Part shown: positions 1 through 37,231 of the stretch, in pieces
How the letters are laid out: each line of letters opens with the position of its first letter
Numbering within the stretch: the stretch's first letter is position 1
Assembly: GCA_026414565.1 (NCBI GenBank)
Contig: JAOAIT010000011.1
Span: forward strand, 1 to 37,231
From: Verrucomicrobiia bacterium
GTDB lineage: Bacteria; Verrucomicrobiota; Verrucomicrobiia; Limisphaerales; Fontisphaeraceae
Length of the DNA stretch: 37,231 bases
Direction: 5' to 3'
Notes under the pieces: model-generated
What the model saw: the letters and a program-made list of their open reading frames with translations, nothing else
What the model was told of the DNA's origin: nothing
Database searches by the model: none
Translations under genes and position numbers: made by a program

Positions 1-60
1 GGTGGTGAACTGGGCTGGCGGGGAGGTGCATGAGTAGCAAGCTGGCAGCAGGAAGGGAGA

Positions 61-80
61 TTTCGGCGGGGACGCCGAAA
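61..80. repeat. Perfect hairpin with GGGA loop
   Basis: An 8-bp perfect inverted repeat (TTTCGGCG / CGCCGAAA) encloses a four-base GGGA loop. No T-run follows on either strand, so it does not look like an intrinsic terminator. It lies in the gene-free start of the window, upstream of the truncated RHS gene. Its function is unknown. Confidence 0.5.
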
Positions 81-156
81 CCAAATCAATTCAGCAGAGA
101 ATGACGAATAGGAATTATGCACCCCGTCTTACACATCCGCCTGCGACTCTCCCGCT

Positions 157-184
157 TTGCATTTTGCACTTTGCACTTTGCATT
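157..184. repeat. Four tandem TTGCAYT heptamers
   Basis: Four consecutive 7-base units (TTGCATT, TTGCACT, TTGCACT, TTGCATT) lie in the non-coding stretch just before the truncated RHS gene. The array is short and perfect apart from one C/T position. It marks the region where the normal upstream part of an RHS gene is missing and could be a small intergenic repeat or a scar of rearrangement. No gene is supported in bases 1-288. Confidence 0.6.
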
Positions 185-330
185 TCCCCATCCCCCTGAA
201 TGGCCTTGAACGAAGAGAGGTTTTGGGGGATATTGGCTCCGGGTCAGCCGGAAACCATGCAAGCGTGGGGAACCATCGGCACGTATGAGGCCAGGGAGGA
301 GGCAAAACCATCCCGCAGGATTCCTCTCCT

Positions 331-1398
331 TTGAACGATGCTTGCAACGAGGGCGTGTTGCTGGCGACGGTGATTCATCATGGCCCGGATGCGGGGGTGT
401 ATTTTCCGTTCTATGATGGGAATGGGAATGTGATGGGGTATGTGCGGGGGGCGGATGGCTTGTTGGTGGTGCAATATGAGTACGGCCCCTTTGGCGAACT
501 CCTCCGCGCCACCGGGCCCCTCTCCCAGACCTTCAACCCTCTCTTCTCCACCAAATACCTCGACTGGGAAACCGGCCTCCTCTACTACGGCCATCGCTAC
601 TACAATCCCACCACTGGAAGGTGGCCAAACAGAGACCCCATCCAAGAACGCGGCGGACTGAACCTGTATGGCTTTGTTCTCAACAATCCAGCGAATTACA
701 TCGACAAGCACGGCCTCTACAATCCAATCACAGGCCCGGATGGGAAACCCGCCGGACCGGGTTCGGGCTTGCCAGATCCGACGATTTTTCTTCCTCCGAA
801 TTTACAGCCGCCGCCATCAGCGCCAAAGCCGAAGAGTAAGTGCCCATGTCCCTTTTCGTTGAGTAAACTGGGATTTCCCGGAGAAGCCGGCGGTGGGCTG
901 TCAGCCGGCGCTGGAATGTTGCTTCCGGTAGCCGGCATTGGACCGTCAATCGGCTTTGAGGGATCAGTCGCAGCGATGGTGACGACGGAGTGTCGCTTCT
1001 GCATTTCAGCTCAGGTGACATTTCTTTTGGGCGTCGGAGTAATGGGAAGCGCGAGCATTGGGCCTGGTGTCAGTTATAGTCCGCGTGGTCTGGAAGGACC
1101 AGGAGCGGGAGTCGGTTTTGGAGTAAGCGTAGGCGGCGTGGAAGGCGCACCAGTTGGCGTTACGGGGGCAGTTGACGTGGATTTGTTGAATGGTGGAGTC
1201 GCAGGGGCTGTAACACGTCTCGGCCCGACGATTGCGATTGCAGCTTACGGACGCGGTTTTGTCTCTTGCACTGGTTGCGCAGATCCGCTTAACGGAAGCT
1301 GGATGGAAAGAGTTCTTCCTCAACAAGTCGCCCAGCAACGGCTGCTTCAATGCATTGCGGTCAACGTGGCGAAGCTTCTGCGTGAAGCTTCCCAATAG
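331..1398 (+). CDS. Truncated RHS repeat-core protein with unique C-terminal tip
   Basis: This is the 3' end of an RHS/YD-repeat protein. The RHS-core signature is clear: YDGNGNVMGY near residue 31, YEYGPFGE near 49, then YYGHRYYNP and GRWPNRDP (bases 616-639), followed by LNLYGFVLNNP. After the core comes a variable tip of about 230 residues that is glycine-rich and carries three CxC/CxxC cysteine pairs (CPCP, CRFC, CTGC). In full-length RHS proteins the core forms a shell and the tip is often a toxin. This tip matches no toxin family I recognise. The first in-frame start is TTG at 331 and the frame is closed by TGA at 286, so thousands of bases of normal RHS sequence are missing. It may be an orphan cassette awaiting recombination, or a pseudogene. 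A small membrane protein starts 7 bases downstream. Confidence 0.6.
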   Translation: MNDACNEGVLLATVIHHGPDAGVYFPFYDGNGNVMGYVRGADGLLVVQYEYGPFGELLRATGPLSQTFNPLFSTKYLDWETGLLYYGHRYYNPTTGRWPNRDPIQERGGLNLYGFVLNNPANYIDKHGLYNPITGPDGKPAGPGSGLPDPTIFLPPNLQPPPSAPKPKSKCPCPFSLSKLGFPGEAGGGLSAGAGMLLPVAGIGPSIGFEGSVAAMVTTECRFCISAQVTFLLGVGVMGSASIGPGVSYSPRGLEGPGAGVGFGVSVGGVEGAPVGVTGAVDVDLLNGGVAGAVTRLGPTIAIAAYGRGFVSCTGCADPLNGSWMERVLPQQVAQQRLLQCIAVNVAKLLREASQ

Positions 1399-1405
1399 AG
1401 CGTCT

Positions 1406-1690
1406 ATGGCGAGCGAAATGAAGAAGCTGCCCCAGCTTTGGTGGTGTTTCCTGCCAGTCTGGCTTTGGCTTCCGGCATTTCTTGGCATCATCACCTTGGT
1501 GGTTCGGGTTAACCTCTGGACGGGGTTTTTCGCCGCCTGCGTTTACATGCTGTTAAGTCTCCTGGCCTACGCCCCTATGCGCCGCAATCAACTATCCGTG
1601 CCCCAGACTTTGTTCTGGGTTGGTCTTGGAACAGCCGTGCTCGGCATTCCGGGTGTCGTTTTGATCTATGTGCTCTTTGGAAAAACCTGA
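1406..1690 (+). CDS. Small membrane protein after RHS tip (possible immunity protein)
   Basis: A 94-residue protein starting at ATG 1406 (a second ATG at 1418 is possible). It has about three hydrophobic segments: a first around WWCFLPVWLWLPAFLGIITLVV, a second around FFAACVYMLLSLLAY, and a third around WVGLGTAVLGIPGVVLIYVLF. It follows the RHS tip stop codon by 7 bases on the same strand, so the two are probably co-transcribed. Small proteins directly after RHS tips are commonly immunity proteins against the tip toxin. That role is inferred from position only; I recognise no family. The GC content looks lower than in the rest of the window, in common with its RHS neighbour. Confidence 0.6.
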   Translation: MASEMKKLPQLWWCFLPVWLWLPAFLGIITLVVRVNLWTGFFAACVYMLLSLLAYAPMRRNQLSVPQTLFWVGLGTAVLGIPGVVLIYVLFGKT

Positions 1691-2573
1691 CCTTTACGCT
1701 GTCCCGCACAAACGGCGAGAAGGAATCTGGCTCGCCTCAGGCCGGCTCGATAGCAGGTCGGCCACCCGCGCCTGCCGCACAGCCCTGGCGCTGCGTCTTC
1801 GCTGCGGGGTGCGGCAATGGAACGGATTTGCTGGCATGACGATGATGGCCGTGGAAATACAACTACAACGACGCCGTGGTGACAGTTCTGGCGGCCGGAC
1901 CGCCGGACGGGCACGGCGATCTATGCAGACAACACGCCTTGGTCGCCCGTCGTGCCGGAGGTATGGCCGTCGCGTTGTCGGCCGGTGGCCATCGCGTGAT
2001 CCCGTTGGTGATATCCCTGAGAGGAACCTTTACGCTTTCGTCCTCAACCACCCGGTTTCTTACATTGCCCCGGATGGTAAGCGGACCTGGGTGCCCTATC
2101 CATACCCGGGGCATTGGGTGGACGATCCTCACCCCCCACCTCCACCGCCGACCAATGCTCCTTTTATTGATTGCAGTGGGTATGATCAGTTTAAGAATTC
2201 TTCGTGCGTTACTTGCGGCGGATTCGGATCAGGGCAAAAGGACAAATATCCCGGGAAAGCTAAAAAAGTCTGCGAGGGATTTGCCAAAATGTATACTGCA
2301 GCGCACAACCAGTCTAATGCCGCTTGTGTCGCCAGTTGCCTGATCAAAGCAGAAGCCGCCATTCAGGCTTTCCCCAACTGTAGTGATCGAAACTGCTTTC
2401 GTCTTCTTGCGCATATGTCGTGCTACAAGGACTGCAGTTTTTGGCCAGATAAGGGATTGCCATCGGGAGGGCTATCGGTTGGGGCACTTGATCTCATACC
2501 CTCAGCAACCCTCTCCAGGTACTGCCAAGGGACCATTCTATCTTCATACTTCCTAACCAGCTTGGTAAGATGA
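1668..2573 (+). pseudogene. Second RHS tip fragment with cysteine-rich C-terminus
   Basis: The open frame runs from 1668, but RHS similarity is only visible from about 1955. GRWPSRDP (bases 1980-2003) and LYAFVLNHPVSYIAPDG are the usual end of an RHS core. Upstream of that, fragments that look like degraded RHS or repeat sequence occur in different frames (1690-1950), suggesting frameshifts or recombination junctions, so the true start is unknown. The tip of about 150 residues after the core has a proline stretch, then about a dozen cysteines, with no family I recognise. The stop codon overlaps the next gene's start as ATGA (2570-2573), indicating translational coupling. It may be a displaced RHS tip cassette; whether it is expressed is unclear. 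Confidence 0.5.
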
Positions 2574-3031
2574 GAAGTTTGATTACTGTTGCGTTGATGG
2601 CGACGTTTTCGCCCTTTGTAGCGGCCTATGCGCTTGTGCTATGGAAGCCGGACCGTTGGGGTGACACCCTGAATCCTTTCGCCATCCTCTTCATGGCATA
2701 CTTGGGAATGCTTACCTTCCCTGGCCTGATTCCTTATGTGATTGCGTTGATCGCCACCCCACTGGTGATGAGCGCAGTCGCGAAGCAGGACTTTTTCCGC
2801 TTGGCCTCTAAGAGGACGCTACTGCTTGGTGCATTGGGGGCGGGGATGATCGCCGGTCTCCTCGTCATGGCACCTGCTATGGTGCAGTCCACCAAGCACA
2901 ACTCACTCGATCTCACGCTTAATTGGGGATTCGCTGGTGCGGTTTCTGGCGGTCTCAGCCTAGTAGTAATCACACTTGTGTACCGGCGCTCTCTAAACTC
3001 CGCTCCCACCCCGCCTCATGCTGGAGCCTAG
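2570..3031 (+). CDS. Four-span membrane protein coupled to RHS tip (possible immunity protein)
   Basis: A 153-residue protein with about four hydrophobic segments (roughly residues 5-25, 38-66, 85-107 and 122-140) and a polar C-terminal tail. Its ATG overlaps the stop of the preceding RHS fragment (ATGA), so the pair is likely translated together. This repeats the arrangement of the first RHS tip and its own small membrane protein. By analogy with RHS/CDI systems it may protect the cell from the tip. No family is recognised; the immunity role is inferred from position. Confidence 0.65.
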   Translation: MRSLITVALMATFSPFVAAYALVLWKPDRWGDTLNPFAILFMAYLGMLTFPGLIPYVIALIATPLVMSAVAKQDFFRLASKRTLLLGALGAGMIAGLLVMAPAMVQSTKHNSLDLTLNWGFAGAVSGGLSLVVITLVYRRSLNSAPTPPHAGA

Positions 3032-3409
3032 TTTACTCCCCCGGATGGATCTTCGTCAGCAGTGCGCATACGGAGACTGAGCGGGGTAATTCCCTTTGAA
3101 AGAGCTACTCCCTCGGGATGAATTTCCGGGGCTGGTCCCCCCGCGCCCGCATTTTGGTTTTTGGCGTCAAAGGTGCGATCCGTGTTTTTGTCGTAGTAGG
3201 CCAGCAAGCCGTTGGATTTCGAGCGCAATGCGCAGCGGCAAGGTGTGGGCTGCTTTGCCTTATTTTGGGCAGGGGTGGCGCGGGCTAACCCGGGCAGCTT
3301 TCCCCATCCAGGCCTGGCTGGTCCAAGGGATGATGTAACCAACCCTGATAAGTGGAGGGCAAGTTTGGGAAATCTTTGCCAAACCCACTTGGTCCACGGA
3401 GCAGCAAGC
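3032..3409. other. Gene-poor stretch between RHS cassettes and LamG gene
   Basis: No convincing gene is visible. An antisense open frame covers most of it and contains a stretch beginning NGLLAYYDKNTDR that could be a decayed protein remnant, but it lacks a recognisable domain and a plausible start. No terminator with a T-run was seen after the upstream gene. Confidence 0.4.
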
Positions 3410-4318
3410 TTACTGGTTTTGCAGTACCGCGCGATAAAACCTTGCGGTGTTGCCTGGTGAGTTCCAATCAATGAAGGTGAAGGGAGTATGTTGAAGAGTT
3501 ATGTTGGTGACAGTGTTCCAAACATGGCTGTTCAACTGGGTGGCGTATTCTATGACGTAAGTTTCACCAATGATCCCGTTGATGGTCACGCCGGCATACA
3601 TTTGCAGAGCCAGGGCGGGCCCCATGGCGGCGAGGGACTGGATTTCGGAGCCTGATAACGCGCGGTTATAGATGCGGACCTCGTCCACCCATCCATTGAA
3701 ATATTCGTACTGCCCAAGCGCGCCAACGTTAAGGCTGCTGGTTCCCTCGCGAAACCGGGGCCCTTCAAAGATTTGCGCGGCCACCAGGGCTCCATCCACG
3801 AACAAGCAACTCGTATGGCCATCGTAAGTCCCCGCGACGTGATGCCATTGGCCGGGTTGAATCTGGCAATTTGTTGATACGATCCAATCGGCCCCTGAAG
3901 GACTAAAGATACCCCACTTAATCAGGCAGGTGGTACTTGTGTCTCTGTAGGATTGAATGAAATAACTCCGGTTGCCACCGCCACCAGCGTCCTTGCTCAA
4001 TATCCTGCCGTATCCGGTCAGGTTGCTGTTGAGGTTGAACCAGGCGGCGGCGGTGATATTGCTCGGCTCGAGCGTGGCGCTGTGGGGAATTTCCATGTAA
4101 CAATTTCCATCAAATCCGGCACACGCACCTTGTTTGCCGGCGGTCCACCTGATTCCATTTGTGCCCGCGGCATGGTTGGTCCCCACGGCATCCAGGCCAT
4201 TACCGTCAAGCGGATAATAGGCCACCAGGCCACTGGTAGAAGCCTGGCTGTATGCTTGGGGGGATGGGACCAAGGTCACGGTTATCGCGATCAATATTAT
4301 GGGCAAGGTTTTTTTCAT
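3410..4318 (-). CDS. Secreted LamG-domain protein
   Basis: A 302-residue secreted protein. The start chosen is the ATG giving MKKTLPIILIAITV, a typical signal peptide with a cleavage region near QAYSQA; an upstream in-frame start (4357) would put 13 extra residues before it. A concanavalin-like LamG/LamG-like jellyroll domain follows: GLVAYYPLDGNG at its start, then AAWFNL, GQWHHVAGTYDG, LFVDG and WVDEVRIYNRALSGSEI, all typical of this family, which binds or presents carbohydrates on the outside of the cell. The last 70 residues form a separate module ending in ARFYRAVL, of a kind common in Verrucomicrobiota exoproteins and seen again in the partial gene at the right edge. The exact ligand is unknown. 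Confidence 0.85.
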   Translation of the reverse strand: MKKTLPIILIAITVTLVPSPQAYSQASTSGLVAYYPLDGNGLDAVGTNHAAGTNGIRWTAGKQGACAGFDGNCYMEIPHSATLEPSNITAAAWFNLNSNLTGYGRILSKDAGGGGNRSYFIQSYRDTSTTCLIKWGIFSPSGADWIVSTNCQIQPGQWHHVAGTYDGHTSCLFVDGALVAAQIFEGPRFREGTSSLNVGALGQYEYFNGWVDEVRIYNRALSGSEIQSLAAMGPALALQMYAGVTINGIIGETYVIEYATQLNSHVWNTVTNITLQHTPFTFIDWNSPGNTARFYRAVLQNQ

Positions 4319-4742
4319 ACGTTTGAGTTGGTTAATGGTTTGCTGGGAGGAGAGCAAAGGGGGGTATGTTCACAAATGGTGTAACGAAAGTCTGAACAGA
4401 AATATTGACGGCAGGCGATGGTGACCGAGAAAGATCGAAGACACTCTTCCCCGCTTCCAATTTCCTGGTAATGAGCGACGGCACCCCACGTGGCAAACAT
4501 TGGGTATTTTGCCCAAACGGCTCATTTTTCAATAAGTGCCGAAGGAGGCTCGCCCCATGCGCTGGAGCTGCCCCTCAACTGCAGTTCAAGCTACAACGCA
4601 AAACCTCGCCGGCCCCATGCCATCCAAGCTAAGCCGCCCGCGCCAAGGAGTGAAAGGTTTGCCGGAGGGGCGAAAGGCCTGCGATAGGGGGCGCCTCTGC
4701 TGACGTTTAGGCTGCACCCCGTCCTCGCACCCATGATACCCC

Positions 4743-4761
4743 GGATTTGCAACGCAAATCC
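4743..4761. repeat. Perfect inverted repeat GGATTTGC-AAC-GCAAATCC
   Basis: An 8-bp perfect stem with a 3-base spacer. It is immediately followed by a second short complementary pair, CCCC(4760-4763)/GGGG(4769-4772). There is no T-run. It could be an operator-like site or part of a structured RNA; the function is not determinable from sequence alone. Confidence 0.5.
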
Positions 4762-4899
4762 CCAAAGTGGGGAGCGGAAAATTCTCCATCATCAAGGGCA
4801 GTCTGGCCGGCAGAGTAATCGCTTTGACGGCTGGGCGCATGATGGCGCCTTTCGCAGGGGTTAAGCATTAACAACCTACCAATAGTTGCGGCCAATTGT

Positions 4900-4922
4900 C
4901 AAGGTCTTGCCGCAAGACCTTG
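4900..4922. repeat. 10-bp perfect inverted repeat CAAGGTCTTG-CCG-CAAGACCTTG
   Basis: A 10-bp perfect stem with a 3-base spacer, about 320 bases upstream of the unrecognised gene at 5246. No T-run follows on either strand, so a terminator is unlikely. A dimeric regulator binding site or an RNA hairpin is possible. Confidence 0.55.
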
Positions 4923-5128
4923 GAAAGATGGGGGGGGGAAATCGTGACCGCCGTTATGGTGAAGCTCAGCGTCATAAGCACTGGCCACCTGGCGAGGCCC
5001 GGGCAGTGCGCCCCATCTTTGCCCTCCTCCCAGCGTGCTCAGCACCCGCTTGGGAAAGAGCCGCAGGCAATTCGCTCGCAGGCAAACCGGTGGGGGAGTG
5101 CGGGCGGCGGGAGGTTTTTATTTTGTCA

Positions 5129-5158
5129 TTGCGGGGGTGAGGAAGGGGCGCCTATAGT
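5129..5158 (+). promoter_or_regulatory. Candidate sigma-70-like promoter
   Basis: A -10-like TATAGT (5153-5158, five of six consensus bases) is preceded by TTGCGG (5129-5134, weak -35 match) at an 18-base spacing. It sits about 90 bases upstream of the start at 5246, the only gene it could serve. This rests on pattern matching only. Confidence 0.3.
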
Positions 5159-5245
5159 CGGGCAGAATCCCGCCGGGAATGTCCGAGCACGGCTGATGCG
5201 CCGTGCGCTGGCGGGGTTCCGGGCTGCAAATCAAAGTGTGTACGC

Positions 5246-6193
5246 ATGAAAAAAAGCGCCGCCAACTCTTCGTCTCCCGCGGCATCAACCGCCAAAACCA
5301 AAGCCTCCGCTTCCGGGCGCATCCATCCGGTGGTGATTTACCCGTTTCAGCCGCCCAATCATTTTCATGATTTGGAGGAGCTCTATGGGCTGGTGGCCCG
5401 CCTGGCGGCGGAGCCGCAGCGTTTTGCGCGGCCGCTGACGGTTATGGATCGCAAGACCGCCGCCCGGCTGCGGGGCGATAAAAACTTTGAGGCGTTTCGC
5501 AACGGCAAGGTGGCCTCCTGCTCGGACCTGCTGGAGGCGTGGTGTGTGGATACGTGCCAGATGTGGTACACCGGTCTGGGCGTGGCGCTGGATCGCGGGC
5601 GGCCGGGGGACGTGTACTGGCTGATCCCGGGAGATTTCAATTACGGCTCGCCAGTGGGGCGGGAGGTGTTGGGGCGGCTGCACGATCTGCCGGAAATCAT
5701 CGAGGAGCTGGATCAGGATTTTTGTGTGGGGGAAATCACCCGCGACGAATGCGATTCAAAGTGTTTAATTGACACTTATGGCACGTTTGCCCTGTTGTTG
5801 AACTGGTTTCCGGAGGAGGCCCAGGAGATCCGCCGCGTGTGCGAGCGTCCCCGTTCCGAATTCTTTGCCATCAGCCACAATTTCCTGCAGGAGGTCATGC
5901 ACCAGCGGTGGTATCCCTATGAGCAAACGCTGGTCATTTTGTTGCAGGCCGCCTTCAGCAAACGGCGGGTCAGCCGCTTTGCGGTGGGGGATTTGACGGA
6001 TCTGCCGCATGGCCAGGACACTCTGGCGGCTGCAGTGCAGCAAATTGAACGCCTGGAGCGCGTGCTCAAAATGGTCTGGCGCGAGCGCCACGAGCGGGAG
6101 CGCGACTGGTTCGCGCGTTACCGACAACTGGAGGAGCAGTCCAACCAGATTCGCACCACGGCCAACGCCCTGCTTTCCCGTCTGCTCAAGTAG
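5246..6193 (+). CDS. Conserved-looking protein of unknown function
   Basis: A 315-residue cytoplasmic protein with no signal peptide or membrane span. The first 28 residues are Ala/Ser/Lys-rich and probably disordered. The body begins RIHPVVIYPFQPPNHFHD and contains motif-like segments VYWLIPGDFNYGSP, ITRDECDSKCLIDTYGTFALLLNWFPE and RWYPYEQTLVILLQAAF. The last 50 residues are a charged helix (RHERERDWFARYRQLEEQ), probably coiled-coil. The strand-like VVIYPF start and PGDFNY segment loosely recall nucleotide-sugar enzymes, but I cannot place it in a family. It stands alone, with a candidate promoter upstream and a convergent neighbour downstream. Even composition and domain-like conservation make it a convincing gene. 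Confidence 0.75.
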   Translation: MKKSAANSSSPAASTAKTKASASGRIHPVVIYPFQPPNHFHDLEELYGLVARLAAEPQRFARPLTVMDRKTAARLRGDKNFEAFRNGKVASCSDLLEAWCVDTCQMWYTGLGVALDRGRPGDVYWLIPGDFNYGSPVGREVLGRLHDLPEIIEELDQDFCVGEITRDECDSKCLIDTYGTFALLLNWFPEEAQEIRRVCERPRSEFFAISHNFLQEVMHQRWYPYEQTLVILLQAAFSKRRVSRFAVGDLTDLPHGQDTLAAAVQQIERLERVLKMVWRERHERERDWFARYRQLEEQSNQIRTTANALLSRLLK

Positions 6194-6317
6194 GAAAAGC
6201 TGCCATCCCGGCTGTGCCCCAACCGGCGGCGTTTTGGGGTAAGGGGGGCGGGACGGTGGCAGGGACACTTCCCGCACGGCGATAGCGTGCCCGCGCCCGC
6301 GAATCGCAGCCCCTCCC

Positions 6318-7346
6318 TCAACCCTGGCCCTGCCGCTGGCGTTCATCCACGGGGCCGTAGCGCGGGCCAAGGGTTTGGGCCAGCTCACGGCCAAACTTGA
6401 GCAAATCCTCGCGCTCGGTCTCGGTGAGGGGCTTGTATTGACGGGCCAGGTTCACATTTTGCCGCGCCTGCTCCAGGGTGAAAGGCCCGATGATGGCCGA
6501 GCTGACGCCGGGCAGGTCCAGGGCATACGCCATGGCCTGCGCGAGCCGTTCGGGCGGTGTGTTGCAACCCACCCAGCCTTTGCGGTGATTGGGGAAGCCG
6601 CCCTTGATGCCGGCATACACCTTCATGGCCACCACGCCCACGTTTTGTTTGCGGCACTCAGGGAGCACCTTTTCTTCAAACCCGTAGATGTTGCGGTCGG
6701 CGTAGTTCATCACGGTCATCATCACGTCAATTTGCCGGGTCTCCAGCATCTTGACGTATTTCCACGGGTTGGCGTGGCCGGACATGCCGATGAAGCGCAG
6801 TTTGCCGGCCTCCTTCTGTTTGAGCAGATATTCGAGCACCCCCTCTTTGGCCAGCACGCGATCCAGGTTTTTGCCGCCCAAATGGTGGATGTGCACCAAA
6901 TCCACGTGGTCCACCTTGAGCAGCCGCAGGCTTTGGGTGAGGGACTTCTCGGCCTCCGCCGCGTTGTCCGTCCAGACTTTGGTCACCAAAAACAACTTGT
7001 CGCGGCGGGCGGGGACGAGGTTGCCCAGGACTTCCTCGGCAATGCCGTAGCCGCGGGCGGTGTCAATGTAGTTGACCCCGCTATCCATGACCTCGCCAAA
7101 AATGCGCTCGGCCTCCTTGGCGTCAATGCGTGCTTCGCCGATGGGGGCGGTGCCCAGGCCCAGGATGGTGACCTGCACGCCCGTGCGGCCCAGCACTCGC
7201 TTGGGCAGGGCGCCGGCATCCGCACCCCCGCCGGCGGCGGCACGGGTCATCACGGGCGCCGCGCCGAGGGCCGCGCCGGCCATCAGCGTGGTGTGGAGGA
7301 AACGTCGGCGGCTGCAGCCACCGACAGGCGAGGCGGGTGGATTCAT
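6318..7346 (-). CDS. Tat-exported aldo/keto reductase
   Basis: A 342-residue NADPH-type aldo/keto reductase. The N-terminus carries a twin-arginine signal (SRRRFLHT near residue 12, then an Ala-rich hydrophobic stretch), so it is likely exported folded. The AKR barrel begins at KRVLGRTGVQVTILGLG. The catalytic tetrad is visible: Asp and Tyr in YIDTARGYG, Lys in LVTKVW, and His in DLVHIHHLG. The C-terminal SSAIIGPFTLEQARQN corresponds to the cofactor-binding loop. Such Tat-tagged AKRs are common in Planctomycetes and Verrucomicrobiota and may act on sugars in the periplasm; the substrate is unknown. The gene is transcribed in the same direction as the esterase that precedes it, with about 175 bases between them. 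Confidence 0.9.
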   Translation of the reverse strand: MNPPASPVGGCSRRRFLHTTLMAGAALGAAPVMTRAAAGGGADAGALPKRVLGRTGVQVTILGLGTAPIGEARIDAKEAERIFGEVMDSGVNYIDTARGYGIAEEVLGNLVPARRDKLFLVTKVWTDNAAEAEKSLTQSLRLLKVDHVDLVHIHHLGGKNLDRVLAKEGVLEYLLKQKEAGKLRFIGMSGHANPWKYVKMLETRQIDVMMTVMNYADRNIYGFEEKVLPECRKQNVGVVAMKVYAGIKGGFPNHRKGWVGCNTPPERLAQAMAYALDLPGVSSAIIGPFTLEQARQNVNLARQYKPLTETEREDLLKFGRELAQTLGPRYGPVDERQRQGQG

Positions 7347-7522
7347 GGGATCAAGTATTTTGGGCCGGCATCAGCCGACCGGTTTTCAGTGTTGATGGCA
7401 AGAACATGCCACGCTTTCTCGCGGATGGCAATCTCCTGCTGCGCCGCAGGCGCAACCGAGACAAACCGCCTGCTGCTGCCCATCTGAGAGGCCGGCCGGC
7501 CATGCGATTTTGCCCGGATCCC

Positions 7523-9601
7523 TTACAACCCGGCGGCGGTGGTGGCCAGCCAGTTGGCCAGCTCGGCATCGGCCAATCGGCCTTCGTGGTGGCTCAATGC
7601 TCTGGCATTGCGGAGCCCCTGATAAGCCGTTTGCAGCGGCACAAGATGCAAATGGCCGCCACTGCGATGCAACAACAAGGGGCGGGGCGCGGCCAGGAGG
7701 GCCACCCCCTCCAGCCCACCCAAACGGCGCAGGCCGGGCACGAAAAGCTCCGGGCGCAGCAGGGTGGCATCCTCAGCGGGGTTCAACTCCGCCAGATCGG
7801 CGGCCACTGCCGCCACGGCCGGCGCGGCGAGCAGTGCCCAAACCCCTGCCGTCTCGACGCCGCACAAAATGACCGGCTGGCGGGTCTGCTGGCGGAACCA
7901 CGTGGCGGCGGTGATTAAGTCCTGCACCCGCTCCTGCGCATCGGTGCGGTTGTAGGTGGCAAAAAACAATTCCACCTGCTGGGCGCGCTTTTTGGCAATT
8001 TCCGCATCCAAAACTTCGCCGGTTTGGAAAACGTCCAGCACCAGCACCTGCAACCGTCGCGCCAACAACTCCCGCGCCAGACCACGCGGCGGGCCCTGCT
8101 CCTCGAGAAAAGCCTGGCGGCCGGCCGGATGCGCCAGCACCACCGCGCCCTGCGGTTTGCGGCCCGCAGGCGCCAGCCAGACGGCGGGGAGGCGGTCGCC
8201 CCGCTGCGCGCGGCCCAGCACCAGGCGGGTGATTTGGATCCCCTCCACGGTTTGCTGCGCCTGGGTTTGGGCCATGACCTCGGGCGCCGTGTCCACCTGC
8301 AGAGCCATGCGCCACGCAGGGAGAAATGTTTCCTGATACCGTTTCTGCGAGGTGGGGCCGATGGGGCGCAGGGCCTGCCACTGGCTCAAACTTTGCGCCT
8401 TCCACTGCTCGCTGAGGCCCTTGATCGTCAGCGTGTCCGCCGGCCGCGGCCGCCGCGCAAAGACGCGCAGATCCAGATTGGTGGCGGCGGGATACGGCCG
8501 CTCTTTGGCCAGTGCGGGATCGTTTTGCTTGAGCAGATGCTCGGCAAAGAAGGCATAAACCTGCTCGCGGGTGGCCTGATTGTAATTGTGCCCAAACGGC
8601 AGCACGGGGTAACGCACGGCCTGCTCGGCGCCAAACAACCGGTAAATCGAGGTAATTGCCGGGCCTTCCACCGTCAAAAACATGCGCGTCCAATCCCCCG
8701 TCGCCGCCACAAATATCTGCGGCTTGGGCACAGGCACCGCGGCGATTTCCATATTCGAGTATTCGACGCGCAACCCCGGCATGTTTTCACAGGAGCAGCC
8801 GCCCTGCATCGAGTGCGACACCATGACGGTGGGCGCCAGCACGGCGGGGCGATCATCAATCGCGCCCAAAATGAAGGTCTGGGTGCCGCCGCCGCTGGCC
8901 CCCGTGCAGCCAATGCGCCGGGCGTCCACGTCCGGCAGCGAGGCCAGAAAATCCAGCGCCCGCAGGGAATTCCACGTCTGCAGGCCCATGAGGTTGATGT
9001 TCCAGAGCAGCTCCTCCGGTTGCGTGCCGAAGCGGCGGTGGTAATTGTACCCGGCCTCCTGCGCCGCATCCGCAAATTGCGTGTCATTGTAGCCCACCAT
9101 GTCGTAAGCAAACGCCAACATCCCCATCCGCGCCTGGTGAATGCAGCGGGCCGGGATGCTGCCCTGAGTGGTGTCCTCCAGGCGGCCACGAGTCCAATGG
9201 CCATGCGGGTTGAGCACCGCCGGAAACGGCCCCGGGCCTTTGCCCAGCGGCCGGTACAAATTGCCCGCCAGATAAAAGCCGGGCAGGGTGCGAATATACA
9301 CTTTTTCCACGCTGAAATCGCCGTGCTCGGTGCGATCAAAAATCTGGGCGTCCAGCGGCGCCTTGTCGGGCATGGGCCACAAACCGGCGCTGAAAAGAAT
9401 CTGGCGGCGGATGTCCTCGCGGCGCGCCAGCCATTGCTCCCGGGAGGTGATGGTGGGAAAGGTGCGCGGGGTGTTATACGTCCACGGCTCCCGCAACCGC
9501 GCATCGCGCTCAGGAAGGGCGGGCGCGGCAAAGCTTGTTGCAGCCACTCCGAGGGCCAAACAACCCAGCCCGGCGAGGGCACGGCACAAGGTGGTTTTCA
9601 T
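7523..9601 (-). CDS. Secreted acetyl-xylan-esterase-like alpha/beta hydrolase
   Basis: A 692-residue protein with a signal peptide (MKTTLCRALAGLGCLALG, cleavage near SFAAP). The N-terminal 380 residues form an alpha/beta hydrolase: the oxyanion region is near LNPHGHW, the nucleophile Ser236 lies in CTGASGGGTQ, the acidic residue in ATGDWT, and the His in PFGHNYN. This layout fits the acetyl-xylan esterase/dienelactone-hydrolase-like proteins widespread in Verrucomicrobiota, which deacetylate plant polysaccharides. The C-terminal 250 residues look like a second, degenerate hydrolase-like domain (VLAHPAGRQAF, PVILCGVETAGVWALLAA) without a clear GxSxG. Substrate specificity is inferred only; the neighbouring reductase and xylose genes in the window fit hemicellulose breakdown. 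Confidence 0.85.
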   Translation of the reverse strand: MKTTLCRALAGLGCLALGVAATSFAAPALPERDARLREPWTYNTPRTFPTITSREQWLARREDIRRQILFSAGLWPMPDKAPLDAQIFDRTEHGDFSVEKVYIRTLPGFYLAGNLYRPLGKGPGPFPAVLNPHGHWTRGRLEDTTQGSIPARCIHQARMGMLAFAYDMVGYNDTQFADAAQEAGYNYHRRFGTQPEELLWNINLMGLQTWNSLRALDFLASLPDVDARRIGCTGASGGGTQTFILGAIDDRPAVLAPTVMVSHSMQGGCSCENMPGLRVEYSNMEIAAVPVPKPQIFVAATGDWTRMFLTVEGPAITSIYRLFGAEQAVRYPVLPFGHNYNQATREQVYAFFAEHLLKQNDPALAKERPYPAATNLDLRVFARRPRPADTLTIKGLSEQWKAQSLSQWQALRPIGPTSQKRYQETFLPAWRMALQVDTAPEVMAQTQAQQTVEGIQITRLVLGRAQRGDRLPAVWLAPAGRKPQGAVVLAHPAGRQAFLEEQGPPRGLARELLARRLQVLVLDVFQTGEVLDAEIAKKRAQQVELFFATYNRTDAQERVQDLITAATWFRQQTRQPVILCGVETAGVWALLAAPAVAAVAADLAELNPAEDATLLRPELFVPGLRRLGGLEGVALLAAPRPLLLHRSGGHLHLVPLQTAYQGLRNARALSHHEGRLADAELANWLATTAAGL

Positions 9602-9627
9602 GCCGCCATTTATATAACTGGGGGGCG

Positions 9628-9670
9628 GGAAAATAAAATAAAAAGGGCGCCACCGCTTCCCTGGCTGGCG
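9628..9670 (-). terminator. Candidate intrinsic terminator after lptD
   Basis: Read on the minus strand, a short stem (CGCCA / TGGCG, bases 9670-9666 and 9652-9648) is followed by a long T-rich run (CCCTTTTTATTTTATTTT). It lies between the end of lptD and the start of the esterase gene, so it would separate their transcripts. The stem is short, hence moderate confidence. Confidence 0.45.
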
Positions 9671-9709
9671 ATGGCTTCCTGCACCGCCGCCGTGAGCGCC
9701 GAGCGTGGC

Positions 9710-11908
9710 TCAATAACCGCTGAGCAGATAGGCTGCCCGGTCCGCGTCCTGGCCCACTTTGTAGCGCGGGAAGGCCTTGAGGGAGAGCGAGAAGGCGATG
9801 CTAAAATCATCCTTGCGCAGACGCTCGTCCCGCCAGCGCAGCGCCAGGGCCATCGTCCAACTGCGCATGTCCCGGTACACCGTATAGGTCTGCTCCTCCA
9901 TGCGCCCGTCCCGGGCCTCAAAGTGGTGGGTGGCGCGGAAGGCCCAATTTTCGCTCAAGCGATAAAACAGGCTTGAATAATACAGGTTTTGCTCCAGGTA
10001 CTGCGGATAGGCCGGATCAAACCGCAGATAGCGGTTGCCCAGTGTGATGGTCCATCGGTCCCCCGGCAGCAGGGTGAGGCGATGGCCCAGCTCGCGCAGC
10101 CGGCCATCCCAGGGATCCACCCGCAATTCCTGGCTGAGCACCACCCACGAGCGGGGCAGGAATTCCACCTCCGAGTACACCTCGCTGAAATGGTTTTGTC
10201 CCGGCCGCGGATCCAGCCGCCAGTCAGTGAACACGGACCAGTAGAAGAACGTTTCCAGGGCGCCGTTGCGTTTGGTTTGCAGGCGGTTGCGCAGCCCCAG
10301 GCGGATCACATTCTGGCTGTCAATCGAATCCACGGCGTGATAATCGGGGAAGTCCAGCGGCAGCAGCCGGTACGAGCCCAACTCATAATCAAACTGCGGC
10401 AGCAGCGGCACCCGCCGGCTGGGGGTGGGCACGTAAACGTAGTTCAAACTGGGCTCGACGATGTGCCGCACCCCCTGCAAGTCCAGCAGCCGGTTGCGGA
10501 CTCCCGGCCACAACCGATGCGCCCGGGTGGAAAACTCCACCCCCGTATTAAAAACCAGCCGCCCGTGGCGATCCGTCACGCCGCCCGGCCCGCCGGCCGC
10601 ACTGTAATGCGTGGCGCGCCCGCCCACACGCGGCGTGACCTGCAACCAGCCAAAATAGTTCAGGGGCAGCACCAGTTGATGGTAGGTGTCGCCGCGCCAG
10701 GCGTCGTAATCCAGGTTCACCGGATCGGCAAACTGGCGGCGATACCACCCAAACGAGCTGTCGCTCTCATAATAAAAAGGGGACTCGCCCAGCCGCTGGC
10801 GCAGCCCCGTGAGCCGCAGCTCCGGCAGGCGCTCCACTGTTTCAAAGGCATTGACCAGTTGGGGCTGGGCCAGCAAATCCAAGCTCCAGTTGCGCCAGAG
10901 TTTATTGACTTCAAAAAACGAGCTGGGCTGGACGTTGCTCTGATACTCGCGCTCGAAATAGTCGTGCAAAAACAACCCGTCAGATTGATAGCGCAACGCC
11001 AGCCGCGCCGTCAGGTCATTGGTGAACTCGGCCCGGTGCAAATACCACAACCGATGGCGGTCAGGATCGAGCGGCAGATTAAATCCACTGGCCAGCACGT
11101 CCTGATCGTAGGCGTAATAATACTTGAACTCGCCCTCCCCGTACGGTCCCAGATGCAGATTCACGTCCGGCCCCAGGCCCCAGCCCCGGCGGGTGCGGTA
11201 ATCCAGATGCATGGCGCCGTCCAGCCGGTCATTCAAAATCCATTGGTAACTGCCCAGCATATACGCGCCATAACGGCTGCGGTATCCCGGCATGAAACTG
11301 AAATAATTGCGATGCCGGGTCAGATTCCGCTCGTACTTGGGCAGGTACAGAATGGGCACTTTACCCACATAAAAGGTGGCGCCGCGCGCCTCGATGCGCT
11401 GCCCCGGCACAATGGTCAGCGCGCGCGCCTTCACCCGGTACGCCGGCTCGGCGTAGTCATCAGTGGTCAAATAGGCCCCCTGCGTCTGAAACACCTGATT
11501 CGATTGATCCGTCACCACCAGATCGCCCCCCGCTAGATAGGGCCCGTGCCGGGTGCGGAAGTCATTGGCATACACCCGTTTGTTCAAATAATCATAGGTG
11601 ATGCTTTCTCCCGTCCACGTATTGCCCTCCGATTCCACCCGCACCGCGCCATCGGCCAGGATTAGGCCGCGGGACTCGAAAATGTGCACGCGGCGGGCAG
11701 TCACGACAGCCGTGCCGTAGCGCACGATGATGCCGCCATCGGCCATCGCCAGGTTTTTCACCGGATCATAGAAAAACTCGCCGTCCGGGCTTAGGGCCTC
11801 GATGAGGATTTGCGGCTCCCGGTTGGTGGGCGCGGATTCTGCGGCCGTCAGCCCCAACGCAGCGGCGGCCAGCCAAAAGCCCAAGCACCATGCCAATCGC
11901 CAATTCAT
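9710..11908 (-). CDS. lptD: LPS-assembly outer-membrane protein LptD
   Basis: A 732-residue protein with a signal peptide (MNWRLAWCLGFWLAAAALGL). The N-terminal OstA/LptA-like beta-jellyroll occupies about residues 30-190 (MADGGIIVRYG, ARRVHIFESRGLILADGAVRV, GESITYDY). The rest is a long beta-barrel with many alternating aromatic/polar strands (YLPKYERNL, FFYWSVFTDWRL, LYYSSLFYRL), ending in an aromatic Tyr as in outer-membrane proteins. LptD with LptE inserts lipopolysaccharide into the outer leaflet. Apart from one Cys in the signal peptide I see no cysteines, so the disulfide switch of the E. coli protein is absent. It is divergent from the sensor kinase at 12015 and shows no lptE-like neighbour. 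Confidence 0.88.
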   Translation of the reverse strand: MNWRLAWCLGFWLAAAALGLTAAESAPTNREPQILIEALSPDGEFFYDPVKNLAMADGGIIVRYGTAVVTARRVHIFESRGLILADGAVRVESEGNTWTGESITYDYLNKRVYANDFRTRHGPYLAGGDLVVTDQSNQVFQTQGAYLTTDDYAEPAYRVKARALTIVPGQRIEARGATFYVGKVPILYLPKYERNLTRHRNYFSFMPGYRSRYGAYMLGSYQWILNDRLDGAMHLDYRTRRGWGLGPDVNLHLGPYGEGEFKYYYAYDQDVLASGFNLPLDPDRHRLWYLHRAEFTNDLTARLALRYQSDGLFLHDYFEREYQSNVQPSSFFEVNKLWRNWSLDLLAQPQLVNAFETVERLPELRLTGLRQRLGESPFYYESDSSFGWYRRQFADPVNLDYDAWRGDTYHQLVLPLNYFGWLQVTPRVGGRATHYSAAGGPGGVTDRHGRLVFNTGVEFSTRAHRLWPGVRNRLLDLQGVRHIVEPSLNYVYVPTPSRRVPLLPQFDYELGSYRLLPLDFPDYHAVDSIDSQNVIRLGLRNRLQTKRNGALETFFYWSVFTDWRLDPRPGQNHFSEVYSEVEFLPRSWVVLSQELRVDPWDGRLRELGHRLTLLPGDRWTITLGNRYLRFDPAYPQYLEQNLYYSSLFYRLSENWAFRATHHFEARDGRMEEQTYTVYRDMRSWTMALALRWRDERLRKDDFSIAFSLSLKAFPRYKVGQDADRAAYLLSGY

Positions 11909-12014
11909 GTGCGGCCCACGCTAAGCAAAGTGCGCGTTTGTGCCAAGTGCGGAATTGCCCGGCGGCGGGGGGGCCTGATCCTTTGACCCCTGCCCAGGTG
12001 ACCGCTTAAGATTA

Positions 12015-15000
12015 TTGATGAAACGGCACGCAATCTGCTGCTATGTTCTGGTAGTGAAACGCCGTCTTGGCATAGTTCGGACCTGGCTGCCCTGTCTGGC
12101 CGCCTCCAGCGTGCTTTGGAGCGGTTTGACCGCCCCGGCGGCCCCTGCCGACGCCACCCCGGTGGTCTTAACCAATGTGCAGCAGGTCAGAATGTTGCCA
12201 CCCGAGGAAGCCGCCCGCGGCCTGCCCGTCAAAGTGCAGGGAGTGGTGACCTACTCCGACTATGCCTGGCATGCCTTGTTCATCCAGGACGAAACGGCCG
12301 GCATTTACGTGGGCGATGTCAGTATCGCCGAGCTGCCGCGCGTGGGCGATGGGGTGGTGCTGGAAGGCATTACCCAACCGGGCCATTTCGCTCCAGTCAT
12401 TCGGTGCAAACAACTGGAGCGGGTGGGCGAAAAACCCCTCCCCACTCCGGCCACTCCCCCCCTGTTTCAATTGGTCAGCGGGGCTTTCGACAGCCAATGG
12501 GTGGAGGTGGAGGGCACCATTCGCAGCGTATTTGTGGACGAATACCACCTGCGCTTCAAAGTGGCCGGCGGCGGTTATGTGTTTGATGCCCGAATTCCGT
12601 GGGACAAGAAGGAACAGCCGCCGCCGCAACTGATCAACGCCCGGGTGCGGCTGCAGGGGGCCTGTGGCACGGTCTTCAACAACCGCCGGCAGGCCATCGG
12701 CATGCAAATGCTGGTCCCCTCCCTGCGGCACGTGACGGTGTTGCGGCAGGAAACTGCGGATCCTTTCACCCAGCCGGCGCAGTCCATTGCCAGCCTGCTG
12801 CGCTTCAATCCCAACCTCGGCAATTACCAGCGCGTTAAAGTTGAAGGGGTGGTCACCCTGCGCCTGGGCGATGGCTCCTTTTTTGTGCAGGATAAAAGCG
12901 GCGGGGTGCGCGTGCGGCCCGCGGGGGGCGAGCCGGCCCGGGAAGGTTTTCAGGTGCAGGTAGTGGGTTTCCCCGTGGTGTACAACTACTCGCCCGAGCT
13001 GGTGGATGCCCAATTCCGCCTGGGCCCTCCGGCCGCCTGGCCGGCCCCCGTGCGCGCCTCGCTCAAGGAATTGATGACCGGCGATTTTGACGGGCAGCGG
13101 GTGGAAATCGAAGGCGAGCTGGCGGATGTCTCCCACCTGGCCTCCTCTGACCGCCTGGCCATTCGCACCCCCGAGGGCATGGTGGATGCGGTACTGGAAA
13201 AGAAGCTCGTGAACCTGAGCCATCTGGCCAAAGGCAGCCGGGTGCGGGTGACGGGGGTCTGCTGGATCACCGCCGATGAACAACGCCAGCCGCGCAGCCT
13301 GGTGCTGGCATTGAACAGCCTGCAGGACATCGTGGTGCTGGCCGCGCCGCCGTGGTGGACGCCGCAGCGGGCAGCCCTGGCGTTGATCCTGTTGGGCTGC
13401 AGCATCTTGCTGGGGGTGGGGTATGTGGCGTTGCTGCGCCGCCAGGTGCAGCGCCAGACCCGCATCATCCGCGAGCAGATGAATCAGGTGTCGCAGCTTG
13501 AGACACGGTACCGCCATTTTTTGGAGAATGCCGCCGGCATTTATTATCAGGTGGAACCGGCCAACTTTAAGCCCGTTTTCTTCCATGGCCAGGTGGAAAA
13601 AATTACCGGGTACCCGGAAGCCGATTTCAGCGGCCATCGGCGCTTCTGGCTGGATTTGGTGCACCCGGAGGACCGCGAGCGGGTCAAAGAGGAGGGCCGC
13701 AAGCTTATGCAGGTCCCGGGACACGTGGCGGCCCTGGAATACCGCATCGTGCGCGCTGACGGCAACGTCTGCTGGGTCCAGGATATTGCCCGCAATCAGC
13801 CGGATGCCCAAGGCAAGGTGGCCGCCATTTATGGCGCCATCTACGACATCACCGCCCGCAAGCGGGCCGAGGCCGAACAACGGCAACTGGAGGCCCAGTT
13901 GCGCCAGGCGCAAAAGATGGAGGCTGTCGGCCAGTTGGCCGCCGGCGTGGCGCATGATTTCAACAACATCCTCACCGTCATCCAGGGCAACGCCAGTTTC
14001 CTCGAGGAGGATGTCGGCCATCGCCCGGAGCTGCTGGAGGCCTGCCAGCAGATCACCGAAGCCGCCAACCGCGCCGGCGCCCTGACCCGCAAGCTGTTGT
14101 TGTTCAGCCGCAAGCAGGCCGTCCAGGCCCAGGCAGTGAATCTGAACGAGCTGGTGAGCAACCTGACGAAAATCCTGGGCCGCCTCATCGGCGAGCATAT
14201 CCAGATGCAATACCACTATGGCGCCGCCCTGCCGGCCGTGCTGGCCGACCCCGGCATGCTCGACCAGGTCATCGTGAATCTGGCGGTCAATGCCCGCGAC
14301 GCCATGCCGCAGGGCGGCACGTTGACCCTGGCCACCAGCGTGGCTGAATTCCAGGAGGCCGACCTGGCGGCCCATCCCGAGCGCCGGCCGGGGCAATTTG
14401 TCTGCCTCTCGGTCACCGATACCGGCTGCGGCATGACGCCCGAGGTGTTGCGCCACATCTTCGAGCCGTTTTTCACCACCAAGGAACCGGGGCGCGGCAC
14501 CGGCCTGGGGCTGGCCACCGTGTACGGCGTGGTCAAGCAACATCAAGGCTGGGTGGAGGTGCAGAGCGAGGTGGGCAAAGGCACCACCTTCCGCATCTAC
14601 CTGCCAGCCCAGCCCGTGGCCCAGGAAAAAGAAGACGCCGTCCAACCCCCCGATCCCCCGCCCAACGGCACCGAGCGCCTCCTCGTGGTGGAGGACGAGG
14701 CACCCGTGCGGATGCTGGTGGGCGCCGCCCTGCAGCGCCGCGGCTACCAGGTGGTGCTGGCCGCCTCCGGCCCGGAAGCCCTGGAACGCTGGGAGGAGCA
14801 CCACGGAGAGTTTGACATGCTCGTCACCGACATGGTGATGCCCCAGGGCATGACGGGCCTGGAGCTGGGCCGGCGGCTGCGTGCCAAAAAGCCGGGGCTG
14901 AAAATCATTTACATGAGCGGTTACAGCGCCGAGACCGCGCTGGCCGAAACTTCGCAGGATTTGCGCACCCGCTTCCTGGCCAAGCCCTACGCCACCACCG

Positions 15001-15083
15001 CCCTGCTGCAGTTGATTCGGGACGTGCTGGACGGGCGGCCGCTGGAGAAGCCGGCTCCCGCCGGCGCGACGCGCCTGGCCTGA
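12015..15083 (+). CDS. Hybrid sensor histidine kinase/response regulator with repeated OB-like sensor region
   Basis: A 1022-residue membrane sensor. An N-terminal signal/anchor segment is followed by a periplasmic region of about 400 residues containing four repeats built on V-x-V-[EQ]-G (near residues 72, 162, 273 and 362), resembling OB-fold/BOF-type beta domains. A membrane span lies near residue 455 (LALILLGCSILLGVGYVALL). Inside the cell come a short coiled coil, a PAS/PAC domain (YRHFLENAAG to YDITARKRAEAEQ), HisKA with His647 in GVAHDFNN, HATPase (NLAVNARDAM, DTGCGM, GRGTGLGLATVYG) and a receiver domain (VVEDEAPVRML, Asp939 in LVTDMVMP, Lys in AKPY). No DNA-binding output domain is attached, and the signal is unknown. 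Its last 97 bases overlap the convergent DUF420 gene. Confidence 0.93.
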   Translation: MMKRHAICCYVLVVKRRLGIVRTWLPCLAASSVLWSGLTAPAAPADATPVVLTNVQQVRMLPPEEAARGLPVKVQGVVTYSDYAWHALFIQDETAGIYVGDVSIAELPRVGDGVVLEGITQPGHFAPVIRCKQLERVGEKPLPTPATPPLFQLVSGAFDSQWVEVEGTIRSVFVDEYHLRFKVAGGGYVFDARIPWDKKEQPPPQLINARVRLQGACGTVFNNRRQAIGMQMLVPSLRHVTVLRQETADPFTQPAQSIASLLRFNPNLGNYQRVKVEGVVTLRLGDGSFFVQDKSGGVRVRPAGGEPAREGFQVQVVGFPVVYNYSPELVDAQFRLGPPAAWPAPVRASLKELMTGDFDGQRVEIEGELADVSHLASSDRLAIRTPEGMVDAVLEKKLVNLSHLAKGSRVRVTGVCWITADEQRQPRSLVLALNSLQDIVVLAAPPWWTPQRAALALILLGCSILLGVGYVALLRRQVQRQTRIIREQMNQVSQLETRYRHFLENAAGIYYQVEPANFKPVFFHGQVEKITGYPEADFSGHRRFWLDLVHPEDRERVKEEGRKLMQVPGHVAALEYRIVRADGNVCWVQDIARNQPDAQGKVAAIYGAIYDITARKRAEAEQRQLEAQLRQAQKMEAVGQLAAGVAHDFNNILTVIQGNASFLEEDVGHRPELLEACQQITEAANRAGALTRKLLLFSRKQAVQAQAVNLNELVSNLTKILGRLIGEHIQMQYHYGAALPAVLADPGMLDQVIVNLAVNARDAMPQGGTLTLATSVAEFQEADLAAHPERRPGQFVCLSVTDTGCGMTPEVLRHIFEPFFTTKEPGRGTGLGLATVYGVVKQHQGWVEVQSEVGKGTTFRIYLPAQPVAQEKEDAVQPPDPPPNGTERLLVVEDEAPVRMLVGAALQRRGYQVVLAASGPEALERWEEHHGEFDMLVTDMVMPQGMTGLELGRRLRAKKPGLKIIYMSGYSAETALAETSQDLRTRFLAKPYATTALLQLIRDVLDGRPLEKPAPAGATRLA

Positions 15084-15568
15084 TCCAACCCGATGCCCCT
15101 CAGAGCGGCGCTCGTGGCGGCCGGCGGCGGTGGGGTGCGGGGCTGCGGAAATTTCACGTACAAGAGATAATAAATCAGCACCCCCGTTACGGACACATAC
15201 AGCCACAACGGCAAAGTCCAGCGCGCCAGCCGCCGATGCGCCTCGAAACGGCCCTTGAGCGCCCGCCACAAGGTGGCCAGCACCAGCGGCACAATCACCG
15301 CCGCCAGCACGGTGTGCGTCAGCAAAATCCCCAGATAGATCGGGCGAAACCACGCCGGCTCGCGAAACACCGTGCGCGGCGCCTGCGCATGGTAAATCAA
15401 GTAACTGATCAGGAAGGCGGTGGACGCCAGCAAGGCCAGCAGCATGCACGCCCGATGCACCTGCGGGCGTTGCCGGCGAATGGCCCGGTAGCCCGCCAGC
15501 AAAAACACCGTGGCCAGCGTGTTCAGGCACGCATTCAAGGTGGGCAGCATGTCCAGGCTCAACGGCAT
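14987..15568 (-). CDS. DUF420 membrane protein (cytochrome-oxidase-associated)
   Basis: A 193-residue protein with about five membrane spans. The conserved histidines typical of DUF420 proteins are visible: VHRACM (His38), IYH (His60), LTHTVLA (His85) and AHRRLARWTLPLW (His111). Its ATG overlaps the stop of the SCO1 gene (ATGA at 15565-15570 on the minus strand), so the two are translationally coupled. DUF420 genes commonly neighbour SCO and haem-copper oxidase genes and probably help oxidase assembly. The family-like part ends near residue 140; the remaining tail is Pro/Ala/Arg-rich and its last third lies antisense to the sensor kinase 3' end, so the tail may be a read-through extension after loss of the original stop. 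Confidence 0.8.
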   Translation of the reverse strand: MPLSLDMLPTLNACLNTLATVFLLAGYRAIRRQRPQVHRACMLLALLASTAFLISYLIYHAQAPRTVFREPAWFRPIYLGILLTHTVLAAVIVPLVLATLWRALKGRFEAHRRLARWTLPLWLYVSVTGVLIYYLLYVKFPQPRTPPPPAATSAALRGIGLDQARRVAPAGAGFSSGRPSSTSRINCSRAVVA

Positions 15569-16305
15569 CAAGGCTCCTCCAATAATCGGCGCACCACCGC
15601 CTGCAGCCGCGGTTTGGCGTCGCGCTCCCACCGGCTGCCCCTCCGGCGGGGCGCGCTTCCTTCCTCCACCGCGTCGTCCTGCGTTTCCACCACCGCCCGC
15701 AGCCGGCCGTGTTTGTCCACCACCACAAACAGGGTGCTATGGATGAACAAATCGGCGGGGTTGGCCCGCTCGGCCTCCGGCACGGGCACCGCCGTCAGCC
15801 GCAGCCCCTGCACGGCCACCCGCGCGATCTCGGCCTTGTCCCCCGTCAGAAACCACCAGCGTTGCGCGTTGGCATTCACTTTTTCCCCATAACGGCGCAG
15901 CACCTCGGGCGTGTCATGCGCGGGATCGGTGGTCAGCGTGATCAAACGCACCCCGGCCTCCCCCGCCCAGAGCGGTTGCAGCTCGCTCATCTGATGGGTC
16001 ATCACCGGACACGGCCCGGCGCACCGCGTAAAAATGATGTCGGCCACCCACACCCGGCCGGTCAGATCGTTCAACGTCACCACCTCTCCCAACTGATTGG
16101 TGAGCACAAAGGGCGGCACCTGGCCCAGCACCGGCAAAGGCGCGTTGCGCGCCGCCTCCGCCTCCTGCAAACGCTGGCGAAACCCCCACAGCAACACCAC
16201 CGCCGCCACCGTGACGGCAAGCAACGTCAATCCCAAATACAACGTGCCGCCACCCCTTCGGAGGGGGGCGGGGAGGCGGACGCTGCGAGTTTCTGCCCTC
16301 TGCAT
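15568..16305 (-). CDS. SCO1/SenC-type copper chaperone
   Basis: A 245-residue membrane-anchored thioredoxin-fold protein. I chose the internal ATG at 16305 because it leaves a short positively charged N-terminus before the membrane anchor (about residues 21-40); an upstream start at 16344 is possible. Copper-binding residues of SCO proteins are present: the CxxxC motif CAGPC (Cys95, Cys99) and His189 in FIHSTLF. The fold context VTLNDLTGRVWVADIIFTRC, ITLTTDP and FVVVDKHGRL matches the family. SCO proteins deliver copper to the CuA site of cytochrome c oxidase subunit II or act as thiol reductases. It is coupled to the DUF420 gene; no oxidase subunit genes are visible in the window. Confidence 0.9.
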   Translation of the reverse strand: MQRAETRSVRLPAPLRRGGGTLYLGLTLLAVTVAAVVLLWGFRQRLQEAEAARNAPLPVLGQVPPFVLTNQLGEVVTLNDLTGRVWVADIIFTRCAGPCPVMTHQMSELQPLWAGEAGVRLITLTTDPAHDTPEVLRRYGEKVNANAQRWWFLTGDKAEIARVAVQGLRLTAVPVPEAERANPADLFIHSTLFVVVDKHGRLRAVVETQDDAVEEGSAPRRRGSRWERDAKPRLQAVVRRLLEEP

Positions 16306-16460
16306 GACCGTGAACAATAAAGCGGGACAACCGGCCTTGTGCAACTGGAAATACCAGGGCGCCCGCCCGCCCCCCCCGGCCGCCGCCGCGATTTTCTTTT
16401 GAATTTTCGCCGCCCCCGCCCCAAGATGCAGGCGCTCAATTCAAACCGGCGACCAAGACC

Positions 16461-18905
16461 ATGAATGGAAAAACCTGGCTGCGCTGGCTGGTCTGGGGCG
16501 CGGTGGCCCTGCTCGGAGCCGCGGCTTATGCCGCGCTGGCGGCGGCCCGCAAGGAACCGATCAGCTCCGGCTATCTCATTGTGGCGGCCCTGTGCACCTA
16601 TGCCATCGGCTACCGCTTCTATTCCAAATGGCTGGCGGCCAAAGTCCTGGCCCTCAATGATCGCCGCGCCACCCCCTGCGAAGTGCACGAGGACGGCAAG
16701 GACTACGTTAAAACCAACAAGTGGATTGTCTTCGGCCATCACTTTGCCGCCATCTCCGGCCCCGGCCCGCTGGTGGGGCCGGTGCTGGCCGCGCAATTTG
16801 GTTATCTGCCGGGCACGCTCTGGATTCTCATCGGCGTGGTGCTGGGCGGAGCGGTGCATGATTTTGTAACGCTGTTTGCCTCGATTCGCCGCGACGGCAA
16901 ATCCCTGGCGCAAATGGTGCGGGAGGAAATCGGCAGCACGGCCGGCCGGGTGGGGATGGTGGGCATCCTGGCCATCATGACAATTTTGCTGGCCGTGCTG
17001 GCGCTGGTGGTGGTGAACGCCCTGGCCGAAAGCCCGTGGGGGGTGTTCACGGTGGGGGCCACCATCCCCATTGCGTTGATGATGGGGTGTTACCTGCGTT
17101 TCTGGCGGGTGGGCAGGGTGTTGGAGGTCTCCGCCCTCGGCGTGGTGCTGCTGCTGCTGGCGGTGTGGGGCGGGCAAAAAGTCCATGCCAGCCCGGTGTG
17201 GTCGCAGGTGTTTCATCTTCACGCCGAGACGCTGGCCTGGGGCATCCTGGTCTATGGCCTCATGGCCAGCGTCCTGCCGGTCTGGCTGCTCCTGGCGCCG
17301 CGGGATTACCTGAGCACCTTCATGAAACTTGGCACCATCCTGCTGCTGGCCCTGGGCGTGCTCCTGGTGCTGCCGGACATGCAAATGCCCGCCCTGAGCA
17401 AGTTTGTGGAAGGCGGCGGTCTGGTGGTGCCCGGCAAACTGTTTCCCTTCTGTTTCATCACCATCGCCTGCGGGGCCATCTCCGGTTTTCACTCGCTGAT
17501 TGCCAGCGGCATCACCCCCAAGATCATCACCCGCGAGGGCTATGCCCGCATGGTGGGCTATGGCGCCATGTGCCTGGAATCCCTGGTGGCCATCATGGCC
17601 ATGATTGCCGCCTGCACGCTGGACCCCGGCATCTATCTGGCCATGAACGTCCGCGGCACCGGTGCGGACCCGGCGGCGGACATCCGCCAAAAAGTCAGCC
17701 AGTCCGGCTTCTACCGGTATCATTATGATGCAACCGCCCGGGCCTGGCTCCCCCAGCCGGTCACCGTGGATGGCCAGGCCATGGAAACCCTGGCCCGCGA
17801 AGTGGGCGAAAACACCCTCTACGGCCGCACCGGCGGCGCCGCCACTCTCGCCGTGGGCATGGCCAACATCTTTTCCCGCCTCACCCATGGCCGCTTGTTG
17901 GACATCTGGTACCACTTTGCCATCATGTTTGAGGCCCTGTTCATCCTCACCACCCTGGATGCCGGCACGCGCGTGGGGCGTTACCTGCTCCAGGATTTCC
18001 TGGGCCGCCTGTATGCGCCGCTGGGCGACATCCGCAAGCTGGGCGCCAACCTGCTCGCCAGCCTGCTCATGGTCTCGGGCTGGGGCTTTTTCCTCATCCA
18101 GGGCGTGCGCGATGCCGAGGGCGGCGTAAAGGCCCTGTGGCCCATCTTTGGCATTGCCAATCAGATGCTGGCCGCCATTGCCCTGTGTCTGGGCACCACC
18201 ATTTTGCTCAAGATGCAGCTCCAGCGCCGGCAGGCAAAACCCGGCGGCGCCTCGCGTTCCCTGGCGGTGGTGCTGGTGACCTTGGTGCCGCTGGCGTGGC
18301 TCCTGGCCGTCACCTGCAGCGCCGGGGCCATCAAAGTGTTTCATCCAGATCCGAAAATGGGTTTCTGGGCGGCCGCCCAGGCCGCCCACCAGACGCTGAC
18401 CCAACTGGAGCCGCAACTGGCCCAGGCCCGCGCCGCCGGCGCCGCGGAGCAAATCCAGGCGCTCGAGCGGCGGATCCTGGAGGCGCGGCGCGCCCGTTTC
18501 AACAACCGGGTGGATGCCGTGGTCACCGCCGTCTTCCTTGCCCTCATTGGCACAATGCTGGCCCTGAGTGCGCGCACCTGGTGGCAACTGTTGCGGCGCC
18601 AACAGCCCGCCACGCTCAAAGAAACGGAGCCGGTCTGGCTGCCCGATTACGCCGTGGCCGAAGGCGCGCCCCGCGGCTGGTGGGGCTGGCTGGCGCTGGC
18701 GCTGCTGGCCGCCAAGGAGGTCTCCGGCCAGGCCGCCTGTGAACGCGCCCAGCAACAGGCCCCGTGTGCCTGCGGCCACGTCCATCCCGCGCCCGCCAAA
18801 ATGACCGGGCAGACGGCCCAGGCGCCCCCCGCGCCTTCCCGCGGGGAAATCGTTGCGCAAATGCTGGAAAAGCGGTATGGTGGAGGAGTAAATCGTTGTT
18901 GTTAA
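16461..18905 (+). CDS. cstA: CstA-family peptide/pyruvate transporter with YbdD-like tail
   Basis: An 814-residue polytopic membrane protein of the carbon-starvation CstA family, which transports pyruvate or peptides. Family hallmarks include SSGYLIVAALCTYAIGYRFYSKW, the strongly conserved FGHHFAAISGPGPLVGPVLAAQFGYLP region, GGAVHDF, SGFHSLIASG and GIANQMLAA. It is longer than the roughly 700-residue E. coli protein: there is an insert of about 70 residues near 395-455 and a C-terminal soluble extension after about residue 750 with a Cys/His-rich patch (ACERAQQQAPCACGHVH). The very end, EKRYGGGVNRCC, resembles the C-terminal signature of YbdD (DUF466), the small partner normally encoded next to cstA. 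This suggests that the partner's tail is fused here. The functional link is inferred. Confidence 0.92.
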   Translation: MNGKTWLRWLVWGAVALLGAAAYAALAAARKEPISSGYLIVAALCTYAIGYRFYSKWLAAKVLALNDRRATPCEVHEDGKDYVKTNKWIVFGHHFAAISGPGPLVGPVLAAQFGYLPGTLWILIGVVLGGAVHDFVTLFASIRRDGKSLAQMVREEIGSTAGRVGMVGILAIMTILLAVLALVVVNALAESPWGVFTVGATIPIALMMGCYLRFWRVGRVLEVSALGVVLLLLAVWGGQKVHASPVWSQVFHLHAETLAWGILVYGLMASVLPVWLLLAPRDYLSTFMKLGTILLLALGVLLVLPDMQMPALSKFVEGGGLVVPGKLFPFCFITIACGAISGFHSLIASGITPKIITREGYARMVGYGAMCLESLVAIMAMIAACTLDPGIYLAMNVRGTGADPAADIRQKVSQSGFYRYHYDATARAWLPQPVTVDGQAMETLAREVGENTLYGRTGGAATLAVGMANIFSRLTHGRLLDIWYHFAIMFEALFILTTLDAGTRVGRYLLQDFLGRLYAPLGDIRKLGANLLASLLMVSGWGFFLIQGVRDAEGGVKALWPIFGIANQMLAAIALCLGTTILLKMQLQRRQAKPGGASRSLAVVLVTLVPLAWLLAVTCSAGAIKVFHPDPKMGFWAAAQAAHQTLTQLEPQLAQARAAGAAEQIQALERRILEARRARFNNRVDAVVTAVFLALIGTMLALSARTWWQLLRRQQPATLKETEPVWLPDYAVAEGAPRGWWGWLALALLAAKEVSGQAACERAQQQAPCACGHVHPAPAKMTGQTAQAPPAPSRGEIVAQMLEKRYGGGVNRCC

Positions 18906-19037
18906 ATTGGTCATGAACGGTCGGAACGCCCACCCGGGCCAGCTTCAACCGGTTGTCACCGGCATGCAAGGATTGTGCTAGAACCCATGCAACGCCCAAG
19001 CGCATGGCCGACCGGACGGGCGGCCGCCTGATCCCTC

Positions 19038-19613
19038 ATGCAACGCATTGGACTCTTCGGCGGCTCGTTCAATCCGGTCACCTACGGCCATCTTGGCCTG
19101 GCCCGCGCGGCGTGGGAAACGCTGGCCCTGGACCGGCTGTATTTCATCCCCGCCGCCCAATCGCCCTTCAAACCTCATGCCCCCCCCGCGCCCGGCCCCT
19201 TGCGGCTGCGCTGGTTGCGGCTGGCCCTGGCGGGCTGGAGCGGCTGCGTGGTGGATGACACCGAGCTGCGCCGCGGCGGCATCTCCTACACGGTGGACAC
19301 CGTGGCCGAGTTTCGCCGCCGCCATCCGGAGGCGGAGCTGTTCTGGATTCTGGGCGCAGACCAGGCCCACACCCTGCCGCAATGGCACGCCGCCATGACC
19401 CTGGCGCAATGGGTGCAATTTGCCGTCTGCCCCCGCCCGGGCCAGCCGCCGCCGCAGTTGGCGCCCCCCTTCCGCGGCCGGCTCGTGGAGGCCCCGCTGC
19501 TGGGCGTCTCCGCCTCGCTGGTCCGACAACGCGCGGCTGCCGGCCTGCCCCTGGACGGGCTGACCCCGCCGGCCGTGGCCGAAGATTTAATGCGCGAAAA
19601 AGTGTACTCATGA
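19038..19613 (+). CDS. nadD: Nicotinate-nucleotide adenylyltransferase
   Basis: A 191-residue enzyme of NAD synthesis that joins nicotinate mononucleotide and ATP to give deamido-NAD. The nucleotidyltransferase signature GGSFNPVTYGH is at residues 8-18. Other family motifs are FIPAAQSPFKP, YTVDT, WILGADQAHTLPQW and the C-terminal SASLVRQR, corresponding to the ISSTxIR motif. Length is normal. Its stop overlaps the start of rsfS (ATGA), the common nadD-rsfS pairing. Confidence 0.95.
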   Translation: MQRIGLFGGSFNPVTYGHLGLARAAWETLALDRLYFIPAAQSPFKPHAPPAPGPLRLRWLRLALAGWSGCVVDDTELRRGGISYTVDTVAEFRRRHPEAELFWILGADQAHTLPQWHAAMTLAQWVQFAVCPRPGQPPPQLAPPFRGRLVEAPLLGVSASLVRQRAAAGLPLDGLTPPAVAEDLMREKVYS

Positions 19614-20011
19614 CACCCACCCCCACCCAACGCAGCATGGATTCCAAAAAACTGGCGGTCACCATCCGGGAACTGGCCGATGCCAAAAAGGCGGAAAACA
19701 TCACCGTGCTGGACGTGCGCGGCTTGAGCACGGTCACGGACTTCTTTGTCATCGCCACCGGCACCAGCGAGCCGCACCTGCGGGCGATCGCCGAGGAGAT
19801 CACCGAAAAGCTCGAGGAAAACGCCGGCCTGCGCCCCCGCGCCATTGATGGCGAGGTGCCCACCCACTGGATGGTGCTGGATTACGTGGACGTCATCGCC
19901 CACGTGATGCGGGCCGAAGTGCGCGCCAAATATGATCTGGAAGGGCTGTGGGGCGACGCCCCGCGCCTGCGGCCGCGGCGCAAAGCCAAAGTTAAATCCC
20001 TCCCCGATTGA
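19610..20011 (+). CDS. rsfS: Ribosome silencing factor RsfS
   Basis: A 133-residue RsfS/Iojap-family protein, which binds ribosomal protein uL14 and blocks subunit joining when nutrients are short. Family motifs are TVLDVRGLSTVTDFFVIATG, SEPHLRAIAEEI, DGEVPTHWMVLDYVDVIAHVM and YDLEGLWGDAP. The ATG at 19610 overlaps the nadD stop; a start at 19637 (MDSKKLAV) would give a length closer to other members and is also possible. It ends with a basic tail (RPRRKAKVK). Confidence 0.94.
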   Translation: MTPTPTQRSMDSKKLAVTIRELADAKKAENITVLDVRGLSTVTDFFVIATGTSEPHLRAIAEEITEKLEENAGLRPRAIDGEVPTHWMVLDYVDVIAHVMRAEVRAKYDLEGLWGDAPRLRPRRKAKVKSLPD

Positions 20012-20025
20012 CCCCCCCGGCGGGC

Positions 20026-20337
20026 TTACTCCGCCGGCGAAGCGGCACTACTGGAAGAACCTTCCGTTTCCGCCGCTTTGGCCATTTCCTCCAAAACCCG
20101 CCGGAACTCGGCCAGGCCCGGCGCGGGCACAATGATGTTGTCCCGCCGGCCGTTCACGTCCTCGGTAATGCGTAGAAACCGTCCGCGCTGGTTTTCCTTG
20201 AGGGTGAAGATAAACTTCTTGCGCTCCACCACAATTTCCTCGCGCTTGAGTGTTTCGTCCTGAGAAGGCGGTCGAGAACCCCCCGCCGGTCCGTGGGAGG
20301 GCCGTTGCCCGTATGATGAGCGGTCATTCGTGATCAT
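20026..20337 (-). CDS. PUR-alpha-like nucleic-acid-binding protein (DUF3276)
   Basis: A 103-residue protein. The central part, about residues 31-85 (REEIVVERKKFIFTLKENQRG, FLRITEDVNGRR, FRRVLEEM), matches bacterial PUR-domain proteins, which fold as a PUR repeat and bind single-stranded DNA or RNA as dimers. The N-terminal 30 residues are polar and Gly/Pro/Arg-rich, and the C-terminus is Ser/Glu/Ala-rich; both ends look disordered. The gene is convergent with rsfS and divergent from the sulfatase. Known members occur mainly in Bacteroidetes, Spirochaetes and Verrucomicrobiota. The physiological role is not established. Confidence 0.85.
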   Translation of the reverse strand: MITNDRSSYGQRPSHGPAGGSRPPSQDETLKREEIVVERKKFIFTLKENQRGRFLRITEDVNGRRDNIIVPAPGLAEFRRVLEEMAKAAETEGSSSSAASPAE

Positions 20338-20406
20338 ACATCACCCTTTCGCGGCCCAAGGCAGCGCCCTGTGCTGCATAGTAAATGTTTGCCATAATCC
20401 GCCGCT

Positions 20407-20412
20407 TGTCAA
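20407..20412 (-). promoter_or_regulatory. Candidate -35 element upstream of PUR-alpha gene
   Basis: A perfect TTGACA lies on the minus strand 70 bases upstream of the start at 20337. No good -10 is found at 17 bases (AACATT matches only three positions), so this is weak evidence for a promoter. Confidence 0.25.
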
Positions 20413-20514
20413 CCGTGAATCCCGGCGAATCCCAGGGGTAATCCCTCAACCGCTGCGGGTTGTTGCCTTTCGTTTTTTATCGCGCGCCCCCCCGCAACCT
20501 TCCATACTGGCCCC

Positions 20515-21942
20515 ATGAACCCCGCGCGTGTGACCTGCTGGCTGTTGCTCCTCGTGGGAGGCATCGGCAGCAATGCCGTCCTACCCCTCCAGGCCGCCCC
20601 GGAGCGGCCCAATTTTATTTTCATCCTGGTGGATGATTTGGGCTGGACTGACGCCGGCTGCTACGGCAGCCGCTTTTATCAGACCCCCCACCTGGACCGG
20701 CTGGCGCGTGAGGGGATGCGCTTCACCCAAGCGTATGCCGCCTGCACCGTTTGCTCCCCCACCCGGGCCGCCATTCTCACCGGCAAATACCCCGCACGCC
20801 TGCACCTCACCGACTGGATTGCCGGCCATGCGCGGCCCTATGCCCGGCTCAAGCCTCCTGCATGGACAAAATATCTGCCGGCGGAGGAGCTCACCCTGGC
20901 CGAGGCCCTCAAACCCCTGGGCTACGCCACCGCCAGCATCGGCAAATGGCACCTGGGCGGCACCAACTCCTACCCGGAGAAACATGGTTTCGACTTCAAC
21001 CTCGGCGGCACTGACCGCGGCCAGCCGCCCAGTTATTTTGCCCCCTACAAAATCGCCACCCTGCCGGACGGCCCGGCGGGCGAATATCTCACCGACCGGG
21101 AAGCTGCCGAGGCCTGCCGCTTCATTGAGCAAAACCGCGCGCGCCCCTTTTTTCTCTACCTGCCGCATCACGCGGTGCATACGCCCCTCCAGGCCAAAAG
21201 GGAAGTGCAGGAGCAATATCTGGCGCGAATCCAGCCCGGCTCCCGCCAGACCAACGCCGCCTATGCCGCCATGGTGCAAAGCGTGGATGACAGCGTGGGC
21301 CGGATTCTGGACAAACTGGCCGAATTGAAACTCGCAGAACGCACCCTTATCTTCCTGACCTCGGACAATGGCGGCCTGGTGCCCGTGACCGATAATTCAC
21401 CGCTCCGCGCCGGCAAAGGCTCGGCCTACGAAGGCGGCGTGCGCGTCATCGCCATCGTCAAATGGCCCGGCGTGACGCCGCCCGGCAGCGTTAACGACAC
21501 CCCCATCATCAGCATGGATTTTTATCCCACCCTCCTGGAAATCGCTGGCGTGCCGCTGCGTCCCGGCCAGCGGATGGATGGCGAAAGTCTCGTCCCCTTG
21601 TTGCGCGGCACCGGCAGGCTCCAGCGCACCGCCCTGTTCTGGCATTATCCTCATTATCATCCGGGCGGCGCCACCCCCTACGGCGCCATTCGCGAGGGCG
21701 ATTTCCGGCTGGTGGAATTTTTCGAGGACCATCGCCTCGAGCTGTACGATTTGAAAAACGATATCGGCGAAACGCAGAATCTCGCCGCGGCCCGCCCGGA
21801 GCTGGCGGCGCGCCTGCGGGCCCGGCTTGCCGCCTGGCGCCAGGAAGTGGGCGCGCAAATGCCGCTCCCCAATCCCGATTACGCGCCGGACAAGGATCGT
21901 TTTGGGGCCGCCCCGCCCGCGGAGCGCCGCGGCGGCGGATAA
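20515..21942 (+). CDS. Secreted formylglycine-dependent sulfatase
   Basis: A 475-residue arylsulfatase-family enzyme with a signal peptide ending near LPLQAAP. The metal-binding start NFIFILVDDLGWTDAGCYG is followed by the sulfatase signature CSPTRAAILTG. Cys80 in CxPxR is the residue converted to formylglycine by a maturase not encoded in this window. IGKWHLGG, HHAVHTPLQ and FLTSDNGG provide other active-site residues. Such enzymes remove sulfate esters from polysaccharides or other organic sulfates; the substrate is unknown. The gene converges on xylR with only 9 bases between the stops and stands alone as a transcription unit. Confidence 0.95.
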   Translation: MNPARVTCWLLLLVGGIGSNAVLPLQAAPERPNFIFILVDDLGWTDAGCYGSRFYQTPHLDRLAREGMRFTQAYAACTVCSPTRAAILTGKYPARLHLTDWIAGHARPYARLKPPAWTKYLPAEELTLAEALKPLGYATASIGKWHLGGTNSYPEKHGFDFNLGGTDRGQPPSYFAPYKIATLPDGPAGEYLTDREAAEACRFIEQNRARPFFLYLPHHAVHTPLQAKREVQEQYLARIQPGSRQTNAAYAAMVQSVDDSVGRILDKLAELKLAERTLIFLTSDNGGLVPVTDNSPLRAGKGSAYEGGVRVIAIVKWPGVTPPGSVNDTPIISMDFYPTLLEIAGVPLRPGQRMDGESLVPLLRGTGRLQRTALFWHYPHYHPGGATPYGAIREGDFRLVEFFEDHRLELYDLKNDIGETQNLAAARPELAARLRARLAAWRQEVGAQMPLPNPDYAPDKDRFGAAPPAERRGGG

Positions 21943-21951
21943 GCTGTCCGC

Positions 21952-23091
21952 CTACCAGCGGGTAAACTTGCGCCGGTAGGCCAGCGGCGTCATCCCCTTT
22001 TCCGCCCGGAAATAGCGGGCAAAGTGCTCCTGGCCCTGAAACCCCATCGCCTCCGCAATGTGGCTGATGGGCTGGTTGGTTTCCTCGAGCATCCGGCAAA
22101 TCCGCTCCACGCGCACGCGGGCAATTTCCCGCCGGATCGAGCGATCCAGCAGGGCGCGAAACTGTTTCTCCAACGCCCGCCGCGACATGCCGGCAGCCCG
22201 GGCCACCTCGGCCACGGACAACGGCACATGGGCATGGGTGCGGATGAACCGCAGCGCCGCCGCCAGCCGGGCATCCTGCACCGCCAAAATGTCGGTGGAC
22301 TGGCGGGTGATGACCCCCACCGCCTGCGCCACAATGCGGAGGGTGGGCGGCCGCTGGCCGCGCATAAGCCGGTCCAGGAGCTGGGCGCTCTCGTACCCGG
22401 CACGCTCAAAGTTCACTGCCACCGAGGACATGGGCGGCGCGCTGAGCTCGCACACCAGCTCATCGTTGTCCACGCCCACCACCGCCACCTCATCCGGCAG
22501 GCGCAGGCCGGCGAGTTTGGCGGCTTCGATGACCTGCTGGCCGTGATCATCATTGCAGGCCATCACCCCCACCGGGTGCGGCAGTTTTACCAGCCATTGG
22601 GCCAGCCCGCGCCGCTCCTCCTCGCTGGAAGTATCCGGCGGCGTCTGATAGATTTCCGGGGCCAACCCCGCCGCCGCCACGCGCCGGGCAAAACTGGCGG
22701 CGCGTTCCTGGCTCCAGGGCACCCCCGCCAGCCCGTAATAGGCCAGATGTTTCAGGCCGCAATTCAACAGGTGTTCAGCGCCCAGCCGCCCGATGGTTTC
22801 GGTGTCGGACACCACGTTCACCACCCCGGGCACTTCCTGGCGGCTGTGGCCCACCACCACCAGCGGCACGCGGTATTCCAGCGCCTCCTCCACCCGGTCC
22901 ACATCCCGCATGATGATGCCGTCGGCCTGAAACGTGCGCAGATGCGGCCAGGCCTTCTCCAGCCCGCCCGTTTCCCAGTGACACAGCCAGCGCCCATGAT
23001 GCCGCGCAAAGCTGGCAATCCCCCGCAACAGGCTGCGGCCGGCGGCGCGGGAGGATTCAATCAGCAGCAAAACCCGGTAGAAACGGTGCAT
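21952..23091 (-). CDS. XylR-type transcriptional regulator (LacI-like sensor plus AraC HTH)
   Basis: A 379-residue regulator. The first 270 residues resemble the periplasmic-binding/LacI sugar-sensing fold (VLLLIESSRAAGRSLLRGIASFAR, ADGIIMRD, PLVVVGHS, VGVMACNDDHGQQVIEAA, VAVVGVDNDELVCELSAPPMSSV). The C-terminal 100 residues are an AraC-type double helix-turn-helix (SVAEVARAAGMSRRALEKQF; ISHIAEAMGFQGQEHFARYF). This is the architecture of E. coli XylR, which activates xylose genes when xylose binds. The start chosen is ATG 23091; a longer open frame upstream would add an Arg-rich segment overlapping the sensor kinase gene. It lies 4 bases downstream of that kinase gene, so the two are co-transcribed. 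Confidence 0.92.
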   Translation of the reverse strand: MHRFYRVLLLIESSRAAGRSLLRGIASFARHHGRWLCHWETGGLEKAWPHLRTFQADGIIMRDVDRVEEALEYRVPLVVVGHSRQEVPGVVNVVSDTETIGRLGAEHLLNCGLKHLAYYGLAGVPWSQERAASFARRVAAAGLAPEIYQTPPDTSSEEERRGLAQWLVKLPHPVGVMACNDDHGQQVIEAAKLAGLRLPDEVAVVGVDNDELVCELSAPPMSSVAVNFERAGYESAQLLDRLMRGQRPPTLRIVAQAVGVITRQSTDILAVQDARLAAALRFIRTHAHVPLSVAEVARAAGMSRRALEKQFRALLDRSIRREIARVRVERICRMLEETNQPISHIAEAMGFQGQEHFARYFRAEKGMTPLAYRRKFTRW

Positions 23092-23095
23092 GGCA

Positions 23096-26000
23096 TCACG
23101 GCTCCGGCGCGGCGCCGGCCTCCGGCGGCGGCGGAGAAACCGGGGCGGCGGCCGCCGGCGCCGCCAGCGGGAGGCGGGCCACAATGGTGGTGCCCCGCCC
23201 GCGCCGGCTGACCACGGTGAACCGGCCGCCCAGCGCGGCGGCTCGCTCGCGCATGCTCAGCAGGCCCAGCCCCTCGCTGCGCTGCCGGGCCTTCGGCGGC
23301 AGGCCGGTCCCATTATCGCGCACGCGCAAGATCACCTGCTCGTTCGTCCGGGCCAGGTTGACCCGCACCCGCGTGGCCTGCGCGTGGCGGATGATGTTGG
23401 TCAGCGCCTCCTGCAAAATGCGAAACAACGCCGTGGCCATGCGGGAATCCAACTGGTCCAATCCTTCGTCGCAATGCACCTGGCACGGGATGCCGGTGCG
23501 CCGCTCAAACTCCTGCGCCTGCCATTCAATGGCGGCCGGCAAACCCAGATCATCCAGCACCCCCGGCCGCAGCTCGCTGGAAATGCGGCGCACCGATTGA
23601 ATGGTCTGGTCCACGACCTTCATCATGTCCGCCAGCCGCGCCTCCAGGGCGGCGGGCTCCCGTTGCAAATTGCGGGCCACCCACGCCAGGTCCAGTTTCA
23701 GGCTGGTCAGGCACTGGCCCAGGTCATCGTGGATTTCGCGCGCAATCTGGCGCCGCTCCTCCTCGCGCACAATCTCCAGCCGCTCGGCCAGCGTGCGCAG
23801 TTGCTCGCGGGATTCCCGAATGGCCAGCTCGGCGCGTTTGCGCTCCGTGATGTCCAGCGCCAGCGAGAGCACGTGCGGCTCGCCGCCCAGGTCCACCGGC
23901 GCCGCCGACAGCAGGCAGTCAATCAGCCCCTGTTTGAGGCGCAACCGCACCTCCAGATTGCGCACCGTCCCGCCCCGGCGCAGCGGCTCGGTCATCCGCT
24001 CCCGCATCTCGGGGCTTTCATACAACCCCAGCTCCATGGTGCTCTTGCCAATGACCTCCTCGCGGCTCAGGCCCAGGCAGCGCAGGAAATAGTCATTGGC
24101 ATTGACAATCAACCCGTCCCGCAGCCGCGTGACGAGCATGAGAATGGGACTGAGATGGAAGGCGCGGGAAAACCGCTCCTCGGAGCGCCGCAGCTCCTCC
24201 TCGGCCAGTTTGCGCTGGGTGATGTCCAGCACGCTGCACAACACGCCAATGATCTCGCCGGCGCCCGAGCGCAGGGGCGAGTAGGTGGCCTGATGCCATC
24301 CCCGCCGCCCGGTGGCCGGCACCAGATAGGCGGCGTCCGCCCCTTCGTGCACCTCGCCGCGCAAGGCCCGGCGCAGCAGCTCCTCCGGCGTCTCGTTGCC
24401 CGCCAGCCACACCAGCGCATGCAGATACTGGCCCCGCGCCTGCGCCTCCTCCAGGCCGGTCATGCGCTCAAGATAGGGATTCCACAGCCGGCACCGCAGC
24501 TCCCGGTCAAACACCGCCAGCCCGCTGGCGGCCGACTGCACAATGGCCCGGTTGAAGTTCTCCGAGGTGCGCAGCGCCTCCTCCGCCAGATGCCGTTCAA
24601 GCACGTTGGCCAGCACTTCGGAAAACAGCCGCAGCACGCCCTCATGCTGCGGCCCCCAGCGCATCGTGCCGGTCACGTCATCAAACCCCACAAACCCGCT
24701 GAAGCGCCCCTGCACCGGCACCGCCACCAGCAGCAGCGAGGCGATGTTTTGCGCCTGCAACAATTCCTGCTCGCGCCGCGCCTCCGGCGGCATGCGGCTC
24801 ACATCCGGGATGTGCAGCACGCCGTGCCGGGCCAGCATGTCCATGCTCCACCGCACCTCCTCCACCGGGATGTTCTGCAGATTCTGGATTTCCGGGCGCA
24901 CCCCCTCCGCGCACCATTCGTGGGTGTTGGAAATAAAGCGGCCGTCCTCGCTGAAGCGGAAGAGATAGGCGCGGCCCGCCTGGCAGAACCGGCCCAAATC
25001 CGCCAGCGACTGTTGAATGGCCTGATCCAGATGGCAGGGCCCCACAAACCGCGACGAAATCGCCAGCAGCGTGCTCTCAAATTCCAGCCGCTCCATGAGC
25101 GCCCGCTCCGCCTGCACCCGCCCCGTCACATCCAGCATGATCCCCAGACTGCTGGGCAGGCCGCCCGCCTCCGGCGGCAACGGCAGAATCCGCGTGTCAA
25201 ACACCCGCCCCTGCCATTCGTGGCGCAGGGAGACCCGCTCGCCCCGCAGCGCCCGCCGGCAGGCCGCGGTGAATTCCGGCAGGTCCTGCACCACCGTGAA
25301 AATGGACACCCCCACCACCTGCCGCGGCGCCAGCCCCAACGATTGCAGCACCGAGCCTTCCGCCGTGATGATGATCCCCTCAGCGTCCATGGCCCACAGG
25401 AAGATGGGCGCGTGATCCAGCAGGGTTTGCAGTTGGCGGCGCTGGTGCTCGATCTGCAGCTCCATTTTCTTGCGCGGCGTAACATCCCGCCCAAACAGTG
25501 CCACATACAGCACCTGCCCCCCCGGCCCGCGCACCGGATAAAACGAGGCCTCATAGTACAACCCGCCAAATTCCCCCTCCACCGTCGTCGCCTGGCCGCT
25601 GGCCAACAGTTGGCGGAACAACGCCTCCGTTGCCGGCCGCACCTCCGCCGGCAGAAAGTCCCACATCCGCCGGCCAATCAAATCGCCCGGCGCGTCCCCC
25701 AGCCGCATGGCCGCCACCGGATTCGCCAGCACCACCCGGCCTTCGTTGTCCAGCAACAAAATGCTTTCGCCCGCCCCTTCCAGCACGGCGCGCAACCGGC
25801 TCTGAAACTCGAGCAGCTCGGCCAGCAGTTGATCCCGGTCCGCCTCCGCTTTTTTGCGCTCCGTAATATCGCGGCTGAAACAAGCCAGGCAGCACGGCTG
25901 GCCGGTTTGATCCAGGATGGGGGTGAACCGATGCTCCAGCCAGCGCCCCCCCCGCTGATCCTCAAAAAACACCGACGTGCCCGTCTGAAACGCGCGTTCC

Positions 26001-26701
26001 CCCCACTGAAAACGCAGGCGGGCCACCTCCGGCGGCAGAAAATCCGCAATGTTCTGCCCCACCATGTCCTCCACCGCCTTGCCCAGGCGCTCGGCGGCGG
26101 TGCGATTGGCAATCAGCACCCGCCCCTGCCGGTCCAGCAACAGAATGCTCTCCCGCGCCGCGTTGAGCAGCATCCGCAGGTCCTGCTGGGCGGTCAAATC
26201 CGCGGGGACAACACCCCCGCAACAGGCCAGCTCGGAAGCGATCGGCGGCTGATACGCCGGGCCGTCCTCCCGCAGCAGCACGGTGGTATCTTCAGCCACC
26301 GGCATCTCGCGCAGTTGCAGCAACACGCCCTGCACGGGTCCTTCCGGCGTCTGAACCGGGCGCACCAGCACGGAAAACCAGCCGGTGGCATGGGAGTGAA
26401 TGAAATCCAGGCAAAGATAGGGCAGCCGTTGCGGCTGGCCCGCCAAGGCCTGTAGGATCATCGCCCGCAAAGCCCCCACCTGATCCCCTTTGAACAGCTC
26501 CGCCAGCGAGCGGCCGCCCAGCTCGGCCGCCGCCAGACCCGCCAGCCGCGCAAAGGTGGCGTTGCACCACCGCACCCGCAAATGCCGATCCACCAGCACC
26601 AGCCGGTCGCCCAGGCTCTCCAACAACACCTGGCACAGCTCCGGGGACAACTCCGGCCCGCGCGGATCTTCACGTGATGGCTCAGGAATGGGCGCAGTCA
26701 T
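23096..26701 (-). CDS. Multi-PAS/GAF sensor histidine kinase (NarL/DesK-type)
   Basis: A 1201-residue soluble histidine kinase without membrane spans. In order: PAS (about residues 20-130), PAS-PAC ending DITERKKAEADR (about 285), PAS-PAC ending DVTPRKK (about 410), PAS ending DVTGRVQAE (about 530), a GAF-like domain (about 545-700), PAS-PAC ending DITQRKLAEEE (about 835) and PAS-PAC ending DITERKRAE (about 960). Then come HisKA_3 with phosphoacceptor His991 in REIHDDLGQ and a HATPase with EALTNIIRHAQA, DNGTGLPP and GLGLLSMRER. This kinase class normally pairs with NarL/LuxR-type regulators, but the next gene is a XylR-type regulator with no receiver domain. The cytoplasmic signal(s) are unknown; an orphan partner elsewhere is likely. 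Confidence 0.93.
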   Translation of the reverse strand: MTAPIPEPSREDPRGPELSPELCQVLLESLGDRLVLVDRHLRVRWCNATFARLAGLAAAELGGRSLAELFKGDQVGALRAMILQALAGQPQRLPYLCLDFIHSHATGWFSVLVRPVQTPEGPVQGVLLQLREMPVAEDTTVLLREDGPAYQPPIASELACCGGVVPADLTAQQDLRMLLNAARESILLLDRQGRVLIANRTAAERLGKAVEDMVGQNIADFLPPEVARLRFQWGERAFQTGTSVFFEDQRGGRWLEHRFTPILDQTGQPCCLACFSRDITERKKAEADRDQLLAELLEFQSRLRAVLEGAGESILLLDNEGRVVLANPVAAMRLGDAPGDLIGRRMWDFLPAEVRPATEALFRQLLASGQATTVEGEFGGLYYEASFYPVRGPGGQVLYVALFGRDVTPRKKMELQIEHQRRQLQTLLDHAPIFLWAMDAEGIIITAEGSVLQSLGLAPRQVVGVSIFTVVQDLPEFTAACRRALRGERVSLRHEWQGRVFDTRILPLPPEAGGLPSSLGIMLDVTGRVQAERALMERLEFESTLLAISSRFVGPCHLDQAIQQSLADLGRFCQAGRAYLFRFSEDGRFISNTHEWCAEGVRPEIQNLQNIPVEEVRWSMDMLARHGVLHIPDVSRMPPEARREQELLQAQNIASLLLVAVPVQGRFSGFVGFDDVTGTMRWGPQHEGVLRLFSEVLANVLERHLAEEALRTSENFNRAIVQSAASGLAVFDRELRCRLWNPYLERMTGLEEAQARGQYLHALVWLAGNETPEELLRRALRGEVHEGADAAYLVPATGRRGWHQATYSPLRSGAGEIIGVLCSVLDITQRKLAEEELRRSEERFSRAFHLSPILMLVTRLRDGLIVNANDYFLRCLGLSREEVIGKSTMELGLYESPEMRERMTEPLRRGGTVRNLEVRLRLKQGLIDCLLSAAPVDLGGEPHVLSLALDITERKRAELAIRESREQLRTLAERLEIVREEERRQIAREIHDDLGQCLTSLKLDLAWVARNLQREPAALEARLADMMKVVDQTIQSVRRISSELRPGVLDDLGLPAAIEWQAQEFERRTGIPCQVHCDEGLDQLDSRMATALFRILQEALTNIIRHAQATRVRVNLARTNEQVILRVRDNGTGLPPKARQRSEGLGLLSMRERAAALGGRFTVVSRRGRGTTIVARLPLAAPAAAAPVSPPPPEAGAAPEP

Positions 26702-26799
26702 AGGCCGCCTGCCTCCCGGCCGGACGGCCGGCTCGCGGGCAGTCCGGGCCAGACGCCGCTTGGCTCATGGATTGTTTGCTGCATAGGCCACTCCCCGCC

Positions 26800-27816
26800 T
26801 CAAAACAAACTCCCCTGCCGGCCGGCCGGCTTCAGGCCCAGCCGCTTCATGGCCAGCTCGGTGATGACGCGCCCCTGCGGCGTGCGATGCAGATAACCTT
26901 CCATGATCAGATAAGGCTCATACACCTCTTCCAGCGTATCCGGCTCCTCGCCCACCGCCACCGCCAGCGAATTCAAGCCCACCGGGCCGCCCCCAAACTT
27001 GACCATGATCGTTTCCAGGATGCGCTTGTCCATCTCGTCCAGCCCGTGGGCGTCAATTTCCAGCATGGCCAGCGCGCGGTCCGCCACCGCCGCCGTGATG
27101 CGCCCGTCGCCGCGCACCTGCGCGTAATCGCGCACCCGGCGCAGCAGGTTGTTGGCAATGCGCGGCGTCCCCCGGCTGCGCCGGGCGATCTCCATGGCCC
27201 CCTCCGGCTCCATCGGCACCTGCAGCAGCCGCGCCGAGCGCAGCACAATCTGCTGCAACTGCTCCGCGTCGTAATAGTCCAGCCGCTCCCGCATGGGAAA
27301 GCGCGTCAACAACGGCGACGACAGCAGGCCGCTGCGCGTGGTGGCCCCGATCAGCGTAAACCGCGGCAGATTCAGCCGCACACTGCGCGCATTCGGCCCC
27401 TGGTCAATGATGATGTCCAGCTTGAAATCCTCCATCGCCGGGTACAGGTATTCCTCGATGGTTTTCTGCAGCCGGTGAATCTCGTCAATGAACAAAATGT
27501 CCCGCTCCTCCAGATTGGTGAGCAGGCCGGCCAGATCCCCGGCCTTTTCAATGGTGGGCCCGCTGGTGCATTTGATGTTCACGCCCATGGCGCGCGCCAG
27601 AATGTTGGCCAGCGTGGTCTTGCCCAGTCCCGGCGGCCCGTTGAGCAGCAAATGATCCAACGCCTCGCCCCGCTGCCGCGCCGCCGCCACGGCAATTTCC
27701 AGCCGCTCCTTCACTTTCGCCTGGCCGGTGAACTCGGAAAACAAGGAGGGGCGCAGCGTCAGCTCCAGGGCTGCGTCCGGTTTGTTGAGCACATCCGTCA
27801 CCCGCGATTGGGCCAT
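26800..27816 (-). CDS. ruvB: Holliday-junction branch-migration helicase RuvB
   Basis: A 338-residue AAA+ motor that drives branch migration with RuvA. The start used is the ATG giving MAQSRVTDV; an in-frame start 18 bases upstream is possible. Motifs: [11 protein letters not shown], Walker [12 protein letters not shown], Walker [11 protein letters not shown], sensor 1 LIGATTRSG and the arginine-finger region [14 protein letters not shown]. The C-terminal winged helix contains [11 protein letters not shown] and [13 protein letters not shown]. It is not next to ruvA or ruvC; instead it follows the kinase gene of a vWA/PP2C/kinase set by 87 bases on the same strand. Confidence 0.97.
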
Positions 27817-27903
27817 GTCCAGAAGATGGGCCAACCCTGCAGCAGCGACAAGGCAAAAACAATTCCCCCGCCACCGGCAGCGCCGGCCTCGCGCCGGCGC
27901 ATC

Positions 27904-29421
27904 TCAGCGCCACCACGGACGGGCCGTCCCCCGGCCGGCAACCACAAAACCGCCGCCCGTTGCCCACCGCCCAAATGCTCCCGGCTGGACTGGCCGCACC
28001 GCCGCCGGCCGCGGCGGCGGCGCGCGCTGGAGGAGTTTGATGAGGCCGATGGCAAACACCGCTCCGCCGATGACAATGCCCGCCAGCGCCACCCACTTGA
28101 GGGGGGAATTGTAATTCTGGAGTTGCATCCAGCCAATCACACCGCAAATCACCGCCAGCAGGCCAAACCAGTGCAAATTGGGAATGATCGCCACAATGGC
28201 CACCGCCAGCGCCGCCAGCGCAAAGTAATTCAACGGCGGGGCTTCCTCGGGCATCTTCACCGGCGCCCGGGCCGGCGCCGGCGCCACCGCCACGCTGGTG
28301 TGCAGCGGCTGCGTGGCGGCCTCGCGCCCGGCGGCGCTGTAATCTTTGGCGGCCGCCGCGGCCGCCGGCGGCGGGGCCGGGGCCGCCGCCGGGCGGCTGG
28401 CCGGCACGGGCGCGGGCGGCGACGGACGCGTGCCCGTGGGCCGCGCGGGCAGTTCCACCGCCGCCAGCCATTCCGGCACGGCCGAGACCGGGGCCGGTTG
28501 CGCGGCCGGCTCCGGCAGGGAGCCGCTGGCCAGGGCGTCAAGGGTGGATTCAAAGGTGGGCACCTGGGCAATGGGCCAGATACAGGCCCGCTCCAACACC
28601 GCCGCCAGTTTCTGCACCCGCGGATCCACGTGCTTTTTCAGCCGCGCAAACACCTTGGAGTTGCGCGGGTCCTTGAAATCGTTGGCCAGAAAAATCAGGT
28701 TGTCCCCCGTGTGAAACTGCTGCCACAACGCCGGCTCCCCCGCCAGCGCCAAAAAGCTGGTGTAAATGACCAGCGCGGCAAAATTGTCGAGGTTGATGTC
28801 GTAATAATCCGGCGTGCGGCGGGGATGCTGGTAGTTGGCGTGGCCCAGCTCGGGGCTGCGCCCCTGGCCGAAGGCGGGCACATACATGCCGTCATAATCC
28901 ACCAGCCGGAACTGGCCGTCCGGCAGGCACATCACGTTGCCATGCTGCAGGTCGCCATGCGCAATTTGATTGGCGCGCAAATCCTTCATCATCACCCGCC
29001 ACTGCTCCGCCAGGCGCAACAGGGTTTCCGGCTCCTGCACGTGATCCTCGATGTACATGTGCATGGGCGTGCCGGCCACCCAGTCCATCTTCACGATCGG
29101 ATACAGCTCGTTGCGCAGCCGGATGCCCCGCAGTTGAAACTCAAATCCCACCAGCCACGGCAGCGTCACCGCCTGCAAATGCCGCGTGAGCAGATTGTAA
29201 CGCACCTGCTGGTTGGCCACCTGCCGCACAAAGCAGCGAATGGCGTAATGCTTGCCGTTGACGGTGGTCAGCTCGTACACGCTGGCAAAGTTGCCCGACA
29301 TCACCCGCGGCATCCCCAGCATGTCCGTCGCCACCGTGGCGGTTTTGAGCTCCTCCTCCAGAAAGCAGACCTGCGGATTCTGGATGGCGTCCTGATAATC
29401 GGTGTGGGAGGGCCAGTTCAT
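27904..29421 (-). CDS. Atypical membrane-anchored Ser/Thr-type protein kinase (TerY-P-like triad)
   Basis: 505 residues from ATG 29421; a GTG at 29445 would overlap the phosphatase gene. The N-terminal 300 residues are a divergent protein kinase: glycine-rich loop SGNFASVYEL (residues 42-51), catalytic loop HGDLQHGN (155-162), metal-binding DYDG (175-178) and LDNFAALVIY for helix F. The usual VAIK lysine position holds Arg62 (HYAIRCFVR). Next is a Pro/Ala-rich linker of about 100 residues and then three hydrophobic segments (NYFALAALAVAIVAII, WFGLLAVICGVIGWM, WVALAGIVIGGAVFAIGLI) that anchor it in the membrane. It directly follows the PP2C and vWA genes, the composition of the predicted TerY-P signalling triad. 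The substrate is unknown. Confidence 0.85.
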   Translation of the reverse strand: MNWPSHTDYQDAIQNPQVCFLEEELKTATVATDMLGMPRVMSGNFASVYELTTVNGKHYAIRCFVRQVANQQVRYNLLTRHLQAVTLPWLVGFEFQLRGIRLRNELYPIVKMDWVAGTPMHMYIEDHVQEPETLLRLAEQWRVMMKDLRANQIAHGDLQHGNVMCLPDGQFRLVDYDGMYVPAFGQGRSPELGHANYQHPRRTPDYYDINLDNFAALVIYTSFLALAGEPALWQQFHTGDNLIFLANDFKDPRNSKVFARLKKHVDPRVQKLAAVLERACIWPIAQVPTFESTLDALASGSLPEPAAQPAPVSAVPEWLAAVELPARPTGTRPSPPAPVPASRPAAAPAPPPAAAAAAKDYSAAGREAATQPLHTSVAVAPAPARAPVKMPEEAPPLNYFALAALAVAIVAIIPNLHWFGLLAVICGVIGWMQLQNYNSPLKWVALAGIVIGGAVFAIGLIKLLQRAPPPRPAAVRPVQPGAFGRWATGGGFVVAGRGTARPWWR

Positions 29422-29434
29422 GAGGCGAGGCGGT

Positions 29435-30220
29435 TCAGGATTCACTCTCCCAGCGGATGACCACCAGGGTCATGTCATCATTGCGCACGCCCTGCTCCTT
29501 GCGCAGGCGCTCCGACAGCTCGGCAAACTGCTGCTCATTCTCCAGGGCCAGCAGCGTCTCCCACGGTTTCTCCCCCGCTTCATGCCGCTCCAGGAACCAC
29601 TTGGCCAGCGCATCGGTGGCCAGAAAGAAACGATCCCCCGCCTTGACGCCGCCCGAGGCGGCCTTGATGTCGCGCAACGCCGAGTAATTATGGTTCTCAT
29701 TGCTGGCCAGCAGGATGGGGCGGCTGCTGAATTCATCGCTGCGGGCCACGGGGAAGGTGGCAATCATCTGGTCCTCCCGCACCTGAAAGAGGTTGCTGTC
29801 CCCCACCGCAAAGGCATTCCATTTCAGCTCCTCCCCCTGCAGGGTGCGGCTCACAATCTTTTCCCACACCGTCCCGTGCGCCGCAAATTCCAGTGCCAGA
29901 AACGTCGCAAACGCCCCATTCTCCGCTTTTTCCTGGCAGTACCACGGCAGATTGCCCCAGTCAATGCTCTGCCGCCATTCATGCTGCAGGGGCAGCATCC
30001 ACAGCATCATCGCGTCCTCGCTGGGCGGCATGCCAAAGGGCGGCTCGGCGATGTAGGCCTTGACCAGGCTCTGGGCCCAGCGATCGCTGAACGCCGACTC
30101 CGTGGCGCCATCGGCTATGGCAAAACGCAGGCAGCCCAGCTCATACGCAAATGCGTCATCGCATTCGTCCATCGAATAGCCGTGCTTGGGCAGGCGAAAG
30201 GCGGTGACAATGGGGACCAC
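29435..30220 (-). CDS. PP2C-type protein phosphatase (TerY-P-like triad)
   Basis: A 261-residue PPM/PP2C-family phosphatase starting at GTG 30220, the only plausible start. Metal-binding motifs are recognisable: acidic residues in MDECDDAF (near 18-25), ADGAT with Asp37-Gly38, FAVGDSNLF (near 141), FFLATDALAKW and the C-terminal RNDDMTLVVIRW. An insert of about 60 residues between the first two motifs (WQHEWR-like helical region) distinguishes it from canonical members. It lies 14 bases after the vWA gene and ends 13 bases before the kinase ATG, so the three form an operon. It probably reverses the kinase's phosphorylation. Confidence 0.88.
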   Translation of the reverse strand: MVPIVTAFRLPKHGYSMDECDDAFAYELGCLRFAIADGATESAFSDRWAQSLVKAYIAEPPFGMPPSEDAMMLWMLPLQHEWRQSIDWGNLPWYCQEKAENGAFATFLALEFAAHGTVWEKIVSRTLQGEELKWNAFAVGDSNLFQVREDQMIATFPVARSDEFSSRPILLASNENHNYSALRDIKAASGGVKAGDRFFLATDALAKWFLERHEAGEKPWETLLALENEQQFAELSERLRKEQGVRNDDMTLVVIRWESES

Positions 30221-30234
30221 GAGGCGGCGGTAGT

Positions 30235-31071
30235 TTAGCGCAGGTTGCTGCCGCGGGTGCCGATGTCCAGGAAGCGGATGAGTTCCACCAGGTCCGCGTT
30301 GAACGCAAAGCCCCGCGCTTCCGGCCCCAGGTTGAAACCCTCGGCCAGGGCCAGCTCCCGCATGCTGGCCGGCAGCACGCTGGAGATGGAGAACAGGGTC
30401 TTGGCGAATTCATCCGGCAAATCCGCGTCCGACTCCGGGAAAATGATCGGCTGCACCGGCTGGCTGGAAATGTGGCAGTTCAACAGCAGCACGTTGCCGT
30501 CGTCCGTGGCCAGGCTGGTCAGCTCCTGCGCCTGCGGCACCGGCCCGCTGTCGGTGGCCTCGCCATCGCTGATGTTGATGACAATCGGCGGATACGACGC
30601 CATGTGCCGCTGCACCCACTCCCGCAAAATCTTGCACGCCATGCTCAACGCCGTGCCCATCGGCGTGATCCCCTTGGCCACCGGCTCGAACCAGATGGGA
30701 AACTTGACCTTCTGCTCGATGATGCCCCCGCTGCCGTCATCCACCTTGCGAATCCGCTCCTCAATGCGGGCCGGGGAGCTCGCCACCTCGCTCAACGGCA
30801 CCAAATCCCGCCCCGCCAGCGGGCCGCTGAACGCCGGCGCCACCGTCGCCCCATAGCCAATCACGCAGACCTCGTAAAAATTGCGCACCCCGTCCCCCCG
30901 GGCGCATTTGATGATCAGGTTGTGCAGCAGGCGGTTGATGGCGTCGGCCACACTGTCGCACTTGCGTTTGTTCTCACTGCCGGCAATCGGCTCCACCATC
31001 GAGCCGGACTGGTCAATGAGAAACATGAACACACTGGGGTTGGCACGACTGATTTCGGCTGAATAAGGCAT
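30235..31071 (-). CDS. von Willebrand A-domain protein (TerY-like)
   Basis: A 278-residue cytoplasmic vWA protein starting at ATG 31071; a longer frame upstream has no support. The metal-ion-dependent adhesion site is complete: DQSGS (residues 20-24), the Thr in ITPMGTALS and the Asp in VINISDGEATD. Cytoplasmic vWA proteins of the TerY type are thought to be metal-dependent scaffolds. It is the first gene of a tight operon with a PP2C phosphatase and an atypical kinase, the order and content of the TerY-P triad. The C-terminal third (FSISSVLPASMRELALAEGFNLG) is a helical extension of unknown role. The assignment as TerY-like rests on the operon and vWA type. Confidence 0.87.
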   Translation of the reverse strand: MPYSAEISRANPSVFMFLIDQSGSMVEPIAGSENKRKCDSVADAINRLLHNLIIKCARGDGVRNFYEVCVIGYGATVAPAFSGPLAGRDLVPLSEVASSPARIEERIRKVDDGSGGIIEQKVKFPIWFEPVAKGITPMGTALSMACKILREWVQRHMASYPPIVINISDGEATDSGPVPQAQELTSLATDDGNVLLLNCHISSQPVQPIIFPESDADLPDEFAKTLFSISSVLPASMRELALAEGFNLGPEARGFAFNADLVELIRFLDIGTRGSNLR

Positions 31072-31432
31072 ACCGTTGGCTCGTGTTTTGGCTTCGGCTT
31101 GCTCGCTTGCTCCGCGCCAGGACGCTGCTGCGTCAACCGCCACATCGCCTGGATGTCCAACAAATAGCAGCCCACCGTCTAAAAAGCAATCAGAGTTTTA
31201 ACCGCCTCCAGCCCCGCCGGCCCCACCCCCCGCCACCAACGCATAAGCTGCGCGCCACCCATGCCTTTTGGTTTCCCGCTTTACAGGACTGGTGGCCGGG
31301 CCTTGATCCCCCGAAATTTCCCGGTTCCGGTTGGTCTCCCCCCCACAAATCTCTTGCGCCCTCCGCGGTTTTCCATTAGCAAGAGGCCGTGCAAGAAAAA
31401 AAATAATCAACCTCAACCCAACGAAATTCCCT
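31072..31432. other. Divergent intergenic region between vWA operon and xylA
   Basis: 361 bases separate the divergent vWA operon and xylA. No gene is supported. Both promoters must lie here, but no good -35/-10 pair was picked out. The last 50 bases before xylA are A-rich (AAGAAAAAAAATAATCAAC) with no clear Shine-Dalgarno. No palindrome resembling a XylR operator was recognised by eye. Confidence 0.5.
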
Positions 31433-32749
31433 ATGGCTGCTGCTGCATTCCCCCAAATCAAGCGCATCGAATACGAAGGCCCCCAATCCAAAAACCCCCT
31501 CGCATTCAAGCATTATAATCCCGATGAAGTGGTGGAAGGCAAAACGATGAAAGAACATCTCCGCTTCTCGGTGGTGTACTGGCACACCTTCCGCGGGCGG
31601 GGGGTGGACCCCTTCGGCGCCGGCACCATGATCCGCCCCTGGGATGACGGCACCGACTCCCTGGAAAACGCCAAACGCCGCGTCCGGGTGGCCTTCGAGT
31701 TCATGGAAAAACTGCAGGCCCCCTTCTATGCCTTTCACGATCGCGACGTGGCCCCCGAAGGCAAAACCCTCCGCGAAACCAACAAGAATCTCGATGCCGT
31801 CGTCAAAGTCCTCAAGGAGGAGCAGAAGCGCACCGGCATCAAGCTGCTCTGGGGCACGGCCTGCCTCTTCGCCCATCCCCGCTACGTCCACGGCGCCGCC
31901 ACCAGTTGCAACGCGGACGTGTTTGCCTACGCCGCCGCCCAGGTCAAGAAATGCCTCGAGGTCACCCACGAGCTGGGCGGCGCCGGCTACGTGTTCTGGG
32001 GCGGCCGCGAAGGCTACTCCACGCTCTACAACACCGACTTGAAACGCGAGCTGGAGCACCTGGCCAAATTCCTGCACATGGCGGTGGATTACAAAAAGAA
32101 GATTGGATTCAAGGGCCAGTTCTACATCGAACCCAAACCCAAGGAACCCACCAAGCACCAGTATGACTCCGACGCCGCCGCCTGCCTCAACTTCCTCCGC
32201 GAGTACGGCCTGAAGGATCATCTGAAATTGAACCTCGAAACCAACCACGCCACCCTCGCCGGGCATACCATGCAACACGAGCTGGAAGTGGCCGGCGCCG
32301 CCGGCGCCCTCGGCTCCATTGACGCCAACACCGGCGACGAGCTGCTGGGCTGGGACACCGACCAATTCCCCACCAGCGTGTATCTCACCACCCAGATCAT
32401 GCTCACCATCCTCAAGTACGGCGGCTTCACCACCGGCGGCGTGAATTTCGACGCCAAGGTCCGCCGCGAAAGCTTCGAGCCGATTGACCTCTTCCACGCC
32501 CACATCGGCGGCATGGATGCCTTTGCCCGCGGCCTCAAAATCGCGGCGGCCATCCGCAAGGACGGCCGGCTGGCCGAGTTTGTCCAACAGCGCTACAGCT
32601 CCTGGGACAGCGGCATCGGCGCCAAAATCGAGAAAGGCGAAGTCGGCTTCGAAGAGCTGGAGGCCTACATGCTCAAGAAGGGCGAGGCCGCGCCCAACGC
32701 CAGCGGCCGCCAGGAATACCTGGAAAACCTCATCAACGAATTCATCTGA
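31433..32749 (+). CDS. xylA: Xylose isomerase
   Basis: A 438-residue class II xylose isomerase (E. coli type, normal length), converting D-xylose to D-xylulose. Active-site and metal residues by position: His102 and Asp105 in [10 protein letters not shown], Glu233 and Lys235 in [14 protein letters not shown], Glu269 and His272 in [11 protein letters not shown], Asp297 in SIDANTGD, Asp308 and Asp310 in GWDTDQFP, and Asp340 in [13 protein letters not shown]. The chosen ATG gives MAAAAFPQI and fits homologue length. No xylulokinase or transporter is adjacent; a XylR-type regulator is encoded 8 kb away. A strong terminator follows. Confidence 0.98.
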
Positions 32750-32787
32750 GGGGGCCAATCCCTGCCGGGAAACCTCTCTTGACCCAG

Positions 32788-32820
32788 ACGGCCGGGCGCA
32801 CAGGCCCGGCCGTTTTTATT
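32788..32820 (+). terminator. Strong intrinsic terminator after xylA
   Basis: A perfect 10-bp GC-rich stem (ACGGCCGGGC / GCCCGGCCGT) with a 6-base loop, then TTTTTATT. It lies 38 bases after the xylA stop and overlaps the stop codon of the convergent cytochrome gene at 32816. Confidence 0.92.
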
Positions 32821-35287
32821 GGCCCGGGGCCGGGGCTGGCCGCTGCCCCTCCAAATACTGCACCAGCCGCAGCATCTCCGGATCTCCGGGGTTGATGGCC
32901 AGTGCCCGCCGCGCCGCGGCGCGGGCCTCGGGCAGCCGGCCCATGCGCGCAAAGACGGTGGCCGCCGCGTAGGGAATCCGCGCCTCGCCCGGCGCCAACG
33001 CCTCCGCCCGGCGCAGGGCCTCCACCGCCCCGGCCGGATCGCCCAGCCCATTGCGGGCCAGCCCCAGATTGTACCATGCCCGATGATGGTTGGGATCCAG
33101 CCGCACCGCCTGCTCCAGCGCGGCCGCGCAACCGGGCAGATCATTGGCCTCGTTCAAGGCCAGGGCCAGTTTGTAATGCATCTCCGCCTCCTGCGGGGCC
33201 AGCCGCACCGCCTCCCGCAGTTGCCGCACCGCCTCCTGAATCTGGCCGGCCTGGCTCAAAATCACCGCGTACTCATGCCGGATCGCCGCCGAGCGCGGAT
33301 CCCACGCCACAGCCCGCTGAAAATGCGACGCCGCCTGCGCGCCCTCGTTCCGCGCCAGATAATACAGCCCCAGTTGCATCTGGCCCGCCGGTTGATCGGC
33401 GTTTAGTTCCAAGGCGTGCAAATACTCCCGGGTCACCGGCGCCTGTGGCGCCAGTTGCCCCCGCAGCGCCGTCGCCGCCTGGAAGCGCACCGCCCGGATG
33501 GGGTCCTGCAGCGCCGCCCGCAACGCCTGCTCCACCGCCGGCGGCGCCCGCTCGCCGTTGCGTGTCAAGCCCCCCAGCGCCTGCGCCACATGCGCGCGCA
33601 CCAGCTCGTTCGTGTCGGCCAGTTGCCTGACCAGGGCGGCGGTGACCTCCGCCTCCTGCAGCCACGGCTCCAGCAAATTCGCCGCCGCCGCCCGCCAGTA
33701 GGGAATGGGATCGCGGCGGAGCATCTCCAGCAACGGCCCGCGCGCCGCCGGATCGCCACGCCGGGCACGGGCGATGGTTTGCGCGCGCTGCCGGTAGGGG
33801 CGGTTCATTTTCTCGCCGTACCACTTGTCCACCCATTCCATGGCCCAGTCCACCGTGTTGGTGGTGTGGCAGCGGTTGCAGGCGTTGGGGATGCCAAACT
33901 GTTTGGTCAGCCACGGATCCGGGATGGTCCAGCCATGATCATGGCGCCAATGGCGCTGCATGAAGGGCGTCTGCGGCATGTGGCAGTTCACACACTGCCC
34001 GCCCGTTTCCTTGATGTTTTTGAAATCGGTGGTGTTCAAATCCACCTCCACCAGCTCGCCGTTGGTGTTCACAAACGGATTGAACACCTTGTGAAAACTG
34101 TGCTTCACCGGATCAATGATCGGCGCGTTGGTGTGCGCGCCCTCATGACAACGGGCGCACAGCAGGTTGCCCGGCAGCAGCGGCTTCATGGTGTGCGGAT
34201 GATGACAGTCGGCGCAGGTCACGCCCCCCTGCGCGTGCATCCGGCTGCCCAGGAAGGGCGCAAACTCGTAGTCCTCATCCCGAATCTGGCCATCGGCATG
34301 AAACAAATCGCTCCCATCCACCATCTGCAGCATGAAATGATCCCAGAAATGATCCCCCGGCTTGAAGTCGCCGGTGAGATCCATCCGGCGCGCATGGCAA
34401 AAAGCGCACGTGTGCAACATCTGCTGCCGGGTGGGCTTGCGCAGGGTGGGATCCGGCAGCCCCGAGCCTTTATTTTTATATTGCCATTCATTGTGGGCTT
34501 TCAGCGGGCCGTGGCAGGCCTCGCACCCCACGCCCATCTCCGCCATCGTCGTGCGATATGCATCGGTGCGGGCGTCGTAATTCTTGCGCAACCGCGTGTT
34601 GTGACAGCCCGCGCACATGCTGTTCCAATTCATGCCCCGCCCCGACCAGTGCCCCCACTCCCCCGGCTGGCGATCCTCCTCCCCAAACACATTAAACCAC
34701 TCGTTGGTCACCGGATCATAGGAGGCCTCCAGCGTCTGCCAACGCCCCCCCGGGAAGGGCGTCAGATATTGCCGCAGCGGCAGATGCCCAATCACCCGCT
34801 CCACCACAAACGGCCCGTGATTCGTCGGGCCGGGCGTGCGCACTTCGAATCGGCCCTGCTCATACCGCACCCCGGTGAATTGCGTGCCGTGCTTGAACGC
34901 CCGCGGCGGCTCAAAGGCCGAACGGTCCACCGCCGCATCCATCGGCCGCTCCGCCAGCGCATGGTGGGACTGCCGCCACTGCTCATACGCCTCCTCGTGA
35001 CATTCCCGGCAGCTTGCCGAGCCGCCATATTGCGCAAACACCTCCTGCTCCGGCACCAGCTCAAAAAAGGTGGGTTTGTTGGTGCCCGCGCCGGCCGCGC
35101 CTCCGGCCAAGGCCCCGGCCGGAGCCTGAACAACTGGCGCCGCGCCCGGCTTCCGCAGCCACCACCCCACCACCGCCGCCGCCACCACCAGCCCGCACAA
35201 CCCGCCCACCACCCACCCCGGCAGACCCCGGCGGGAAGCCGGAGCAGGCCGGGCGGGCCGTCGGGCGCGTTGTGGGGTGGCGCTCAT
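32816..35287 (-). CDS. Membrane-anchored octahaem cytochrome c with HEAT and TPR repeats
   Basis: An 823-residue protein starting at ATG 35287 (the longer open frame lacks support). An Arg/Pro-rich cytoplasmic head is followed by one membrane span (about residues 23-43) and a periplasmic part. Eight CxxCH haem-binding motifs are visible: CRECH, CAGCH, CEACH, CAFCH, CADCH, CARCH, CVNCH and CNRCH. After the haem region come HEAT-like repeats (about 510-620) and then several TPRs (about 630-810; for example QLGLYYLARNEG, EMHYKLALALNEAN, AWYNLGLARNGLGD). This layout matches cytochrome c554-like multihaem/TPR proteins of Planctomycetes and Verrucomicrobiota, whose partners are mostly unknown. It is divergent from a small membrane protein gene. 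Confidence 0.93.
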   Translation of the reverse strand: MSATPQRARRPARPAPASRRGLPGWVVGGLCGLVVAAAVVGWWLRKPGAAPVVQAPAGALAGGAAGAGTNKPTFFELVPEQEVFAQYGGSASCRECHEEAYEQWRQSHHALAERPMDAAVDRSAFEPPRAFKHGTQFTGVRYEQGRFEVRTPGPTNHGPFVVERVIGHLPLRQYLTPFPGGRWQTLEASYDPVTNEWFNVFGEEDRQPGEWGHWSGRGMNWNSMCAGCHNTRLRKNYDARTDAYRTTMAEMGVGCEACHGPLKAHNEWQYKNKGSGLPDPTLRKPTRQQMLHTCAFCHARRMDLTGDFKPGDHFWDHFMLQMVDGSDLFHADGQIRDEDYEFAPFLGSRMHAQGGVTCADCHHPHTMKPLLPGNLLCARCHEGAHTNAPIIDPVKHSFHKVFNPFVNTNGELVEVDLNTTDFKNIKETGGQCVNCHMPQTPFMQRHWRHDHGWTIPDPWLTKQFGIPNACNRCHTTNTVDWAMEWVDKWYGEKMNRPYRQRAQTIARARRGDPAARGPLLEMLRRDPIPYWRAAAANLLEPWLQEAEVTAALVRQLADTNELVRAHVAQALGGLTRNGERAPPAVEQALRAALQDPIRAVRFQAATALRGQLAPQAPVTREYLHALELNADQPAGQMQLGLYYLARNEGAQAASHFQRAVAWDPRSAAIRHEYAVILSQAGQIQEAVRQLREAVRLAPQEAEMHYKLALALNEANDLPGCAAALEQAVRLDPNHHRAWYNLGLARNGLGDPAGAVEALRRAEALAPGEARIPYAAATVFARMGRLPEARAAARRALAINPGDPEMLRLVQYLEGQRPAPAPGQ

Positions 35288-35505
35288 GGGAGTAGATGTT
35301 AGGCAGGGCCTCCTTGCGGAGGCAACGCCAAGATGCAAACGTTGTTGCCCACCTCCCCTCCAGACCTTCCTCCCTCCCACCCGCAAACCGGCAAAATGGC
35401 CGCAAGGTGATACACTTTTCCCTGCCCGCCCCCTTGCAATATGTTACATTCAGGTGACGGGTCAATGACGCTGCCGTAACAAGGCGGCGGGAAAGGCGCA
35501 GGCTT

Positions 35506-35715
35506 ATGGATAAAGTCATATTCTATACGATGATCTTGTCGGGGGTCATCTTCGGCTGGATGATTTACCTGCACAACCAGCGCGACGTGGAGCCGGCCTG
35601 GTCTCCCAAGTATCAGGCGCCCCCGCCACCCACCTGGGGCACGCTGTTGCGGCAGTCCGAGGCCTGGCTTTTCTTGATGGCACTGGGGCTGGCCATGACC
35701 ATCACCAAGCTTTAA
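35506..35715 (+). CDS. Small two-span membrane protein
   Basis: A 69-residue protein with hydrophobic segments at about residues 4-20 and 52-67, joined by a short polar/Pro-rich loop (PAWSPKYQAPPPPTWG). No family is recognised. It is divergent from the octahaem cytochrome gene with 218 bases between starts, and is followed 29 bases later by a strong bidirectional terminator, which supports it being a real transcribed gene. A role with the cytochrome is possible but only positional. Confidence 0.6.
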   Translation: MDKVIFYTMILSGVIFGWMIYLHNQRDVEPAWSPKYQAPPPPTWGTLLRQSEAWLFLMALGLAMTITKL

Positions 35716-35744
35716 GGCAAGCCGCCGCCAAGGTTTCAAAAACA

Positions 35745-35779
35745 AAAACGCCGTGGGACGTTTCGCCCCACGGCGTTTT
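35745..35779. terminator. Bidirectional intrinsic terminator
   Basis: A 13-bp perfect stem (AAAACGCCGTGGG / CCCACGGCGTTTT) with a 9-base loop. Because the stem ends in A-run/T-run, it can terminate from both sides. It separates the convergent small membrane protein gene and the beta-helix protein gene. Confidence 0.93.
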
Positions 35780-35818
35780 GCTTTACAGCGGGCGTTTAAT
35801 CGCCCAACTCACCCCTCA

Positions 35819-37231
35819 CTATTGGCTCAAGCTTTGCAGCCGGTAGAACCGCCCACTCCCCGCCATGGGCAACACCAACTGGCCGCGCCCCTGCGCATCC
35901 AGCACCAGCGGCGTACCCGTATTCATCCAGGTCTGGCCCAGCCGCTCCACACTTTGCAGTTGATAACGGCCGTTGGGTGACCCGCTCACCCCAATCACGA
36001 GGTTGCCGTTTTGTTTGCCGGCCGCCAGATTGGCCGCCGCCGGGATCACCACCGGCACGATGGCCGGCGGCGTGCCACCCCCCGCCGCCGTAAGAATCCC
36101 GTACCGGTTCAACGCGGTCCAGTCACTCGCCCAGTTGATGGCCCCAAACGCGCCCTTGAACGCCACCGGCGTGTAGAACCCGTCATTGGGCGCCGTCCGC
36201 GCGCTCGTCAGCGCCGGACTCCCCGCCGCCGGACGCGGATCCAGCCCAAACGCCGGCTCGTTCGTCCGGCTGATCCCCCGCAGCATGGGATTGGTCACCA
36301 CGTTGTTCCGGCTCGCATCCGTGAACAACAGCTCCGCCGCCGCCGTCTCCGCCACCGGCACCGGCACCCCGTTGGTCGCAAAGTTCCACCACAGGTTGTC
36401 CCGCAAATCCAGCAGCCCGTTGGTCAAATGGATCGCCGCCGTCGCATCAATCCGCACCCCACGCCCGCCGTACTCCGTTATAATGCTGTTGTAAATCCGC
36501 GGCGCCGCATAGTCCCGAATCTGCAATCCCCGGTTCCCCGTCGTGTTCGTCCCCGCCCCAATCCACGTCGCATTGTATATCTCATAGTTGGCTATCGGCC
36601 GCTCGTTCCCCGTCACCGCCCCGTTGATCTCCCCGTTGAACTCCGCCCCGTTGTCCTTCGCCCCACGCTCCTGAATCGCCAGCCAAAACTGGTTCTTCCC
36701 GTTGTACCCCATGTCCGCGTCAAACGCATCGTCATCGCAAAACGCGCTCACCAGGTACTTCGTGTTCACCGTCCCCCCGAAAAACTCAAACCCATCGTCC
36801 GCTATCGCGTACACCTCCACATACTCAATGGTCGTCCCGCGCCCCACCCCGCCCAAGGACAACCCGTTGATCTCCTTGTTCGGCAATATCTTCACCCCAC
36901 CGTGCCGAATGCTCACATACCGCATCACCCCCGAGTTGTCGTCCGGATCATTCCCCCCAAACCGGTGCACATACTGCCCGTTAATCTGAATGTCCGACAA
37001 CCCCTCGTACACCTCGTACTTCGGATTGGCCGCGTTGCCCGCGCTGTCGGCCGCCATGTTCAGCGGCGCCCGCCCAAAAATCACCACCCCACCCCACTTG
37101 CCCCGGTCATAAATCCCCAAATCATCCGGATCGTTCACATCGTCCTCCTCCGCCGTGAAGATAATCGGCTGCGAGGGCGTCCCATTGGCGTAGATCTTCC
37201 CTCCCTGGCAGATGAACAGCGCCGAAGCGTC
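35819..37231 (-). CDS. Secreted beta-helix-like surface protein, 5' end beyond window
   Basis: Partial: the reading frame is open through the window edge (residues from base 37231 read DASALFICQGGKIYANGTPSQ), so the start and signal peptide lie outside. The visible 470 residues contain repeat-like segments common in secreted right-handed beta-helix proteins of Bacteroidetes and Verrucomicrobiota: CQGGKIYANGTPSQPIIFTA, GKWGGVVIFGRAPLN, DNSGVMRYVSIRHGG, IEYVEVYAIADDGFEFFGG. The C-terminal 70 residues (GRYQLQSVERLGQTW, RFYRLQSLSQ) form the same terminal module as in the LamG protein at 3410. It is probably exported and surface-attached; the ligand is unknown. Confidence 0.85.
   Translation of the reverse strand, partial: DASALFICQGGKIYANGTPSQPIIFTAEEDDVNDPDDLGIYDRGKWGGVVIFGRAPLNMAADSAGNAANPKYEVYEGLSDIQINGQYVHRFGGNDPDDNSGVMRYVSIRHGGVKILPNKEINGLSLGGVGRGTTIEYVEVYAIADDGFEFFGGTVNTKYLVSAFCDDDAFDADMGYNGKNQFWLAIQERGAKDNGAEFNGEINGAVTGNERPIANYEIYNATWIGAGTNTTGNRGLQIRDYAAPRIYNSIITEYGGRGVRIDATAAIHLTNGLLDLRDNLWWNFATNGVPVPVAETAAAELLFTDASRNNVVTNPMLRGISRTNEPAFGLDPRPAAGSPALTSARTAPNDGFYTPVAFKGAFGAINWASDWTALNRYGILTAAGGGTPPAIVPVVIPAAANLAAGKQNGNLVIGVSGSPNGRYQLQSVERLGQTWMNTGTPLVLDAQGRGQLVLPMAGSGRFYRLQSLSQ

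Follow-up and report, generated by a model that had tools for sequence, protein, structure and literature searches.

A TerY-P-type triad of a Verrucomicrobiia bacterium in which the kinase carries a predicted membrane bundle rather than an OB fold

The window, by which we mean the whole stretch of 37,231 nucleotides that was analysed, includes three closely packed minus-strand genes encoding a vWA protein, a PP2C phosphatase, and a divergent kinase, as the preliminary description had proposed. The terY-like vWA gene (30235..31071) encodes 278 amino acids with an intact MIDAS (DQSGS ... T ... D); its open reading frame extends over 30235-31143, and alignment places the conserved start at the ATG at 31071. 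The PP2C gene (29435..30220, 261 amino acids, metal-binding aspartates intact) follows after a gap of 14 bases. The kinase gene (27904..29445) starts either at a GTG at 29445, which gives an 11-base overlap with the PP2C gene, or at an ATG at 29421, which leaves 13 bases between the two. The kinase domain (residues 9-298 of 513; 28552..29421) is followed by a Pro/Ala-rich linker (28228..28551) and a predicted three-helix membrane bundle (28027..28227). Comparison with the congener gave low dN/dS values for TerY (0.026), PP2C (0.058), and the kinase domain (0.035); these show that the three reading frames are not a product of chance and that all three are under purifying selection. In GC and GC3, the triad resembles the neighbouring genes, so a foreign origin found no support.

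All three proteins match the TerY-P profiles of PADLOC (TerY, 8.3e-100; PP2C, 1.5e-36; STK_OB, 8.5e-80), and therefore the family call of the preliminary description was right. The conserved sites agree with this assignment: (i) all 35 aligned TerY rows share the MIDAS residues D20, S22, S24, T136, and D169; (ii) the phosphatase, which also matches Pfam PP2C_2 (2.5e-6), retains metal residues D37, D203, D248, and D249 in 77/77 rows and D141 in 78/78, the counts covering only rows with a letter at the respective column; and (iii) the kinase motifs HGDLQHGN and DYDG keep their residues in at least 74 of 75 kinase rows (H163, D183, and D185 in 75/75; D165 and N170 in 74/75), with Arg70 occupying the position of the β3 lysine. 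A cruder text pattern over 81 TerY reading frames found D.SGS in 72, TPM in all 81, and [TS]DG..TD in 71, and thus some distant TerY rows deviate. The structure model of TerY has a pLDDT of 88.8 and matches vWA/I-domain folds; the search for a solved structure of a TerY relative returned none at E 0.1 or better.

The 3 genes are adjacent and are inherited together. TerY occurs in 13 of the 97 genomes (own included), the full triad is present in 13/13 of those, and the distance correlations among the triad genes range from 0.84 to 0.91 across 68 loci; the proteins did not group with unrelated families, and co-conservation was not lost in relatives. A neighbouring gene common to the whole locus set was not seen, nor was a conserved fourth gene across the set, and neighbours vary even inside the genus of the window. 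The adjoining ruvB was considered as a functional partner and rejected, since in congener G001 these genes lie apart (ruvB, 3.05 Mb; triad, 3.99 Mb; xylose-isomerase-like gene, 4.64 Mb). The suggested link to DNA processing is therefore not supported, as there is no common neighbour, ruvB lies apart in the congener, and defence matches near triads of this type are few (described below).

Two associations suggested by the components themselves were rejected. Membership in the Ter (tellurite) stress system, to which the name and the vWA family point, is very improbable: TerD (PF02342) was found in 0/13 triad genomes, and the lone TerC of the window's genome lies on a different contig (C61). The preliminary description had likewise seen no terB/C/D-like gene in the window. 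PpkA/PppA constitute the threonine-phosphorylation pathway of the type VI secretion system, and their kinase, PP2C, and vWA parts are similar to those of the triad. The window's own genome does have a VipA gene; however, among three triad genomes (G000, G001, and G002) VipA is present in one and is unlinked there, being on another contig (C17) in G000 and without a match in G001 and G002. Because VipA and the triad fail to co-occur, this reading is largely refuted, and we consider it hardly credible.

The C-terminus of the kinase, which the preliminary description had passed over, appears to be the distinctive part of the locus. The window kinase aligns with the STK_OB profile only over profile positions 1-294 of 562, that is, over the kinase half, whereas far longer matches occur elsewhere (1-555 in L080, 1-559 in L086, and 1-522 in L094). 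An OB fold was not found on the window kinase (OB-region profile, E 0.66), and Pfam and profile scans gave no match to a zinc ribbon. In their place, hydropathy, a DUF4190 match (E 0.0078, below the Pfam curated cut-off), and the structure model indicate a bundle of 3 helices (residues 399-410, 419-433, and 440-465), all of them modelled confidently and predicted to insert into the membrane. Model confidence is mostly >90 in the kinase domain and falls below 50 in the linker (residues 327-332 and 340-386). Relative to the congener, the dN/dS of the bundle is 0.051, lower than the values of the linker (0.155) and the tail (0.298). Against the more distant L017 and L028, for which silent sites are near saturation, the bundle reaches 0.38 and the linker 0.34 and 0.49; beyond the genus, the sequence of the bundle is poorly kept, comparably to that of the linker.

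This arrangement is shared with a large group of relatives. The survey of TerY relatives covered 80 of the 95 found, and a tree of 75 kinase domains splits into an OB side and a non-OB side, the latter comprising 48 of the 75 rows (97*); the window kinase belongs to a group of 15 rows from Verrucomicrobiota (98*). Paenibacillus loci, among them L062, L068-L073, L075-L078, and L104, also have the non-OB type. The OB and non-OB labels require 3 changes, not 1, on the trees of TerY and of PP2C. L043, L044, L045, L081, and L092 match the OB profile, and L105, a member of the OB set, fails in the leave-one-out test. At a threshold of 1.8, a membrane segment is predicted in the uncut C-termini of 38 of 44 non-OB-side kinases and 10 of 26 OB-side kinases; these counts, taken by the two sides of the kinase tree, are preferred to those taken by domain labels (43/50 and 5/20). 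Shuffled sequences gave a segment in 82/880 cases at this threshold, and the controls in 5/70 kinase domains, 1/70 PP2C proteins, and 0/70 TerY proteins. Anchoring by itself cannot separate the OB and non-OB classes, because 10/26 OB-side kinases also carry membrane segments. What lies beyond the kinase differs among the relatives: the window kinase and its nearest relatives have a hydrophobic bundle, and 6 relatives have a WD40 propeller after the membrane segment; in L061, no WD40 match was found in the last 422 residues. An amphipathic moment of at least 0.5 was found in 13/25 OB-kinase tails, 14/110 neighbour proteins, and 0/25 PP2C proteins. TerY tails score equally high (23/25), so the measure is unspecific, and the idea that OB kinases are generally anchored by an amphipathic helix was set aside.

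Stand-alone modules of the same 3 homologous adjacent genes (TerY, PP2C, and STK_OB), without another obligate gene, have been reported as antiphage systems (Gao et al. 2020, as described in PMC7699616 and PMC11090510). The locus is stand-alone, as the preliminary description stated, and since such modules are already published, this is not its unusual trait. The locus is a variation on the known TerY-P kind that differs from the modules described there in that (i) the kinase has a predicted membrane bundle and not an OB fold and lies on the opposite side of the kinase tree, and (ii) the triad has no shared defence neighbours. The triads linked to CoCoNuT or Ter genes in the accounts of PMC11090510 and PMC4978471 have the MIDAS-bearing vWA protein, PP2C, and kinase in common with the window; by contrast, no zinc ribbon was detected on the window kinase, TerD was not found in the genome, and a Pfam scan of 18 other window proteins revealed neither CoCoNuT genes nor a McrBC-like gene. 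Also comparable are the actinobacterial GAP1-N2 loci outlined in PMC7159879, where kinases bearing a fused zinc ribbon or fused transmembrane helices occur beside PP2C and a standalone vWA gene. Those sets are tied to GTPase loci in actinobacteria, whereas the type in the window is free-standing, occurs in Verrucomicrobiota and other phyla, and has no conserved neighbour that we could see.

The triad could still serve in phage defence, with the membrane bundle taking the place of the OB fold in an effector or sensor role, such as membrane depolarisation or the sensing of phage injection. The triad and kinase domain are the same as in the reported antiphage modules, and the patchy spread and the neighbourhoods that differ within a genus also fit an accessory or defence gene. 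We nevertheless regard this as unlikely, if by no means far-fetched. No OB fold was found, and PADLOC defence-profile matches number 27 near non-OB triads and 216 near OB triads (103 neighbours per class), a comparison across different hosts, in which Proteobacteria dominate the OB set and PADLOC coverage of their defence genes is probably better. For 9 of the window's neighbours, no PADLOC match was obtained at 1e-15. Searches of 50,697 phage records and of viral contigs did not detect TerY, and of 72,556 plasmids 2 carry it. The identity between congeners (TerY, 99%; kinase domain, 94%), together with purifying selection, also argues against a defence role.

Our favoured reading, which we hold to be somewhat better than even, is that the triad is a complete phospho-switch of the TerY-P type with its kinase at the inner membrane, sensing the state of the envelope or membrane rather than acting in phage defence triggered by nucleic acid. 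A role in sensing the cell envelope and not viruses is probable because the kinase has a predicted membrane anchor and lacks an OB-fold part. In this phospho-switch, the kinase domain would be cytosolic and flexibly tethered, and the condition of the membrane or envelope would be reported by the membrane part, to which relatives add the WD40 propeller or a different large domain after the membrane segment. The kinase may phosphorylate TerY, or a protein bound at its MIDAS site, and PP2C would strip the phosphate. The choice of binding partner by TerY would shift with phosphorylation, and the output might be an altered assembled complex or altered transcription.

More tentatively, and with confidence well below even, we propose a second, receptor-like branch of TerY-P, in which the kinase would be cytosolic and joined through a membrane segment to an exchangeable further part (WD40 in Verrucomicrobiota, lectin- or glycosidase-like domains in a planctomycete, and others elsewhere). 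Together these would form a bacterial transmembrane receptor-kinase for envelope sensing that shares a common ancestor with the phage-defence module, with TerY and PP2C as the soluble switch; in some Verrucomicrobiota it may be coupled, in an Arn-like manner, to the assembly of type IV pili. TerY-P is usually read as a stress or antiphage module tied to nucleic acid. If the same core also senses at the membrane in loci away from defence islands, "TerY-P defence" calls assigned automatically from matches to TerY, PP2C, and the kinase half would be wrong for similar triads of Verrucomicrobiota, Planctomycetota, and Paenibacillus, and the roles of the TerY MIDAS and of the kinase would become testable through exchange or removal of the C-terminal module.

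A role as a type IV pilus regulator in Verrucomicrobiota is improbable, although parts of the evidence point to it. In the archaeal Arn network, as presented in PMC12852372 and PMC7472852, control of the pilus-like archaellum lies with a vWA protein whose state depends on a Ser/Thr kinase and a phosphatase, and the fold matches of TerY include ArnB (8s05, rank 9) and VWA2 (5a8j, rank 28). However, ArnB is one of many vWA matches, and the Arn proteins described there are archaeal and use PP2A instead of PP2C and the FHA partner ArnA, so that the likeness of the triad to ArnA-ArnB, ArnC, and PP2A is a functional analogy and not one of sequence membership. The triad adjoins pilM and further pilus genes, in two orientations, at 4 of 18 Verrucomicrobiota loci (L024, L029, L032, and L038), a pattern that an inherited common position would also yield. 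A strong pilM occurs in 11 genomes: it is separate from the triad in 8, the window's included, and adjacent in 2 (G051 and G055), and the triad contig of G064, at 3.3 kb, is too short to tell. Some Nitrospirota have an extra vWA gene upstream of the triad, at 5 loci, and a TPR gene downstream, at 3 loci.

The three genes of the triad (27904-31071, minus strand) lie where the preliminary description had placed them, and its TerY-P-type assignment holds, with PADLOC profiles matching TerY (8.3e-100), PP2C (1.5e-36) and STK_OB (8.5e-80), the profile of kinases with a C-terminal OB-fold half. The Pfam matches were weak (VWA_2, 5.1e-6; PP2C_2, 2.5e-6; Pkinase, 2.7e-4, under its own cut-off), and a search of the three proteins against NCBIfam gave none above the NCBIfam cut-offs. 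The catalytic and metal residues are intact, as already read for the MIDAS of the vWA protein, and are near-invariant among the aligned rows. The D.SGS motif, taken as a crude text pattern, is present in 72 of 81 TerY ORFs; thus, some distant TerY rows deviate. The β3 lysine site of the TerY-P kinases is occupied by Arg in 60 of 75 rows, including the window kinase (residue 70), and by Lys in 15, and Lys119, near the hinge, is retained in 73 of 75. The β3 Arg together with the kept Lys119 makes an unusual ATP-site arrangement for this kinase family. The TerY frame is interrupted in loci L032 and L025, and the kinase frame in L058, L060 and L095 (one triad gene each), by either assembly error or decay.

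The window's genome carries a single TerY copy. Of 97 genomes from the order, 13 (this one included) encode TerY, as against none of 14 controls; PP2C and the kinase adjoin TerY in all 13, which bears out the co-conservation implied by a triad. A scan of an 84,980-species genome collection with two peptide patterns yielded at least 95 TerY relatives, of which 80 were kept. By tblastn inside the 80 fetched stretches, PP2C was found in 80 (a few matches being weak or fragmentary, as in L042) and the kinase in 76; the stretch stops at a contig edge in three of the loci without a kinase match (L029, L042 and L079), and no edge intervenes in L065. Pairwise distances of TerY, PP2C and kinase correlate at 0.84–0.91 across 68 complete loci (permutation maximum 0.125, n = 500), as would be expected for jointly inherited genes, with a contribution from shared host descent. 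Searches of 50,697 phage records and a pattern scan of viral contigs did not find TerY, which was present in 2 of 72,556 plasmid records.

The STK_OB profile (562 residues) is covered by the kinases of L080 (1–555), L086 (1–559) and L094 (1–522), whereas the match stops at residues 289–300 in those of the window, L018, L035, L041, L053 and L068. A profile of the OB half built from 20 C-termini (leave-one-out passed by 20 of 21 members at ≤4e-45, L105 failing) additionally matched L092, L081, L043, L044 and L045 and did not detect an OB half in the window kinase (E 0.66). The model of the latter, whose kinase domain resembles PknA/PknB and numerous eukaryotic kinases, continues into a low-confidence linker and three good-confidence helices (399–410, 419–433 and 440–465), a predicted membrane bundle with a weak likeness to DUF4190 (E 0.0078; 0.0014 in L016 and 0.0093 in L017; no match in the L028 kinase). 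Among the order's 13 triads, the kinase ends in (i) a DUF4190-like bundle or hairpin in four (window, congener G001, G002 and G013); (ii) one membrane segment in three (G004, G051 and G088); (iii) membrane segment(s) followed by a WD40 propeller in five (G007, G017, G028, G032 and G055); and (iv) a cut at the contig end in one (G064).

A quick kinase tree separated an OB side (27 rows, support 97) from a non-OB side (48 rows, support 97), with the window kinase within a set of 15 Verrucomicrobiota rows (support 98); Verrucomicrobiota rows L054 and L061 grouped closer to Planctomycetota. The split is clear yet imperfect, since the labels require 3 changes on the TerY and PP2C trees, versus 1 for a clean split. 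Among uncut C-termini, 38 of 44 from non-OB-side kinases and 10 of 26 from OB-side kinases carry a predicted membrane segment (19 residues, mean hydropathy ≥1.8, at most one charged residue), compared with 82 of 880 after shuffling; the count omits the cut L034, L055, L066 and L067 and the L088 near-copy L089. The same rule was positive in 5/70 kinase domains, 1/70 PP2C and 0/70 TerY. The six segment-less non-OB rows are Paenibacillus L068 and L072 (slightly below threshold) and Nitrospirota L053, L056, L063 and L087; in L053 the kinase weakly matches a zinc ribbon and also contains TPR, and planctomycete L049 bears glycosidase/lectin-like domains beyond its membrane segment. Among the OB-type kinases of L082, L086, L093, L097, L099 and L101, some have a hydrophobic extreme C-terminal segment and others a short amphipathic stretch; the antiphage OB class may also be membrane-attached.

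Against G001, dN/dS was 0.026 for TerY, 0.058 for PP2C and 0.035 for the kinase domain, and 0.051, 0.155 and 0.298 for bundle, linker and tail of the kinase. Against the more distant L017/L028 (dS 1.1–1.5), the values were 0.08/0.11 (TerY), 0.33/0.29 (PP2C), 0.09/0.10 (kinase domain), 0.34/0.49 (linker) and 0.38/0.38 (bundle); thus, the bundle sequence is not well preserved outside the genus.

The triad had been described as stand-alone. With crude gene calls, no neighbour common to the whole locus set was found, and in G001 both ruvB (98% identity) and the gene resembling xylose isomerase sit elsewhere; the triad is therefore a free-standing cassette. The stand-alone form is, however, already known: PMC11090510 and PMC7699616 describe TerY-P-like modules with an OB-fold kinase as stand-alone antiphage systems. 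That the window triad is itself an antiphage system is a reading we consider improbable, though a recount raised it marginally. When up to six nearest proteins per locus (≥100 aa, within 6 kb, crude gene calls) were scanned against PADLOC at 1e-15, 103 neighbours from 22 OB loci matched 216 families and the other neighbours (the nearest 103 of 234 from 53 non-OB-labelled loci) matched 27, counted as families, several of which a single protein can match; the contrast is weakened by a few OB-side loci in the second sample (L040, L043–L046 and L081) and may be inflated by the differing phyla. The samples omit L029, L042, L065, L079, L089, L102, the window and duplicate loci. Among the matches listed (25 families per sample), the OB neighbours gave type I methyltransferase, Sng, MADS, HamB and Aga_SIR2 models and one triad kinase missed by the gene calls; the other neighbours gave missed triad pieces (STK_OB 2, PP2C 1), one member each of PD-T4-6, mad6 and C3a189, which we take to be kinase models, and one member for the E1-E2 models. 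Nine window proteins near the triad matched no PADLOC family at 1e-15.

The triad region of the window is flanked by a XylR-like regulator (Peripla_BP_3 and AraC-type HTH; 21952-23184) and the xylose-isomerase-like gene (31331-32749). The window also encodes large PAS-containing histidine kinases at 23096-26701 and, with a receiver domain, at 12015-15083, and a fusion of a multihaem cytochrome c-type protein with HEAT and TPR repeats (32816-35386). Elsewhere in the genome lies a T6SS VipA (TssB) gene (contig C17:93872-94264), with no match in G001 or G002. In Nitrospirota loci L053, L055, L057, L058 and L063, Magnetominusculus among them, TerY has an additional large gene upstream, which matches Pfam vWA in L053. 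Three of these loci (L053, L057 and L063) carry one more gene downstream, with a Pfam TPR match in L053.

The explanation we favour, by a modest lead over even chances that a recount slightly reduced, is a membrane-held phospho-switch. The kinase would be held at the membrane, TerY would be a binding platform regulated by its presumed phosphorylation, and PP2C would reset the switch; we infer a signal into it and an output from it. The TerY model has a vWA fold (pLDDT 88.8), with integrin I-domains as top matches and archaeal ArnB and VWA2 ranked lower. By analogy, the logic would be that of Sulfolobus ArnA/ArnB/ArnC, in which, according to PMC12852372 and PMC7472852, ArnC-directed phosphorylation of the vWA protein ArnB switches the ArnA–ArnB complex in a network controlling motility. 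Membrane fusion in such triads has precedent, since PMC7159879 mentions, in actinobacterial GAP1-N2 loci, zinc-ribbon- or TM-helix-fused kinases that neighbour PP2C and a free-standing vWA gene. The titles, abstract openings and passages found, mostly from non-subscription papers, contained neither a membrane-versus-OB branch split of TerY-P nor a link of the membrane branch to WD40 or pili.

Type IV pilus genes adjoin some triads. The triad lies beside pilM in 4 of 18 Verrucomicrobiota loci, a count open to missed genes and short contigs. A strong pilM match was obtained in 11 of the triad genomes; pilM adjoins the triad in two (G051 and G055) and lies distant or on a separate contig in eight, the window's included, G064 being uninformative. 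In L038 and L032, pilM and more genes follow the kinase gene on the same strand (Pfam matches to PilM_2 and Secretin_N in L038, where PilN and PilO are read from position), and pilM and TerY diverge in L024 (G051) and L029; the occurrence of both orientations points to more than a single arrangement.
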